Origin: Candidatus Tumulicola sp.
GTDB taxonomy: Bacteria; Vulcanimicrobiota; Vulcanimicrobiia; Vulcanimicrobiales; Vulcanimicrobiaceae
Direction of reading: 5' to 3'
DNA: 64,000 nt
Assembly: GCA_036490475.1 (NCBI GenBank)
Contig: DASXDT010000006.1
Coordinates: forward strand, 868,001 to 932,000
Shown here: positions 1-64,000 of the stretch, piece after piece
Numbering within the stretch: the first letter of the stretch is position 1
How the letters are laid out: every line of letters starts with the position of its first letter
Notes under the pieces: model-generated
What the model was told of the DNA's origin: nothing
The model's database searches: none
The model's input: only the letters and a program-made list of their open reading frames with translations
Program-made: the position numbers and the translations under genes

Positions 1-509
1 TCGGCGACGAACCGAACGCGAAACGCCGGTGCCGGCAATGCCGCGATCGTACGGTCTCCAACGGTCAACACGAACGGTTTCTCCAGGTCGAGCGTGGCTC
101 GTTCGGCGTCCTGGGATTCGACGCCGGCGGACGCGATGGCGTCGACGAACGCTCGTGCGCTTCCGTCGGCGATCGGAATCTCGCGGCCGTCGACCCGGAT
201 GTCGGCGTTCGACACGCCCATTGCAAACAATGCCGATAGGAGATGCTCGGTGGTGGAAACGCTGGCGCCGTCGCGGCCGATGACGGTGGCGCGCGACGTA
301 TCGATCACGTTTTCGGCTAACGCCGGCACGCGCACCCGTCTCCCGGGCGTATGCGGATGTGCGAGGTCGAATGCGAGCCCGGCATTGGCCGCTGCGGGAA
401 GTACCTCCACAGCACAATGCGCGCCGGTGTGCAGGCCGACACCTTCGAAATGCAGTGGCGCGCCGAGCGTTGCTTGCGTCATCGGGCGATACGTCGCGCC
501 GTTACTCAC
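1..509 (-). CDS. lpxC: UDP-3-O-acyl-N-acetylglucosamine deacetylase (partial, N-terminal part)
   Basis: LpxC is the zinc-dependent deacetylase that makes the committed step of lipid A synthesis in the cytoplasm. About 169 codons are present and the gene runs off the left edge, so the C-terminal zinc ligands are not visible. The translated N-terminus has the family opening GVGLHTG, and further on TTEHLLSAL, whose histidine (about residue 89) corresponds to the first zinc ligand of the family, followed by a stretch ending GREIPIADGSA. I start at GTG 509, which overlaps the end of lpxD by 8 bases; ATG 482 in the same frame is an alternative that removes nine residues. Last gene of the tamB/bamA/ompH/lpxD/lpxC run visible here. 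Confidence 0.95.
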   Translation of the reverse strand, partial: MSNGATYRPMTQATLGAPLHFEGVGLHTGAHCAVEVLPAAANAGLAFDLAHPHTPGRRVRVPALAENVIDTSRATVIGRDGASVSTTEHLLSALFAMGVSNADIRVDGREIPIADGSARAFVDAIASAGVESQDAERATLDLEKPFVLTVGDRTIAALPAPAFRVRFVA

Positions 510-1527
510 GGTCTCGTTCGAGCGCGCGCTCCAAAACGTCGACACGAGCGACGAGCTTTGGCAGGTTACGAATCATGACCTCTCGCCGCAAATCTTCGCG
601 GTGATTGCGCGCCGGATTACCGGAAACCGTCGTACCGGGCGGCACATCGCCCCAAACGCCCGATTGACCGGCGACGCTCGCGCCGGAACCAATCGTCATG
701 TGCCCTCTGGTGCCGACTTGTCCCGCGATTTGCACGCCATCGCCGACGACGGTCGATCCGGCCAGACCGGTGAGTGCGGCGAGCACGCAGTTCTTACCGA
801 TGCGGCAGTTGTGACCGATCTGCACGAGGTTGTCGATCTTGGTTCCGGCGCCGATCTGCGTGCTTCCGGTCTGCGCGCGATCCACGCACGTATTGGCGCC
901 GATCTCGACGTCGTCGTCCAAGACCACGTTGCCGATTTGCGGAATACGTTCGAGCCGGCCATCTAGAAACGCCCAGCCGAAACCTTCGCTGCCGATCACG
1001 CACCCGGCATGCAGCACGACGCGATTTCCCACCACGCAGCCCGCCATGACGCGCGCGCCCGGGTGCAGCCACACGTCATCGCCGATCCTCGCACCGTCGC
1101 CGACGTACGCACCGGCGCTCAAAGCTGTTCCCCGGCCGATGCTGGCGCCCGAACCGACGTAAACGTGCGCGGCGACGTAGGCGTCAGCCGCAACGTCGGC
1201 ATCGGGAGCGATGGCCGCCAACGGATGGCGATGGGGGCCGAGTGGCCTGGGCGCGCGCAAGCCCGCCAGCAGGCTTGCCAGCGCGTGCCGCACGTGATCC
1301 ACGATCAAGAGGGGCTTGGTGGAACGTTCCGGCGCGATCGCCGCGTCTACCAAAACGGCTTCCGCAGTGCCGGCGAGGGCCTTTGCTAAATAGCGTGCGT
1401 CGGTCGCAAACGTTAGGGCGCCGGGCCCGGCTTCGTCGACGGCGGCGATCCGCGTAATCGCAACGTCTCCATCGCCGGCCACGCGGCCGCCGACGCGCTC
1501 CGACAGTTGACGAAGCGTTCCGAGCAA
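502..1527 (-). CDS. lpxD: UDP-3-O-(3-hydroxyacyl)glucosamine N-acyltransferase
   Basis: LpxD adds the N-linked hydroxyacyl chain to UDP-3-O-acyl-glucosamine, the step after LpxC in lipid A synthesis. The 341-residue protein has the family length. It has an N-terminal uridine-binding domain followed by a left-handed beta-helix of hexapeptide repeats from about residue 105 to 290 (many I/V-G-x-x-x repeats). The catalytic histidine motif QIGHN places His at residue 239, the same number as in E. coli. The C-terminal helix (from about 310) fits the trimerisation helix. It follows the small OmpH-type lipoprotein gene with a one-base gap and overlaps lpxC, so the set is one transcription unit. Confidence 0.97.
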   Translation of the reverse strand: MLGTLRQLSERVGGRVAGDGDVAITRIAAVDEAGPGALTFATDARYLAKALAGTAEAVLVDAAIAPERSTKPLLIVDHVRHALASLLAGLRAPRPLGPHRHPLAAIAPDADVAADAYVAAHVYVGSGASIGRGTALSAGAYVGDGARIGDDVWLHPGARVMAGCVVGNRVVLHAGCVIGSEGFGWAFLDGRLERIPQIGNVVLDDDVEIGANTCVDRAQTGSTQIGAGTKIDNLVQIGHNCRIGKNCVLAALTGLAGSTVVGDGVQIAGQVGTRGHMTIGSGASVAGQSGVWGDVPPGTTVSGNPARNHREDLRREVMIRNLPKLVARVDVLERALERDRE

Positions 1528-1528
1528 A

Positions 1529-1939
1529 CTACGTTCCGGGCGAAGGGGTCGCTTTTTCCGTAATGTTGAGCGACTTCTCGACGTCGGGGGTGATGTCGAC
1601 GCCGCCGTAGCCGATACCCTCGCGCGTCAACACGAGCTTCAGCTGCTTCTGCTGCGCAATTTTGGTGGCCGCGACGCGGATCTGCTGCGTCAACTGCTCG
1701 GTGATCTTGCTGTACTTTTGTTCCAACACGAACGCTGCGCGTTGCTTCTGACGAGCGTTTCCGCGCTGCGATTGGATCGACTTTTCGTCCGCTAGCAGTT
1801 GATTTTGATAGCCTTGATATTCCGGCCAGTTCGTAACGATGCGCTGCACGTCGACCAGCCCGATCGGGCTGGACGTGCCGCAACCGGTCATACCGGCAAG
1901 GGTGGCGGCGCAAAAGACTGCGTAAAGATGCTTTTTCAC
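1529..1939 (-). CDS. small Skp/OmpH-family lipoprotein
   Basis: A 136-residue OmpH/Skp-type protein. The N-terminus is a lipoprotein signal (hydrophobic stretch ending MTGC, Cys about residue 20), so it should be membrane-anchored, whereas classical Skp is soluble in the periplasm. The rest has the family pattern: an opening strand (IGLVDVQRIV), a helical coiled-coil tentacle rich in Q and K, and the closing strand motif (LVLTREGIGYGGVDITPDVEKSL). It overlaps the larger OmpH-type gene upstream by 4 bases. It probably holds unfolded outer-membrane proteins near the membrane; that role is inferred from the family and from bamA in the same unit. Confidence 0.85.
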   Translation of the reverse strand: MKKHLYAVFCAATLAGMTGCGTSSPIGLVDVQRIVTNWPEYQGYQNQLLADEKSIQSQRGNARQKQRAAFVLEQKYSKITEQLTQQIRVAATKIAQQKQLKLVLTREGIGYGGVDITPDVEKSLNITEKATPSPGT

Positions 1940-3237
1940 TCGTGTTGGCTTTCGACGTCCTTGATGATGTCGTTCGTCAGGTCGTAGCCGCCCGGGGCGG
2001 CGTTGACGTTTTCGAAGACGATGCTAAAACCGCGTTCTTGGGCGATGCGCGACGCATCGCGCGAAACCTGATCGGAGATCTGTTTGTAGAGCGCTCCCCG
2101 GCGCTTCTGCAATGCGGCGAGCTCGGTTGCAGCCGCTCCGGTGGCCCCGACGTCTGCGCCGTGGAGCGCAGCAAATTGCCGGTCTAGGTCGGATTTCGTC
2201 GCGTTGTAGTCGCCTACCGTTTTTTGCGCGTCTCTCTGGAATTGCGCCGTGAAGGTGCGATGGATGTCGGCGATCTGTTTCTTGACGTTGGGCGGGACGG
2301 CCGCAGGCACGGCCGGGGCGGCTCCCATGTTCCGCAGCTGGGCCCCTACTTCGTTCCGGCGCTCCAGCAGCTTGGCTTGGGTCTCCCCTTGCATCGAAGA
2401 AACCTGGGATCGAATCGCGCTCGAGGTCTGCGCGTCGAGTTGACGATGATAGGCCTGCAACGTTGCAGCGTCGGAACGGCGCTGTGCGTCCAGCGCGTTG
2501 TTCTCTTTCACATTGAGCGCGGCGAGCTGGTTCTGCAGATCCTTACGGGTGCTCTCGTCCATCGCCAGATTCGAGAGGCGGGTGCGAATGGCCAACCGCT
2601 GCGATGCATCGGCCTGCGACAATTTGAGCGATGCGTCGGTTTCTTGCTGCTGCAATTGCTCGGCCTTGGCGCGGTATTTTTGCGCGGCCTGTATCTGTAA
2701 CTGGCGGACGACCGAATTGGACGCGGCGTTACCGGCCGACAGAACGCTCTGCTGATACGATTGGAAATCTTGATTGGCGGCCGCGACGGCCTGGCGTGCC
2801 TGGGAGGCCGAAGCGCCGTTCATTTGCATCGCGGCCGCGGCCGCGCCGCTGATGCCGGCAGCGCGCAGCGCCGCAGAAACGGCCTGCGCTTCTTTGGCCG
2901 CGTACGAGCTTTGCTTCTGTGCGAGTATTTTATTGGCGCGATCCTGCGCCGCCCGCAACTCGCCGTTGAGTATCGACGTCTGCTTCGCGATCTGCGACGC
3001 GCTCAACGGGACGCGCGGCGCCGCCGCGCTTAAATTGATCGACGCGATCGCGTCGTCGATTTGCGAAAGCTGCGGATACAGCGGATGATGCTTTACGACC
3101 TCGTCCAAGCGGACGTAGCCCGTGCCGCGGATCGACGACGAATGCACGTTTGCGCCGCACCCGGACGGCAACACGGCCGCGACAAGCATCGCGACGGCGA
3201 GCGTTCGGAGCCTATTTGGCGAGATCGTTTTGGACAT
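1936..3237 (-). CDS. large OmpH-type lipoprotein with long coiled coil
   Basis: About 433 residues, far longer than Skp (about 160). The start at ATG 3237 gives a basic N-terminus, a hydrophobic stretch and a lipobox (LPSGC), and overlaps the upstream gene by 26 bases. After the lipobox an OmpH-like opening (YVRLDEVVKHHPLYPQL) is followed by about 320 residues of Ala/Gln-rich coiled coil. The end of the protein again has an OmpH-type closing strand (FSIVFENVNAAPGGYDLTND). It looks like one OmpH fold whose tentacle has been greatly extended. Likely a periplasmic, lipid-anchored chaperone or spacer linked to BamA; the function is inference. Ala/Gln coiled coils can also mimic unrelated proteins, but both OmpH ends are present. 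Confidence 0.75.
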   Translation of the reverse strand: MSKTISPNRLRTLAVAMLVAAVLPSGCGANVHSSSIRGTGYVRLDEVVKHHPLYPQLSQIDDAIASINLSAAAPRVPLSASQIAKQTSILNGELRAAQDRANKILAQKQSSYAAKEAQAVSAALRAAGISGAAAAAMQMNGASASQARQAVAAANQDFQSYQQSVLSAGNAASNSVVRQLQIQAAQKYRAKAEQLQQQETDASLKLSQADASQRLAIRTRLSNLAMDESTRKDLQNQLAALNVKENNALDAQRRSDAATLQAYHRQLDAQTSSAIRSQVSSMQGETQAKLLERRNEVGAQLRNMGAAPAVPAAVPPNVKKQIADIHRTFTAQFQRDAQKTVGDYNATKSDLDRQFAALHGADVGATGAAATELAALQKRRGALYKQISDQVSRDASRIAQERGFSIVFENVNAAPGGYDLTNDIIKDVESQHE

Positions 3238-4015
3238 CCGCGGTGATGTCCGTGCCACCATAAATGACGTCGGCACGATCGATCACCAATAGCAGCTTCT
3301 TCGACGACGCGACGCTGGCGGTCGCGCTCTTCGTTTGATCGACGAGCGGCTTGAGCAACTGGTCCTGCTTATCGGAGATGACCTTATTGAACTGGTCGAA
3401 GACTTTCTTCTTATCGGCGTCGGTTTTGGCTTGTGCCAGTTGCGGCGCGAATAGGGTGCGTTGGGTCGTCTCGAACTGCGTCATTTCGTCGTTGGCGGTT
3501 TTGACTTTTGCGACGTTATCGAGAACCGACTGATCGACGAATCCGATCTCCGACGGCGGCGGCGACGCGGCCGGCGGCTGCAGCGCTTGACCGCTCGAGA
3601 AGAGCGTTGCGACATCGCGCGTGATATCTTGACCGCCAAAAATGACGATACGTTTATCGACGACGATCGAAAGGTTCTTCGCCGAGCTCACTTGCGCGAT
3701 CGCTAGTTGCGCGCGCTGGAACATCGGACCGACGATCTCGCGTTGCTTATCTTGAAATGCTTGTTGGAACTGCAGCGTGATGCGTTGGCGATCGGCGTCG
3801 CTGCCGACGTGCCGCAACGCGGCGTTGTACTGCGCGTCCATCTGCGCCTTGGCGCCGGCCAACGCGCGATTCGCGCCGACGAACTGCGGCATACTCGCCA
3901 ACTGCGCCTGATCGACAAACCCCACGTCGGTGAGGTCGGCGCCGATCGCCGCCGGAGCGACGACGACGGCCAACAGCGCGGCAGCTGCGAAAGAACCGAT
4001 GATCCGAAGCTTCAT
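3212..4015 (-). CDS. periplasmic chaperone with two tandem OmpH/Skp domains
   Basis: 267 residues with a cleavable signal peptide (hydrophobic 8-25, AIGA region) and no lipobox. Two OmpH domains follow in tandem. Domain 1 (about 30-140) opens with VGFVDQAQLASMPQF and closes with IVIFGGQDITRDVATL. Domain 2 (about 155-265) opens with IGFVDQSVLDNVAKV and closes with VIYGGTDITADVQNDL. They are joined by a Pro/Ala/Ser linker. Skp works as a trimer of single domains, so a fused pair implies different assembly geometry. It begins 9 bases after the bamA stop, supporting a role as chaperone for outer-membrane proteins delivered to BamA. Confidence 0.85.
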   Translation of the reverse strand: MKLRIIGSFAAAALLAVVVAPAAIGADLTDVGFVDQAQLASMPQFVGANRALAGAKAQMDAQYNAALRHVGSDADRQRITLQFQQAFQDKQREIVGPMFQRAQLAIAQVSSAKNLSIVVDKRIVIFGGQDITRDVATLFSSGQALQPPAASPPPSEIGFVDQSVLDNVAKVKTANDEMTQFETTQRTLFAPQLAQAKTDADKKKVFDQFNKVISDKQDQLLKPLVDQTKSATASVASSKKLLLVIDRADVIYGGTDITADVQNDLAK

Positions 4016-4024
4016 ACCTTCCTC

Positions 4025-6289
4025 TTAAAAGCTCTGGCCGATGCCGAAGCTCGTATGCGTACCGTCGGCGCCCTTGGCGAAGTCGATACGTACGGTGCGC
4101 AACCCAAGCTGCGGGACGTCGAATCGAACGCCGACGCCGTAGTCGCCGTATAGCGCCCAATTACCCGGATATCCTACGATACGGTTCGTATACTGGTCCA
4201 ACAGTGGGTAGGCGCCGCGAATGCGGTAGTCGAGTTCGTCGATGAACGCGGCCAGCGTAATTCGGCGATCCAACGCCAACGGCTGCCGAAGTTCGATCTG
4301 CCCGAGCCCGGCATCGGTCGCATAAAACACGGTATTATATCCGCGCATCTGTTGGTCGGAGAACGTGACCAACTGACTGGGCGGGATCACGCCTGACGAC
4401 CCGTTCAACTGCAAGTGGAAGCCGAGCGTCGCCTCCTTGAGCACCGGGAAGAACTTCGCGATGTTCAACGTAGACTGCGTGAACTTGAAGTTCGAGCCGA
4501 ATGCCGGCATCGAGATCATCGAGGTCAGGGAGGCGTTCACGCCGTTGCGCGGATTGAATGGATCGTCGAGCGTCGACGTGGTCAAACCGATGACGGCCGT
4601 GTTGAGCTTGTACGGGGCACCGGTGTTGACGTTGGCGATCGACGATGCGGCGATACCGAACGAGCCGCCATAGGAGTTGATACTCGAGTTGATCGGACCG
4701 GGCGTGGGTCCGACGAAAATGTTCGGCTGATTGCCCTGGAAGTAGTACGGAGACGGCACCGTCGTGCTATAGCGAATCGTCTGCGCTCCGCCCGTTACGG
4801 ACAGAATCGTATAATCGCTTAAGCGCCGAGCGATACTTGCATTGGCACCGGTGGCGCTCGACGAGTTGGTCGCGACGACGTTCGACAACTCCGACGATGT
4901 GCTCGATCCGTACAGCGTCACGGGAATCGGTGCCGGCGTGGCGCCGACCGATTTGATGCCCGGGCCGCTCGACGTCACACCGTAGACCGGATAGTAGTAG
5001 GTCGTGTTGTTCGTAAAGAGCGAACCGCCGACGCTGTATTTTTGTGACTGCGGAGTGTTGCCGAGATACGGCACCTGAACGGACAGCTGGGCGACACCGG
5101 TGCGCGCGCCCTTCTCGAGCTGCAGCGATCCGGAGTTGCCGGTGCCTTGCAAGTTGTTGTCGGAGAAGCCGAGCGTGCCGTACAAGCCCTGTCCGGTCAA
5201 TCCACCCGAGTAGCCGAAGCCGACCGAGGCCTGTGCGGTACGCTGCTCGGTGACGTGCCACACCAGCGTTACTAGCTGCGGCTTCTTCGGATCCGGACCC
5301 GGAACGATGTTAGGTTCGACCTTCGAGAAGAAATTGAGCGAGTTCAGACGCTCGTAATCGCGCTTGACGGCGTCGGTGTTGAGAACCGTACCCGGGACCT
5401 CGCGCAGAACGCGCCGGATGACGGCGTCCTTGGTGCGGGTGTTTCCGGTGATCTCGACGGCGGCGACGCGGGCCACATAAATGTTGTACTTGACGTCGAC
5501 CGTGCCCGCTTTGAGATCGATCGACGACGGATCGGGACCGGCTTCGAAGTTACCGAGCTCGAGATGGAACTTATCTTCGTACAGTTTCTGCAGCGCCTTA
5601 TAATCGGCGTCGCGGACGGCATCCGAGTACTCGGTTCCCTCCTTGACCGTCAGTGCCGGCAGAATGATCTGCGGCGGCAGCAGCGGGTCGCCGCCGATAA
5701 TAATGTGCCGGACGATCAGACCCTCTTGAATCGTCAGGGTCACCGCACCCGTTTTCGGATCCAGGTTGATGTCTTTAACGTGCGTGGGCACCTGGCCGGC
5801 GTAGCCGATGCGCTCGTAATAGTTATTGATCTTCAGAACGTCTTGCCGGAAGGTGTTGGTATTGAACACCTGGCCGACCGACAAGTCCATCAACGCCAAC
5901 AGCGTATCGCTGGGCACCTTTTGGTTGCCGGCAAACGTTATCTTAGTGATGACGGGGTTTTCGACGACGCGATACGTGATCGCGATGCCGTTCGGACGCT
6001 GCCGGATCAGCGGTGGCGCGATGTCGGCGAAGTAGCCGAGCGAGTTAATCCGCGCTAGGTCTTCTTGGATGACTTTCGGATCGTACGCCTGACCGGGACG
6101 CGCTTGCACGACCGCCATGATCGTCGCCGTTGGCACGTGCAGATTGCCCGTGACATCGACGGAAACGATCTGGTTCCCGTTCGCGGGTGCGGTAGCGGCG
6201 ACCATCGGCGAAGCCGCGATCACAAACGCGAGCAGGGCGCCGGCCCAGCACGCCAGCGCGCGGAGGGCGCCCCGAAGGTCGAAGGTCAT
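4025..6289 (-). CDS. bamA: outer membrane protein assembly factor BamA
   Basis: BamA is the Omp85 barrel that inserts beta-barrel proteins into the outer membrane. The 754-residue protein has a signal peptide (about residues 1-32) and a series of POTRA domains to about residue 370, recognisable from repeated sequences such as ITFAGNQKVPSDTLLALM and VEITGNTRTKDAVIRRVL. A 16-strand-type barrel with long extracellular loops follows. The protein ends in the aromatic beta-signal (GIGQSF). The ATG at 6289 is preceded by GAGGAC. The 172 bases between it and tamB contain only a small hairpin (6322-6336) and no promoter I can defend. It heads the chaperone/lpx series. Confidence 0.96.
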   Translation of the reverse strand: MTFDLRGALRALACWAGALLAFVIAASPMVAATAPANGNQIVSVDVTGNLHVPTATIMAVVQARPGQAYDPKVIQEDLARINSLGYFADIAPPLIRQRPNGIAITYRVVENPVITKITFAGNQKVPSDTLLALMDLSVGQVFNTNTFRQDVLKINNYYERIGYAGQVPTHVKDINLDPKTGAVTLTIQEGLIVRHIIIGGDPLLPPQIILPALTVKEGTEYSDAVRDADYKALQKLYEDKFHLELGNFEAGPDPSSIDLKAGTVDVKYNIYVARVAAVEITGNTRTKDAVIRRVLREVPGTVLNTDAVKRDYERLNSLNFFSKVEPNIVPGPDPKKPQLVTLVWHVTEQRTAQASVGFGYSGGLTGQGLYGTLGFSDNNLQGTGNSGSLQLEKGARTGVAQLSVQVPYLGNTPQSQKYSVGGSLFTNNTTYYYPVYGVTSSGPGIKSVGATPAPIPVTLYGSSTSSELSNVVATNSSSATGANASIARRLSDYTILSVTGGAQTIRYSTTVPSPYYFQGNQPNIFVGPTPGPINSSINSYGGSFGIAASSIANVNTGAPYKLNTAVIGLTTSTLDDPFNPRNGVNASLTSMISMPAFGSNFKFTQSTLNIAKFFPVLKEATLGFHLQLNGSSGVIPPSQLVTFSDQQMRGYNTVFYATDAGLGQIELRQPLALDRRITLAAFIDELDYRIRGAYPLLDQYTNRIVGYPGNWALYGDYGVGVRFDVPQLGLRTVRIDFAKGADGTHTSFGIGQSF

Positions 6290-6461
6290 GCGAAAAATCG
6301 TCCTCGAATTGAAAGAGCGAAGCTGACGGCGTCAGCAAACGGAGGGTGCGAACGGACGCACCGGATGGGACCCGGGTCGGCGTGTTCGCCCCGCCGGACC
6401 CCGGTCCTTGCCTTGAAGATTAGGGTCGGATTGAGCAATTGCGCCGCAACGCAACAACCAC

Positions 6462-9400
6462 TTACCATAAGTAGCGCTGCACCGATACGTTAAAGCCGCT
6501 ATTCCCGAGCAGTGGCTGAGATAGAAGCAGGCCGTTAGACGGCCCGACGATCGTCACCGGTTCTTGGAACAGCTTGGTCGGGCTCGTTTGGTAGAAAAAG
6601 TTCAACGTGGCCGAGGTAAACGGGCTCGGCTGCATCTTGATACCGAACGACTGGATTTGTGGAATCCCGAAGGTGGTCGCATACACGGCGCTCACCGTTT
6701 TCCCGAGCAGCCGGGTTGCGGTAATCCCTACGTTTCCGTAGTAACCGAGGTTCAAATCCACGCTCGAGAGACCGAGCCCTTGGCCGAGCGCACCCTCAAG
6801 CGGTGCAAGCAAGCCCGCAGCAAACTGCGCGTTGAGAATATTGAACGCTTCCTGACCCACAGTGATCACGCCGTTACGCGTTTGGTACGCGCCGGCCGGC
6901 AACGGTGAAACCGCGCCGAGCGGCGTTATGCCGCCCGGCGATTCGACTTGATACGGCGATTGTGAATTGAACGCGATGCCGTTGAGAAAGCCGCCGAACG
7001 GCGCGATCATCGAAATGATCTGGTCGCGGGTGTAACCGGATGGATTGGTCGTGAAGTCGATTTTCAGACCGTCGATCGGACCGTCGACGGCAATCGTGAT
7101 TTCTGCTTGCCCGTAGGGGTTGCGCGCGCGGTCCGGATCGGGGTTGACGACGCTCGTGGTTGCGACCGCGTGGATGTCGGGGACGAGTCCGGCACCTTGG
7201 GCGAACGACACATTGCCTTCGTGCACCCGAAACGCGCGATCGAAGTAGGTGAGCGTTCCGCCCGTCGAGCCGATCGAGCCGATCAACTGCGGGGAGCTCG
7301 TCGTGCCGGCTAACCGCACCGAACCGGCAACGCCGATATCGAGTCCGGCGCCGTATCCGGATCCGCGCACCCGCACGTTACGACCGGCAGCCGCATCCAC
7401 GTCGAACGCCAGCGGCGGAAGATGGAAGGCGCTTGCACTCGTCGTGGTGTCCGCGTCGCCGCCTTGCGCGGCATGCAGAAAGGCAGCGAACGGCAGGCTC
7501 GCATCGGACAAAGTTGCTTTGCCCGAAAGGAGCGCCGAAGACGACGGCGTCTTCGTTAGCGCGAGATCGGCGTTGAGCGTACCGGTCCCATACTCGGGTA
7601 AATCCAGTTGCGCGCCGGTCGCAATCGCTTTGACCACAAACGAGAATCCGCTTCGCGCTTGAAACCCGTGCGGAAACGCGACTCGGCCGGAAGCATCGAC
7701 GGTGCCGGATCCAAGCCGAGCGCCGGCCCGATCGATCGACGCGCTCGTGCGGTCGAACGTCAAACGACCGACGGCGTTGGTAATCGGCGTGCGCTCGACG
7801 TTGCTGACGTACGAACCGTTTTGCAGCGTCGCGTGTCCGATCACGATCGGCCGCGCGATCGTTCCCGTCAACCCGAGATGGCCGTCGATCGATCCGCTCA
7901 ACCGCGTGCCGTTGCCGAGCAATCCGTCGATCGCGGCCGGATTCAATCCCACCGCATCGATATCGAAGCTGATCGGTTGGTCTTGCGGACCGATACGCAA
8001 TGGCGCCAATTCTAACGGCAACGACCCGGCCAGCGTTAACTCGCCTCCGGAAATCGTCGCGCCGGCATTCGATAGCACGAGCGATCGCCCGTGCAAGCGC
8101 ACCTCGCCGAAAAACGACGAGATGGCGATGCCGTACGCGTCGACGTCCGTGGCGTCGATCCCGGCGACGAACGACGGCGAACGGAACGTTCCGCCGACGT
8201 GCAAGGTCGATTCGAACGATCCGGAGATCGGAATACTTGCGCCGGTTACTTGAGCGACCAACACCGGCAATTGCGATGTGGCCGCATGGAGCGACACGTC
8301 GACTGGATCGCCGGGACGCAGTCCGATCGAGCCGCCCACCGTCGCCTGTAAACCGCGCGTTGCGATTTCGGCGTTGTCGATCGTCAATCGCCCGCTTCGG
8401 GCGTGTACCGCTGCCGTCGCAGTGTCGAGCGCGAGCGGCCCGACGCCACCATCTCGCACCGTCGCCTGTGCGCGCATCGCGGCATCCGGATACCGTCCGT
8501 CGATCCGCATCGTTGCGTCGGCGCGCCCCCGGATCGGCAATTGCGCGAAGCCGAATGCGGCGCTCCACAACGATAAGTCGGCGTTGGTAACCGAGGCCGA
8601 AAGGTTGTAGCGCGAATTCACGATCGTCGTTTGCAGATCGCTCGCCGGTCGAAGTACGAACGAACCGTTTGCGCTCAGCCGGCCCTCTTTTCCGCCGATG
8701 GACAACGCGCCGGTAACGGCATCGTGCGCGCTAGACCAGTTCGCAACGGCGCCGCCGATCGGCAGATCGCGCCACGCTAGACCCTCGATGGCCACGTTGC
8801 CGCGGCTGCGCATGCGCGCACGATCGAGCGCTGCGCTCAATGCGACGCTACCGCGGCCTGCAAACATGTCACCCGCGTCGAAGAAATTATTGAAGTCGGC
8901 GAGATCGGCCGATGGCGCCTCGACCGTTACGCGCGTGCGCTCGCGGCCGGTCGACGCGTCGAAACGCGCCGACGTCGAACCGATTCGAACGCTGCCGCCG
9001 TTTGCGCGCACCCCGCTCGCGTTAGCGAAGAGTTGCGCCGTCGCATCGACGAACGGCAAACCGTTGACGTTGCCGGCCGGTGCGTTGACGGTGCCGCCGA
9101 CGTTCGGCGTGGCTCCGCTACCGCCGATGTGCAACCGCGCGTTGAACGTACCTTGTGTCATGTAGTTGGGATATCCCAGCGCGTGCAGCGTCGAAGCGAC
9201 GTCGGCCGCCGGAACGTCCGCATCGAGCGCAAACGACGGGCCACCCGCGGCGAGCGATCCGATGTCGCCGTCGACTTTCGCGTACGTCGTTCCGAGCGAC
9301 CCGATGACGCGACGCAAGTGCGCGGTTTCTCCCGAAAGCGCCACGTCGCCGTCGCCGGAAATCGCGTAGCGTTGCAGGCGTCCGCCCGCGATTGACACGC

Positions 9401-11753
9401 CGCCGTTGAATTCGGGCAACGGCGAACCGGCAGAAAGCCGGCCCGACGCCGTAACCCGGCCGGCATCGAGCGGCAATCCAAGACCGCGCAAACCAGCCGC
9501 TTTGATGTCGCGTACCGCAAGTGCCAAGCTGCCGGGGTCGCCGTGCGGCGAAAGCCCGAACGACCCGGACGCGACGACTTCACCGCCGTCGGCTTTTGCG
9601 AGCGCGGAATAAATTTGTAGCTGCGGACCTGCCACGGCGAGCGTGAGATCCGCCGAGTCGACCGGAATCCCGCGGAAGCTCGCGTCGTGCAAGCGCATGT
9701 TGCGCCCTTGTACGACGATCTTATTGCCCTCAACGGCGATCGACGCGCCGCCCGAGATGCCACCCCGCGCTCGCAGATCGGGCCCGATAAATTGCCGCAA
9801 CCCTTCGAACGTTCCGCGATAGTCGCCGCCTGCAACGAACGCCTTGGACGACATCTGCCCGCTCCCCGAAAACGTTCCCCACGGTCCGGCGGCGCGGATA
9901 CCGGTAATGCGCGCCGCGGCTGGCGAGCCATCGAAGGAAGCTCGTGCGAATGCAAACGGGACGGTCGCGATCGTCAGCGCGCCGGTCGCAATCGTTCCGG
10001 CGAGAGCGGCATCGGGTCCGGTGTTTCCACCCACAATCGCGGCCGCGCGCAGACTGCCGGACATCGGCGGAACGACCGGCAGCGTCAGCCCGGGAAACTG
10101 GGTTTGCAAGGCGTGTATCGATAGGCCGTCGGCCAGCGCCCAATAGGCGCTCGACGCGTGCGGACGGTCGAGCTGGTAGCCGCCGGTGAGGGAGCCCGAG
10201 CCGGAGTGCAGCCAGAACGGCGAAACCTCGGCCGTACCGGTCGGCCCGAGTTCGAAGATCGCGGCCATCGGACCGATGCCGCGGGCCGAAGAAGCCGCTC
10301 CATGTACCGCAAAGTTCAAATCGATTCCGTGGGCAACCGCGTCGAGCCGCACCGCCTCGTCGCCCATCAGCCGGTTCAAGAATGGTAAGCCGGACGCCGG
10401 CCCTGCAACGTGTAGCGCCAGCTCCGACGTCAGCCTCTTTCCGATCCCAAGGACACCCCTCAGCCACAGATGCGTCGTTCCGTAGGCCGCGGTCAGCGGG
10501 GCGAACCCAACCACGTTATGGTGATAGACCACGCCTGCGCGCAGGCCGTCGAACGGCACGTTGCGGTACACCAGATGCGGCGATGAGGCACGCGCAACGA
10601 TGATAGGATCGCCGATCGGACCGGCGACCAGCACGCCCAATTGCAGCGCGCCGCGCATCGGTTCGCGACGCGTAAATGTGAACGCATTGCGCAACTGCGC
10701 GAGGTCGCCGTCGCCATGGATGCCGAGGCGCAGTTGCGGGCTGCCGGTCAGGCCTCCCGCGAAATCGTAGATTCCGCCGGTCACGTGCAAGCGCACGCCG
10801 GCCAGACTCGCGTCGATGCGGCGAAGAAAGAACGTGTCGTCGACCAGCTGCACGCGGCCGCGCACATTGTCGAGCGGCGCCGCCAACATCGCCAGAGCCA
10901 AGCTTCCGCCGTCGATATCCAACTGCAGGTTGGCGTGATAGTCGGGCGTGACGTTTGGCTGCACGTCGAGTGCGTACAAACGCGCATCGAAGTTGCGTGC
11001 GCGGCCTTTGAGCACGCGAATGACCGGCGAGTCGGCGAAGTAATTGGCCAACGCCCGCAGGGGAAACCGCGGCGCCCGGGCTCGATGCGTCGCATACCCA
11101 CGCAGCGCGTCCATCGTACCGTCGATTGTAAACGGATCGTCGCGACGGGTTCCGGCAAAGGCGCCGCGCGCGCGATAGCGCGACACGGCTCCCGTATCGA
11201 TCGACGCGTCAACTCGAAATCCGTGGATGACGACGCGCTTGGCGCTTGGATCGTAGGCAGCCGGTTCGAGCAGTTCCACCGCCGTATCGCGCAGCCGTAG
11301 TGTAAACCGCAAGGGAACGTTGTCGACCTCGACCGGCAATTGCGCTTGCGGAAGTTGCCAGGGGGCGGGCGGCCCGAGAAAGTTGTACGTGCCGTCCGCG
11401 GCGCGCTCGATGGTGAGCTTGGCCCCGTACACGTCGATCGCGGCAACTCCAAAACGCCTGGTGCTGCCGGGCAACAGATCGCGCAGCGAATAGCGCAGGT
11501 CGACGCGCGCCGCGTCGAGCAGTGGAATACCCGCGCGCGACACGTGGACGTCCTGCAATTCCAAAGCGTCGAACCCAACGCGCTGGCGTGCGATCGAAAC
11601 GGAATAACCGGCCGCGCCGGCAGCCGCGCCGATGACGAACCGAACGAAATCGTGCCTGCGCGCTACGGCAAACCCGGCTACGAGCACGGCGGCCACCAGG
11701 CCGATCGCCAATACCTTGCGCACCTCGGAGTAGGTTATACCGCCTTTCGGCAA
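6462..11753 (-). CDS. tamB: TamB/DUF490-type translocation and assembly module protein
   Basis: 1763 residues with one N-terminal membrane anchor (about residues 12-28) and then a very long stretch of amphipathic beta repeats. The C-terminal few hundred residues have the DUF490/TamB character: a GLKIDFTTNPSGYTRDQI-type motif, then glycine-rich strands ending in an aromatic residue. TamB-family proteins span the periplasm and take part in outer-membrane biogenesis or phospholipid transport with an Omp85 partner; here BamA is encoded directly downstream. A TTG at 11753 or a GTG at 11723 may be the start. A TATAAC at 11734-11739 precedes the GTG, so a leaderless transcript from there is possible. 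Family membership is secure; the exact cargo is not known. Confidence 0.9.
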   Translation of the reverse strand: MPKGGITYSEVRKVLAIGLVAAVLVAGFAVARRHDFVRFVIGAAAGAAGYSVSIARQRVGFDALELQDVHVSRAGIPLLDAARVDLRYSLRDLLPGSTRRFGVAAIDVYGAKLTIERAADGTYNFLGPPAPWQLPQAQLPVEVDNVPLRFTLRLRDTAVELLEPAAYDPSAKRVVIHGFRVDASIDTGAVSRYRARGAFAGTRRDDPFTIDGTMDALRGYATHRARAPRFPLRALANYFADSPVIRVLKGRARNFDARLYALDVQPNVTPDYHANLQLDIDGGSLALAMLAAPLDNVRGRVQLVDDTFFLRRIDASLAGVRLHVTGGIYDFAGGLTGSPQLRLGIHGDGDLAQLRNAFTFTRREPMRGALQLGVLVAGPIGDPIIVARASSPHLVYRNVPFDGLRAGVVYHHNVVGFAPLTAAYGTTHLWLRGVLGIGKRLTSELALHVAGPASGLPFLNRLMGDEAVRLDAVAHGIDLNFAVHGAASSARGIGPMAAIFELGPTGTAEVSPFWLHSGSGSLTGGYQLDRPHASSAYWALADGLSIHALQTQFPGLTLPVVPPMSGSLRAAAIVGGNTGPDAALAGTIATGALTIATVPFAFARASFDGSPAAARITGIRAAGPWGTFSGSGQMSSKAFVAGGDYRGTFEGLRQFIGPDLRARGGISGGASIAVEGNKIVVQGRNMRLHDASFRGIPVDSADLTLAVAGPQLQIYSALAKADGGEVVASGSFGLSPHGDPGSLALAVRDIKAAGLRGLGLPLDAGRVTASGRLSAGSPLPEFNGGVSIAGGRLQRYAISGDGDVALSGETAHLRRVIGSLGTTYAKVDGDIGSLAAGGPSFALDADVPAADVASTLHALGYPNYMTQGTFNARLHIGGSGATPNVGGTVNAPAGNVNGLPFVDATAQLFANASGVRANGGSVRIGSTSARFDASTGRERTRVTVEAPSADLADFNNFFDAGDMFAGRGSVALSAALDRARMRSRGNVAIEGLAWRDLPIGGAVANWSSAHDAVTGALSIGGKEGRLSANGSFVLRPASDLQTTIVNSRYNLSASVTNADLSLWSAAFGFAQLPIRGRADATMRIDGRYPDAAMRAQATVRDGGVGPLALDTATAAVHARSGRLTIDNAEIATRGLQATVGGSIGLRPGDPVDVSLHAATSQLPVLVAQVTGASIPISGSFESTLHVGGTFRSPSFVAGIDATDVDAYGIAISSFFGEVRLHGRSLVLSNAGATISGGELTLAGSLPLELAPLRIGPQDQPISFDIDAVGLNPAAIDGLLGNGTRLSGSIDGHLGLTGTIARPIVIGHATLQNGSYVSNVERTPITNAVGRLTFDRTSASIDRAGARLGSGTVDASGRVAFPHGFQARSGFSFVVKAIATGAQLDLPEYGTGTLNADLALTKTPSSSALLSGKATLSDASLPFAAFLHAAQGGDADTTTSASAFHLPPLAFDVDAAAGRNVRVRGSGYGAGLDIGVAGSVRLAGTTSSPQLIGSIGSTGGTLTYFDRAFRVHEGNVSFAQGAGLVPDIHAVATTSVVNPDPDRARNPYGQAEITIAVDGPIDGLKIDFTTNPSGYTRDQIISMIAPFGGFLNGIAFNSQSPYQVESPGGITPLGAVSPLPAGAYQTRNGVITVGQEAFNILNAQFAAGLLAPLEGALGQGLGLSSVDLNLGYYGNVGITATRLLGKTVSAVYATTFGIPQIQSFGIKMQPSPFTSATLNFFYQTSPTKLFQEPVTIVGPSNGLLLSQPLLGNSGFNVSVQRYLW

Positions 11754-11811
11754 AGGCGCCCCTGCAGCGCGTGCTTACAGATGCATGAGGAACGCGGCGG
11801 CGCCAGGGTGG

Positions 11812-14553
<2,742 letters not shown>

Positions 14554-14560
<7 letters not shown>

Positions 14561-15663
14561 GCCACCGCCGTGACGTTCGCGCGTTCGACGGTATAGACGT
14601 GCGCACCCGACCGCAACGCGGGCGGCAACTGCACCGCCGTCAAGAACACTTGCTCGTACTCGCCCAGGCCGGCCACGAAGGCCGAGGCCCGCTCGTCATC
14701 CAGCTCCGACAGCACGTCGTCGAGCAAGAGCAGCGGCGCTTCCCCACCGCGATCGCGTAGCGTTGCATATTCGGCAAGTTTCAGCGCGAGCACCGCCGTG
14801 CGCTGCTGACCTTGCGATCCGTAGGTCGATAGCGATCGTCCGTCGAGGGTCAGTATTACATCGTCGCGATGCGGTCCGGTAACGGACGCTTTTCGCGCCC
14901 GCTCGACGTCGGCCGTTTCGCGAAGGCGGCGCTCGAAGGCGCGCGCGACATCTTCAGCGTCGAGCGCGTCGCACGCAATGTCGCCGGCGTACTCCACGTG
15001 CAGTACTTCGGCGCCCGCGGTGAAGCGCCGGTGCGACTCGGCGGCCGAAGTGTCGAGTTCTTGCACGAACCGGGCGCGCGCCGGAATAAGTTCGGCGGCC
15101 GATTCGATCAGCGTGCGGTTGTAGACATCGAGCAACTCGGGGTCGACCGGCGCGAGCGCGCGTAGGAGCGCATTCTTTTGCGCCAGCGTTTGCATGTAGC
15201 GGGCCAGCGCGCGATAGTAACGGGGCTCGGATTGCGCGAGAGCGCCGTTGAGCAGCGCCCGCCGCAGGGCCGGCGCACCGCCAATAAGCTGCAAATCGGC
15301 AGGCACGAACGTGACGACTCGTAGGTGCCCTAAAAAGCGGGCGTACCGGACATCGCTTCCGTTCACCGCAAACGCTTTGCGCGTGCCGCGCGCGCCGCGC
15401 ACGACCGAACAGCCGAGATTCACGCTGCCGGCGCGAAGCATCGCCTCTCCCGTTACGGCGGCGCGCTCGCAACCGTAGCGGATCACCGATCCGTCGCGCA
15501 GCGCTCGGAACGACTTGCCGGTGCCGAGCATCGCGACGGCCTCGAGCAAGTTGCTCTTACCCTGCGCGTTACTCCCAACGAAGGCCGTCAAGCCCGGTCC
15601 GGGAGCGATTTCAAGGCGTTCGTAGTTGCGGAAGTCCAGCAGCTCGAGTCGCGTCAGTTGCAT
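14554..15663 (-). CDS. recF: DNA replication and repair protein RecF
   Basis: RecF binds at single/double-strand DNA junctions and helps load RecA at gaps. 369 residues, standard length. The N-terminus (RLELLDFRNYERLEI) leads into the Walker A sequence GSNAQGKSNLLEAV, followed by GTGKSFR. The signature region (STYGSQGQQRTAVLALKLAE) and Walker B/D-loop (LLLLDDVLSELDDERA) are near the C-terminus. It lies 52 bases downstream of dnaN and overlaps the DciA-like gene by 7 bases, consistent with a dnaN-recF-dciA-gyrB transcript. Confidence 0.97.
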
Positions 15664-15715
15664 ACGCGAACGGCGGCACGCGCCGCCGTTTTTGTCGTGC
15701 GCGAGGAACCGGACG

Positions 15716-16834
15716 TCACTGCCGCAGCGGCATGAGCACGTACAGTTGCGTGCCCGAATCCATCGGCTCGAGGGGACGAATAGCCGCCGGCGAGAGCGGT
15801 CCGAGAAACTCCAAAACGGCCCGCTCGCTTTTGATATGATTGAGGATCTCGACCAGGTACCGCGCGTTGAAGGCGATCGTCAAATCGTCCCCCGTTTGTT
15901 CGACCTCGAGCTCCTCGTAGGCGGTGCCCGAGATGTCGGAGTTAGCCGTCACGACCAGGGTCTGATTCGAGATGGCCAGCTTTACCATGCTTGCGCGATC
16001 GCCGGCCACCAGCTCGGCGCGGCGTAGACTTCCGATCAGCCGCGACGTGCTGACCGTTACGCTGCGATCGAATTTTGCGGGGATGACTTGCTGGTAGTTG
16101 GGGTACTGGCCGTCGACCAGCCGTACCGTTATCGACACGTTTCCGGCCGTCATTTGCAACTGATTGCTCTGCGCGCCAAGTGCGTTGACCGCGATCGTTT
16201 CGCCTCCGCCCAGGTTACGGGCGGCCTCGGCCAGAGCGCGCGATGGCACGATGTATTTCTCAGAACCCCCGATGGCTTCGTCGAGCGTCGTTGCGAACTT
16301 GGCGAGGCGGTACCCATCGGTCGCAACCAGCGTCATCGCGTCGCCTTCGATCTCGATCAACGTCCCCATCAGGACGGCGCCACGCGCCTCCTCGTTGGAC
16401 GCGGCGAAAATCGTCGCATCGATCGCGTCTCGAAACTTTTTTGCACCCATGGTGAAGTGCGAGCCTCGGGTTGCCGCCGGGAGCGGCGGATATTCTTCGG
16501 CGGGCAGCGCGTGAAAGTCGTAGTTACTGCGTTCGTGCTTGACGCTGGCACGCGTCGGCGTGCCGCTGAGTTCGAGCGTTCCGGCCGGTAAGTTTCCGAG
16601 ATAGCTCGCGAACAGCTTGGCCGGAATCGTCACCGAGCCGCTCTCGCCGACATCCGCGGCAAAACCGTGTTCGAGCGTCAGCTCGAGATCGGTCGCGCGA
16701 ACGGCGATCTTCCCGTCTTCTGCTTGCAGCAAAACGTTGGACAGGATCGGAACGGTCGTATGCGCGTTGACGATCTTACTGGCCGCTCCGACGGCTGCCG
16801 AGATGTCTTTAGTGTTACAGCTGAACTTCATCAT
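15716..16834 (-). CDS. dnaN: DNA polymerase III beta subunit (sliding clamp)
   Basis: The ring-shaped processivity clamp. 372 residues with three clamp domains of similar length. Recognisable segments are LSGTPTRASVKHERSNY, GVLMGTLIEIEG-like strand pairs, DGYRLA in the middle domain, and the C-terminal FNARYLVEIL with PLR at the end, which lines the partner-binding pocket. The ATG at 16834 sits about 45 bases downstream of a TATAAT box. Separated from dnaA by 329 bases containing a terminator, so it is probably transcribed from its own promoter. Confidence 0.97.
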   Translation of the reverse strand: MMKFSCNTKDISAAVGAASKIVNAHTTVPILSNVLLQAEDGKIAVRATDLELTLEHGFAADVGESGSVTIPAKLFASYLGNLPAGTLELSGTPTRASVKHERSNYDFHALPAEEYPPLPAATRGSHFTMGAKKFRDAIDATIFAASNEEARGAVLMGTLIEIEGDAMTLVATDGYRLAKFATTLDEAIGGSEKYIVPSRALAEAARNLGGGETIAVNALGAQSNQLQMTAGNVSITVRLVDGQYPNYQQVIPAKFDRSVTVSTSRLIGSLRRAELVAGDRASMVKLAISNQTLVVTANSDISGTAYEELEVEQTGDDLTIAFNARYLVEILNHIKSERAVLEFLGPLSPAAIRPLEPMDSGTQLYVLMPLRQ

Positions 16835-16878
16835 CCACCGCCGCGAGCGAAGCCTCGCGTCCGTAATTAAATTTGATA

Positions 16879-16910
16879 ATTATAGTCGTACCAGCAGTAG
16901 GGCGGTGCAA
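16879..16910 (-). promoter_or_regulatory. candidate dnaN promoter
   Basis: On the minus strand a perfect TATAAT lies at 16884-16879. A TTGCAC at 16910-16905 is upstream, with a 20-base spacer, longer than ideal. The surrounding 30 bases are strikingly AT-rich for this genome. Expected start of transcription is about 16872, giving a leader of about 38 bases to dnaN. Confidence 0.45.
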
Positions 16911-17100
16911 TCTGCGAAGAACGCGCCAAACATCCGGCAGCTACACGCTTTTGGCCTTGGGATAAGTTGTGAGCGTTTGAACCCGCAGTATCCACGTTTC
17001 CACCTCGATAACCGACCGCTGGGAGTTATACCTGCGGTCGCCGGGACCTTGTGGGCGATGTGCGGACAACGTTGGGGATACGGGCGCTCTCGCGAGACGG

Positions 17101-17136
17101 ACAAAGAAAAGACCGGCGAGCTGGCTGCGCCGGTCT
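17101..17136 (-). terminator. intrinsic terminator of dnaA
   Basis: A perfect 9-base-pair stem, AGACCGGCG / CGCCGGTCT (17110-17118 with 17128-17136), has a 9-base loop. Read on the minus strand it is followed directly by TTTTCTTTGT. It lies 28 bases beyond the dnaA stop. This is a textbook Rho-independent terminator layout and separates dnaA from dnaN transcription. Confidence 0.88.
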
Positions 17137-17163
17137 ATCGAAATGAGGGAAGCGAAGGCTGCG

Positions 17164-18537
17164 TTAACGCGATTGGCACATCGCCATGAGCTGGCGGATC
17201 TTGTTGCGATACGCTTCGTCGCGCTCCATCTGGTCTTTGATCTTGTCGCGCGCGTACATCACGGTGGTGTGATCTTTTTTCCCGAACTCGCGCGCGATGT
17301 GCGGCAGCGAATAGTTGGTGAGCATACACGCGATGAACATCGCGATCTGTCGCGGTGCGGCTAGCCGCTGATCCCGACGGCCGGTATCCATTTCCTTGAC
17401 CGTGAGGCCGTGGGCGCCGGCCACGGTTTCTTTAATTTTCGCGATCGTGACTCGTTGCGGCGGCGCGTTGACGATCACGCTCTTGAGCACTTCTGCGGCC
17501 AGTTCGCTGGTGATCGGCGATTTGGTGAGCGAAGCGTACGCGACCACGCGAATCAGGGCACCTTCGAGTTCGCGAATGTTCGACGGAATCACTTTGGCGA
17601 TGAACGACGTGACTTCATCGGGAACCGGAATCTTTTCGCTCTCGGCTTTTTTGCGAAGGATGGCTTCGCGCGTTTCCAGGTCGGGTGCTTGAATGTCGGT
17701 CAGTAGTCCCCACTCAAACCGCGAGCGCAGGCGCGACTCGAGCGTTTGAATCTCGCGCGGCGGGCGATCCGAGGAAATGATCAGTTGCCGGCCGGATTCG
17801 TGCAGGGCGTTAAAGGTGTGAAAAAACTCTTCTTGCGTCGTTTCTTTGCCGGCCAAGAATTGAATGTCGTCGATCAGCAGCACGTCGACTTGGCGGTACC
17901 GGTTGCGGAACTCGGGCGTACGGTTATTTTGCAGTGCGATGATGAACTCGTTCGTGAACTTTTCGCACGTGAGGTATACGACGTTCGCGTTCGGATTATC
18001 GAGCCTCACGCGGTGGCCGATGGCGTGCATCAAATGGGTCTTGCCCAAGCCGACCCCGCCATACAAAAAAAGCGGGTTGTAGGCGCGAGCCGGGGCGCTG
18101 GCGACGGCTTGTGAAGCCGCGTGTGCGAACCGGTTGGACTGCCCCACGATGAATTCTTCGAATGTGTACCGGACGTTGAGATTGGCGATGCGTAAATCTT
18201 CGAGCGGGCGAGCGGGCGTGGAGGGCGAGGAAGGCAACGCGGTCGACGGCGCGGCGGGCGGTTCCGAAGAATCGGCGACCGATAGACGCAGCTCTAATTC
18301 TGGTCCGAAGGCGACCTTGAGGACGTCGACGATTTGATGCTGGAGTTTGGTCCCGACCCACTCGCGCGCAAATTTGCTGTGCACGGCCAGGTGCAACTCG
18401 TGGTCCCGAAACGAGATAAACCGCATCGGCTTTATCCACATTTCGTAGACGGGTTTGGAAAAATTTCGTTCGAGGGTTTCTAAAGCGCCCTCCCACACCG
18501 CTGCGGACGCGTCGGATCGGCCGGTAACAAGCCCCAT
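17164..18537 (-). CDS. dnaA: chromosomal replication initiator protein DnaA
   Basis: DnaA binds 9-base boxes at oriC and unwinds it. From ATG 18537 the protein is 457 residues with the usual four parts: domain I (about 10-85), a Pro/Ser/Ala-rich linker (about 90-110), the AAA+ domain with Walker A GGVGLGKTH (about 160-168) and Walker B LLIDDIQFL, and the C-terminal box-binding domain with DHTTVMYARDKI (family usually DHSTVxHA). I chose 18537 because AAAGGA lies 7 bases upstream and because a longer in-frame start at 18648 would lie upstream of the promoter. The DnaA boxes overlapping that promoter suggest autoregulation. Confidence 0.97.
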   Translation of the reverse strand: MGLVTGRSDASAAVWEGALETLERNFSKPVYEMWIKPMRFISFRDHELHLAVHSKFAREWVGTKLQHQIVDVLKVAFGPELELRLSVADSSEPPAAPSTALPSSPSTPARPLEDLRIANLNVRYTFEEFIVGQSNRFAHAASQAVASAPARAYNPLFLYGGVGLGKTHLMHAIGHRVRLDNPNANVVYLTCEKFTNEFIIALQNNRTPEFRNRYRQVDVLLIDDIQFLAGKETTQEEFFHTFNALHESGRQLIISSDRPPREIQTLESRLRSRFEWGLLTDIQAPDLETREAILRKKAESEKIPVPDEVTSFIAKVIPSNIRELEGALIRVVAYASLTKSPITSELAAEVLKSVIVNAPPQRVTIAKIKETVAGAHGLTVKEMDTGRRDQRLAAPRQIAMFIACMLTNYSLPHIAREFGKKDHTTVMYARDKIKDQMERDEAYRNKIRQLMAMCQSR

Positions 18538-18627
18538 GATGTCGTCCTTTTCCCGCGTCGCAATCCGGGCGAGCAAACCTGGTGAGGGCGCAATCTCTTG
18601 GCTTAATGGAGTCGCCCTCCTGCGCGT

Positions 18628-18660
18628 TTTATACACCACCTTATCCACTTATGCACAAGG
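18628..18660 (-). promoter_or_regulatory. candidate dnaA promoter overlapped by DnaA boxes
   Basis: On the minus strand a TATAAA (18633-18628) is preceded by TTGTGC (18658-18653) with a 19-base spacer. Three DnaA-box-like sequences overlap this stretch, so DnaA bound there would block RNA polymerase, the usual autorepression arrangement. The predicted leader to ATG 18537 is about 85 bases. The -35 match is only moderate. Confidence 0.5.
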
Positions 18661-18703
18661 GGCTATGCGACGAAGTTTCGCGGCTTTTCAAAACTTATGC
18701 ACC
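18629..18703 (+). repeat. cluster of four DnaA-box-like 9-mers
   Basis: All on the plus strand: TTATACACC (18629-18637), TTATCCACT (18641-18649), TTATGCACA (18649-18657, a full match to TTATNCACA) and TTATGCACC (18695-18703). The second and third share one base, giving an 8-base step. The others miss only the last base. Clustering and a common orientation make chance unlikely in GC-rich DNA. Confidence 0.7.
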
Positions 18704-18926
18704 GCCCCTCAACGATCTCGCGGCGGTGGCGAAAACGCTTATATGCGCGGATGATTTCGAAATGCTTGCCGGAGGTTATGGCCGCGATGTTCACAGCTAT
18801 ATGAACAATGTGGAAAGATGGTGGCCCTTTCGCTTTCCCGGGCGAAGCGGGCGGGACGTGGCGAGCGGCGACTAGCGGGTCGCCCGAGCGGCCTTAATGT
18901 CCGGAGAGCGACTATGCCGGGGGCGC

Positions 18927-18956
18927 TTGCGCGGGACGCCATCGGTTTGATATAGT
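18927..18956 (+). promoter_or_regulatory. rpmA promoter, predicted leaderless start
   Basis: TTGCGC (18927-18932), an 18-base spacer and TATAGT (18951-18956) make a good sigma-70-type promoter. The rpmA ATG begins only ten bases after the end of the -10 box, where transcription itself should begin. No Shine-Dalgarno sequence fits in that space, so the mRNA is probably leaderless or nearly so. Confidence 0.6.
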
Positions 18957-18965
18957 CTTGCGGCT

Positions 18966-19244
18966 ATGTGGCATTTTGATCTTCAGCTTTTCGCCTCGAA
19001 AAAGGGCGCCGGCTCTACCCGCAACGGTCGCGATTCGAACGCCCAGCGTTTGGGCGTCAAGCGCTTCGGCGGCGAAGCCGTGATCGCCGGCAACATTTTG
19101 GTCCGCCAGCGCGGCACCCGTTTCTACCCCGGGAACAACGTGGGAATTGGACGCGATCACACGCTTTTCGCGCTGATCGACGGAACCGTCGAATTCTCCG
19201 AACGCCGTAATCACAAGCAAATCAACGTCCGCCCGCCGGCCTGA
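18966..19244 (+). CDS. rpmA: 50S ribosomal protein L27 with N-terminal extension
   Basis: bL27 sits at the peptidyl-transferase centre of the ribosome. 92 residues, with the core [20 protein letters not shown] and [19 protein letters not shown]. The protein opens with MWHFDLQLF before ASKKG. In Firmicutes a matching extension (ending LQFF before ASKKG) is removed by the cysteine protease Prp, because the mature N-terminus must reach into the active site. The usual neighbour rplU, and prp, are absent: rpmA is instead the first gene of its unit, divergent from dnaA. obg follows, as is common. Confidence 0.97.
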
Positions 19245-19266
19245 CGGCGGGTTCCAGAGCGAATCG

Positions 19267-19290
19267 AAGGGGCCGTAAGGCCCCTTTTGC
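19267..19290 (+). terminator. hairpin terminator or attenuator after rpmA
   Basis: AAGGGGCC / GGCCCCTT (19267-19274 with 19279-19286) is a perfect 8-base stem with a GTAA loop, a stable tetraloop class, followed by TTGCTTT. It lies 22 bases after rpmA and 33 bases before obg. It should terminate most transcripts and so set an rpmA-to-obg ratio. Confidence 0.7.
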
Positions 19291-19323
19291 TTTGGCCGCG
19301 AACGGAGCACGACTCTCAAAGCA

Positions 19324-20586
19324 ATGCAGTTTATCGATGAAGCCGAGGTGGCGATCGCGGCCGGCGACGGTGGAAATGGTGTCGTCGCGTGGCGCCGCGA
19401 GAAATACGTCCCCAAGGGCGGGCCGGCGGGCGGCGACGGCGGCCACGGCGGCAGCGTTGTGCTGCGAGCCACGCCCGAACTGTCGACATTGCTCGAGTTT
19501 CGCTTCAAGCGCGGCTTTGCGGCGACTGCCGGCAAGGCCGGCTCTACCTCGAACAAATCGGGACGCAGTGGTCCGGATTTAACGATCGACGTGCCGGTCG
19601 GTACGCTCGTGTATCGCACGCTCGAAGGGCAGTCCGAAACGCTATTGGCGGACTTGAACGTCGCCGGCGCAGAAATTCGCGTCGCGCGTGGCGGCCGAGG
19701 CGGATTGGGCAACCAGCATTTTGCCAACAGCGTGCGTCAAGCGCCGGAATTTGCCGAACGGGGCGAGCCGGGCGAACGCTGCACCGTGCGACTTGAGTTG
19801 CGTTTGCTGGCCGATTGCGGCGTCATCGGCGTGCCGAACGCCGGTAAGTCGACGCTGTTGTCGGCGGTATCGGCCGCGCGTCCTAAGATTGCCGATTACC
19901 CGTTTACCACCATCGAACCGCAACTGGGCGTCGTGCGCGTTTCCGACGAGGCGTCGTTCGTAATGGTCGACGTTCCGGGTTTGATCGAAGGCGCGCACGA
20001 AGGCGCAGGTTTGGGCGATCGTTTTTTGCGCCACATCGAGCGAACCCGCGTGTTGCTCCATCTGCTCGACGGCGCAAAGCCGCTCGACGAAATAGTGCAC
20101 GACAAAGTCACGATCGAACGCGAGTTGGCCGCGTGGAACCCCGCGTTGGCAGACAAGCCGGTCGTGCTCGCGCTCAACAAGATCGATCTCCCGGACGCGC
20201 AAGAACGCTACGTCGAATTGCAGCAGCGCTTTGGCGAGGTTCGTGGAATAAGCGCCGCGACCGGAGCCGGCGTTTCCGAATTGGTCTACGCGTTATGGGG
20301 CGATATCCAGCGCGCACCGGTTCCCGAAATCGTGACGCCGCCGGCGCAGATCTCGTTGCGTCCGGCCGAGGCGTTCTTGATCGAACGCGGGCGCGACGGT
20401 GCGTTCGAACTCGGCGGCGAACGCATCGAGCGCCTCGCCGCGATGACCAACTTCGATTCGGATGAATCGCTGGCGCGCTTCGAGCGGCAGCTCGAACGTA
20501 TGGGCGTCGAGAAAAAATTGCGCGAGATGGGTGCGGTCGAAGGGGATACGGTGCGCGTGGGAACGTACGAGTTTACCTACTCGTGA
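19324..20586 (+). CDS. obg: GTPase Obg/CgtA
   Basis: A ribosome-associated GTPase involved in 50S assembly and stress response. 420 residues in three parts: the glycine-rich Obg fold (1-158, with GDGGNGVVAWRREKYVPKGG), the GTPase domain (P-loop GVPNAGKSTLLSAV, switch region ADYPFTTIEPQLG, G3 DVPGLIEGAHEGAGLG, G4 NKID) and a C-terminal OCT domain (about 340-420). It follows rpmA and overlaps nadD by 4 bases, the conserved rpmA-obg-nadD order. Confidence 0.97.
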   Translation: MQFIDEAEVAIAAGDGGNGVVAWRREKYVPKGGPAGGDGGHGGSVVLRATPELSTLLEFRFKRGFAATAGKAGSTSNKSGRSGPDLTIDVPVGTLVYRTLEGQSETLLADLNVAGAEIRVARGGRGGLGNQHFANSVRQAPEFAERGEPGERCTVRLELRLLADCGVIGVPNAGKSTLLSAVSAARPKIADYPFTTIEPQLGVVRVSDEASFVMVDVPGLIEGAHEGAGLGDRFLRHIERTRVLLHLLDGAKPLDEIVHDKVTIERELAAWNPALADKPVVLALNKIDLPDAQERYVELQQRFGEVRGISAATGAGVSELVYALWGDIQRAPVPEIVTPPAQISLRPAEAFLIERGRDGAFELGGERIERLAAMTNFDSDESLARFERQLERMGVEKKLREMGAVEGDTVRVGTYEFTYS

Positions 20587-21194
20587 GAATTGGGATCTTC
20601 GGCGGGACGTTCGATCCCGTCCACAACGCGCATTTGTTCCTGGCTGAAGCGGCTCGTTTGATGGAGCGGCTCGACCGCGTATTGTTCGTGCCCGCCAATA
20701 ATCAGCAATATCGCGAGCGATCGCAGATCTCGGCCGAACATCGATGTGCGATGATCCTCGGCGCGATTGCCGGAAACCCGGCGTTCGGTTTGGACGATTC
20801 CGACGTGATCGATGGCGCGACCGGATTTACGGCCGACCTGCTTCCGCGAATCGCGCAACGCTATCCCGGCGCCACACTCACGTTCGTCATCGGCGCCGAT
20901 TCGCTGGTGAATACGCCGTGGGTCCGTTTCGACGAAGTACTGGAAGGGCTCGAGCGATTTTTGATCGCGCCGCGTGCGGACGTGCGCGCCGACGCGCTAG
21001 GACGCGTGCTCGAAGCGCTACCCGCGCGATTGCGAGAACGCGTCAGCACGCTCAATCTGCCGGAGATCCCGGTCTCGTCGTCGGCGATTCGCGGGCTGCT
21101 ATCGCAAGGCCGCAGCGTGCGCTATTTGGTGCCCGACGCGGTGTGGAACTATATCGCCGAGCACCACCTGTACGGCTACGATGGGCAAGCTTAG
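20583..21194 (+). CDS. nadD: nicotinate-nucleotide adenylyltransferase
   Basis: NadD adenylylates nicotinate mononucleotide in NAD synthesis. 203 residues. The nucleotidyltransferase motif GGTFDPVHNAHLFLAEAA is at the N-terminus. The C-terminal SSSAIRGLLSQG and VRYLVPDAVWNYIAEHHLY are typical of the family. The start is the GTG at 20583 overlapping the obg stop. The iojap/rsfS gene often found next is absent. Confidence 0.95.
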   Translation: MRIGIFGGTFDPVHNAHLFLAEAARLMERLDRVLFVPANNQQYRERSQISAEHRCAMILGAIAGNPAFGLDDSDVIDGATGFTADLLPRIAQRYPGATLTFVIGADSLVNTPWVRFDEVLEGLERFLIAPRADVRADALGRVLEALPARLRERVSTLNLPEIPVSSSAIRGLLSQGRSVRYLVPDAVWNYIAEHHLYGYDGQA

Positions 21195-21597
21195 GGTCGT
21201 TGTGGTCGCTGCGGTCGCGCTGCTCGGCGGCTGCGCCTCGAATGGTTCTGCCGCGCCCGACAATGCCGCCGTCTGCCGCGCCTTTACATCGGGAACGTCA
21301 CACATCGAGGTCACCGCGCAAGGTACGGTTGTGCGCGCGTTCGGTGTCCAGGCGGGCCGCGAAAGCCCGCATGAAGGCTTTTTGATGCGGCTCTCTTCGG
21401 ACTGTTCCGTCATCGTGCGCGTCGAGGCCAACGTCGACTTCACCGGTACGTTTGCGTTGCGCCCTGGTCAAGCCGTCGTCGTGCGCGGAGAATACGAGTA
21501 CTACGCGCTTGGCGGAGTCATCCACTGGACCCACCACGACCCCCGCGGGAAACATGCCGGCGGGTTTATCCAGGTCGACGGGCACCAGTTCGGGTAA
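21181..21597 (+). CDS. DUF3465-family lipoprotein
   Basis: 138 residues with a lipoprotein signal (LLGGC, Cys about residue 18). The C-terminal GEYEYYALGGVIHWTHHDPRG is the hallmark of DUF3465, a small family of exported proteins of unknown function that resembles an OB-type barrel with a conserved HWTHHDP motif. It overlaps nadD by 14 bases, so it is probably cotranscribed, but nothing links it functionally to NAD. Two stacked palindromes follow. Confidence 0.85.
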   Translation: MGKLRVVVVAAVALLGGCASNGSAAPDNAAVCRAFTSGTSHIEVTAQGTVVRAFGVQAGRESPHEGFLMRLSSDCSVIVRVEANVDFTGTFALRPGQAVVVRGEYEYYALGGVIHWTHHDPRGKHAGGFIQVDGHQFG

Positions 21598-21608
21598 CGC
21601 AGCGGCTC

Positions 21609-21687
21609 TTTCACCGCAGCTTGTCGTTGCGGCTTCGGTCACGTACCGTAGTACGCTCCCTCGGCCGCGCCTAAAGCTGCGGCGAAA
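21609..21687. repeat. 79-base imperfect palindrome between convergent genes
   Basis: Outer arms of 14 bases (21609-21622 and 21674-21687) pair at 13 positions. Middle arms around 21629-21638 and 21659-21668 pair at seven of ten. The centre is a perfect small hairpin CGTAC-CGTA-GTACG (21642-21655). The nested structure resembles REP/BIME or MITE-like intergenic elements. No second copy was noticed in this window. Confidence 0.6.
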
Positions 21688-21708
21688 TAGCCAGCTGTGA
21701 GCTGGCTA
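21688..21708. terminator. perfect inverted repeat, possible bidirectional terminator
   Basis: TAGCCAGCT-GTG-AGCTGGCTA is a 9-base perfect stem with a 3-base loop directly adjoining the larger palindrome. It lies 16 bases beyond the end of the minus-strand permease gene and about 90 beyond the DUF3465 gene. No T-run follows on either strand, so it is not a classical intrinsic terminator. Confidence 0.45.
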
Positions 21709-21723
21709 ACGCGTCGCGAGGCG

Positions 21724-22839
21724 CTAGCGGGTTGTGCGGGCGAAGCGGTAGCTAGCTAGGGCGAAGACTAGGATGCCGTAGCCGAACATGAGGGCGATCG
21801 AGGGCCAGAGTTGTACGACGCCTGCACCTCGTAGAATGATGCCGCGTAAAATATCGATGTAATAGGTGAGCGGGATGAAGAGCCCGACGATTTGCATGGT
21901 TAGCGGCATCAGCGAGCGCTCGAAGACGGCTCCGGACAGCAGCACCGACGGGAGCAGCAGAAAGATCGACATGAGCTGCGCCTGGATTTGGGTCTGCGCG
22001 AACGTCGAGATCAGAAGGCCCAGGCCGAGCGCCGTTACCAGAAATCCGGCCGACAAGAACGCGAGCAATGCTAAATTGCCGACGATCTGCACGTCGAACA
22101 CGAACCGCATCGTGATCAAAATCGCCACGAAATCGATGCCGGCGACGATCGCGTAGGGCAGCAATTTGCCCAGCATCAATCCCGCCGAGCCGATCGGAGT
22201 GACCAGCAGCTGATCGAGCGTGCCGCGTTCGCGTTCACCCACGATCGCCAACGACGTGAGCATGATCGTCATGTTTTGCAAGATCATGCCGATCAGACCG
22301 GGTACGAAAAAGTCGGCGCTGCGCATTGCGGGATTAAAGAGCACGTACGGTCGGACTTCGAGCGAAAATCTCGGCGCCAGCGAGACCGCGCGCAACGGAA
22401 CGCCGCCCAGCGCGATGGCCGATCCATACGCAATTTGTGCGACGGCCGAGTCCGAGCCGTCGATGAGGGCGCCGATGGCCGGATGTTTGCCGGCGAGCAA
22501 GTCGGCCGTAAAGTTTTCGGGAATGTCGAACCCAACGCGGGCTTTGCCGGCCACGATGGCCGCGCGCAGCTCTTCGCGGCTGTTGACGTAGCCGACGACG
22601 TTGAACGTCCGCGACGCGTTGACGGCGTCGGTAAAGGCTTGCGCGGCGTGGCCGCGGTCGCCGCGATACATGACCGACGGAACGTGTTCGACCGTCGTCT
22701 GAATGGCGTATCCCAGCAAGAGCAGCTGGATGATCGGAATGCCGATGGCTAAGAAAAACGTAATCGGACTGCGCATGATCTGGCGCAGTTCCTTGTAAAA
22801 AACCGCGCTGAAGCCGCGGACGTCCCAAGCCGACTTCAT
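21724..22839 (-). CDS. ABC-2 type transporter permease
   Basis: 371 residues. One membrane segment near the N-terminus (SPITFFLAIGIPIIQLLLLG) is followed by a large extracytoplasmic loop (about 50-180) and five further membrane segments in the C-terminal half. This is the ABC2_membrane_3 layout of YbhS/YhhJ-type permeases. It ends a three-gene unit with an ATPase and an HlyD-like adaptor, overlapping the ATPase by 4 bases. The set most resembles YbhFSR/YhiI-type drug or lipid efflux systems. The substrate cannot be told from the sequence, and a second permease gene, common in such systems, is absent. Confidence 0.88.
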   Translation of the reverse strand: MKSAWDVRGFSAVFYKELRQIMRSPITFFLAIGIPIIQLLLLGYAIQTTVEHVPSVMYRGDRGHAAQAFTDAVNASRTFNVVGYVNSREELRAAIVAGKARVGFDIPENFTADLLAGKHPAIGALIDGSDSAVAQIAYGSAIALGGVPLRAVSLAPRFSLEVRPYVLFNPAMRSADFFVPGLIGMILQNMTIMLTSLAIVGERERGTLDQLLVTPIGSAGLMLGKLLPYAIVAGIDFVAILITMRFVFDVQIVGNLALLAFLSAGFLVTALGLGLLISTFAQTQIQAQLMSIFLLLPSVLLSGAVFERSLMPLTMQIVGLFIPLTYYIDILRGIILRGAGVVQLWPSIALMFGYGILVFALASYRFARTTR

Positions 22840-23771
22840 TGCGACGCCGCGCTCGAGCGGGTGAGGGCGACGAATGCATCTTCGAGCGACGGCGGAATCT
22901 TCGCGACGCTGTCGTCGAGCACGCTCAAATCGCGTGCCAACTGCTCTTTCGGTTCGGATGCATCGACCACGACGTGAATGTCGCGCCCGAAGATCGTCGC
23001 TTCACGGATCGACGGTACCGAATGCACCCGGCGAAACGTCTCCATCACGTCGTTGCTGGAGACGGCGTACCGGACGGTGCCGCTCGGGGTGACCGTCGGC
23101 AGCGCGCAGATTTCTTCCGGCGAGCCGTACACCAGCATATCGCCCAAATAAATGTACGCCAGCGACGAACATCGTTCGGCTTCGTCCATGTAGTGTGTCG
23201 TCACGAAAAACGTAATTCCAGCGGCGGTGAGCGTGAACAGCAAGTCCCATAAATCGCGGCGTGCAACCGGATCGATGCCGGCCGTCGGCTCGTCCAAAAA
23301 GACGACCGACGGATTGTGAATCAGTGCGGCGGCCAATGCTAGACGGCGCTGCCAGCCGCCCGAAAGATGACCCCCGAGCACTTTTGCATAGGGGCCGATG
23401 CCGACGATTTCGATGACCTCGCTCTTGCGTTTTTCGGCGTTGCGGCCGAGACCGTAGGCCCGCGCATAAAACTCCAGATTTTCCGACACGGTGAGATCGC
23501 CGTACAGGGCAAAGCCCTGCGCCATGTAGCCGATCGACCGGCGCACGCGATCGCTTTCCGTTTCGACGTCGAACCCGGCGACTCGCGCCGACCCGCTCGT
23601 CGGATGCACCAAACCGCACAGCATCTTGATGGTGGTCGACTTGCCGCTGCCGTTCGGCCCGAGAAATCCGAAGATGCTGCCGGCCGGAACCGAAAGATTG
23701 ACGGCGTTGACGGCGTTACGGTCGCCGTACCGTTTGGTCAACCGGTCGGCGAACACGGCGACGCCGCTCAA
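22836..23771 (-). CDS. ABC transporter ATP-binding protein
   Basis: 311 residues of the CcmA/YbhF type. Walker A is GPNGSGKSTTIKML, the signature is HLSGGWQRRLALAAAL (Trp in place of the usual Gln or Glu after SGG), and Walker B with D-loop is VVFLDEPTAGIDP. The H-loop TTHYMDEAERCSSLAYI follows. The last 90 residues are the extension common in ABC-2 exporters. It overlaps both neighbours by 4 bases, so it powers the adjoining permease. Confidence 0.93.
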   Translation of the reverse strand: MSGVAVFADRLTKRYGDRNAVNAVNLSVPAGSIFGFLGPNGSGKSTTIKMLCGLVHPTSGSARVAGFDVETESDRVRRSIGYMAQGFALYGDLTVSENLEFYARAYGLGRNAEKRKSEVIEIVGIGPYAKVLGGHLSGGWQRRLALAAALIHNPSVVFLDEPTAGIDPVARRDLWDLLFTLTAAGITFFVTTHYMDEAERCSSLAYIYLGDMLVYGSPEEICALPTVTPSGTVRYAVSSNDVMETFRRVHSVPSIREATIFGRDIHVVVDASEPKEQLARDLSVLDDSVAKIPPSLEDAFVALTRSSAASQ

Positions 23772-24856
23772 CGCGGATACACCGTTACCGTCGTACCATC
23801 CAGCAGTTGATGCTGCGGGTCGTGAATGCGAATTTTGACGCCGTATACGAGCTCCGCGCGTTGGTCGGCCGTTTCGACGTTTTGCGGGGTGAACTGCGCG
23901 CTGCGATCGTGTTCCTCGACGACGCCGTCGAACTGGCCCATGCCGGCGTCGGATTTCACCGTTACGCGGGCGCCCTGTCCGAACTTATGCAAGTCTTCTT
24001 GGGAGGCATAAATGTACACGTACGGATCGGCGAACGTGTCGATCACCGCGACCGGCTGATTCGGGTTGAGCAAATCGCCCGGGTGAAGATCGAAGCTTTC
24101 GACGGCGCCGTCTGCCGGCGACCGCACGACGGTCTCGCGCAGTTGCGTTTGCGCGTGCGCGACGGCCGCTTCCGCAGCTTGTTCTTGCGCGCGCGCCTGC
24201 GCGACCAGTTCCGGTCGCGGTCCGTTTTTCGCAGTCCGGTAGCCCGCCGACTGAGCGAGAGCCGTCTGCTGCGCAGAAGCCTTTTCGCCGGGGAGCACGG
24301 CCGAAACGAGCGCGTGGTAATCGGATTGCGCCTGCTCCACCTTTTGATGCGCCGCATCGTTTTCTGCCCGCGCCTGATCGAGCGCTTGCGACGACACGTC
24401 GCCGCTGGCCGCCAGCGCCTTTGCGCGCGCAAAGTTCGCGCTCGCAAGCGTTTGGCCGGCTTGCGCGTCGCGCACGATCGCGGCCTGCGCGGCGATCTGC
24501 GGTTGCGTCGCGGCTACGACTTGCTGGTATTGCGCCTGCGCTGCGGCGCTTTGCGCCTGCGCCCGCTGGACGTCGGTGGCGACGGTTCCGTTCGCCATTT
24601 CGTTCTGGCGCTGCATCGCTTGCTGTTGCAGCGCGATGGCCTGTTCGTATTGCGACTGAAGGAGCGAATCGTCGATGCGAAGCACGATGGAGCCGCGATG
24701 AACCCGCGAACCGGCAGCGACGTAGATCGCCGATACGCGACCTCCGGTCTGGCTGCCGATGGTGATACTCTCGGTTTGAACGGTGCCGCTATATGTCGGC
24801 GGCGCCGTGCAGGCGCCGAGTACCGACAGCATCGCGACGGCAAGGAGCCTGCGCAT
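23768..24856 (-). CDS. HlyD-family efflux adaptor, lipoprotein type
   Basis: 362 residues. A lipobox (VLGAC, Cys about residue 16) replaces the usual membrane anchor. A biotinyl-lipoyl-like half motif (GGRVSAIYVAAGSRVHRGSIVL), a long coiled-coil hairpin (about 65-210, Ala/Gln-rich) and the second half motif (SPADGAVESFDLHPGDLLNPN) follow. A C-terminal beta-barrel domain completes the fold. It bridges an inner-membrane exporter to an outer-membrane channel; no TolC-like gene is in the window. First gene of its unit, divergent from maf with only 17 bases between the start codons. Confidence 0.9.
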   Translation of the reverse strand: MRRLLAVAMLSVLGACTAPPTYSGTVQTESITIGSQTGGRVSAIYVAAGSRVHRGSIVLRIDDSLLQSQYEQAIALQQQAMQRQNEMANGTVATDVQRAQAQSAAAQAQYQQVVAATQPQIAAQAAIVRDAQAGQTLASANFARAKALAASGDVSSQALDQARAENDAAHQKVEQAQSDYHALVSAVLPGEKASAQQTALAQSAGYRTAKNGPRPELVAQARAQEQAAEAAVAHAQTQLRETVVRSPADGAVESFDLHPGDLLNPNQPVAVIDTFADPYVYIYASQEDLHKFGQGARVTVKSDAGMGQFDGVVEEHDRSAQFTPQNVETADQRAELVYGVKIRIHDPQHQLLDGTTVTVYPR

Positions 24857-24873
24857 GCGGGCCTGATACGCGA

Positions 24874-25497
24874 ATGACGCAGCCGTGTCCCCTTAAGCGA
24901 ATTGTTTTAGCGAGCGCGTCGCCGCGCCGTTTAGCACTCTTACGCTCGCTCGGATTGGATGTCGAAACGGCGGTCAGCGGGTACGGCGAGCCGCCGCTCG
25001 ATCTCGCGCCGGCCGGACTTGCGGCCGCTCACGCAGATGCGAAACTCGACGCGGTTACTGCGACGTTTGACGCGTTCGCGACTCCGATCGTGGCCGCCGA
25101 CACGGTGGTCGACGTCGACGGGGAGGCGTGGGGTAAGCCGGCCGATGCGGCCGAGGCAACGCGGATGTTGCGCGTCCTTTCGGGGCGCGAGCACGAGGTG
25201 CACACCGCGTTTGCGTTGGCGGCGGGCGAGCGACGCGTGCTCGAGACGTCCAGCACCCGGGTTCGGTTTTACGATCTTTCCGATGCCGAGATTCGCGAGT
25301 ACGTCGAGAGCGGAGAGCCGTTCGATAAGGCCGGAGCGTATGGCATCCAAGGGCGGGCTGCGGCCCTCGTCGAGCGGGTCGACGGCGATTTTTATACGGT
25401 GGTGGGTTTCCCGCTCGCTCGGTTCGTTCGCGCATTGCGGGGGTTGGGATTTTCGCTGCCGGTCGCGAAACGGACGCCACTTCACCCCGAAGGCTAA
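24874..25497 (+). CDS. maf: Maf-like nucleoside triphosphate pyrophosphatase
   Basis: A house-cleaning pyrophosphatase acting on modified or pyrimidine nucleoside triphosphates. 207 residues from ATG 24874. Family motifs are LASASPRRLALLRSLGL, AADTVVDVDG, GKPADAAEATRMLRVLSGREHEVHTAFA, DKAGAYGIQG and VGFPL. Maf is often encoded next to mreBCD/rod genes, as here. An earlier in-frame ATG at 24793 would run into the divergent adaptor gene and is rejected. Confidence 0.95.
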   Translation: MTQPCPLKRIVLASASPRRLALLRSLGLDVETAVSGYGEPPLDLAPAGLAAAHADAKLDAVTATFDAFATPIVAADTVVDVDGEAWGKPADAAEATRMLRVLSGREHEVHTAFALAAGERRVLETSSTRVRFYDLSDAEIREYVESGEPFDKAGAYGIQGRAAALVERVDGDFYTVVGFPLARFVRALRGLGFSLPVAKRTPLHPEG

Positions 25498-25554
25498 TTC
25501 CGCCGCATCCGTTCGAGGTTTCTCATCTTTACGTACCGGGACGAACGCAGACTG

Positions 25555-26328
25555 TTGGCCCTGATCGTCGTCATCATCGTGGCGGCGGTGATTGCGCTCG
25601 TCCAAATCGATGCGGCTCGGGAGCACACCCAGAGCCCGCTGGCGCAGATCGTCGTTTCCCCGGTCGCGGTCGCGCAAAGCGCCGTAACGGCCGTCGCTGG
25701 TGCGGGACGTTCGGCGACCGTGGCGATCGTAGCGCTCCCGGGACTTGAAAACGACAACGCGCGCCTCAAACGCGATAACGCCTCCCTAACGGCTGAAAAT
25801 GCGCGCTTGCACGAATTGGCCGCTGCGTATGCCGCCGAAGCCGGCGTGCACGCGACGGTCGCTACGTACGGCGGCGTGGAAGCGCGAGTCATCGGATTCC
25901 CGCCCGAAAATGAAGTGCGGACGGTAACGATCGATCGCGGCTCCGGCTCGGGCATTCGTATGGACGACGGCGTCGTGACACAAGACGGCGCGGTTGGGCG
26001 AATCGCCGCGGTGGGTCCGCTCACGAGCACCGTCGTTTTGATCACCGACTTCTCGAGTCGCATTCCGGCGATCGTGCGGCGCGGCCGCTGGTGGGGGATC
26101 GCGCATGGCAACATCACCAGCGTGCGCATGGATTTCGTGTCGCAAGATGCGCCGTTGCGCGCCGGCGACGTCATCGTAACGGGTGAGGGGCGCTCGTTCC
26201 ATTCCGGGGTACCGATCGGGACGGTGCGATCGGTCGACCGCGGCGATGCGACGCTTTATCAAACTGCCGTCGTCAAACCGGCGGTCGATCTCGGTGCTCT
26301 CGACCGCGTTGTCGTTATCACGCGATAA
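25555..26328 (+). CDS. mreC: rod shape-determining protein MreC
   Basis: MreC is a periplasmic scaffold of the elongasome. 257 residues from TTG 25555: one membrane segment (about 2-18), a coiled coil (about 65-95, ENDNARLKRDNASLTAENARL in sequence) and the double beta-barrel domain with SGSGIRMDDGVVTQDGAVGRI and ITDFSSRIPAI. The TTG start leaves no cytoplasmic basic tail. The frame stays open upstream to the maf stop and encodes FLIFTYRDERRL, which looks like a normal MreC N-terminus, but that stretch contains no ATG, GTG or TTG. The true start may therefore be a rare codon (CTG 25552 or ATC 25507). Confidence 0.93.
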   Translation: MALIVVIIVAAVIALVQIDAAREHTQSPLAQIVVSPVAVAQSAVTAVAGAGRSATVAIVALPGLENDNARLKRDNASLTAENARLHELAAAYAAEAGVHATVATYGGVEARVIGFPPENEVRTVTIDRGSGSGIRMDDGVVTQDGAVGRIAAVGPLTSTVVLITDFSSRIPAIVRRGRWWGIAHGNITSVRMDFVSQDAPLRAGDVIVTGEGRSFHSGVPIGTVRSVDRGDATLYQTAVVKPAVDLGALDRVVVITR

Positions 26329-26836
26329 ACGGCACGTCGCGCCGTTCGTCGGACCGCGTTGGTACGTCGCGGCCGCATGGTTGTTTGGCGCCGCCGTGGT
26401 CCAGACCACGTTTGGCCATTCGCTCTCCATTCGCACCGCCGTTCCGAGTTTCGTACTCGTCGTGGTCGTTTGGTATGCGGTTCGCGTCGATGCGGTGCGA
26501 GCCGCGACGTTCGGATTGGCCGCGGGCCTCGTCGAGGACGGACTGGCAGTCACCACCGGTGCGGCGTGGACGATCTCGACGCTGGTCACGGCCGTCGTCG
26601 TGAGCTTGCTGTCGCGCGGATTCTTCGCCGATTCGATCCCGCTGGCCGCCGTTGCGACCGCCGTCGCGACGTTGCTTCGCGCGCTACTGTTTTGGACGAT
26701 CGCATCGCTCGAAGGTTTTCCGCCCGGGCTGGCAACGTCGCACTTCCATCAAACGCTGTTGGCAACCGCAATGAACGTCGCTACGATGATCGTCGCGATG
26801 CTGGCGATGCGGCGGTACGAAGCGCTGCGTTCGTGA
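26309..26836 (+). CDS. mreD: rod shape-determining protein MreD
   Basis: A small polytopic membrane protein of the elongasome. About 175 residues from TTG 26309 (or GTG 26294), overlapping mreC by 20-35 bases. Five hydrophobic segments are visible (for example FVLVVVVWYAVRV and ISTLVTAVVVSLL). Sequence conservation in MreD is low, so the call rests mainly on the position between mreC and mrdA, the length and the membrane pattern. The start is uncertain. Confidence 0.85.
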   Translation: MSLSRDKRHVAPFVGPRWYVAAAWLFGAAVVQTTFGHSLSIRTAVPSFVLVVVVWYAVRVDAVRAATFGLAAGLVEDGLAVTTGAAWTISTLVTAVVVSLLSRGFFADSIPLAAVATAVATLLRALLFWTIASLEGFPPGLATSHFHQTLLATAMNVATMIVAMLAMRRYEALRS

Positions 26837-28686
26837 ATCAAGGGCGCCCACAGGAGCGGCGCATCGGTTGGCAGCCTCCGGTGTGGCGCATCGTCGCGTT
26901 CATTGCGTTGGTGTTGCTCGCGCTGGCCGCGCTGGCCGCACGATTGGTCGAAGTGCAAATCTTCGATGGCGACCGCTATCGACAAGAGGCGTTGGCTAAT
27001 CAGATTCGTTTGATTCCGGTCGCCGCGCCGCGCGGCATCATGTACGACCGGCACGGTACGGTGTTGGTGCGCAGCCGGCCGTCGTTCGTCGTCGGGCTGA
27101 TTCCCTCGCAAGTGACCGACATCGATTCCGACCTGCAACGCTTATCGACCGCTATCGGCGTTCCGGTAGCGACGTTGCGCGACCGGCTATTGCATCATCG
27201 CGGCATCGACTACAAGACGTTCGACGAAGTGGTCGTGAACGAACCGTATGGCCCGGTGGTGCTGGCGCGCGACTTGCCGGTCGCTTCGACCGCACGCCTC
27301 TCGGAATTGTTGAGTGACATGCCGGGTGTCGATTTGGAAGTACAGCCGGTGCGCGATTATCCGCATGGCCCGCTCGGCTCGCACATTTTCGGCTACGTCG
27401 GTGCGATTACCGAAGAAGAGTATAAAACGCTGGCGCGCGAGGGCTACTCGCCCAACGACGTCATCGGTAAAGACGGACTGGAATACCAATACGATCGCTA
27501 TCTGCGCGGCATTCCGGGGGGCGAGCGCGTGATGGTGAACTCCAGCGGCTCGGTGGTGGCCAACGTCGCTTCGCAATCGCCGGTTGCCGGGGATACGCTG
27601 GTCACGAACCTCGATTGGCGACTGCAATCGATCGTGGAAAGTGCGCTGGCCGACGGCATCGCGCGCTGGGGTCACGGGCGGCGGCTTTCGGGTGCGGTGG
27701 TGGCGGAAGATCCGTGGACCGGCGGCATTCTCGCGCTCGCGAGTTATCCCAACTTCGATCCGCGAGACTTCGCGGCCGAAAAATCGTCGCGCGTTCGCCG
27801 TTACCTTACCGACGTGTCGGAGCCGCTGTTCGACCGCGCCATCGCCGCCGCAACGCCCACCGGTTCGACGTTCAAAATGGTTACCGGGTCGGCCGCGCTC
27901 ACCGAAGGCGTGGTGCGCGTCAATCAAGTGGTGTACGACAGCGGTGGCTGGAACTGCGGCGGTTACTATGCGCGCGACATCGCGTCCGGCGGCATGGGCA
28001 ATACGACGTTCGTGCCGGCGCTGGCGGCGTCGAGCGACGGCTATTTCTATCGTTTGGCGTGGTGGCTCGGAAACGCGCGATTGCGTAAATATGCATTGGC
28101 GTTCGGCTTGGACGCGAAGAGCGGCATCGACATTCCAGGTGAAAACGAAGGCAATTGGCCGACCAATGCGTGGGAGATGCGAAACTTCGGCGTTCCGATG
28201 GAGCCCGGTGACGCGTGTTTTTTGGGAATCGGTCAAGGCGCGATGCAAGCCACGCCGCTGCAGATGGTCAACGTCGCGTCGACCGTGATTAACGGCGGCA
28301 CGTTATGGCGTCCGCAGATCGTTCGCGAAATTCGCGATCCACACGGCGCGGCGGTGAAGTCGCTTCCGCCGGTGGCGATTCGCCAAGTGCCCGTAACGCA
28401 AGAGGCATTGGCCGCGGTGCGGGCCGGCATGGCGCGCGTCACCGGCCCGGGCGGAACTGCCGCCGGTCTCGGGATCGACGGCTTGCCGTACTCAGGAAAA
28501 ACCGGAACCGTAGAAACGGCCGGTGGTAACGGGCCGAATACGACGTGGTTCGTCGCGTGGGCACCGAGCGATCATCCTAGAATTGCGTTAGCAGTGTTCG
28601 TCGATCGCAGTGGCGGATACGGCGCGCAGGTGGCGGCACCGATCGCGCGCGACATCCTTGTCAGATACTTTAAAAAGAAGCCGTAG
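26833..28686 (+). CDS. mrdA: penicillin-binding protein 2 (peptidoglycan transpeptidase)
   Basis: The elongation-specific transpeptidase. 617 residues from GTG 26833, which overlaps the mreD stop. One membrane anchor (about 17-37), a non-catalytic pedestal domain (RGIMYDRHGTVLVRSRP onward), then the transpeptidase domain. Active-site motifs are STFK with Ser345, SSD (about 400; PBP2 has S-x-D where other PBPs have S-x-N) and KTGT with Lys556. No rodA follows; the next gene is convergent and overlaps the last 17 bases. Confidence 0.95.
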   Translation: MNQGRPQERRIGWQPPVWRIVAFIALVLLALAALAARLVEVQIFDGDRYRQEALANQIRLIPVAAPRGIMYDRHGTVLVRSRPSFVVGLIPSQVTDIDSDLQRLSTAIGVPVATLRDRLLHHRGIDYKTFDEVVVNEPYGPVVLARDLPVASTARLSELLSDMPGVDLEVQPVRDYPHGPLGSHIFGYVGAITEEEYKTLAREGYSPNDVIGKDGLEYQYDRYLRGIPGGERVMVNSSGSVVANVASQSPVAGDTLVTNLDWRLQSIVESALADGIARWGHGRRLSGAVVAEDPWTGGILALASYPNFDPRDFAAEKSSRVRRYLTDVSEPLFDRAIAAATPTGSTFKMVTGSAALTEGVVRVNQVVYDSGGWNCGGYYARDIASGGMGNTTFVPALAASSDGYFYRLAWWLGNARLRKYALAFGLDAKSGIDIPGENEGNWPTNAWEMRNFGVPMEPGDACFLGIGQGAMQATPLQMVNVASTVINGGTLWRPQIVREIRDPHGAAVKSLPPVAIRQVPVTQEALAAVRAGMARVTGPGGTAAGLGIDGLPYSGKTGTVETAGGNGPNTTWFVAWAPSDHPRIALAVFVDRSGGYGAQVAAPIARDILVRYFKKKP

Positions 28687-29065
28687 CGCCCGTTAGCAGC
28701 GAGAGGTCGCGTGCGATGCGTTCGCTGCGCGCGCCCGGCCGCGTTGCGAAATAGGTTTGGACGACGGCATCTTCGCCGCGCACCGTCAACGCGTTGGCTG
28801 CGGCCAGTGCGACCGCTTCGGACGGATCGTCGAGTGCTTCTTGCAACATCGCGGTTCGATCGGCACCGGACAATTCGCCGATCGCGAAGATCATGTCGCA
28901 ACGCGCGGCTTCGGAAAGGCCTTCGAATCCCTCACCCGCTCGTCCCGTCCACGACGTACGTTCGACCGGCTGGACGCGCCGGCTCGAGCGGCGCGCTAGG
29001 ATGACGGCGACGAGGGCGATCGCGACGACGACCGCAACGACGACCGCAACGACGGCAGGGATCAC
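28670..29065 (-). CDS. membrane-anchored HEAT-like small protein
   Basis: 131 residues, unrecognised by name. A valine/alanine-rich membrane segment (about 2-25) and a basic stretch (ARRSSRR) are followed by a helical domain whose repeats (MIFAIGELSGADRTAMLQEA, then DDPSEAVALAAANAL) resemble HEAT/Armadillo repeats. The basic stretch after the membrane segment predicts that the HEAT part is cytoplasmic. The GTG start at 29065 overlaps the stop of the large repeat protein (GTGA), so they are translationally coupled and probably act together. The 3' end overlaps convergent mrdA by 17 bases. Confidence 0.75.
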   Translation of the reverse strand: MIPAVVAVVVAVVVAIALVAVILARRSSRRVQPVERTSWTGRAGEGFEGLSEAARCDMIFAIGELSGADRTAMLQEALDDPSEAVALAAANALTVRGEDAVVQTYFATRPGARSERIARDLSLLTGATASF

Positions 29066-32000
29066 TGCGTCGACAACAGCGCTCGAACGTCTTCGAGAGC
29101 GCGATCTAACTCCGGGTCGGCGCGATGTTGCAATCGTTCGAGGAAGTCGGCCGGGTCGAGCGATGCCGCTTCGTCCATGCGCCGTATCAGTAATGCGCGA
29201 TAGCGTGCCGCCGCATCGTCGCGATCCGGCAGAAGTCGTGCCAATAACGACCATGGAGCGGCGGTCGCCAACGGGGCCGCGTCGAGGCGTTCGCTGGCCT
29301 CGTCGAAATCCGTTGGGTCGAAGAAACCGCGAAACGTTTCTGCATCGTGCGGCGGATCGGCCGGCGCCCCGGTCGCGAGCGACGCTTCGTAGGCAAGGCG
29401 TTTGATACTGGCCCGCAACGACGGCGTTTCGACGTCGCGCTCGGCCAACGCGTAACTCGGCAGGCGGAGCTTGATAAACAGCCGGTCCAGCTCTTCGCGT
29501 AGTGCGTCGCGCACCGCCGACAATGCGGTGCAATGCGCGCTGCCGATCGCGTCGGGCAGCAACACGCGAATCGCGAACAAGTGTGCGCCTAATCCGTCGA
29601 ATTTCGCTTGCGCCAGGAAACGTCGCGCGTGTTCGGCGCGCTGTGGCGACAGCCAGAGTGCGAACCCGGTACGCGCCGCGATCGTCTCCACGATCGATCC
29701 TTCGTGCACTTCGCCGCCGCCGGCGCCCGGCACGAGGATCGCGGCCTCCAACACCAAGTCCGCACCATTCGCGGCCACCACCGGCGTTGCGGGCGGAAGT
29801 TCGAGGAAGCGATGTTCGGTTAACGAGCGCGCGTATTGCGGCGAGGCCGGCCCGATCACGCCGTCGAGACCGAACGGCAGGCCTGCGATCGCATTGGCGA
29901 ACACCGGCGTCGAGCGAACTTTGAGTGCGTTCGATGCAACGGTGTCCGCGCGGTCGCCGTCGTACCGGCATTCGGCGGTAGCGACCAGCGCTTCACCGGC
30001 CGCAACGCCGTTGTTGACGACGTCGCGCCAGCGAATCGTCGCCTCGACACCTGGGTCGACGTCGTTCAGCGCGATGCCGTCGACCGCGAATGCCGGCACG
30101 GCGCCGGAGTCGCGCACCGGCACGTCGTTCACCGTGGTCGAGTTCGGCACGTAAATCAACGCGTTTGGCCGCTCGACGGCGATTCGCACGCGCCGCGCCG
30201 GGCCGTCGCCGCCGTTGCGAACGTGCAACGTCCAGTCGATCGTTTCGCCGACGTCGACCACATCGACCGGTTCGCTGGACAGCGTTGCAATCGAAAAATC
30301 CGGCTCGGCTGCGGTCGCGATCGTTAATCGCTCCAACTGCAGCGGAAGCATCGCGCGGGCCGTCAGCACGGCGTCGACGGTAACGGGAAATTCTTTGGCG
30401 AGTCCGCGCAACAGCCGCACGCCTAAACGGGCGCGTGCGTTGCCGCCGGGAGCGATTTCGCCAAACACCAGCGAAGATTTTTCGCGCGCCGCTCCATCGA
30501 CCGATTCCAACCGCGCTTCGGGCGAAACGTATAATCGAAGCCGAACGTCGTGAGCCACGTCGGTTCCCGCGTTAACGAGCATGACGTCGATGTCGGCGAT
30601 TTGATTCGGCCGTACGACCTCGTCGCCGGCACGTTCGATGCGCGAAGTCTGCGGATCGAATCGCGGATGCGAATCGACCGTCCAGCGCACGTCGCCAAGC
30701 GAGGTCTCGCCCAGCTCGCGGCAGTGCACGGTCGCGCCCAAGCGTACTTCGCTGCGATCCGGCATGGGCGAGCGCACGCGCGCCCGCAGTGAGATACGGC
30801 GCGCCGCGTTGGGTTCGAGCGTTCCCATATCGAGCGCGTCGATTTCGAGCGGCAGGCGCGTGGCTTTATCGAAGGCGCGCACGTCTTCGATGCCGTCGCC
30901 CGCTCGAACGTGCAGCACGACGTCGCCGGCGGCGGCGCTGCCGTCGTTGGCGAGGTCGACCCAGGCTTCGATTGAGTCGCCGGGGTGCACGGTCTGGCCG
31001 GTCGACGTCCACAAACCGTTGCGTCTTGCGCCAAGTGCCGGTTCGGACCGGACCGTGATCGTGCGTTCCAGGCGGCGCGACGACGACGCGCCGGCCGGTT
31101 GCCAATCGAGCGTTACCGCGACCGGCAGCGAGCTAGCGTCGGGCATCGGTGTGACGACGACGGCTTCGAGACGCAGCTCGGCGCCGCTTTCGGAATCGAT
31201 GCGTCCGAGATCGAAGCTCGACGCGTTGTTGCGACGCGGCGGAATCGCGCGTCCGTCGATTTTCGCGCTCCCGCGCACGACGGACAGGCCATCGGGAAGT
31301 TCGACGCCCGCGGTAACGGTTTCGGCGCACGCAGTGCCACCGTTCCACACGGCAAGAACGAGAGCGACGCGTTGTCCCGGACGTGCGTCTTGCGACGGGT
31401 CCAGTGAAAGCGACGTGCGATCGTCGGCAAAATCGGGAGCCGACCGAACGACTAAGGCGGCCGGCGCGAGCGCGAAGGCCGGAGACTCTTGCGACGCAAC
31501 CGAGGCTGCAACGTTGACGACCGTGCCGTCGGACAGCGGCGCTTCGATGCGGACGCGATAGGCCAGGATTGCCGATGCGTTCGCAGGCAGCACCGGCGCG
31601 ACGACCGGCGCGTACGAACGGTCGAACGCTTGGCCGGAAGCGTCACGATCGAAATCGCGTCCATTGAGCCGAGCGGATCCCGAGACGTAGCTGGTGTGCA
31701 GCGGGATCGGCGCAACCACGACCACGTCGTGGGCGCTCGATTCGCCGGCGTTGTGCACGCGAACCGTGACCGTCGCTTCGTTGCCGGGTACCGCTGACGA
31801 GCGGGCCTCTATGGTGGCCATGGTTAACGCGTTTTCGAGGGCCGGCCGGCTGCGTGCGACGAGACGAACGACGTTGGACCCGACCGGCGCCAGTTCGAAC
31901 GATGCGACGGCCGCCTGCAGTTCGATCGTGGTACCGTTTTCGATCGCGCCGGCAACGCTGTATGCGATGTCGATGCGGCGTTCCTCACCCGGGGCGACGT

Positions 32001-32286
32001 CGCCCAGCGGGGCGCCGGCGCGCGATATCAACGGCGACGTACCACGTTCGTCGTCGAGAACCGTGCCGTCGACGTCGCCGCTTCCGACCAAATACACCAG
32101 GCCATCGGGGATCGTGAAACGGACGCGAACGCCGGTTGCGGGAGCGCCGCCTTGGTTGCGAAACGTGAACGTCGCGCGTATCGTCATTCCAGGTTCGAGC
32201 TCGCGCTCGGGCGAAACGACGAGCGTCCGGAGGCCTTCGGGTAGCGTCGGTGTTCCCGGCGCGAACGCCTCCGACAAGGTTCGCAT
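29062..32286 (-). CDS. large tandem DUF11/CARDB-like repeat protein without signal peptide
   Basis: 1074 residues from ATG 32286. Roughly the first 770 residues are six repeats of 115-140 residues. Each opens with PG/PN-x-(I/V) and a strand containing N-x-G (for example FRNQGGAPATGVRVRFTIPDG, VHNAGESSAHDVVV, VRNGGDGPARRVRI), often followed by a LPDGL...GS segment. This is the pattern of DUF11/CARDB/BACON-like immunoglobulin folds, usually found in secreted proteins. No signal peptide or membrane segment is present. The last 300 residues are different: mixed, then helical and acidic/basic (LREELDRLFIKLRLP, LDRALEDVRALLSTQ). It is coupled by overlapping codons to the membrane-anchored HEAT-like gene. 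The function is unknown; a cytoplasmic scaffold is one possibility. Confidence 0.8.
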   Translation of the reverse strand: MRTLSEAFAPGTPTLPEGLRTLVVSPERELEPGMTIRATFTFRNQGGAPATGVRVRFTIPDGLVYLVGSGDVDGTVLDDERGTSPLISRAGAPLGDVAPGEERRIDIAYSVAGAIENGTTIELQAAVASFELAPVGSNVVRLVARSRPALENALTMATIEARSSAVPGNEATVTVRVHNAGESSAHDVVVVAPIPLHTSYVSGSARLNGRDFDRDASGQAFDRSYAPVVAPVLPANASAILAYRVRIEAPLSDGTVVNVAASVASQESPAFALAPAALVVRSAPDFADDRTSLSLDPSQDARPGQRVALVLAVWNGGTACAETVTAGVELPDGLSVVRGSAKIDGRAIPPRRNNASSFDLGRIDSESGAELRLEAVVVTPMPDASSLPVAVTLDWQPAGASSSRRLERTITVRSEPALGARRNGLWTSTGQTVHPGDSIEAWVDLANDGSAAAGDVVLHVRAGDGIEDVRAFDKATRLPLEIDALDMGTLEPNAARRISLRARVRSPMPDRSEVRLGATVHCRELGETSLGDVRWTVDSHPRFDPQTSRIERAGDEVVRPNQIADIDVMLVNAGTDVAHDVRLRLYVSPEARLESVDGAAREKSSLVFGEIAPGGNARARLGVRLLRGLAKEFPVTVDAVLTARAMLPLQLERLTIATAAEPDFSIATLSSEPVDVVDVGETIDWTLHVRNGGDGPARRVRIAVERPNALIYVPNSTTVNDVPVRDSGAVPAFAVDGIALNDVDPGVEATIRWRDVVNNGVAAGEALVATAECRYDGDRADTVASNALKVRSTPVFANAIAGLPFGLDGVIGPASPQYARSLTEHRFLELPPATPVVAANGADLVLEAAILVPGAGGGEVHEGSIVETIAARTGFALWLSPQRAEHARRFLAQAKFDGLGAHLFAIRVLLPDAIGSAHCTALSAVRDALREELDRLFIKLRLPSYALAERDVETPSLRASIKRLAYEASLATGAPADPPHDAETFRGFFDPTDFDEASERLDAAPLATAAPWSLLARLLPDRDDAAARYRALLIRRMDEAASLDPADFLERLQHRADPELDRALEDVRALLSTQ

Positions 32287-32373
32287 GACGCGTTGACGTT
32301 TCGCCGCAGGCAAGTGGCCCCCTTGACGCGTTCCCACCAAGTTACAACGAGAGATTCGAAAGGGAAATCGTAC

Positions 32374-33570
32374 ATGCTCGCAACGCACGATGCCCGCATC
32401 ACGTCTGCGGTCGAACGTTTGGGATCGGAGAACGCATTCGAAGTCCTGGCGCGCGCGCGCCAGCTCGAAGCGCAGGGCCGCCGCGTCGTGCATATGGAGA
32501 TCGGCGAGCCGGATTTCGACACGCCCGAACACATCAAGAAAGCGGCGGTCGAAGCGTTGTACGACAGCCACACGCACTACACGCCGTCGGCCGGTATCCC
32601 GTTGCTGCGTGCGACGATCGCCGAGTATGCCAGCCGCTTCCGCCACATTTCGCCGGTGTATACGGCCGAAAACGTCGTCGTGGGACCGGGTGCGAAACCG
32701 ATTATTTGGAACGTGTTATCGGCGTTGTTGAACCCGGGCGACGATTTCATTTATTTCGATCCGGCGTATCCCGCGTACGCTTCCTGTTCGAGTTATCTGC
32801 AGGCCAACGTGCACGCGATTCCGTTGCTCGAGTCGCGCAACTGGAGAATGGATCTCGACGAGCTTGAAACGCGCGTCTCGAATAAGACCAAAGCGCTCGT
32901 GATCAACTCGCCGCACAATCCGACCGGCGGCGTGCTGACGCGCGGCGATCTCGAACGCATCGCCGAGATGGCGCAACGCCACGACTTCCTCGTGATCGCC
33001 GACGAAATCTACAGCCGCAACTTCTACTTGGATTCTGACTATCTGTCGATCGCAGCTTTAGACGGCATGCGCGACCGCACGATTATCGTCGACGGCTTCT
33101 CGAAGGCGTACGCGATGACCGGCTGGCGCTTAGGCTATGCGATTCTACCGGAAGAGCTCGCGAAAGTCGTGACGCTGTTCAACAATAATACGTTCAGCTG
33201 CGTCACCGGCTTCGTGCAGATGGCCGGCGTCGCCGCGTTGACCGGTCCCGACGAACCGGTGCGCCGCATGAACGAAACGTTCCGTCAGCGCCGCGACCGT
33301 TTGGTCGCCGGTCTCAACGATATCGACGGCTTATCGTGCACCCTGCCGGAAGGCGCGTTTTACGCGTTTCCCAATGCGATGGCAATCACGCACGACGATC
33401 GCGCGCTCGCAAAATTCTTGCTCGAAGAGGGCGGCGTTGCATGCGGCGGCGGCTCGTCGTTCGGTGCTGCAGGCAAAGGCTATTTGCGTTTTTCATACGC
33501 CGCTTCGCTCGACGACATCGACTGGGCGCTCAAACAGATCGCCACCGTATTGCCTCAATTCAACGGCTAA
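32374..33570 (+). CDS. class I pyridoxal-phosphate aminotransferase
   Basis: 398 residues of the aspartate/aromatic aminotransferase fold type I. Motifs: MEIGEPDFDTPEHI near the N-terminus, NSPHNPTGGVL (cofactor and substrate contacts), IADEIYSRNFY and the Schiff-base lysine in GFSKAYAMTGWRLGY. The C-terminal domain closes with GYLRFSYAAS, whose Arg binds the substrate carboxylate. ATG 32374 is preceded by GAAAGGGA at good spacing. The amino-acid specificity is not determined; AspB-like enzymes and several amino-acid pathways share these motifs. Divergent from the large repeat protein, cotranscribed with trpS. Confidence 0.93.
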   Translation: MLATHDARITSAVERLGSENAFEVLARARQLEAQGRRVVHMEIGEPDFDTPEHIKKAAVEALYDSHTHYTPSAGIPLLRATIAEYASRFRHISPVYTAENVVVGPGAKPIIWNVLSALLNPGDDFIYFDPAYPAYASCSSYLQANVHAIPLLESRNWRMDLDELETRVSNKTKALVINSPHNPTGGVLTRGDLERIAEMAQRHDFLVIADEIYSRNFYLDSDYLSIAALDGMRDRTIIVDGFSKAYAMTGWRLGYAILPEELAKVVTLFNNNTFSCVTGFVQMAGVAALTGPDEPVRRMNETFRQRRDRLVAGLNDIDGLSCTLPEGAFYAFPNAMAITHDDRALAKFLLEEGGVACGGGSSFGAAGKGYLRFSYAASLDDIDWALKQIATVLPQFNG

Positions 33571-33598
33571 CGTCCTTCGTTTACAAGCAGACCCTAGC

Positions 33599-34681
33599 GT
33601 GAAGAAGATACTCCTTACCGGCGATACGCCGACCGGGCGGCTCCATCTGGGCCATTTGGTCGGCAGCATCGAAAATCGCGTGCGTCTCCAAGACGAGTAC
33701 GATTGCTATTTCATCATCGCCAACAAGCACGCTTTTACGACGAATGCCGCAAATCCGGATGCGATTCGAGATAGCGTCATGCAAGTCGCGACCGACTGGC
33801 TTGCGGCCGGAATCGATCCGCAGAGGAGCTCGCTCTTTATTCAGAGTGAAGTCCCCGCGATCGACGAGTTAACGTTTTTCTTCTCGATGCTCTTACCGCT
33901 CAACCGGGTTCTTCGCAACCCGACGCTCAAGAGCGAGCTGCGCGACAAGAATCTCGGGGAAAACTACGCGTTCGGTTTTCCGTTGTATGCCGTGGGGCAA
34001 GTGGCCGACATCTTAGCCTTTCGCGCCGACGTCGTACCCGTTGGCGAAGACCAGCTTCCGCATTTGGAAATGACCCGCGAAGTGGTCCGGCGCTTCAACC
34101 AACTGTATTGCGGCGTCGACTCCAATGCGCCCGACGACCGACAAGTCGAGATGGGCGGATTGTTTCCGATGGTGCGGCCGTTGCTCGGGCGCGTCAAACG
34201 ATTGGTGGGCATCGGAGCTCCCGGACCGGACGGTCAGCTTTTAAAGATGAGCAAATCGCTCAACAATGCGATCTATCTATCCGATTCGGCCGACGACGTA
34301 CGGAAAAAAGTGAGAAGCATGTACACGGATCCTAACCGTTTACGCGCGACCGACCCCGGCCGGATCGAAGACAATCCGCTGTGGATTTTCCACGATGCGT
34401 TCAATCCCGATGCGGCGTGGGTCGAAGAGCATAAAGACTTATACCGACGCGGCCAGGTTGGTGATTCTCAGGTGAAAGACCGTCTCGTCGAGGTTCTGAA
34501 CGACTTGCTGTCGCCGATTCGGGCGCGACGCGCGGAACTCGAACGCCGGCCTTACGACGTTCTCGATGCGCTTCGGTTGGGCACCGTCAGAGCGATTACC
34601 GCCACCGAAGAAACGGTCGCGCGAGCGAAAGAAAAAATGAAACAACATTTCTTCGACCGCTCCCTCAAACTCGTCCCCTAA
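33599..34681 (+). CDS. trpS: tryptophanyl-tRNA synthetase
   Basis: Charges tRNA-Trp. 360 residues from GTG 33599, 28 bases after the aminotransferase. Class I synthetase signatures are TGRLHLGHLVGSI (HIGH-type) and LLKMSKSLNN (KMSKS). GEDQLPHLEMTREV is typical of TrpS. The C-terminal helical region (DLLSPIRARRAELE) is complete. The 3' end converges on thiD with a 10-base gap that lies within a 12-base palindrome (AGCGCCGGCGCT, 34681-34692). Confidence 0.96.
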   Translation: MKKILLTGDTPTGRLHLGHLVGSIENRVRLQDEYDCYFIIANKHAFTTNAANPDAIRDSVMQVATDWLAAGIDPQRSSLFIQSEVPAIDELTFFFSMLLPLNRVLRNPTLKSELRDKNLGENYAFGFPLYAVGQVADILAFRADVVPVGEDQLPHLEMTREVVRRFNQLYCGVDSNAPDDRQVEMGGLFPMVRPLLGRVKRLVGIGAPGPDGQLLKMSKSLNNAIYLSDSADDVRKKVRSMYTDPNRLRATDPGRIEDNPLWIFHDAFNPDAAWVEEHKDLYRRGQVGDSQVKDRLVEVLNDLLSPIRARRAELERRPYDVLDALRLGTVRAITATEETVARAKEKMKQHFFDRSLKLVP

Positions 34682-34691
34682 GCGCCGGCGC

Positions 34692-35417
34692 TCAGCGCGC
34701 GGCGATTTGAGCGCGCACGTATGCGCGCGCTTCCACCACCGCGTGTCGCAGCGATGCGCCGCGCGCGAGCTCGCAGGCCAGTGCGATCGCCAGCGTACAG
34801 CCGGTCCCGCGCATCCGGCCGGCAATGCGCGTGTCGCCGAACGTCTCCGTTCCGTCGCGTGTTGCCAGCACGTCGACCGGGTCGCCGTCGAGGTGTCCGC
34901 CTTTCAACAACACGGCTCGCAAGCCGCGACGCAGGAGCGCCTCGGCTGCTGCGGCCATGCCGTCGCGCGCCGGCGCCAGGGCCTCGAGCAAAGCGGCGGC
35001 TTCGGCGAGATTTGGTGTCAGGATGACGCTCGGCAGCACCGAGATCATTGTGGAGAGCGCGGCGGCAACGTCGTTGCCGGCCAGCGCGCCGCCTAGGGTC
35101 GCGCGAAGCACCGGGTCGACAACCGCCGGAAGATCCGGCCGCGGTCGGAGCCGTGCTGCGACCGCTCCGACGTGCTCTGCGGACGGCAGCGCGCCGACGC
35201 GCATCGAACCGGCCGATTGCCATGGCAACGCATCGAGTTGCGCGTCGAACGTTCGTATGTCGACCGCCGCGAGCGCGCGTACTCCGGTGGAATCTTGGGC
35301 GCTGACGGCCGCCACGGCGGTAAAAACGCGCGCGCCCATCGCCGTGCCGACGACGATATCGCGTCCGGTTCCGGCCACGTTCCACGGATGCGTCGTGCCG
35401 ATCGAGAGAACGATCAC
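34692..35417 (-). CDS. thiD: ThiD-like hydroxymethylpyrimidine (phosphate) kinase, divergent
   Basis: 241 residues, ribokinase-like fold. The C-terminal half matches ThiD: VVDPVLRATLGG, VILTPNLAEAAAL, VLLKGGH and the anion hole GRMRGTGCTLAIALA. The N-terminus is atypical. ThiD normally has a GSDSGGGAGIQAD loop holding the pyrimidine; here the equivalent is SIGTTHPWNVAGTGRD. ThiD normally has ALTAQN; here AVSAQD. GTG 35417 overlaps the thiE stop, so thiamine synthesis remains the natural context. Substrate specificity may have shifted. Confidence 0.8.
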   Translation of the reverse strand: MIVLSIGTTHPWNVAGTGRDIVVGTAMGARVFTAVAAVSAQDSTGVRALAAVDIRTFDAQLDALPWQSAGSMRVGALPSAEHVGAVAARLRPRPDLPAVVDPVLRATLGGALAGNDVAAALSTMISVLPSVILTPNLAEAAALLEALAPARDGMAAAAEALLRRGLRAVLLKGGHLDGDPVDVLATRDGTETFGDTRIAGRMRGTGCTLAIALACELARGASLRHAVVEARAYVRAQIAAR

Positions 35418-36082
35418 TCGCAGCGTTCCCGGTTCCAAATAGCGACTAGCTCGCGGGCAGCCGCGGCCGGATCCGGCGCGCTTGCGACGGCCGAGATAAC
35501 CGCTGCCATCGCGACGCCCGTGCGTGCGATTTCGGCCATGTTTGCCGCACCGATGCCGCCGATCGCGGCGGCCGGGAGATCGCAGGCGGCGGCCACGGCA
35601 CGCAACCCGTCGAGTCCGATGGGGGCGCCGGCGTCGACTTTCGAAGCGGTCGCGAAGACTGCGCCGATGCCGATGTAATCCGCGCCGGCGGCTTGGGCCG
35701 CGCGCGCTTCCTCCGGCGTGCCCGCGGAAACGCCGATGAGCCGGTCGATCGACCGCTCGCGCACGAGATCCAGGCCACCGAAGGCACCGTCGTCGGGTCC
35801 GAGGTGAACGCCGTCGCAATCGAATGCCAAGGCCGCCTCGATGTCGTCGTTGACGACGAGCAGTGTGCCGGTTTCCGCAGTTATCCCGCGCAGTGCTCGC
35901 AGCCGCGCCACATCGATGCCGCGCTTTGCGCGGTATTGCACGACGTGCACTCCGGCGCCGATGCATGCGCGCACGATGTCGACCGGATCGGGCGAGCCGT
36001 GGCCGTCATTCACGATTACGTACGGCCCGCGCAGCAACGCTAGACGCGCGTTGCGCGTCAGCGGCGAAACGTGCGGCGCCAC
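35414..36082 (-). CDS. thiE: thiamine-phosphate synthase
   Basis: Joins the pyrimidine and thiazole halves of thiamine. About 222 residues if GTG 36082 is the start; TTG 36037 is an alternative. TIM-barrel motifs are VVQYRAKRG (pyrophosphate-binding), VNDDIEAALAFDCDGVHLGPDD, GADYIGIGAVFATASK and AIGGIGAANMAEI. Sits between a small membrane protein and thiD, with overlaps on both sides. No other thiamine genes and no TPP riboswitch were seen; expression probably depends on the upstream parAB series. Confidence 0.92.
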   Translation of the reverse strand: MAPHVSPLTRNARLALLRGPYVIVNDGHGSPDPVDIVRACIGAGVHVVQYRAKRGIDVARLRALRGITAETGTLLVVNDDIEAALAFDCDGVHLGPDDGAFGGLDLVRERSIDRLIGVSAGTPEEARAAQAAGADYIGIGAVFATASKVDAGAPIGLDGLRAVAAACDLPAAAIGGIGAANMAEIARTGVAMAAVISAVASAPDPAAAARELVAIWNRERCE

Positions 36083-36240
36083 GCGATCGCGTTGGCGATA
36101 AGATAGACGAGGAACAGCACGATGACCGCGATTGCAAAGGGAATTTGATGGCGCTGGATAGCGAGCGGAACTAGCAAGACGAAGCAGATCGCGCCGAACA
36201 TCGCCATCGTGAGGATGCGCCCGATGACGGCGACGTTCAT
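36058..36240 (-). CDS. small two-segment membrane protein, unknown function
   Basis: 60 residues: two hydrophobic stretches (about 8-28 and 32-52) joined by a short polar turn (QRHQIP) and a basic C-terminal tail (WRRTFRR). It is not a family I recognise. It starts 4 bases inside the end of parB and ends inside the 5' part of thiE, so it lies in a run of overlapping frames and is probably expressed. Confidence 0.6.
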   Translation of the reverse strand: MNVAVIGRILTMAMFGAICFVLLVPLAIQRHQIPFAIAVIVLFLVYLIANAIAWRRTFRR

Positions 36241-37088
36241 GATTCGCCGAGCAGCAGCTCGCCGATACGCACGAGCTCATCGCTATTGGTAAAACGCAAT
36301 TCGATGCGTCCTCCGCGCTTACCACGAACGAGCGCCGCGTGCGCACCATAGCGTTCGCGCAGGCGGTTTTCGAAATCGAGTTCGTCGGGCGTTAAGCCGG
36401 TGCGCCGTCGGACCTTCGTCGTTGCGATGCCGGCCGCAATTCGCTCGAGCGCGCGCACCGTCAGTCCTTCACGAATCGCGCGCTCGGCCAGCGCGATGCG
36501 ACGCTCGGGCGGCGCGGCCAGCAACGCGCGCGCGTGACCGGCCGACAGCTTCGCCGCGGCGACCATCGCTTTAATCGCGTCCGGGAGCGTCAGCAGTCGC
36601 AGCGCATTCGCAATCGCGGGACGGCTCTTTCCCAACCGTTGCGCGACCTCGTCTTGCGTAAGTCCGTGCTCGTCGGTCAGATCGGCGAAGCCGGCGGCTT
36701 CTTCGAGCGGATTCAAATCCTCGCGCTGCAGATTTTCGATCATCGCCAGTTCGAGCGCGACGCGGTCGTCGCTATCTCGCACGATGGCGGGAATCGTGGC
36801 GCGCTGTAATGCCGCGCTCGCGCGCCAGCGCCGCTCTCCGGCGATCAATTCGTAATCGTCGCCGCGCCGCCGGACGATGACGGGAACCAACACGCCGTAT
36901 TCGGCGATCGAACGCTGCAAATCGTCGAGCGGTTGCGCATCGAATAGTTTACGCGGTTGGCGCGCGTTAGGCGAAATGCGTGCGACGGGTATTTCGCGCA
37001 ACGCCTCATCGCGCGAGGACGGCGCAAGTGCGCTGCCGCTCAGTAACGCGTCGAGGCCTTTCCCGAGACCTCGTTTTGGGGTGCTCAC
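36237..37088 (-). CDS. parB: chromosome partitioning protein ParB
   Basis: ParB binds parS and spreads as a CTP-dependent clamp. 283 residues: an N-terminal ParA-interacting segment (PKRGLGKGLDALL), the CTP/ParB domain with NARQPRKLFD and IAGERRWRASAAL, the helix-turn-helix (TQDEVAQRLGKSRPAIANALRLL) and a C-terminal dimerisation domain. It overlaps parA by 4 bases. Its sites are at 39275-39290 and 39354-39369. Confidence 0.97.
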   Translation of the reverse strand: MSTPKRGLGKGLDALLSGSALAPSSRDEALREIPVARISPNARQPRKLFDAQPLDDLQRSIAEYGVLVPVIVRRRGDDYELIAGERRWRASAALQRATIPAIVRDSDDRVALELAMIENLQREDLNPLEEAAGFADLTDEHGLTQDEVAQRLGKSRPAIANALRLLTLPDAIKAMVAAAKLSAGHARALLAAPPERRIALAERAIREGLTVRALERIAAGIATTKVRRRTGLTPDELDFENRLRERYGAHAALVRGKRGGRIELRFTNSDELVRIGELLLGES

Positions 37089-37858
37089 GAAGCGACGCGC
37101 TCGGCGTCGAGCATTTCACGAGCGAGCGAAAGGTACGCTTGCGCACCCCGGCTCTTCACATCGAACAGAACGACCGGGCGGCCGAACGACGGCGCTTCGG
37201 AGATGCGCACGTTGCGCGGAATCTGTGTTTTAAACATTTCGCGCGGAAAGAACTTCACGAGTTCGTCGAGCACTTCGCCCGCCAATCGAGTGCGGCCGTC
37301 GAACATCGTCACCAGCACGCCGCCAACTCGCAGCTGCGGGTTGAGCGCCTGGCGCACGCGGCCAACGACAGCAACCAGTTGCGACAACCCCTCGAGCGCG
37401 TAATACTCGGCTTGCACCGGAATAAGGCATTCCGAGGCGGCCGTCAGCGCGTTGACCGTCAATAAGCCCAACGACGGGGGACAGTCGATCAACACGAAAT
37501 CGTAGCGTTCGGCAACCGGCGCCAACGCCTGGCGCAAACGAGTTTCGCGCGATAGTGCCGACACGAGTTCTATTTCGGCGCCGGCCAAATCGATCGTGGC
37601 CGGCAACAGAAACAGCGTTTCGAGCTCGGTCGAAACGATCGCGTCGTCCGCGGCCACGTCGTGCAAAAGAACGTCGTACGTATCGTGCCGCACTTGCGTT
37701 TTGTCGACGCCGAATCCGGTCGTCGCATTGCCCTGCGGATCGGCATCGACGATCAGCACCCGACTTCCGCATACCGCTAGGGCCGCACCAAGGTTGACGG
37801 CCGTCGTGCTCTTGCCGACGCCCCCTTTTTGATTGACCAAAGCGATGATGCGCGGCAG
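37085..37858 (-). CDS. parA: chromosome partitioning ATPase ParA (Soj)
   Basis: A deviant Walker ATPase that drives origin segregation with ParB. About 257 residues. The motif QKGGVGKSTTAVNLG is followed by DADPQGNATTGFG and the switch II DCPPSLG. The first strand (RIIALVN) needs codons upstream of TTG 37840, and the only start-like codon before the in-frame stop is CTG 37858, with GAGG 8 bases before it. I therefore start at CTG 37858, giving the family-typical opening PRIIALVNQKGG. If CTG is not used, the protein loses most of its first beta strand. Confidence 0.95.
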   Translation of the reverse strand: MPRIIALVNQKGGVGKSTTAVNLGAALAVCGSRVLIVDADPQGNATTGFGVDKTQVRHDTYDVLLHDVAADDAIVSTELETLFLLPATIDLAGAEIELVSALSRETRLRQALAPVAERYDFVLIDCPPSLGLLTVNALTAASECLIPVQAEYYALEGLSQLVAVVGRVRQALNPQLRVGGVLVTMFDGRTRLAGEVLDELVKFFPREMFKTQIPRNVRISEAPSFGRPVVLFDVKSRGAQAYLSLAREMLDAERVAS

Positions 37859-37867
37859 GTTCCAACC

Positions 37868-39295
37868 TCACTTGGCGAGCGCCGCGCGCTCGGTATACCG
37901 GTCGAAGTATTGTTCCAAAAGGAGCAACAGCGAAGTGCGCTCGTTACGCTCGGGTGCATCGGTGACCTGCTCGAACAACCAGTGCAGCGCTTCGCCCACT
38001 CGCGCGTCGCCACGAAAGCCGGAATCGACCAGTCCGCGCCGCACCATCGCATCGATGACGTCGCTGCCGCGCACGTGCAGGTCGGTCACCGAAAATGCCG
38101 GTTTACGGTCGATTTCGGCCGATACACGTTCGGCGAAACGCTCGTTGTGGTCGCCGCGTTTCGGTAATCCCGAGCCGGCGACGTCGGCTTGTCGAACGGC
38201 GAAAAGGCGATCGATCCGTGCGAGTCCGACGCGACGGATGAAGCGCCGCACGGCTGCGTCGCTCAACGCTTCATCGGCTGCGAACATATGCAGCGCTACC
38301 AGCTGCGACACGTCGTCGACGATCTCGTTCGAAAAGCGTAGCCGCGTCAGCATCTGGGCGGCCATTTCGGAGCCGACGCTCTCGTGGCGATAAAAGTGCG
38401 GCCCGTCTTTCGTGCGTGGTTTTCCAACGTCGTGCAGCAGTGCGGCGAGCCGTAGCGTGAGGTCGCCCGGCGGCGTCGCGTCGACCGTCGCCATCGCGTG
38501 ATGCCACACATCGTAGGCGTGCCACTCGTTTTGTTCCACGCCGTAGCCCTCGGTCAACTCCGGCCAGAACTCGCGTAAAACGCCGGTTTTCCTCAGCAAT
38601 TCGAGGCCGGTCGACGGTCGCGGAGCTTTCAACAGCAGCTTGCTGAGTTCGTCGGCGATACGTTCCGGAGAAATCGTCGGCGTCAGGTGCGCCGAGCGCG
38701 TCATCGCTTCGAGCGTTTCGGCCGTGGGTGCATAGGCGAATCGAGCTGCGAATTGCGCTGCTCGCAGCATGCGCAGCGGATCTTCCTCGAATGCCTTGCG
38801 ACTGAGGATGTCGATTTGGCGCAACGCGATGTCGCCGACGCCCCCATACGGATCGACCAGTATTCCAGAGGGAAGCGCGCGTGCCAGCATGTTCATGCGG
38901 AAATCGCGCCGGCCGAGATCGTCCTCGAGCGACACGTCGGGCCCGCTTTGCACCTCGAACTGCCGGTGTCCGGCGCCGGTGGAACGTTCGCGACGGGGCA
39001 ACGCGATATCGACGGTCCGCCCAAAGAGCGTCAGCTTGACGACTGCAAACGCCGCTCCCACGACGTCGACACGGCCTAACGGTTGAAGGCATTCAAGCAA
39101 GCGCTCGGCAGTAATGCCGGTGACTAAGTAATCGAGATCGTCCTGCGTTTCGACGCTTTCACCGGCTGCCTGACGGAAATGGTCGCGAACTCGGCCGCCC
39201 ACGGCGTACAGGCTCCCGGCCGGCAGCACCTCAGCCAATCGACGATCGATGACTGCGTCGATGCCTCGCTCTGGCGTTTCACGTGAAACAGTCAT
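37868..39295 (-). CDS. CCA-adding enzyme / poly(A) polymerase family
   Basis: 475 residues. Class II nucleotidyltransferase head: GGRVRDHF, the catalytic DDLDYLV (two aspartates), and GRRDFRMNMLA, then the neck with EEDPLRMLRAAQFAARF. The C-terminal half has an HD domain motif (LLHDVGKPRT), frequent in bacterial CCA enzymes. It should repair or add tRNA 3' CCA; poly(A) polymerase activity cannot be excluded. The first codons carry one of two parS sites (VSRET is its translation). Confidence 0.92.
   Translation of the reverse strand: MTVSRETPERGIDAVIDRRLAEVLPAGSLYAVGGRVRDHFRQAAGESVETQDDLDYLVTGITAERLLECLQPLGRVDVVGAAFAVVKLTLFGRTVDIALPRRERSTGAGHRQFEVQSGPDVSLEDDLGRRDFRMNMLARALPSGILVDPYGGVGDIALRQIDILSRKAFEEDPLRMLRAAQFAARFAYAPTAETLEAMTRSAHLTPTISPERIADELSKLLLKAPRPSTGLELLRKTGVLREFWPELTEGYGVEQNEWHAYDVWHHAMATVDATPPGDLTLRLAALLHDVGKPRTKDGPHFYRHESVGSEMAAQMLTRLRFSNEIVDDVSQLVALHMFAADEALSDAAVRRFIRRVGLARIDRLFAVRQADVAGSGLPKRGDHNERFAERVSAEIDRKPAFSVTDLHVRGSDVIDAMVRRGLVDSGFRGDARVGEALHWLFEQVTDAPERNERTSLLLLLEQYFDRYTERAALAK
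39275..39290. promoter_or_regulatory. parS site in the cca coding start (15 of 16)
   Basis: CGTTTCACGTGAAACA matches the parS consensus TGTTTCACGTGAAACA at all but the first base. It overlaps codons 2-7 of cca. ParB, encoded about 2 kb away, is the expected ligand. Confidence 0.85.
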
Positions 39296-39353
39296 GGTAG
39301 TAGTTCATCTTTCTTTCCCGCCGGGAAACCCTCCGGGAAGCTCGCTCATCCAA

Positions 39354-39369
39354 TGTTTCACGTGAAACA
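39354..39369. promoter_or_regulatory. perfect parS site between rsmG and cca
   Basis: TGTTTCACGTGAAACA, a perfect 16-base palindrome identical to the bacterial parS consensus. It lies in the 122-base gap between rsmG and cca, 79 bases centre to centre from the second site. Confidence 0.93.
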
Positions 39370-39417
39370 GTCGGGCGAAGCGAGGCGCCGGATACGGGCG
39401 TTCGAGGGTTACCGGCT

Positions 39418-40095
39418 CTAGCGCTCGAGGCAGAGTGGGCGCTGATCCGGCACCCCGGCTCGCCGCGGGAAGCGCTGCGGGGTGGGACCCAGCTTCCGCA
39501 CCAAGATGATCCGCCGGTCACCCCCGGCCGGCAGCTCGGCCTCCACTTCAGCTGCTAGCACCGGTGCAGCATCGCTCATCGCTGCGCGCTCCGTTTCGTC
39601 GAGTTTGCCGCGCTGCAAGAGCGCTACTCCGCCCGCGGCGACGAACGGAAGCAGCAGTTCCATGACGGTCGGACCGCTACCGACGGCGCGGGCGGTTCCC
39701 GTGGTGAAGTGATCGCGCAGTCGCCCGACATGTCCGGCAACCTCGGCGCGTTCGTTCACGACTTCGCCCTCAAGCTCTAGCTCGTCGAGTGCTCTACGCA
39801 GGAAAAGGGCTTTTTTCTGCGTCGTTTCCACCATCGTGATTGGCCGGCCCGAAGCGATCGCCAGCGGAATGGCTGGAAAGCCGGCGCCCGAGCCGACGTC
39901 AATGAGGTCCGCTCCCAGATACGGTAGCAGTGAAAGGCTGTCAAGCAGGTGGGGAGCCAAGTCGTCCTCGGTCTTCGCGCCGGTGAGGTTCAGCGAACGA
40001 TTCGTTTCAAGGACCAGGCGCCCGTATCGGGCGAGCCGGTCGCGAACGCCGGGTTCGACGCCGGCTGCATCGAGCAGCTCGGGCAGCAATGCCAT
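39418..40095 (-). CDS. rsmG: 16S rRNA (guanine-527-N7) methyltransferase RsmG
   Basis: 225 residues with the GidB/RsmG pattern: LNLTGAKTEDDLAPHLLDSL, the SAM-binding loop DVGSGAGFPAIPLAI, and METTQKKALFLRRAL (here VETTQKK). Its stop precedes the parS site. The ATG at 40095 shares one base with the DUF302 stop. In many genomes rsmG lies between mnmG and parA, as here with two genes inserted. Confidence 0.95.
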   Translation of the reverse strand: MALLPELLDAAGVEPGVRDRLARYGRLVLETNRSLNLTGAKTEDDLAPHLLDSLSLLPYLGADLIDVGSGAGFPAIPLAIASGRPITMVETTQKKALFLRRALDELELEGEVVNERAEVAGHVGRLRDHFTTGTARAVGSGPTVMELLLPFVAAGGVALLQRGKLDETERAAMSDAAPVLAAEVEAELPAGGDRRIILVRKLGPTPQRFPRRAGVPDQRPLCLER

Positions 40096-40499
40096 CAGCC
40101 GATGGAGATCGCCGCGACTAGTATCTCTTGCGCCTTCGTCAGCCGGCCCGCCAGCTCGGGCGGGACGCCGTCTTCGCGCAACATGTGCTCGGCCGGGTGG
40201 AACGCGATCACGGTCGTGCCGTCGGGTCGTTCACGCGCCAGGACTCGCAGCGGAAGATCGAGTGCCGCTCCTGGTGCGGCCAGCATGACGGGCGTCCCCC
40301 CGGCGGGAGAGCCGTAGATCAAGACCGTCGCCGGCAGCATCTCCAGGCCGGCCTCACGGGCTCCGGCGGCATGGTCGATTTCGGAGAAAACGCGCATTCC
40401 CGCACCTTCGATTGTTTGCTTCAGACGGTCGACCGTCGCCGAAAACGGCAGTCCTGAAACGTGCTCGACGGCGGCCCCGTCGCGAACCGGGTTATCCAC
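40095..40499 (-). CDS. DUF302-family protein
   Basis: 134 residues: [25 protein letters not shown] at the start, then [22 protein letters not shown] and [21 protein letters not shown]. This is the DUF302 fold, often a small standalone protein of unknown function in redox or stress contexts. GTG 40499 has GGAG upstream and overlaps mnmG by 8 bases. No signal peptide. Confidence 0.88.
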
Positions 40500-42363
40500 G
40501 ATATTCTCCCTCTGTTACGGCCACTTGCGGGCGGCCAACAAAGACACTTAAAATTGCTACGTCCGCGGGGGTTACGCCCGGGATGCGCCCGGCGGCTCCA
40601 AGCGTCTCGGGACGCCGGCCGGTCAGTTTTTCGCGTGCTTCCCTCGATAGCGCTACCACCGCTCCGTAGTCGAACCAACTGGGAATCGGTACGCGCTCGG
40701 CCTTAGCGGCCTTTTCGATCGCGAGTTCCTGTCGCTTCACGTATCCGGCGATCTTGATTTCCAACGTGACTCGCTCGCCGATCTCGTCGGTGAGTCGGGG
40801 GTCGAAGTCCGTCGCGACATCGGAGTAAACAACCTCGGGCCGCCGCAAGGCCGATGCAATGGTCGTACCCGCTTCGAAGCGGTGCCCCCGCACATAGCGC
40901 GTGATTTCCGCACGACGAAGCCCGTCATCGAGCGCGTCGCGACGGGAGCCAAATGCCTCCCAGGCCTCGTCGCCGATCAATCCCGCTTCGCGTCCGACCG
41001 GGGTCAGGCGCAGATCGGCGTTGTCGTGCCGCAGCACGATCCGATGCTCGGCGCGCGAGGTCAACATGCGGTACGGCTCGTCGACGTCCTTGGTAACGAG
41101 ATCGTCGATCAGGACGCCGATGTACGCTTGGTCTCGACCGAGCCGAACGGGCGCCTTCCCCAGGGCGGCGCGCGCCGCATTGATCCCGGCCATCAGACCT
41201 TGTGCGGCCGCCTCTTCGTAGCCTGACGTCCCATTCAACTGGCCGCAGTGGTACAAGCCGGCGACGCGCCGCGTTTCGAGCGTCGGCAGCAGCTCGATCG
41301 GCGGTACGGCGTCGTATTCGACGGCATAGCCCGGCCGGAGCATCGAGCAATGCTCTAAGCCGCGCATCGAATGCAGCATCGCCAGTTGCACGTCGGCCGG
41401 GAGCGACGTCGAGAAGCCGCCGACGTACAGCGTCGGCTCGTCCCAGCCTTCGGGCTCGATGAATATCTGATGGCTCGGGTTGTGGGCAAATTTAATGACT
41501 TTGTCTTCGATCGATGGACAGTAGCGAGGTCCGATTCCGCGGATCAAGTCGAGACCGTAGAGTGGCGATTTGGCCAAGTTATCGCGTACGAGCGCGTGGG
41601 TTTGCGCGTTGGTTTCGGTGATGTAGCACGGAAGTTGCGGACCGGCAAATCGCACCGGCGACCGGTATGAAAACATGAGTGGGACGGCACTCGGTGGCTG
41701 CTCCACCATCGCGGCACGGTCGATCGTGGCGCGATCGATGCGCGGCGGCGTTCCGGTTTTCAGCCGTCTCGTCGGGAATCCGAGCCGGCGCAGCGTGCGC
41801 GACAGTTCTGTCGCCGGCGCTTCACCAAAGCGGCCTTCGGGCAGAACGACGTCGCCGCGGAACGACTGTCCGCCAAGAAACGTGCCGGTCGCCAGCACCA
41901 CGCGGCGCGCGCGAAACGTGCGGCCGTCGGAGGTGACTACGCCTCGCACGGCGCCGCCCGAGGTCAGGACGTTATCGATCAGTCCGGCAACGATCGTAAT
42001 ATTTTCGATGCCGCGCATTTCTGCGACGGCGTTGCGTGCATAGGCCGGCTTGTCCATTTGCTGGCGAAGCGCTCGAACGGCCGGTCCCTTGCTTTCGTTC
42101 AGGAAGCGAACGTGTAGCGAGCTGCGATCGGCCAAGCTTCCCATTGCGCCGCCGAGCGCGTCGATTTCTCGCACCAGTTGACCTTTGGCGCTTCCGCCGA
42201 TCGAAGGATTACACGGGAGCGTACAAATTTTCGACGGATCGCCGGTTAGCAAAAGCGTCGGCACGCCCAAATGCGCCGACGCCAAGGCCGCTTCCAAGCC
42301 GGCATGTCCGCCGCCGACGACGATGACTGCTGCATCGTCGTCGCGCGTCGTCGAGATCGTCAC
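40492..42363 (-). CDS. mnmG: tRNA uridine 5-carboxymethylaminomethyl modification enzyme MnmG
   Basis: The FAD-dependent partner of MnmE in wobble-uridine modification (U34). 623 residues from GTG 42363, the family length. FAD-binding [33 protein letters not shown] with the conserved cysteine, and C-terminal [17 protein letters not shown] plus [16 protein letters not shown] are all family hallmarks. The start overlaps the HdeD-family gene by 4 bases. mnmE lies one gene upstream. Confidence 0.97.
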
Positions 42364-42920
42364 ACGGCCGCGACGGCACCGCCTGCTGACGGATGCGCAC
42401 GTAAGCGAAACGCCAGCGCGATCATGATGATGCCGAAGACGACTGCATACGTCGCGACGATCCAAATAATCGACACTGCGGCCGCGATCGGATGCCAGAA
42501 CATGAAGACGCCGAACACGATCGACGCGAGCCCGGCTAGGATGAGCAGCCACTCGTTTGCGATCGCTTTGCGCAGCTGTATGCCGGCTGCGATCTCGAGT
42601 ATGCCGGTAACGAACGCCCACACCGCGATCGTGAAATACACCGCCAAAATCGTGATGCGGACGTCATAAAACGTTACGACACCGATGGCTAAGCCGACGA
42701 TGCCTTCGAGTACGAACGGCCACCAGCGCTCGTGCGCTTGCGCGGCCCGAACTGCGGAAACGATTGCAAAAATGCCGTCGACGAATGCATACGCACCGAA
42801 CAGAATGCACACGACATACCACGTTACGCCGGGCAAAGCGAATGCAAGAATACCGAAGATGACGGCTGCGATGCCGCGGATGAGGAGCGCCCACCAGTTG
42901 CGGGCGAGAACGTGAACCAT
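42360..42920 (-). CDS. HdeD-family membrane protein
   Basis: 186 residues with six evenly spaced hydrophobic segments and paired repeats ([37 protein letters not shown]), the HdeD/DUF308 pattern. In E. coli HdeD is linked to acid resistance; the general function is not established. ATG 42920 has AAGGAG upstream at good spacing. Sits between mnmE and mnmG, which are usually adjacent. Confidence 0.88.
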
Positions 42921-42974
42921 GTCCGTGCTCCTTATGGATGGCGCGACAGAAAAACGATGCATTCGCCTTCAACG

Positions 42975-42995
42975 GCGCATGCGGAAATCATGCGC
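42975..42995 (-). terminator. hairpin between mnmE and the HdeD-family gene
   Basis: GCGCATG / CATGCGC forms a perfect 7-base stem with a 7-base loop, 19 bases past the mnmE stop. No adjacent U-run, although a T-rich stretch lies about 25 bases further on. It may moderate read-through from mnmE. Confidence 0.35.
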
Positions 42996-43014
42996 TGTCG
43001 GTGTGCGAACGCGA

Positions 43015-44361
43015 TCACTTGCCGATGCAAAACCGAGCGAATATACGGTCCAGCAGCTCTTGGGCGGCGGCATTTTCGGTAACGTGGCCGAGCGCGGCGA
43101 TGGCGCGCTGCAACTCACCCGTAATCAAATCGACCGGTTCGCCGCGGCGCAGGGTCGCGGCCGCGAGGTTCGACGCTTCCAGTGCCTCGTTGACGGCGTC
43201 GAACTCGCGCAGGGCGGCGAGATGCGGCCGCTCGACGTCGGGATCTTCGCCGTTCCATCCGGCGACGGCCAGCGCGCGCTCGATCCGTTCGACGGTTTGG
43301 GAATCCCACGTGCTGCCGCGAACGGCGTCCGGCCCGTTGTAGCTGCGGGCACCCGCATCGCCGGCGTCGGCCTTGTTCAAAAATACCACGCGTGGCCGGC
43401 CGTCCGTCCGATCCAAAAGCTCGCGCGCGGTCAGGTCGAGCGGCATCGAACCGTCGATCACGAGCAGCGCGACCCGCGCCCCATCGAGCGCCCGTCGCGT
43501 TCGCTCGATGCCTTCCGACTCGAGCCGTCCGGCGCCGGAGCGGATGCCGGCGGTATCGACGAGGCGCACCGGCACGTTGCCGATGGCGATCGACTCCTCA
43601 ATGGTGTCGCGCGTAGTTCCGGCGATCTCCGACACCATGGCACGATCTTCGCCGAGCAGGGCATTCAGGAGCGAAGACTTGCCGGCATTGGGCGGTCCCA
43701 CGATGGCGACCGTAACGCCCTCTCGCACCAGGCGGCCGCGCTCGCCGTCGCGCTGCAGGCCCTCGAGACGCACGATCGCAGCCTCGATCGCCGCCAGCAA
43801 AACGGCCGGATCCGGGTCGGGGACTTCATCGGGAAAGTCGACCGCCGCTGCCAACAGCTCGAGCGCGTCGCGTAAACCCGCGCGAACGTCCGCGACGTGG
43901 GCGGTGAGTCCGCCGGCCAGGTTAGCGCGAGCGGCACGAGCGGCCGAGCGCGTTTCGGCCGAGATGAGGTCGGCCACCGCTTCGGCCTGATGCAGTCCGA
44001 GTTTGCCGTTCAGAAACGCGCGCCGCGTGAATTCACCGGCATCGGCATAACGAGCACCGCAGGCGATCCACGCCCGAACGACCTCGCGGACGATGACCGG
44101 CGAGCCATGCAGCTGGAGCTCGAGTACGTCTTCGCCGGTGTAACTCGCCGGCGCCGGAAAGAACAGCGCCAGGCCATCGTCGATCGCGCGGCCGGTTTCG
44201 TCGAGCACTTCGACTCGAGCTGCAACGCGCGGCTGCAGAAGGCTGCGGCCGCGAACGAGACGGGCTGCCAGCGTCCGAACGCCCGGTCCGCTAGCACGAA
44301 CGACGGCCAGCGCACCACGGCCGGGCGGCGTCGCCGGAGCGACGATCGTTTCGCCGCCCAA
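43015..44361 (-). CDS. mnmE: tRNA modification GTPase MnmE
   Basis: 448 residues: an N-terminal tetrahydrofolate-binding domain (IVAPATPPGRGALAVVRASG), a helical domain, the inserted G domain with GPPNAGKSSLLNALLG, GTTRDTIEE and DTAGIR, and the C-terminal CIGK whose cysteine (445) is needed for modification. Works with MnmG on U34 of tRNAs. Eight bases after jag. Confidence 0.97.
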   Translation of the reverse strand: MGGETIVAPATPPGRGALAVVRASGPGVRTLAARLVRGRSLLQPRVAARVEVLDETGRAIDDGLALFFPAPASYTGEDVLELQLHGSPVIVREVVRAWIACGARYADAGEFTRRAFLNGKLGLHQAEAVADLISAETRSAARAARANLAGGLTAHVADVRAGLRDALELLAAAVDFPDEVPDPDPAVLLAAIEAAIVRLEGLQRDGERGRLVREGVTVAIVGPPNAGKSSLLNALLGEDRAMVSEIAGTTRDTIEESIAIGNVPVRLVDTAGIRSGAGRLESEGIERTRRALDGARVALLVIDGSMPLDLTARELLDRTDGRPRVVFLNKADAGDAGARSYNGPDAVRGSTWDSQTVERIERALAVAGWNGEDPDVERPHLAALREFDAVNEALEASNLAAATLRRGEPVDLITGELQRAIAALGHVTENAAAQELLDRIFARFCIGK

Positions 44362-44369
44362 CTCGCGGT

Positions 44370-45026
44370 CTAGGCCGGAAAAATGACGACCCGGCGTTCC
44401 GGTTCTTCGCCTTCGGACTCGGTCCGAACGTCCGGAAACTCGGTCAGCGCCAGATGCACGATCTTGCGTTCCGACGGCAGCATCGGTTCGAGACGTTGCG
44501 GCGAACTCTCGCGGATCGCACGGTCGCGCGTCGCCAGCGCCAGCGATTTGAGATGCTCGGCGCGGCGAGCGCGATAGCCTTCGGCATCGACCGTGTAATA
44601 GCGGCGATTGTTGCGAACGCCCGCGTTGAGGGCGTTGTTGATGACGAGGTTCATGGCTTCGAGCGTGTTGCCGTGACGCCCGATCAACATGCCCAACTCG
44701 GGGCCGGTGACTTCCAGATATTCACCTTCCGAGCGCGGGATGTAATGAATTTCGGTGTTTTGCAGACCCATCAGTCGCAGTAGCTCGGCAAGGATGTCGT
44801 GTGCCGGCTTGGCGTTGTCGGGAAGATCGAAATGCTCTTGCGTGGCACTCGATCGATGCAACGGCGCACCGTATCGACGGCCGTTGCCCGGCGGGCGTCC
44901 GCCGGTGCGACGGGCTCCGTCGCCGCCGCGCTGCACGCGGTTGTCTCCGCCGGGACGGCCCGGAATTGCCCGGTCGCGAATGTTGGCGGGTTGTTCTTCG
45001 TATTCGAAATCGTCTTCGTATAACAT
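44370..45026 (-). CDS. Jag/KhpB-type KH and R3H RNA-binding protein
   Basis: 218 residues from ATG 45026. The N-terminal 75 residues are acidic then Gly/Arg-rich and probably disordered (several RRTGGRPPG-type patches); the Jag_N domain is missing. A KH domain (TGPELGMLIGRHGNTLEAMNLVIN) and an R3H domain (HLKSLALATRDRAIRESSPQRLEPMLPSERKIVHLAL) follow in sequence. Position after yidC matches jag/khpB in many bacteria. The RG-rich tail could itself bind RNA. Confidence 0.9.
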   Translation of the reverse strand: MLYEDDFEYEEQPANIRDRAIPGRPGGDNRVQRGGDGARRTGGRPPGNGRRYGAPLHRSSATQEHFDLPDNAKPAHDILAELLRLMGLQNTEIHYIPRSEGEYLEVTGPELGMLIGRHGNTLEAMNLVINNALNAGVRNNRRYYTVDAEGYRARRAEHLKSLALATRDRAIRESSPQRLEPMLPSERKIVHLALTEFPDVRTESEGEEPERRVVIFPA

Positions 45027-45031
45027 TACGA

Positions 45032-45904
45032 TTACGCGCCTTTCTTGTTTTTCTTCGGGCGATTGCCGTTCGTTCCGGCACTCTTTTTGGCCGCACCGTT
45101 GCCGCCGGAGCTTTTCGAAATTGCTTTGGCTGCTTGGGGCGGAAGCGGCCCGTCGTCGGTGACGAGGTGCTGGCTGTCGGCAAACGATAGCGGTTCGTGA
45201 TAGCGGCGAAGCATGTAGAACGTTTGCGCCATGGTGAAGATGTTGTACGACAGCCAGTACACGACCATCGCCGACGGCCACTGATACTTCCAGCCGAAAA
45301 AGCCGAGCATCAACGGCGAGATCAATGACATCGTGCGCTGCATGCTGGCTTGCTGCGGATCGGTTGCCGGCATGCTGCCGAACCGGACGCTCAGATACAT
45401 CGACAGCGCGTACAGCACGAGTAAAATGATGTCGCTGTGCGCCAGACTGATCGCCATGATATGTGGAATCGACAGCGACAGCGGCGAGCCGATCCACAAA
45501 AAGTCCTGATTTTCGAACAGCGACTTGTGGTTGAGTACGACGTAGTACACGCTGATGATGAACGGATACTGTACCAGCATCGGCCAGCAGCCGGCCAACG
45601 GGTTGACCCCGTTTTGCTTGTACAACGCCATCGTTTCTTGCTGCAGCTTGGCGGCGTCGGCTTTGTCTTTGTAGCGCTCCTGCAGTTTCTTGATCTGCGG
45701 AGCGACGCACTGCATCTTGAGCATTGACTTGAACTGTGCCGCGTTGAGCGGCCAGAACACGATCCGGATCAGCGCGGCGAAGAGGACCAGCGTGATTCCG
45801 AGATTATTGATCGGGCGATTGATCTCTAAAACGAGCCACGACAGCGCGTTGACGATCGGATCGAGCCACGAGGTTGCGAGGATTACGTGTGCGAGCGGGT
45901 GCAA
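45032..45904 (-). CDS. yidC: membrane protein insertase YidC
   Basis: 290 residues of the short (Oxa1-like) type without the large periplasmic domain of E. coli YidC. Five hydrophobic segments; the conserved arginine of the insertase groove is in ALIRIVFWPLN. The C-terminal tail is lysine-rich (KKNKKGA), able to contact ribosomes. The short form in a diderm is notable but not unique. It overlaps yidD by 22 bases and precedes jag by 5. Confidence 0.95.
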   Translation of the reverse strand: MHPLAHVILATSWLDPIVNALSWLVLEINRPINNLGITLVLFAALIRIVFWPLNAAQFKSMLKMQCVAPQIKKLQERYKDKADAAKLQQETMALYKQNGVNPLAGCWPMLVQYPFIISVYYVVLNHKSLFENQDFLWIGSPLSLSIPHIMAISLAHSDIILLVLYALSMYLSVRFGSMPATDPQQASMQRTMSLISPLMLGFFGWKYQWPSAMVVYWLSYNIFTMAQTFYMLRRYHEPLSFADSQHLVTDDGPLPPQAAKAISKSSGGNGAAKKSAGTNGNRPKKNKKGA

Positions 45905-46152
45905 CGAAGCCGGGTTCCTTTACGCGAAGCGCGAGCGTGGGCCGGAACGACGAAGTCGACGCCGCCGGGATTGAACGGATGACAGCGTGCCAACCGCGCG
46001 AGCGCCAAAAGGCTTCCGCGCAGGATCCCATGCTCGTTCACCGCGTCGATCGCGTACTGCGAACAAGTGGGATAAAAGCGGCACGCGGCCGGCATGTACG
46101 GTGAGATGACCAGTTGGTACGCGCGAAGTAGCGCGATTGTGGCGGCGCGCAC
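45883..46152 (-). CDS. yidD: membrane protein insertion efficiency factor YidD
   Basis: 89 residues: LRAYQLVISPYMPAACRFYPTCSQYAID (in sequence) and GILRGSLLALARLARCHPFNPGG are diagnostic. The extra C-terminal 18 residues overlap the yidC start region and are Arg/Thr-rich. Single base gap after rnpA, the conserved rpmH-rnpA-yidD-yidC order. Confidence 0.95.
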   Translation of the reverse strand: MRAATIALLRAYQLVISPYMPAACRFYPTCSQYAIDAVNEHGILRGSLLALARLARCHPFNPGGVDFVVPAHARASRKGTRLRCTRSHT

Positions 46153-46153
46153 G

Positions 46154-46474
46154 TTATCGAGAAACCAGCGAACACAGCTCGGCGCGTAGTTCGCCGAACG
46201 TCAGCGCGGCGGCGGACGGGCGCGGAACGATAAGTATGCGTACTCGGCTCGGGCCGAGTAGTTCGTTCACGATCGCCGCGATACGGCGACGCAGCTTGTT
46301 GCGGACAACGGCTTTTCCGATCGATGCGCTCACGGTGATGCCGACCAGCGAAACGGAATCGCCCGGGGCGGCGGGGGTGGTGTAGATGGTCACGCTGGGG
46401 GTCGTCATGCGCCGGCCGCCCCGCTTGAGCCGGCCGAAATCGGCCCGGCGGCGCAGGGCTGCAAAACGGCGCAT
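46154..46474 (-). CDS. rnpA: ribonuclease P protein component
   Basis: 106 residues. The RNA-binding helix is AVVRNKLRRRIAAIV; the N-terminus ([22 protein letters not shown] in sequence) fits the family. It completes the tRNA 5'-processing enzyme with a catalytic RNA encoded elsewhere. ATG 46474 shares a base with the rpmH stop (TAATG). Confidence 0.93.
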   Translation of the reverse strand: MRRFAALRRRADFGRLKRGGRRMTTPSVTIYTTPAAPGDSVSLVGITVSASIGKAVVRNKLRRRIAAIVNELLGPSRVRILIVPRPSAAALTFGELRAELCSLVSR

Positions 46475-46608
46475 TAGACCGTCAGGCGATGGCGCCCCTT
46501 CTTGCGGCGGCGCGCCAACACTTTGCGGCCGTTCTTGGTGCTCATCCGCTCCATAAAACCGTGGACGCGCTTGCGCCGGCGGTTGTGCGGTTGAAAAGTC
46601 CGCTTCAT
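46474..46608 (-). CDS. rpmH: 50S ribosomal protein L34
   Basis: 44 residues, translated directly: it opens [18 protein letters not shown] and continues with [20 protein letters not shown], the bL34 pattern. GGAAG lies upstream of the ATG. First gene of the long series down to thiD, with a strong promoter at 46673-46702. In many genomes rpmH adjoins dnaA; here they are 28 kb apart. Confidence 0.97.
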
Positions 46609-46672
46609 CGAAAATCTTCCTCACACGAACAAAAGAACTGCCCCCGGCCGAGCCGACGACAGATAGCCACTG

Positions 46673-46702
46673 ATTATAGATGCGGAGTCGCCGGAGCGTC
46701 AA
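46673..46702 (-). promoter_or_regulatory. strong rpmH promoter
   Basis: On the minus strand TTGACG (46702-46697), an 18-base spacer and a perfect TATAAT (46678-46673). The leader to rpmH is about 58 bases. This is the best sigma-70-type promoter in the window, fitting a ribosomal protein operon. Confidence 0.8.
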
Positions 46703-46749
46703 GGACAAGTCACCGGGCCTGGAGGCTTTTCGGGCGAATCGCCCCGGTG

Positions 46750-48108
46750 ATGGCCCGCATTCTCTCCGCCTTCCTCTTGGTACTGGCGCTCACCGCTGCC
46801 GCTCCGAAGCCCAGGGATCCGGGGGATGCGACCTGGCTTGTCGTGAGCGACATCCATCTCAATCCGTTCGACCGCTCGGCCGAACCGTCGCCCTACGGCC
46901 ATGATGGGAACGCCGCTCTGCTCGCGTCGCTCCTGCGCGCTATGCACGCCGCCGCCCCCAACCCAAGCCTGATCGTCTTGCCGGGCGACTTCCTCGCGCA
47001 CCACTTCGGGCTGCGCTCGCACGAGCATCAGGCGTCGGCCGACGCAGCCGGATTGCGGACGATGGCGATCGTGGCACGGGCGTTGGGGCGCGCCTTTCCC
47101 ACCAGCCGTTTCGCCGTCGCTCTCGGCAACAACGACACACCCTGTGGCGACTATCGCACCGATTTCGGGACGCCGTACGCTCGCGCACTGGCCGCGGTGT
47201 GGGCTCCGCTCATCCTGCGTGGCGCCCCGGCGAGCGCTCAAGCCGCCCTGGCTCGCGACGGCTACTACGCGCTGCGCCCGTTTCAGGGCATCCGGGTGGC
47301 GGTGCTCGACACGGTCGTCTATTCGCAGATGAGTCGCGGACCGTGCCCGGGCAGCGTCGCCGCTTCACCGCAGCGGCAGATCGATTGGCTCGATACGACG
47401 CTGCCGTCTACTCCGCCGGGCATTCGCAACGTCGTCTTGATGCACGTGCCGCCGGGCTACGATGCCTATTCCACCCAAATCGCACGCGGCTTTTTGGCGT
47501 GGCCGTTCTTGCGTTTGCCGTGGAACGAACGGCTCGCTCAAACGATCGCGGATCCTCGCAACCGAATCGCCTTTGCGCTCGCCGGACACACGCATCGTTT
47601 CGATGTGCGCGTCGCGGGCGACGTTCCGATCGTCGTGCTCGGCGCGGTCTCCCCAATCTACGAAAACAATCCCTCCTTCTATGCGCTGCACGTCGGACGC
47701 GATGCGACGCTGCGAGACGTCGACGCCTACACGTTCGATGAAACCGCACAAGCGTGGAGCGGCCCGCGACGTTTCGACTCGATGTGGAACGTCGGACGCA
47801 TCGATGCAAAAACTGCACTCGCGTTGCACGAACGCCTTGGAACCGATGCAGCAGCGCGCAGCTCGTGGGGCGCCATGTCCAGCGGATGGCCGGCGTTCGG
47901 TTCGCCGATGTCGGGCATGTGGCGGGCGCGCTGGCGTATCTCTTGGTGTGCGCAGGTCGAGCTTTCCGACGGCTTCGCTCGCTGCGCGGGCATTGCCCGG
48001 AGGGTCGAATTGGCTCGCGTCGCCATGCTGGCGGGGGTAGGCATCGCGCTCGTGGCGCTTGGATTACTGATTGCAGTCATCGTTCGTTCCGCCGTCGCAC
48101 GGCGCTAA
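46750..48108 (+). CDS. exported metallophosphoesterase with C-terminal membrane segment
   Basis: 452 residues. Signal peptide (about 1-20), then calcineurin-like motifs in order: VSDIHLNPF (metal ligands D, H), LPGDFLAHH, GNNDTPCGD, a HVPPG segment and AGHTHRFDV. A hydrophobic segment at about 425-447 (VAMLAGVGIALVALGLLIAVI) precedes a short basic tail, so it should be tethered to the inner membrane facing the periplasm. It resembles acid-sphingomyelinase-like phosphodiesterases; the substrate is unknown. ATG 46750 follows GTG 46747, either could start. Confidence 0.87.
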   Translation: MARILSAFLLVLALTAAAPKPRDPGDATWLVVSDIHLNPFDRSAEPSPYGHDGNAALLASLLRAMHAAAPNPSLIVLPGDFLAHHFGLRSHEHQASADAAGLRTMAIVARALGRAFPTSRFAVALGNNDTPCGDYRTDFGTPYARALAAVWAPLILRGAPASAQAALARDGYYALRPFQGIRVAVLDTVVYSQMSRGPCPGSVAASPQRQIDWLDTTLPSTPPGIRNVVLMHVPPGYDAYSTQIARGFLAWPFLRLPWNERLAQTIADPRNRIAFALAGHTHRFDVRVAGDVPIVVLGAVSPIYENNPSFYALHVGRDATLRDVDAYTFDETAQAWSGPRRFDSMWNVGRIDAKTALALHERLGTDAAARSSWGAMSSGWPAFGSPMSGMWRARWRISWCAQVELSDGFARCAGIARRVELARVAMLAGVGIALVALGLLIAVIVRSAVARR

Positions 48109-48157
48109 GCGGGCTTGAAAAGGGACGGATTCGGCGCCGCCGTAACTTGCTGGAGCT

Positions 48158-49423
48158 TTGAACGATTCTCTTACCCGGGTGCAGCGCCGCCGCGTGGTCG
48201 TAACCGGCCTCGGCGCCGTGACGCCCATCGGAAACAACCGTAAGGACTTCTGGAGAAACTGCGTCGCCGGTGAGTCGGGCGTTGCTCCGATTACCGCATT
48301 CGACGCGACGCTGTTCGCAACGCGCATCGCGGCCGAGGTCAAAGATTGGGCACCCGAGGAACTGCTCGGACGCAAAGAGGCGCGCCGTATGGATCGCTTC
48401 ACGCAGTTCGCGGTCGTCGCCGGGGCCGAGGCGATCGCCGACGCGCGGCTTCCCGAAGACGCGGAGTATCGTTCGCGCGTCGGAGCGGTACTCGGTACCG
48501 GCATCGGCGGTATTATCACGTTTTGGCTCAATTCTGAAAAGGCCAGCGAGAACGGGACGTGGTCGAAAGTCACTCCCTTCTTCATACCTATGCTGATGTC
48601 GAACGCGCAAGCGGCGCACATTTCCATGCGCCACAACTTCCGCGGCCCAATTTTTTCGGCCGGAAGTGCGTGCGCCAGCGCAAACGATGCGATCGCGACC
48701 GCATACAACTACATCGCGTTCGGCGACGCCGATGCGATGATCACGGGCGGCAGCGAGGCGACGGTGTCGCCGCTGGCGATCGGCGGCTTTGCGTCGATGC
48801 GCGCTATGTCCACCCGAAACGACGACCCCACCCGCGCGAGCCGTCCTTTCGATCGCGAGCGCGACGGTTTTGTGTTGGGAGAAGGCGCCGGCGTGCTGGT
48901 GCTCGAGGAGTACGAAATCGCGAAAAAGCGCGGCGCGCATATCTATTGCGAGATGTTCGGTTACGGCCAGTCCGCCGATGCGTACGACCTGGTCGCAGTC
49001 GATCCCGACGGCACCGGTGTGATGTTGGCACTGACGCGCGCGTTCGAGAAATCGGGCATCGCGCCGGCCGACGTCGACTATATCAACGCGCACGGAACGT
49101 CGACGCCGATCGGCGACCCAGCCGAATCGAAGGCCATCGAAAAAGCATTCGGCGATCATGCGACGCGGATGGGGGTCAGCTCTACCAAGTCGATGCACGG
49201 CCACGCGCTGGGTGCGGCCGGCGGAATCGAAGGCGTAGCGACCGTCCTGGCCGTCGCCGACGACATTATGCCGCCCACGATCAACTACGAATTTCCCGAT
49301 CCCGAGTGTACGCTCGACTACGTGCCCAACATCGCGCGCCGGGCGCCGGTTCGGGTGGCACTCTCCAATTCGTTCGGATTCGGCGGTCACAACAGCGTGA
49401 TCGTCTTCGGCAAAGTACGTTAG
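48158..49423 (+). CDS. fabF: 3-oxoacyl-[acyl-carrier-protein] synthase II
   Basis: The elongation condensing enzyme of fatty acid synthesis. 421 residues from TTG 48158; GTG 48179 is an alternative that gives VQRRRVVVTGLG. Active-site Cys172 in GSACASANDAI; the two histidines lie in NAHGTSTPIGDPAE and STKSMHGHALGAAGG. The C-terminus (SNSFGFGGHNSVIVF) is complete. acpP, usually upstream, is absent. Confidence 0.96.
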   Translation: MNDSLTRVQRRRVVVTGLGAVTPIGNNRKDFWRNCVAGESGVAPITAFDATLFATRIAAEVKDWAPEELLGRKEARRMDRFTQFAVVAGAEAIADARLPEDAEYRSRVGAVLGTGIGGIITFWLNSEKASENGTWSKVTPFFIPMLMSNAQAAHISMRHNFRGPIFSAGSACASANDAIATAYNYIAFGDADAMITGGSEATVSPLAIGGFASMRAMSTRNDDPTRASRPFDRERDGFVLGEGAGVLVLEEYEIAKKRGAHIYCEMFGYGQSADAYDLVAVDPDGTGVMLALTRAFEKSGIAPADVDYINAHGTSTPIGDPAESKAIEKAFGDHATRMGVSSTKSMHGHALGAAGGIEGVATVLAVADDIMPPTINYEFPDPECTLDYVPNIARRAPVRVALSNSFGFGGHNSVIVFGKVR

Positions 49424-49431
49424 GACCGATT

Positions 49432-50130
49432 CTGGCTGGCGAGGCGCATCGCCGCCGGCTGCGCGACCTGCTGCGGCTGGCCGGTGTCGAACGTGCGGGC
49501 GATCTTGCGATCGTCGAGCGCGCCTTCGTGCACGAAAGCTACGCGCGCGAAGGCGGGATCGAATCCAACGAACGCATGGAGTTTTTGGGCGATTCGGTTC
49601 TTGGGTTTATTACCGCGGAGTGGCTGCACGAGCGGTTCGGCCAAGAACCAGAAGGCATGTTGACGTTGCGCAAAGCCGCGATCGTCAACGACGCAGAACT
49701 TGCGGAAACCGCGCGGCGGCTGGGATTTTCGTCGATCATCCAACTCGGTGCGGGTCTGCGCGCTTCGGGCGGAACCGGCAACACGTCGGTATTAGCGGAT
49801 GCCTTCGAAGCATTCGTTGCCGCCGTGTTCTTGCGCTACGGACTCGACAAAGCGCGGCGCTTCTTGCTGGCCGAGCACGTCGAGCAGGTTTCCGGGCGCC
49901 TTCGCGATTTGGTCGACCCAAAGACGCGACTGCAACATTACGCGCAGGAACATCTATCGGCTACGCCCATGTATAGCGAAGTCGACGACGGAACTCCGCA
50001 GGCTCCCGCGTTCGAGTCGACCGTGAGTGTGGCAGGCAAGGAGTTGGGAACCGGCAATGGTTCGTCGAAGAAGGCCGCGCAGCGCGCTGCCGCAACCGAT
50101 GCGCTTGCAGGCTTAGGACAGCGCACATGA
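49432..50130 (+). CDS. rnc: ribonuclease III
   Basis: Double-strand-specific RNase. About 232 residues. The signature NERMEFLGDSVLGFITAEWL holds the catalytic acidic residues; a double-stranded RNA-binding domain (about 155-230) ends with GNGSSKKAAQRAAATDAL. No ATG, GTG or TTG lies near the expected N-terminus; CTG 49432 has AGGA 6 bases upstream and keeps the first helix. The next canonical codon (GTG 49528) would delete it. Overlaps smc by 4 bases. Confidence 0.93.
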   Translation: MAGEAHRRRLRDLLRLAGVERAGDLAIVERAFVHESYAREGGIESNERMEFLGDSVLGFITAEWLHERFGQEPEGMLTLRKAAIVNDAELAETARRLGFSSIIQLGAGLRASGGTGNTSVLADAFEAFVAAVFLRYGLDKARRFLLAEHVEQVSGRLRDLVDPKTRLQHYAQEHLSATPMYSEVDDGTPQAPAFESTVSVAGKELGTGNGSSKKAAQRAAATDALAGLGQRT

Positions 50131-53100
50131 AGCTCAAGCACGTCAAGACATTTGGATTCAAGACGTTTGCCGACCCGACGACGCTTACGTTTTCGCCGGG
50201 CATTACGGCCATCGTCGGACCGAACGGCTCGGGCAAATCGAACTTGGTCGACGCATTCCGCTGGTCGCTGGGAGAGACGTCCAACAAGAGCTTGCGCGGC
50301 GGCAAATTGGAAGACGTGATCTTCGCCGGTAACGATTCGCGCAAGCCGCTCGGCTTGGCCGAAGTCTCGGTGCTGTTCGATAATTCCGACGGACGCTTGC
50401 CGGTCGCGTTTGCGGAAGTGGAAATTACCCGGCGCACGTATCGTACCGGCGACAGCGAATATTTTATCAACCGGTCTCCGGTTCGCTTGCGCGACATCGC
50501 CGACTTACTTTCGGGAACCGGCTTGGGCGTCGGGTCCTATGCGATGATTTCGCAAGGACAGATCGATGCCATACTCACGAGCAAACCCACCGACCGGCGC
50601 GTGCTGTTCGAAGAGACCGCCGGAATCGGAAGGTTCTTAGCGCGTAAGAACGAGTCGATGCGCCGGCTGGAACAAACCGAACGCAATGCGGTGCGGCTCA
50701 ACGACCTGATCGTCGAACTCGAGCGCCGCGTCCCCGAATTGGAAACGCAAGTACGTCGTGCAAAGCGCTACCGGAAAGTCAGCGCTCGCGTTCGCGACCT
50801 CGAAATCCTCGGCTATTTGCGGGCCGGCGCGTCGCGTCGCGCCGAGCGGGAAATGGTGCGTGCGCAGTTAGATGCAGGCGAAGCGCGGCGCGCTGCGGCG
50901 GCCGCCAACGTCGCGAGCTTGGGAGCCAAACTCGCCGGCGCGCGCACGGATGCATACCGGCAAGAACTCGCACTCGAAGAAGCGCGAACGCACGTGCAAT
51001 CGCGTCGTGCCGAGCTCGCGCGACTCGAAGCCGATTACGCGGCGTCGCTAGCGCGACGCGAGGCGTTGGAAGGCCAGTCCACGCAGACCGCGCAAGACGC
51101 CGCGCGCGCCCAGCAAGAACGCACGACGTTGCAAGCCACGATCGAACTGCGCGAGCGCGAGATCGCCCCGCTCGCAGAAGAACTCGATACAGCACGCGAA
51201 CGGGAGCTGGAGGCAGCGAACGCCCTGACGGCGGCGCGCTCGACGCTCGAACAGATCTTCACGCAGTTGCGCGAGGTGGAAGCCGCGGCTGCCGAGCGCG
51301 CGACTGCGAACGCGGAGCGTCGCGTCCAGGCGGAAAATCTGCGCGCACAGTCGGAACGTGCCGATCGCGACCTCGAGGCCGCGCGCGAACGTGCGGCGCA
51401 GCTGGCGATTGCAGCGGGATCGGCGGCGCATGGATTGCGCGAACGTGGCGAGCGTACCGCCGAGTTAGAAGACGTCCGGCGCGATAACGCTGCCGGCCTC
51501 GAAAGCGCAGAGCGCGAAGCGTCGGAGGCCCAAGACGTCTTGGCCGCTGCGCTGTCGAGCCATCGCGATGCGATGTCGGCCGTTACCGGCGCCGAATCCC
51601 GGCTGCACACGATCGAAGAGCTCGAGAACAACTTAGAAGGTCACGTGCCCGGGACGCGTGCGGTGGTCGAAGCGTGGCAGCGCGGCGAGTTGAGCGGCAT
51701 CGAGGGCATCGTTTCGAACTTAGTAACGATCGACGAGCGATACGCTCGAGCGATGGACGTCGCGTTCGGCGCGCGTCTTTCGAACGTCGTCACGACAACC
51801 TCGGAAGGCGCGGAGCGTTGCATCGAGTTTCTCAACCGCAAAGAGGCCGGTCGCGCGACGTTCTTACCGCTCGATACGCTACGCAATCGCGAGGGGCGCG
51901 TGCTGCCCGACGAGTTAGGCCGCGTTCCCGGCGTGATCGGGTACGCGCACGCATTGGTAGAGACTGACGAGCGGTTCCGGAGTATCGTCAATTTTCTCGT
52001 GGGCAACGTGTTGATCGTCGACCGGCTGCAAACCGGCATCGAGCTGGTTCGCGCACGCGGCTTGCGCGACACCGTCGTTACCCTCAGCGGCGAGCAGATT
52101 ACCGGCGGCGGCGCGATTACCGGCGGCCGTTTTCAACGAGAGCGGTCGATTTTGTCGCGGCGCGTGCAAGCCAGGACGTTGCGCGAAACGCTGATCGAGC
52201 TCCGTGCGAACTTAGCGCGTGGCGAAGCCGCCTTACAAGCCGCCCACGAACGCGCGCAAACGGCCATCGACGCGCGCGAAAACGAGCGTCGTGGGCTGGC
52301 GAATCTCGACCTGCAGATGGCCGAGTTGCGAGCCCAAGCGGCGGCTGCGGCGACCGAGGCGCGGCGCACCGAGACCGAGTCGGCCGCAGCAAGTGCGCGC
52401 GTCGAAGAATTGGCGGTTTTACAGCGCGAGTCGCGCGAGCAACGGCGTGTGGCCGAAACGACCGCCGTCGCCGGCGACGAAACGGACGCCGACCGCACGC
52501 GGCTCGAAGGTGACCTTGCACAAGCGCGTTCCACGATCGGCCAGGCCGAAGAACGACAAACGCATGCGGCTTCGCGAGCGTCGGACATCCGCGAACGTCT
52601 CGCGGGACTTGGCGCCGATCGCGACGCGTCGCGCGCTCGATTGGGGATTCTCGACGTCGACGAAAAGCGTGCGATCGGTGCGCGAGAATTGATGCTGGCC
52701 GACATCGCAACGCTGGCCGATGAGACGCGCTCGCTGCACGTTCGTATCGAGGGAGAGCGGCGCGGCGTGAACGACGGCGATGCGGCGCTCGAGCACGCCC
52801 GCCGCGATCGCGACCGCATCGCAGCAACGCAGCTCGAAGTCGAAGCCGATTTGAAGCTGGCCGAACAGACCGAACGCGAGGCGTCGGGCGTGGGCGAGCG
52901 CGATCGTACGCGTTTAGCCGAGATCGATGCGGAGCTCGGTATGCTCGTATCGCAGTTCGCGGCCAACCCGGCCGACGAGGAAGAGTGTCGCGACGTCGAA
53001 GCGCGCTACGCCGGCGAGCCCGACGAGGTGGTCGACGACTTACCGCGACTGCGCGAAGAGTTCGCGCGTCTGGCGACCAATGCGAATCTCAACGCCGAGG

Positions 53101-53693
53101 CCGAGCGTGACGAAGTCAACGAGCGCCAAACGTTTCTACGCACGCAAATGGACGACCTGACCGCTGCCCGCGAAACGCTCCTGGAGTCGATTCGCGAGAT
53201 CGAGCTTCAGACGCAGGCGCAGTTCAACGAAACGTTTGCAAAAGTGGCCGACGCGTTTGCGAAAACGTTTGCCGAGATTTTCCCGGGCGGAACGGCGTCG
53301 ATGTGGCAGAGCAATCCGGAAAATCTTTCCGAAACCGGCATCGAGATCGCGGTCGCGCCGCCCGGTAAGAAGTCGATGCCGCTGGCCGCGCTGTCGGGCG
53401 GTGAGCGCGCGATGACGGCGGCAGCGTTGATCTTCGCGCTCATGACGGTCAAGCCGTCGCCGTTCTACCTGCTCGACGAAGTCGATGCGGCGCTGGACGA
53501 CGCCAACGTCGAGCGATTCGCGGCCATGATCCGGAAGTTCTCGGCCGACGCGCAGATGATCATCGTCACCCACAACAAGCGGACGATGGAACTCGCCGAC
53601 CGGCTCTACGGCGTGACGATGCGCGAGCCGGGCGTCAGCGCGATCGTATCGGCCGAGCTGTCACCGCTCGCGCCGGAGCTGTCACTTGCCTGA
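50127..53693 (+). CDS. smc: chromosome segregation protein SMC
   Basis: 1188 residues: N-terminal ATPase head with GPNGSGKSNLVDAFRWSLGE (about 32-51), about 330 residues of coiled coil, a hinge (about 500-660, with GIEGIVSNLVTIDERYARAMD), the return coiled coil and the C-terminal head with ALSGGERAMTAAALIFAL and LLDEVDAALDDANVERF. Forms condensin with ScpA and ScpB, which are not here. ParB loads SMC at parS in many species, and parS is 11 kb away. rnc-smc adjacency is common. Confidence 0.97.
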   Translation: MKLKHVKTFGFKTFADPTTLTFSPGITAIVGPNGSGKSNLVDAFRWSLGETSNKSLRGGKLEDVIFAGNDSRKPLGLAEVSVLFDNSDGRLPVAFAEVEITRRTYRTGDSEYFINRSPVRLRDIADLLSGTGLGVGSYAMISQGQIDAILTSKPTDRRVLFEETAGIGRFLARKNESMRRLEQTERNAVRLNDLIVELERRVPELETQVRRAKRYRKVSARVRDLEILGYLRAGASRRAEREMVRAQLDAGEARRAAAAANVASLGAKLAGARTDAYRQELALEEARTHVQSRRAELARLEADYAASLARREALEGQSTQTAQDAARAQQERTTLQATIELREREIAPLAEELDTARERELEAANALTAARSTLEQIFTQLREVEAAAAERATANAERRVQAENLRAQSERADRDLEAARERAAQLAIAAGSAAHGLRERGERTAELEDVRRDNAAGLESAEREASEAQDVLAAALSSHRDAMSAVTGAESRLHTIEELENNLEGHVPGTRAVVEAWQRGELSGIEGIVSNLVTIDERYARAMDVAFGARLSNVVTTTSEGAERCIEFLNRKEAGRATFLPLDTLRNREGRVLPDELGRVPGVIGYAHALVETDERFRSIVNFLVGNVLIVDRLQTGIELVRARGLRDTVVTLSGEQITGGGAITGGRFQRERSILSRRVQARTLRETLIELRANLARGEAALQAAHERAQTAIDARENERRGLANLDLQMAELRAQAAAAATEARRTETESAAASARVEELAVLQRESREQRRVAETTAVAGDETDADRTRLEGDLAQARSTIGQAEERQTHAASRASDIRERLAGLGADRDASRARLGILDVDEKRAIGARELMLADIATLADETRSLHVRIEGERRGVNDGDAALEHARRDRDRIAATQLEVEADLKLAEQTEREASGVGERDRTRLAEIDAELGMLVSQFAANPADEEECRDVEARYAGEPDEVVDDLPRLREEFARLATNANLNAEAERDEVNERQTFLRTQMDDLTAARETLLESIREIELQTQAQFNETFAKVADAFAKTFAEIFPGGTASMWQSNPENLSETGIEIAVAPPGKKSMPLAALSGGERAMTAAALIFALMTVKPSPFYLLDEVDAALDDANVERFAAMIRKFSADAQMIIVTHNKRTMELADRLYGVTMREPGVSAIVSAELSPLAPELSLA

Positions 53694-55251
53694 GGCGCGC
53701 CCAACGGCGTTGCTGTCGCTTTCGGACAAAACCGGCGCCGAAGCATTGGCTCGTGCCCTGATCGAGCGCGGCATGGCAATCTACGCGACCGGCGGTACGC
53801 GCGCGCACCTAGTAGAATGTGGCGTCGCCGTGCGGGGTGCCGGCATCATCACCGGCTTCCCGGAACTGTTCGGCGGACGCGTCAAGACACTCCATCCAAA
53901 AATTTTCGGTGGGATTTTATACGACCGGGACGACGCCGATCACGCCCACCAGGCCGAAACGTATGCGATTCCGCGGATCGACGTCGTCGCCGTCAATCTG
54001 TATCCGTTCGAGGATACGGTCGGGCGGGCGGGGGTGACGTTGAGCGATGCGATCGAGCAGATCGACATCGGGGGCGTTGCGCTGTTGCGCGCGGCCGCAA
54101 AAAACTTCGCGCACGTATCGATCTTGACCGACCCGTCGCAATACGAATCGTTTCTTTCAGCGTTGGCCGCCGGGCAAGATTTGGCGGCGTTACGGCGCCG
54201 CCTGGCGATCGTCGCATACGAGCGGACGGCCGAATACGACGTCGCGATCTCGCACTATCTCGCGACCGCCGGGGAAGTGCCGCCGAGCGAGTTGCCCGGC
54301 GCGCTGGCTCTGACGCTGCCGCTCGTGAAGCGATTGCGCTACGGCACGAATCCGCAAGAACGCGCGGCATTTTATCTCGATCGCCGCGATCGTCTGCCCG
54401 AACAGCTGCATGGCAAGACGCTAAGCTACAACAATCTACTCGATTTAGACGCGACGCTTCGGTTGCTTTCGCGCGCGGCGCTGGGAGCCGATTTCGGTAG
54501 CGAGCACGAGCGCTACGTGCGCGCCGTCGTTGTGAAACATACGATTCCGTGCGGGGTCGCGCAACGCTCGCGCGTCGATCTGGCGATTGCGGAAGCGTTG
54601 GCGGCGGATTCGATTTCGGCCTACGGCGGCATCGTCGCCACCGACGCGCGGATCGATCTGGCGGCAGCCGAATCGCTATCGAAATTCTTTTTGGAGATCG
54701 TCGCGGCGCCGGAGTTCGACGATGACGCGCTGGCGTTGCTGTGCAAAAAGAAAAATTTGCGGGTCATGCGTTTCCACGAAGATCTTCCGCACGTGTTGGC
54801 CGGCGAGCTGCGCGTTCGTAGCGCGTTGAGCGGCGTGTTGGCTGAAGATAACGATCCGGCGGCTCCGCCCGAACGATGGCGGGTCGTGAGCAAACGGCAG
54901 CCGGAACCGCAACAATGGCACGACATTGCATTGGCCTGGGACGTCGTACGGCACGTCAAATCGAACGGCATCGTGATCGCTAAAAACGGAACGACGCGCG
55001 GCATCTGCGCCGGCCAAACGAATCGCGTATCGGCGGTTCGGATCGCCGCCATTCGCGCCGCGGTTACCGGCGCGGCGTGTGCGAGCGACGGATCGTTTCC
55101 ATTTCCGGACGGCCTCGAAGCGGCGGTCGAAGGCGGCTGCACCGCCATCATCGCGCCCGGCGGCTCCATTCGCGACGAACTCGTGATCGAAGCCGCCGAC
55201 CGGCTCGACGTCGCGCTGGTCTTCTCTACCTACCGCTACTTCACGCACTGA
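53686..55251 (+). CDS. purH: bifunctional AICAR formyltransferase / IMP cyclohydrolase
   Basis: Last two steps of purine synthesis to IMP. 521 residues from TTG 53686, overlapping smc by 8 bases. The N-terminal MGS-like cyclohydrolase domain has LLSLSDKTG, YATGGTRAHL and FGGRVKTLHPKIFGGIL. The formyltransferase domain has SYNNLLDLDAT, VVVKHTIPCGVA and SDGSFPFPDG. The K-H pair is present, but the usual KHxNPCG reads KHTIPCG. Confidence 0.96.
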   Translation: MPEARPTALLSLSDKTGAEALARALIERGMAIYATGGTRAHLVECGVAVRGAGIITGFPELFGGRVKTLHPKIFGGILYDRDDADHAHQAETYAIPRIDVVAVNLYPFEDTVGRAGVTLSDAIEQIDIGGVALLRAAAKNFAHVSILTDPSQYESFLSALAAGQDLAALRRRLAIVAYERTAEYDVAISHYLATAGEVPPSELPGALALTLPLVKRLRYGTNPQERAAFYLDRRDRLPEQLHGKTLSYNNLLDLDATLRLLSRAALGADFGSEHERYVRAVVVKHTIPCGVAQRSRVDLAIAEALAADSISAYGGIVATDARIDLAAAESLSKFFLEIVAAPEFDDDALALLCKKKNLRVMRFHEDLPHVLAGELRVRSALSGVLAEDNDPAAPPERWRVVSKRQPEPQQWHDIALAWDVVRHVKSNGIVIAKNGTTRGICAGQTNRVSAVRIAAIRAAVTGAACASDGSFPFPDGLEAAVEGGCTAIIAPGGSIRDELVIEAADRLDVALVFSTYRYFTH

Positions 55252-55253
55252 TC

Positions 55254-55646
55254 GTGCCGCGCTTTTTACACACGTCGATCTTCGTGAACGACATGAACGA
55301 GTCGATCGAATTCTATACGGCCAAGATGGGCCTGAAATTACTGGGCGGCCCGAACCATCATCCGGGGAACGCCGACATGGCGTTCGTCGGCCACGATTGG
55401 AATGCGTACATCGAGCTGGTGTACGATTTAGAAGAGCATCCACCGTACGAACTCGGTAATCGGTACGAACATCTGGCGATCGAAGCCGACGGCGATCTGC
55501 GAACCTACATCGATCGACTCCGCGCCGCGGGCGTCAAAATTATCAAAGACGTCTACAAGGCGCCGAGCGGGACGCGCGCGATAGCGTTCGTGGAAGACCC
55601 GAACGGCATTCCAATCGAGGTGCTGGAGCGAGGGCGCGGAGACTAG
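55254..55646 (+). CDS. VOC-family protein, lactoylglutathione-lyase-like
   Basis: 130 residues from GTG 55254. Glyoxalase fold with the four metal-ligand positions kept: His in FLHTSIFVNDMNESI, Glu in WNAYIELVYD, His in RYEHLAIEAD, and Glu in GIPIEVLERG. Glyoxalase I clears methylglyoxal, but other VOC enzymes share this pattern. Begins 2 bases after purH and converges on the next gene with a 2-base gap. Confidence 0.87.
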   Translation: MPRFLHTSIFVNDMNESIEFYTAKMGLKLLGGPNHHPGNADMAFVGHDWNAYIELVYDLEEHPPYELGNRYEHLAIEADGDLRTYIDRLRAAGVKIIKDVYKAPSGTRAIAFVEDPNGIPIEVLERGRGD

Positions 55647-55648
55647 CG

Positions 55649-56785
55649 TCAGCGATACACGAACGGATCGCCCGGAGGGTCGACGCGTCGCACTGCAGCG
55701 GGTTCGAGCCGGAGAGCGCCGTCGGGACCGGTAACGATCGCGCCGTCGACGCAGAGCCAGGTGCCTTCGCCAAACGGGAGCCGGCGCGACAAGCGCACCG
55801 CAATCGGCGCGGCGTCCGCGCGGCAACACGTGATTGCGTAACGCGCCACGACATCGCCGTTCGACAGCGCGCCGGTAAACGTCAATCGCTCGCCGGCGAA
55901 CAAGCCATTCATCGTCGTTTCGGACGCGCGGTACTGCGGAGCGGAGGCTCCGGCAAACGCGCCGGCTAGCATGAGTGCGGGAGCGACGCGCGCGGCACCC
56001 AACGCCTGCCGGCGGTACCGGTATGCGAACGCCGCGCAGGCTGCGGCACACGGCAGCAGCGCGACGCCGATGACCGGATGCACCAATCCGTTTCCGCGGT
56101 GTATTCCAACCGCGAGTAGCGCCGTCGCGAGCATTCCGTACGCGAGCGCGTCGTGACCGGTGGAACGCGCGGCGCGGACGAAGACGCGGGCGTCGATCAC
56201 GCCTGCCGTGCACAGAAGTCCCGCTGCGGCGGCCGGTGCGGAGCCATGCAGCGTCGCCGCCAATGCCGCAGTACCCAATGCGCACGGTGCGGCCAACCCG
56301 CCGGCCAGCGCGCCGGCAACGAATTGGAGTGCCGGTGCCAGCCCGTGCAGATCGAACGCGGCGGCCTGCTGCAATGCCCCTGCGGCCAGCGCCGCCGGTA
56401 CCAGCGCGGCCAGTTCGGAGGCGGGTTGCGCGACGTGCCCACACGCATCGGCTGGCCGAAGTCGCTTCGCACCGGCGGCCACCGCGACAGCCGCCGCCAC
56501 CCGTGCGAGCGCGACGCCGGGTCCGAAGGAGAGCGCCAGTGCGAAGGCTGCGGGAACCGAGCGCGCCGACGGCCCGAGCGTACATCCGCATCCCGCGAAC
56601 GCGACGGCCCACGCCGGGACGATGCGCGATAGGAGAGCCGTCAGCGCAAGAAACGGCACGGCTTCGTAGAGTGCCGAGGCTGCAGCTGCCAAAACGCTGC
56701 GCGACGTTTCGGCTGGGAGCAACGCGAGTGCCGCGACGGTAACGACTGCGAAGGAGAGCGTCACGGATTCCAATCCCCCGCACAC
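55649..56785 (-). CDS. fused permease: UPF0718-like and DUF1980-like parts
   Basis: 378 residues. About 8-9 hydrophobic segments to residue 265, opening with SALYEAVPFLALTALLSRIVP and containing FAGCGCTLGP, features of UPF0718/DUF318 permeases (YcgR, YraQ). The last 110 residues carry VVARYAITCCRADAAPIAV and a final DPFVYR, the DUF1980 (YcgQ) pattern. In B. subtilis these are two adjacent genes; here one polypeptide. Proposed roles for such permeases include metal or metalloid handling; none is established here. Ala-rich composition lowers certainty for the N-terminal assignment. Confidence 0.75.
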   Translation of the reverse strand: MCGGLESVTLSFAVVTVAALALLPAETSRSVLAAAASALYEAVPFLALTALLSRIVPAWAVAFAGCGCTLGPSARSVPAAFALALSFGPGVALARVAAAVAVAAGAKRLRPADACGHVAQPASELAALVPAALAAGALQQAAAFDLHGLAPALQFVAGALAGGLAAPCALGTAALAATLHGSAPAAAAGLLCTAGVIDARVFVRAARSTGHDALAYGMLATALLAVGIHRGNGLVHPVIGVALLPCAAACAAFAYRYRRQALGAARVAPALMLAGAFAGASAPQYRASETTMNGLFAGERLTFTGALSNGDVVARYAITCCRADAAPIAVRLSRRLPFGEGTWLCVDGAIVTGPDGALRLEPAAVRRVDPPGDPFVYR

Positions 56786-56837
56786 GCCCGCGGGCCAGCG
56801 CGGAAACCGCTACCCGCGCTGCGAACAGCCTGCGCCC

Positions 56838-58124
56838 ATGGCTCACACCGTAACCGCGCCGCGCGGAACGCAAGACATCGTGCCGCCCGAATCACGCCGA
56901 TGGAGCGAACTCGAGGCGCGAATCCGTTCGTTGTCCGATCGGTTCGGGTACGCCGAGATCCGCACGCCGGCGTTCGAGGCCACCGAGTTATTCGTGCGCG
57001 GTGTCGGCGATGCGACCGACATCGTCGAAAAAGAGATGTACACGTTTCGCGATCGTGGCGACCGCGAACTCACGCTGCGTCCGGAATGGACCGCCCCGGT
57101 CGTGCGCGCTGCGCTCGAGCGGCGTCTGCTGGACGGCGAAACGCGTCTGTTTTACATCGGCCCGATCTTCCGGTACGAACGTCCGCAAAAGGGCCGCTAC
57201 CGGCAGTCGCATCAGTTCGGCGTCGAGTGCTTCGGCGCGGCCGGTTCCGAAGCCGATGCCGAGGTCATCTCGATGGCGTGGGAACTGACGCGAGCGTACG
57301 GGCTGAACGACGTGGTGTTGAACGTCAATTCGATCGGCGACGCCGTCTGCCGGCCGGTGTATCGTCAGGCATTGCTCGACCATTTTCGGCCGCACGCGCA
57401 CGAACTCAGCGAAGAATCGCGCCGCCGGCTCGAGCGTAATCCGCTGCGCGTGCTCGACAGCAAAGATCCGTCCGACCGGCCGTTCGTCGAATCGGCGCCG
57501 GCTTTCGAAGGTTCGCTGTGCGACGCATGCCGCGAACACTTCGAAGCCCTCAAAGCGTACCTGAACGCGATCGGCATACCGTACGTCGTCAACTCGCGTA
57601 TCGTTCGCGGGCTCGATTACTACAACCGCACCGTGTTCGAAATTACGTCGGGCGCGTTGGGCGCGCAAAGTACGGTTTGCGGCGGCGGACGATACGACGG
57701 GTTGGTTAAGGAGCTGGGCGGACCGGCGGTTCCGGCGGTCGGCTTCGCGCTCGGCCTCGAACGCTTTTTGCTGATCCTGGATGCGCTGGGCCAAGCTGCC
57801 GAGCGGCCGCGAAGCGGCGTTCAAGTGGTCGCCTTGGGTCAGGCCGCACTCTCCCAGCTCGTTCCGCTGATCGCGCGGCTTCGGGAAACGCTTTCCCAGC
57901 CCGTCTTCGCCGACTACTCGGATCGCAAGTTGTTGGCGCAACTCAAGATCGCCGACCGTAATGGGGCGCGCTACGCGCTGGTGGCGGGCAGCAACGAACT
58001 CGCGGCCGGGCACGTTCTGTTACGCGATTTGACGGATCGTTCCGAACGAGCGCTTCCGACGCAGTCGTTCGAAGGGCCGGGGGTCGATTTGGCCGCGATT
58101 TTCGGGCAAAACGAGGCACCGTGA
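56838..58124 (+). CDS. hisS: histidyl-tRNA synthetase
   Basis: 428 residues, class II. Motif 1 region opens with APRGTQDIVPPESRRW, motif 2 is FYIGPIFRYERPQKGRYRQSHQFGVE, and the histidine-specific segments are RGLDYYNRTVFEI and CGGGRYDGLVKELGG. Motif 3 is AVGFALGLERFLLIL, followed by the anticodon-binding domain (about 330-420). Divergent from the permease; precedes accB by 27 bases. Confidence 0.97.
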   Translation: MAHTVTAPRGTQDIVPPESRRWSELEARIRSLSDRFGYAEIRTPAFEATELFVRGVGDATDIVEKEMYTFRDRGDRELTLRPEWTAPVVRAALERRLLDGETRLFYIGPIFRYERPQKGRYRQSHQFGVECFGAAGSEADAEVISMAWELTRAYGLNDVVLNVNSIGDAVCRPVYRQALLDHFRPHAHELSEESRRRLERNPLRVLDSKDPSDRPFVESAPAFEGSLCDACREHFEALKAYLNAIGIPYVVNSRIVRGLDYYNRTVFEITSGALGAQSTVCGGGRYDGLVKELGGPAVPAVGFALGLERFLLILDALGQAAERPRSGVQVVALGQAALSQLVPLIARLRETLSQPVFADYSDRKLLAQLKIADRNGARYALVAGSNELAAGHVLLRDLTDRSERALPTQSFEGPGVDLAAIFGQNEAP

Positions 58125-58151
58125 GGGAGCCGGGCCGAAACACGAACACCA

Positions 58152-58601
58152 ATGCAAGATAGCGACCCCCGCGCCGAGGGCGACGCCGAACTGCAGACCC
58201 TCCGAACGCTGCTCGAGCTGATGCACGAGCACGATTTGGATCGTCTGAAAATCAAGGTCGGCGACGCGGTCTACGAGATGACACGCCGCGGTGAAGCGGG
58301 CACGGCGACGGCCGGTTCGCCCCTTCCCGAAAGCGGCGCCGTCGCTCCGCGCGCCGGTGCGAACGTCAAGAAAATTGTAGCGCCGTTGACTGGCGTCTTT
58401 TACCGTTCGTCCTCGCCCGACGCCGAAGCGTTCGTGCTTGAAGGCCAGCGCATCGAGAGCGGCACGGTCGTGTGTATCCTCGAAGCGATGAAACTGTTCA
58501 ACGAGATTCAGAGCGATTACGCCGGTACCGTCGTTCGCATCGTGCCGGAAAATGGCGAATTGGTCTCACAAGGTGCGGAGCTTTTTTGGATCGAGCCGTA
58601 A
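58152..58601 (+). CDS. accB: biotin carboxyl carrier protein of acetyl-CoA carboxylase
   Basis: 149 residues. The biotin site is EAMKLFNE with Lys114. VKKIVAPLTGVFYRSSSPDAEAF precedes it, with the thumb-like sequence typical of bacterial BCCP. The N-terminal helix (LRTLLELMHEHDLDRLKIKVGD) is a dimer segment, then a Gly/Ala/Pro linker. accC, usually next, is absent; gmhA follows after 14 bases. Confidence 0.95.
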   Translation: MQDSDPRAEGDAELQTLRTLLELMHEHDLDRLKIKVGDAVYEMTRRGEAGTATAGSPLPESGAVAPRAGANVKKIVAPLTGVFYRSSSPDAEAFVLEGQRIESGTVVCILEAMKLFNEIQSDYAGTVVRIVPENGELVSQGAELFWIEP

Positions 58602-58615
58602 CGCCGAAGGACGTC

Positions 58616-59197
58616 ATGGGACGCCGCGGGTTCGGCGAACTGCTCGCCGATCGCACGGGATTGCTCGACGCTGCGCATTACCGCGAACAGGTCGAAGCGA
58701 TCGTCGACGCGGTCGTCACCGCGTTACGCGACGGCAAGAAAGTCTTGTGGTGCGGTAACGGAGGCAGCGCGGCCGAGGCGCAGCATATGGCCGCCGAACT
58801 GTCCGGCAGATATTTGCGCGAACGGCCGGGCTTGCATAGCGAAGCGCTGTCCGTGAACTCGTCGACGTTGACGTGCATCGGCAACGACTACGGATACGAT
58901 CGGGTGTTCGCGCGTCAAGTCGAAGCCTTCGTTCATCCCGGCGACGTCGTGATCGGCCTGACGACCAGCGGCACGTCGGCGAACGTCGTCGCAGCACTTC
59001 GAGCGGCACGCGCGCGCGGGGCGACGGCGGTCGCTTTTACCGGAAACGGCGGCGGCCCGGCCGCGGCCGAAGCGGATCTTTCGTTGATCGGTCCGGACGG
59101 CTACGCCGCAATCGTTCAGGAAGTGCATCAAGTCATGGCACACATCGTGTGCGATCTGGTCGAGCAGCGCCTGATCTTCGACGACGGCATCGCATGA
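58616..59197 (+). CDS. gmhA: phosphoheptose isomerase
   Basis: Converts sedoheptulose 7-phosphate to D-glycero-D-manno-heptose 7-phosphate, first step of ADP-heptose synthesis. 193 residues, SIS fold: CGNGGSAAEAQHMAAELSGRY, then LTTSGTSANVVAAL, and the C-terminal QEVHQVMAHIVCDLVE with catalytic Gln and His. ATG 58616 has GAAGG upstream; the stop overlaps hldA (ATGA). Confidence 0.96.
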   Translation: MGRRGFGELLADRTGLLDAAHYREQVEAIVDAVVTALRDGKKVLWCGNGGSAAEAQHMAAELSGRYLRERPGLHSEALSVNSSTLTCIGNDYGYDRVFARQVEAFVHPGDVVIGLTTSGTSANVVAALRAARARGATAVAFTGNGGGPAAAEADLSLIGPDGYAAIVQEVHQVMAHIVCDLVEQRLIFDDGIA

Positions 59198-60177
59198 CCG
59201 CCGGTATGCTTCCGCTCGACGCACGCGCGATTTTCGAGCGTGCGCGCGGGCGCAGCGTGCTGGTCGTCGGCGACGTCATGCTGGACGAATGGATTTGGGG
59301 AACGGTGTCGCGGATCTCGCCCGAGGCTCCGGTTCCGGTAGTAGCCGTCGACCGGCATTCGTTTACGCTGGGCGGCGCCGGCAACGTGGTGAAGAATTTG
59401 CGTGCGCTGGGTGCCGATGTAACGTTCGTTGCGACGATCGGCGACGACACCTTCGCACCGCAGGTCCGCGAGTTGCTGCGCGATGCCGGCGTCGATGCTC
59501 GCGGCATTATAGCGCTCGACGACCGTCCGACGACCCGTAAGACACGCGTCGTCGCGCACCACCAACAAGTCGTGCGCGCCGATTGGGAATCGACCGCACC
59601 TCCGCCACCGGCCGAACGCGACCGCATCGTAGCATTCGTGCGAGAGCGCGCGGCGAACAGCGATGCGGTAATCCTGAGCGACTACGGAAAAGGCTTGTTG
59701 TCGCGCGAAGTTGTCGAAGCCGCAATGGCCTGCGATTTAGTGTTGGCCGATCCTAAACCGCAGAACGTCGACGTCTTTCGCGGCGTCACGTGCATCGCAC
59801 CGAATCTGCACGAAGCGTCGGCTATCACCGGACAAATCGCCCGTGACGACGCGACTCTGGAAGCGATCGGAATGAAATTGCTGGACCGCTTGCAATGCCG
59901 GTACGCGGTGGTAACGCGCGGCGAACACGGTATCGCGCTGTTTGGGAGCGACGGCGAACGCCTGCGCGTCCCCTCCGTCGCGCGGACGGTGTTCGATGTT
60001 AGCGGTGCTGGTGATACGGTGGTCGCCACGCTGGGCGTCGCGCTGTCGGCCGGCGCTTCGATCGCGCAAGCCGTGCGACTCGCCAACTATGCGGCCGGCG
60101 CGGTGGTCGAGAAACTCGGTACCGCCACCGCCTCGCCGGACGAAATCCTTGCATTGGTCGCACACGATGGCGCTTGA
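59194..60177 (+). CDS. hldA: D-glycero-beta-D-manno-heptose-7-phosphate kinase
   Basis: 327 residues, PfkB family. GDVMLDEWIWGTVSRISPEAPV is the HldE-type opening, GGAGNVVKNLRALG the sugar-binding loop, and DVSGAGDTVVATLGVAL the ATP/anion-hole motif. Equivalent to the N-terminal half of E. coli HldE; the second half is encoded separately next. Makes heptose 1,7-bisphosphate; no gmhB phosphatase is in the window. Confidence 0.96.
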   Translation: MTAGMLPLDARAIFERARGRSVLVVGDVMLDEWIWGTVSRISPEAPVPVVAVDRHSFTLGGAGNVVKNLRALGADVTFVATIGDDTFAPQVRELLRDAGVDARGIIALDDRPTTRKTRVVAHHQQVVRADWESTAPPPPAERDRIVAFVRERAANSDAVILSDYGKGLLSREVVEAAMACDLVLADPKPQNVDVFRGVTCIAPNLHEASAITGQIARDDATLEAIGMKLLDRLQCRYAVVTRGEHGIALFGSDGERLRVPSVARTVFDVSGAGDTVVATLGVALSAGASIAQAVRLANYAAGAVVEKLGTATASPDEILALVAHDGA

Positions 60178-60655
60178 TTCGCGGCCGCAGCTCTTCGATT
60201 CCGCCGCTGCTCGCGTGTGGCGCGAAGCGCTTCGCGGCGCCGGTAAGACCGTCGTCTTCACCAACGGTTGTTTCGACGTGCTGCACGCCGGTCACGTCGG
60301 TTATCTCACCTGGGCGCGCCAGCAGGGCGACGCCTTAATCGTTGGGTTGAACGACGACGAATCGGTGCGCCGGCTCAAGGGAGCCTCGCGTCCGATCGTC
60401 CCCTTCGAGCAACGCGCCGAAATGCTGCTGGGGTTACGCAGCGTCGACGCCGTGGTCGGATTTTCACAGTCGACGCCCGAAGATTTGCTCGAAATCGTCC
60501 GCCCGGACGTGCACGTCAAGAGCGATCAATATCGTGCCGACGAGCTTCCCGAACGGACGGTCGTGTTGCAACACGGAGGACGTATCGTTCTCGCACCGCA
60601 CCGTTGGGGAACGAGCACGACCGACACGATCGCGCGCATCCTGCGAACGTTCTAA
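60167..60655 (+). CDS. hldC: heptose 1-phosphate adenylyltransferase
   Basis: 162 residues. Nucleotidyltransferase signature FTNGCFDVLHAGHVGYL, VGLNDDESVRRLKG and the closing motif STTDTIARIL. Equivalent to the C-terminal half of HldE; makes ADP-D-glycero-beta-D-manno-heptose. The start overlaps hldA by 11 bases. Split hldA/hldC is common outside Gammaproteobacteria. Confidence 0.95.
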   Translation: MALDSRPQLFDSAAARVWREALRGAGKTVVFTNGCFDVLHAGHVGYLTWARQQGDALIVGLNDDESVRRLKGASRPIVPFEQRAEMLLGLRSVDAVVGFSQSTPEDLLEIVRPDVHVKSDQYRADELPERTVVLQHGGRIVLAPHRWGTSTTDTIARILRTF

Positions 60656-60667
60656 ACACCGTTCTCG

Positions 60668-61882
60668 ATGCGTATCGCTCTCAGCGCTAACGGTCCGGGC
60701 GAAGTCGCCGGTTGGGTTCGCCCGCTCTTGCGCGCCCTGTACCGGCGGGCACCCGAAACCGAAGCCTGCGTGTTTCTGGTTCCCGACGATTATGCCACCG
60801 GACACGAGGCGAAAACGGTGCGCGGTTTCTTTCCGCAAGCCCGCGTCTTCGACCCGAAAACATACGTGCGCTTTGCGTTGGGCCGCGACGTTCCCGGTGT
60901 TCCCGATCGCGTCGACGTGGTGCAATACGCCGGCGGCGACTTGCTGCACGCCGGCCGCCTGCACGCGCGTCTCAAGGGCCGTGCGGCCACCTATAAGTTT
61001 TCGCGCAAGCGGTACAGCAAGACGTTCGATCGAGCGTTTGCAGTCGATGCTGCGAACGTCGCGCAACTCGAAGGCTGGGGCACGCCGTCCGAGCGCATCG
61101 AATTGGTCGGAAATCTGGCAATCGACGGCGCGTTGCTGGAAGCGCAAGCCGATCCGGAACCGGGTACGCCTGACGACGGCATTTTGATCATGCCGGGCGC
61201 GCGCCCGCACGAAGTCGCACACCTGTTTCCGCTGTTCTTTACGGCCGCACTCAAACTGTTGCAAGAACGTCCGGAGATTCCGATCGCGTTCGGATTGTCG
61301 CCGTTCACGTCGCCGCTGCAAATGCGCACGGCGATCGAGCGCGGCGGCGACCCGCGGGTGTTCGCCCAACGCGGTCGCATGGTGCACGCCGGCGACAGCT
61401 GGTTTCTCGAATCGCTCGACGGCCGCCACCGAATTCCGGTGTTGTTCCGGGCGCTTTCGGCCGCGCTGCGCGCCCGTCTGGTCTTGACGATTCCCGGCAC
61501 CAAAACGATCGAGATGGCGGCGCTCGGAAAGCCGGCCGTGGCGGTAACGCCGTACAACGCTCCCGAGCTGGTCGCGGTGAACGGACCGCTCACCTATCTG
61601 GACCGCGTGCCGCTGGTCGGCGTGCCGCTGAAACGGTCGGTCGCGATGGCGGTGGCGCGACGGTTCGAATTCCACACGCAGCCCAACATGGACGCCCGCG
61701 AAATGCTAATCCACGAACTGCACGGCACGGTGACGCCCGGACGCATCGCGCGCGTCGCGTTGGAACGCTATGATGACGCATCGTGGCTCGCCGACGCCGG
61801 CAGCCGGCTCGGGCAGCTCTATCGCGATCAGGCCGGCGCCGCCGACCGCATGGCTGCATCGTTACTCGCGTTAGCCGGGTAG
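60668..61882 (+). CDS. LpxB-like glycosyltransferase (lipid-A-disaccharide-synthase-related)
   Basis: 404 residues of GT-B fold. The C-terminal half has LpxB-like features: LIMPGARPHEVAHLFPLFF, RLVLTIPGTKTIEMAALGKPAVAV with NAPELVAVNGPL, and a closing helical segment. The N-terminus (ALSANGPGEVAGWVRPLL) replaces the GEASGD motif of true LpxB. It may be a distant LpxB or a related transferase acting on another lipid or sugar. Lies between hldC and a GT2, in the core-sugar locus. Confidence 0.78.
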   Translation: MRIALSANGPGEVAGWVRPLLRALYRRAPETEACVFLVPDDYATGHEAKTVRGFFPQARVFDPKTYVRFALGRDVPGVPDRVDVVQYAGGDLLHAGRLHARLKGRAATYKFSRKRYSKTFDRAFAVDAANVAQLEGWGTPSERIELVGNLAIDGALLEAQADPEPGTPDDGILIMPGARPHEVAHLFPLFFTAALKLLQERPEIPIAFGLSPFTSPLQMRTAIERGGDPRVFAQRGRMVHAGDSWFLESLDGRHRIPVLFRALSAALRARLVLTIPGTKTIEMAALGKPAVAVTPYNAPELVAVNGPLTYLDRVPLVGVPLKRSVAMAVARRFEFHTQPNMDAREMLIHELHGTVTPGRIARVALERYDDASWLADAGSRLGQLYRDQAGAADRMAASLLALAG

Positions 61883-61893
61883 TGGGAAACGAC

Positions 61894-62781
61894 ATGGACG
61901 TATCGGTCGTCATCGCGACCAAAGATCGGTCGCGGACGCTGGCCCGCGCGCTTCGTTCGCTCGAGCTGCAGCGTGCGGCGCCCGCGTTCGAGGTAGTGGT
62001 CGTCGACAACGGTTCGACCGACGCTACCGCAGCGATCGTCGAAGCGCAGGCGAATCGCGGTCCCTACCCGGTTCGCTATCTCTACGAGGCCGAACCGAAT
62101 CGTGGTAAAGCGCGAAACCGGGGGATCGAAGATGCGTCCGGCGCGTTGATCGTTTTCTGCGACGACGACGTGCAAGCGCCGCGCCATTGGCTCGCGGCGC
62201 ACGCGCGCGCGCACGACGGTCACTCGAGAACGGTCGTGAACGGTCCGATTATCAACGTTCCGTCGTATGACAGTTATCCGAAGCCGACGCCCGCGAATTA
62301 TTCGGGAGCGTTTCTCTGCACCTGCAACGTGTCGGTGCCCCGGGAGGCGTTGCGCGAAGTCGGCGGATTCGACGAGCGCTTCGATTTGTACGGGTGGGAA
62401 GATACAGAACTCGGCGTCCGCTTACGAGAAGCCGGCGTGCGCCGCCGTTTTGCGTGGGACGCGGCGATCTGGCACGTTAAGCTCGCGGCCGAGAACTCGC
62501 TCGACGTGGAAGCCCGCAAGACCGTCGAGCGGGCGCGCATGGCGCACAAATTCATCGCGAAACATCCGTCGCGGCGTGCGCGCGCCGCAACCGGCGCATA
62601 CGCATTGAATTTCTGGCGGGCACGACTAACGCCGCAATGGGTGTTGCCCGCATACGCCGGCGCCGCCACCTGGGATCGCTTACCTCCTTGGCTGCGCGCG
62701 ATCGCCCGCGCGCGCTTTCTCGACCAGTTGTACGTGCGGGAACTGTCGAGCAGCCGGCCCGTCGACGACGCGGGGCGATGA
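61894..62781 (+). CDS. family 2 glycosyltransferase
   Basis: 295 residues. GT-A fold: VSVVIATKDRSRTLARALRS, the nucleotide-binding VVVVDNGSTDAT, RGKARNRGIEDASG and the metal-binding CDDDV. FDLYGWEDTELGVRLREAG supplies the catalytic ED region. ATG 61894 has GGGAAA upstream; GTG 61882, which overlaps the previous stop codon by one base, is an alternative. Acceptor and donor sugars are unknown; context suggests LPS core or surface glycan. Confidence 0.92.
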   Translation: MDVSVVIATKDRSRTLARALRSLELQRAAPAFEVVVVDNGSTDATAAIVEAQANRGPYPVRYLYEAEPNRGKARNRGIEDASGALIVFCDDDVQAPRHWLAAHARAHDGHSRTVVNGPIINVPSYDSYPKPTPANYSGAFLCTCNVSVPREALREVGGFDERFDLYGWEDTELGVRLREAGVRRRFAWDAAIWHVKLAAENSLDVEARKTVERARMAHKFIAKHPSRRARAATGAYALNFWRARLTPQWVLPAYAGAATWDRLPPWLRAIARARFLDQLYVRELSSSRPVDDAGR

Positions 62782-63788
62782 GCCGGGCGCTTCTGTCATG
62801 TGCCGGCGGCGGTCTGGGCGACGCTTTGGTTGCGTCGGTCGTCGCGCGCGCGCTGCGTCAACGGTTCGAAACGGTCGATGCGTTCGCATTGGCGTCGCAT
62901 GCCGAATTGCTGGCCCGCGTTCCCGACGTCGACCACGTGCTGATCGACGATGGCCGTCCCGAGCGCTCGCTCGTCGAAACGATCGCCGGTCGACGCTACG
63001 ATGCGTGCGTCACGACTTGGGCGACGGCGCGGAACGCTCGCATTCCGGCTGCCGCGCATATTCCAGTGCGCGTCGGTCAAGCGCGCCGCCTGTATTCGTT
63101 TCGCTTTACCGATCGGGTGGTCGTACGCAGTGAAGACGGGGACACGACGTCACATTGGTCCGACATTCTGCTCGACTACGCCCGCGCGATCGGATGCGAC
63201 ACCGCCGACCGTCGCTACCGGTTCGTGCCGACCGAGGCCGACGAACGCGAAGCGTCGGCAGCGCTCGAAGCCACGGGCCTGACTTCCGGTGAATTTCTGA
63301 TCGTCAATCCGTGTAACGCCGTCGCGTCGCAACGCGAAATCTGGCCGCTGCAAGGCTGGGCGTCGCTGATCGATGCGTTGCAACGGCGCTTCGATTGTCC
63401 GATCGTTCTAACCGGGTCGCCGGCCGATGCGCCGTTGACCGGCGCTTTGACAGCGGGTGCCGCATCCAGCTCCGCGGTAGTCGTCTCGATGGCAGACCGG
63501 CTCGGAATCGGAGGTTTCGGCGCGCTCGCGCAACGTGCGCGCGGATTCGTCGGCATCACGACCGGATCGATGCACGTTGCCGCTGCGGTCGACTGCCCGA
63601 CCGTCGGTGTGTTTCCGTTTCAAAGCGACTTTCCGGAACGGTGGGCGCCGTTAGCGCCGGTGTCGGCGATCGTTTGGCCGTCGTATCCGTGTCATCGTGG
63701 GGACACCAAAGAGCGGTGCCGCGACTACGCATGCATTGCCAATCTGGATGTCGGGCGCATCGTCGCGGCGACCGAGGCGATCGTCTAG
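62778..63788 (+). CDS. family 9 glycosyltransferase (heptosyltransferase-like)
   Basis: 336 residues of the WaaC/WaaF type: GGGLGDALVASVVARAL at the N-terminus, LIVNPCNAVASQREIWPLQGWASLI and a C-terminal GITTGSMHVAAAVDCPTVGVF, where family members read GxDSGxxHxA. It fits transfer of heptose made by the gmhA-hldA-hldC products. Overlaps the GT2 by 4 bases. Confidence 0.9.
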   Translation: MSRALLSCAGGGLGDALVASVVARALRQRFETVDAFALASHAELLARVPDVDHVLIDDGRPERSLVETIAGRRYDACVTTWATARNARIPAAAHIPVRVGQARRLYSFRFTDRVVVRSEDGDTTSHWSDILLDYARAIGCDTADRRYRFVPTEADEREASAALEATGLTSGEFLIVNPCNAVASQREIWPLQGWASLIDALQRRFDCPIVLTGSPADAPLTGALTAGAASSSAVVVSMADRLGIGGFGALAQRARGFVGITTGSMHVAAAVDCPTVGVFPFQSDFPERWAPLAPVSAIVWPSYPCHRGDTKERCRDYACIANLDVGRIVAATEAIV

Positions 63789-63790
63789 CA

Positions 63791-64000
63791 GTGCTTGCCA
63801 CCATTCAATTCTGCACGTACAACCGCGCGATGCTGCTCGAGCGAGTGCTCGACGCCTGCTTCGAACAAACGGTCGGCGACGACGTGTATGAAGTGGTGGT
63901 CGTCAACGACGGTTCGACCGACGAAACGTCCGAAGTGTTGCGCCGCATGGCTCCGCGCGCTCGCTGTGCGTTCGAAGTTATCGAACAGCCCAACGGCGGA
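63791..64000 (+). CDS. family 2 glycosyltransferase (partial, N-terminal)
   Basis: 70 codons before the window ends. From GTG 63791: TIQFCTYNRAMLLERVLDA then EVVVVNDGSTDETSEVL, the GT2 nucleotide-binding pattern. Two bases separate it from the GT9 stop. The C-terminal catalytic part is out of view. Confidence 0.88.
   Translation, partial: MLATIQFCTYNRAMLLERVLDACFEQTVGDDVYEVVVVNDGSTDETSEVLRRMAPRARCAFEVIEQPNGG

Follow-up and report, generated by a model that had tools for sequence, protein, structure and literature searches.

A putative membrane-tethered cytoplasmic Ig-rod module with possible links to type IV pili and flagella in Ca. Eremiobacterota

The window analysed here, a stretch of 64,000 nucleotides from the genome of an uncultured soil-type bacterium of the Ca. 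Eremiobacterota (Vulcanimicrobiota), carries two adjoining genes, designated A and B, between aat and mrdA (Table 1). In the window the cassette consists of these two genes only, without the additional genes C and D that are often found beside them in relatives. As the earlier note on this DNA had reported, the stop codon of A overlaps the GTG of B through a shared GTGA (29062-29065), and from this overlap the two genes are likely to be translationally coupled. Whether the promoter-like element upstream of A might be of the FliA type was considered, and the flagellin upstream regions gave no support for this.

Table 1. Coordinates of genes, domains and other features around the A-B cassette, numbered from the first letter of the window.
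Feature	Position	Strand	Description
gene A	29062..32286	(-)	1074 aa, ATG start; six Ig-like (DUF11/CARDB) domains, linker and CTD
A N-terminal motif (MRTLSEAFAPGTPTLPEGLRTLVVSPE) and Ig domain 1	31846..32286	(-)	residues 1-147; from conservation and AlphaFold model
A Ig domain 2	31435..31827	(-)	residues 154-284; best DUF11 stretch 163-265, model
A Ig domain 3	31042..31416	(-)	residues 291-415; model
A Ig domain 4	30667..31023	(-)	residues 422-540; model
A Ig domain 5	30307..30648	(-)	residues 547-660; model
A Ig domain 6	29911..30291	(-)	residues 666-792; model
A linker, disordered and poorly conserved	29683..29907	(-)	residues 794-868; pLDDT < 50, low conservation
A C-terminal domain (CTD)	29065..29682	(-)	residues 869-1074; two pseudo-repeats; model
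gene B	28670..29065	(-)	131 aa, GTG start; membrane helix, RRSSRR, HEAT-like part
GTGA overlap, A stop (TGA) and B start (GTG)	29062..29065	(-)	four shared bases
promoter-like element TCAAGG-N16/17-GGCGAA	32298..32326	(-)	just upstream of the ATG of A; conserved across genera
aat (aminotransferase gene)	32374..33570	(+)	divergent from A; most persistent neighbour of A
mrdA (PBP2) open frame	26359..28686	(+)	convergent with B, 17 bp overlap of the two ends; absent beside the pair in some relatives

The earlier note described A as a protein of 1074 residues with six Ig-like repeats and neither signal peptide nor membrane segment, and this description was confirmed. A Pfam search of A, of the kind proposed there, returned DUF11 (PF01345) well above threshold (4.8e-29, four stretches, 101.4 bits against a gathering cut-off of 24.6), with CARDB (PF07705) and NPCBM_assoc also matched. 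The AlphaFold model of the full-length protein, built with 39 aligned sequences, resolves six beta-sandwich units of 111-131 residues each between residues ~21 and ~792. No signal peptide or membrane segment is apparent in A, the 19-residue hydropathy peaking at 1.52 overall and at 0.51 within the first 60 residues, and no hydrophobic N-terminus was found among its orthologues. More than 30 relatives align from the motif 'MRTL[ST]E.FAPG.P.LPEGLRTL', upstream of which nothing is conserved; an export signal missed through a wrong choice of start is thus ruled out by the conserved N-terminus, and the upstream signal that the note had named beforehand as contradicting its reading is absent. The Ig part resembles TIGR03900 (MXAN_5808 family serine peptidase) at only 31 bits, against a cut-off of 661 bits, and A has no peptidase domain. 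Secreted DUF11 proteins with signal-like N-termini do occur at two other loci (L096 and L097), in a layout unrelated to that of A.

Conservation is highest at the N-terminal end of A (blocks 1-150, with 80-92% majority-residue conservation) and falls to 0.28-0.43 in the linker (residues 826-875). Over its full length A shares 48-63% identity between genera of the family and 33-35% with the next family, and is on this ground no product of chance.

Modelling, also proposed in the earlier note, bore out the six Ig units but not the helical C-terminal part of 300 residues that had been described: this region is a disordered linker of 75 residues followed by a folded alpha/beta domain (CTD). The CTD is predicted as a compact alpha/beta domain of 205 residues that contains two beta-strands and falls into two similar halves (a two-fold pseudo-repeat), and modelled alone it reaches a pLDDT of 93.9 and a pTM of 0.88. 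The CTD of the window matched no Pfam family, and no known family among PDB sequences; compared with PDB folds it gave no convincing match (best Foldseek E 1.5; VIA-align Z 4.0 at most), and a Foldseek search of BFVD likewise yielded no known fold. The A-B module thereby adds a confidently predicted domain lacking a match to known folds. With the CTD alignment as query, matches were obtained in 81 of the 103 genomes of the order and in none of 46 other genomes of the phylum, so that among the genomes compared the domain is so far confined to one order.

Protein B was described in the earlier note as a protein of 131 residues with one membrane segment and HEAT-like repeats, and the same features emerge here: a single strong N-terminal membrane segment (~residues 4-25, hydropathy 3.56) is followed by RRSSRR and then by a HEAT-like part (~residues 48-105). 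For the B of the window alone, the match to HEAT_2 (PF13646) falls below the gathering cut-off (1.8e-4, 22.1 bits vs. 27.7); the same match is common to 20 of 23 relatives of B at E <= 0.01 (best 3.9e-8).

A and B stay adjacent in relatives, also where the pair lies elsewhere on the chromosome, as a neighbourhood comparison suggested by the earlier note made clear; a separation of the two genes in related genomes, which the note had named as refuting its reading, was thus not observed. Nearly all genes for multi-Ig/CTD proteins are followed by a membrane-HEAT gene, and this at several unrelated loci. By HMM, a B-type gene is found 250 bases or less from the A-type stop in 45 of 63 distinct loci; the 18 misses comprise eight C genes (mostly with D next), six CTD ends of fusion proteins, and four further loci, three of which still have a membrane-helix gene at that place. 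In one clade (L049 clade), membrane helix, HEAT and CTD are fused in a single protein. Other sites of A-B or similar pairs are the tig-clpP-clpX/priA locus (L091, L098, L115), a place next to a SpoIIE-type protein (L090) and one that follows a secretin (L114), and in G009, a single-contig genome of 3.51 Mb that carries the module and has no flagellin, a PAS-GAF-SpoIIE protein comes after the pair. We conclude that A and B form one unit, whose composition is undescribed as far as our searches show, in agreement with the earlier note, which knew of no such system.

At the locus of the window, the usual order in relatives is aat, A, B, often C and D, and then mrdA on the opposite strand. C repeats the six-Ig/CTD architecture and shares 33-34% identity with A, and D is a second membrane-HEAT protein, the partner of C (hhalign vs. 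B: probability 96.8, E 2e-10). Full-length C is restricted to flagellate genomes plus G074 and G124. Broken or stub copies of A (L055, L056 and G005) all belong to genomes without flagellin, and one of these (G005, with a broken A) is also without pilQ.

In relatives, homologues of A and B are also found in pilus, secretin and flagellar gene neighbourhoods. A shorter CTD protein related to A, designated T, is located directly after pilQ in 8/8 genomes where it was found; its partner X is a membrane-HEAT protein (hhalign vs. long B proteins: probability 98, E 2.2e-13), and the T-X pair sits in an operon with pilM, followed in the loci read by a T2SSE-type (PilT-like) ATPase. Genera carrying T-X are without A-B. 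Those genomes with T that are on the tree form part of one clade, and the replacement of A by T was therefore probably a single event. In G026, a second A-B-like pair closes an operon of the order secretin-GGDEF-HD_5-A''-B''. Another paralogue, F, which combines one Ig domain with a CTD-like domain, lies beside fliD/fliS and an AAA_22 ATPase; full-length copies come only from flagellate genomes plus G074. An anti-phage defence reading was also considered and rejected, as the PADLOC defence models matched none of A, B, T and F at E <= 0.1.

Co-occurrence points in the same direction. Among 60 genomes at least 90% complete, with presence lists compiled by hand from separate searches, A or T is present in 42/42 genomes with pilQ or flagellin vs. 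9/18 genomes with neither (Fisher 3.3e-6, uncorrected for shared ancestry), and the same count leaving out genus g36 gives 42/42 vs. 4/8 (p 3e-4). Tree-based pair tests of C, or of A/T, against appendages left 3-4 usable pairs, which almost never ran in the opposite direction and did not reach significance. The genome of the window encodes pilB/T, pilC, a pilin, a leader peptidase, pilM and pilQ and has no flagellin, and its sister genome G001 has neither pilQ nor flagellin nor A. No T-X pair was found in the pilus operon of the window's lineage, where A-B does not adjoin pilus genes.

A function limited to flagella can be rejected: A-B is intact in the genome of the window and in other non-flagellates, and no difference in the rate of A relative to aat was seen between flagellate and non-flagellate genomes (p 0.74). 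An apparently faster evolution of A in non-flagellates, suggested by long branches, vanished on this normalisation to aat. Given this lack of a difference, and given that A is retained by half of those near-complete genomes that have neither pilQ nor flagellin, A-B may have a wider role.

Taken together, gene neighbourhood and co-occurrence support a function for A-B as a cytoplasmic scaffold, tethered to the membrane, for type IV pili and, in genomes that have them, for flagella, a reading drawn from sequence comparison that we put forward tentatively, at somewhat less than an even chance; the scaffold role, the machine served and the contact between B and the CTD are what we infer from these data. 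B would be inserted in the inner membrane by its one helix, with the N-terminus out and the C-terminus in, as predicted by the positive-inside rule from the RRSSRR that follows the helix. Its short HEAT part would face the cytoplasm and bind A, probably via the CTD, which the HEAT-CTD fusion clade marks as the likely contact. A would then project as a six-Ig rod, and its N-terminal motif and first Ig domain, being the most conserved end of the protein, would be the likely site of contact with a partner. This partner is most likely part of a motility machine that spans the envelope, and would lie on its cytoplasmic or inner-membrane side: in the genome of the window, with its pilM...Q operon and no flagellin, the type IV pilus would be the target, and in relatives with the paralogues C-D and F the flagellum may be a further one. 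In this reading the module positions, stabilises or switches such a machine.

Other readings have to be weighed against this one. A-B might be a general membrane-proximal scaffold or cell-pole organiser, with the pilus and flagellar copies as specialised offshoots, which we regard as rather unlikely: the pairs at the tig-clpP-clpX/priA locus and beside a SpoIIE/PAS/GAF protein, the retention of A by every second near-complete genome that has neither pilQ nor flagellin and its unrelaxed evolution in non-flagellates are all consistent with it, but losses and broken copies of A fall among genomes without detected appendages, and homologous pairs are located in secretin operons. Less probable still is that A-B acts as a signalling adaptor and not as a scaffold, in which case a second messenger or phosphatase pathway would switch a HEAT-CTD contact that controls motility output. 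Neither A nor B has a known signalling domain, and the signalling neighbours that bring this reading to mind (the GGDEF and HD_5 genes between secretin and A'' in G026, the PAS-GAF-SpoIIE protein after the pair in G009, and the AAA_22 ATPase adjoining F) differ from locus to locus.

The earlier note had proposed an intracellular scaffold attached to the membrane and placed it, tentatively, near the elongation or division machinery on account of mrdA. A pair of intracellular or membrane-bound proteins is what we recover, the scaffold role itself being deduced; the connection to mrdA did not survive, and the neighbourhoods of homologous pairs indicate pili, secretin/c-di-GMP operons and flagella instead. 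The cassette does sit between mrdA and aat in most A-bearing genomes of the family, and in genomes without it mrdA usually adjoins aat, in many cases with ~100 bases or less between the two genes. However, linkage with mrdA/mreBCD is not conserved: in family f2 the pair has aat as neighbour and mrdA is found on a different contig, and in G022 the locus has lost mreC, mreD and mrdA and still contains A. The pair thus persists where mrdA lies elsewhere, which places mrdA outside the A-B unit; mrdA is moreover convergent, on the opposite strand, and is retained in the genomes examined that lack A, leaving an elongation or division scaffold a quite improbable reading. DUF11/CARDB arrays are mostly exported or located on the cell surface, and a secreted or surface-exposed A would be the usual expectation from its domains; with all orthologues free of signal peptides and membrane segments, a start fixed by conservation and a HEAT part of B predicted to be cytoplasmic by the positive-inside rule, we consider it hardly credible on sequence grounds.

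For a membrane-tethered cytoplasmic A-B serving motility machines, the implications go beyond this locus. The assumption that DUF11/CARDB arrays always lie outside the cell no longer holds, and A-B offers a testable route to pilus and flagellum organisation in a poorly known phylum, a cultivated member of which, Vulcanimicrobium alpinus, has type IV-pilus phototaxis described for it (PMC9758169). At the level of titles and abstracts, we found no paper that connects a cytoplasmic DUF11 protein to HEAT proteins or to type IV pili in this manner. It is possible, if on balance doubtful, that the module represents an order-specific scaffold unrelated to FimV/HubP and composed of a membrane-HEAT tether, an Ig rod in the cytoplasm and a new C-terminal fold, duplicated and adapted to the type IV pilus, to a secretin/c-di-GMP operon and to the flagellum; this would make it the first DUF11 system of the cytoplasm and a novel type of motility-machine organiser.

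Among known systems, the closest in proposed role are FimV/HubP, polar landmark proteins that, according to one account (PMC12918733), are large inner-membrane-anchored cytoplasmic scaffolds for type IV pili and flagella. The likeness is limited to that proposed role: in A-B, anchor and rod are two separate proteins (B with one membrane helix, A with none, and the binding between them predicted), and there is no sequence relation. Neither A nor B matched the periplasmic LysM-like domain (Pfam, E <= 1) or the C-terminal TPR/FimV domain of FimV/HubP, A ending in the CTD instead, and with these defining features absent A-B is not a member of that family. A shares its repeated domain with DUF11/CARDB proteins, and differs from them in not being exported, in having six such domains followed by a new CTD, and in its membrane-HEAT partner. 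The family of B matches the HEAT_2 model, and differs from HEAT_2 proteins in that its single membrane helix is followed by only one to ~three HEAT units. In overall shape, the top Foldseek matches of full-length A are 9ijj and 7sqc (E 7e-26 to 3e-20, at 10-12% identity and low TM-scores), multi-Ig (ASH-type) proteins of the central apparatus of the eukaryotic axoneme; these intracellular Ig rods share with A a string-of-sandwiches layout that does not imply kinship.

At three loci (L031, L041, L052), the interval between B, which encodes the small membrane-helix and HEAT-like protein, and mrdA holds gene C, a second gene with six Ig-like domains and a C-terminal domain (CTD). After it lies D, a small membrane-HEAT gene recovered by reading overlapping frames, which is C's own partner. 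At L043-L050 and L053, membrane helix, HEAT and CTD are joined in one protein, and the Ig array of gene C is absent.

In the non-flagellate genus g18 (G096-G102, G018), F, the shortened flagellar-cluster paralogue, is reduced to an Ig-only relic and C to a CTD-only relic, yet A, the six-Ig gene partnered with B, and B itself are intact. Copies of A itself are decaying elsewhere (table). Upstream of A, in the window and at other loci, a conserved element, TCAAGG-N16/17-GGCGAA, lies 10-20 bases from the ATG, with no Shine-Dalgarno at this site before the ATG; it is possibly a promoter giving a very short leader.

Coordinates of A-related genes, neighbours and the upstream element
Feature	Locus	Position	Strand
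Gene C	L031	9331-12588	
Gene C	L041	10310-13636	
Gene C	L052	13691-16987	
Helix-HEAT-CTD protein (example)	L049	13201-14376	
Decaying A, internal deletion	L055	10001-10940	
Decaying A, 34-residue stub	L056	6835-6984	
Decaying A, broken frame	L010	978-4209	
Upstream element	window	32298-32326	-
Flagellin beside B (f2)	L089	11858-13243	
Flagellin beside B (f2)	L094	6323-7678	
T	L110	1852-2949	
T	L111	1417-2493	
T	L112	5872-6951	
T	L113	6908-7972	
Secretin operon (f2)	L114	4579-11765	

Where present in flagellar clusters (L093, L095, L100-L103), F has fliD/fliS, a glycosyltransferase-like gene and an AAA_22 ATPase as its neighbours; its association with the AAA gene is recurrent. In the related family f2, a convergent flagellin gene is B's immediate neighbour. 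T, a CTD protein of type IV pilus operons, is flanked by pilQ and by X (a membrane-HEAT relative of B)/T2SSE ATPase, and one f2 operon, ordered secretin, GGDEF, HD_5, A-like, B-like, may represent a c-di-GMP-linked secretin system. Clusters of proteins of 720-1100 residues each with signal-like N-termini occur at L096 and L097; one member is DUF11-like, and the layout of these proteins is unrelated to that of A.
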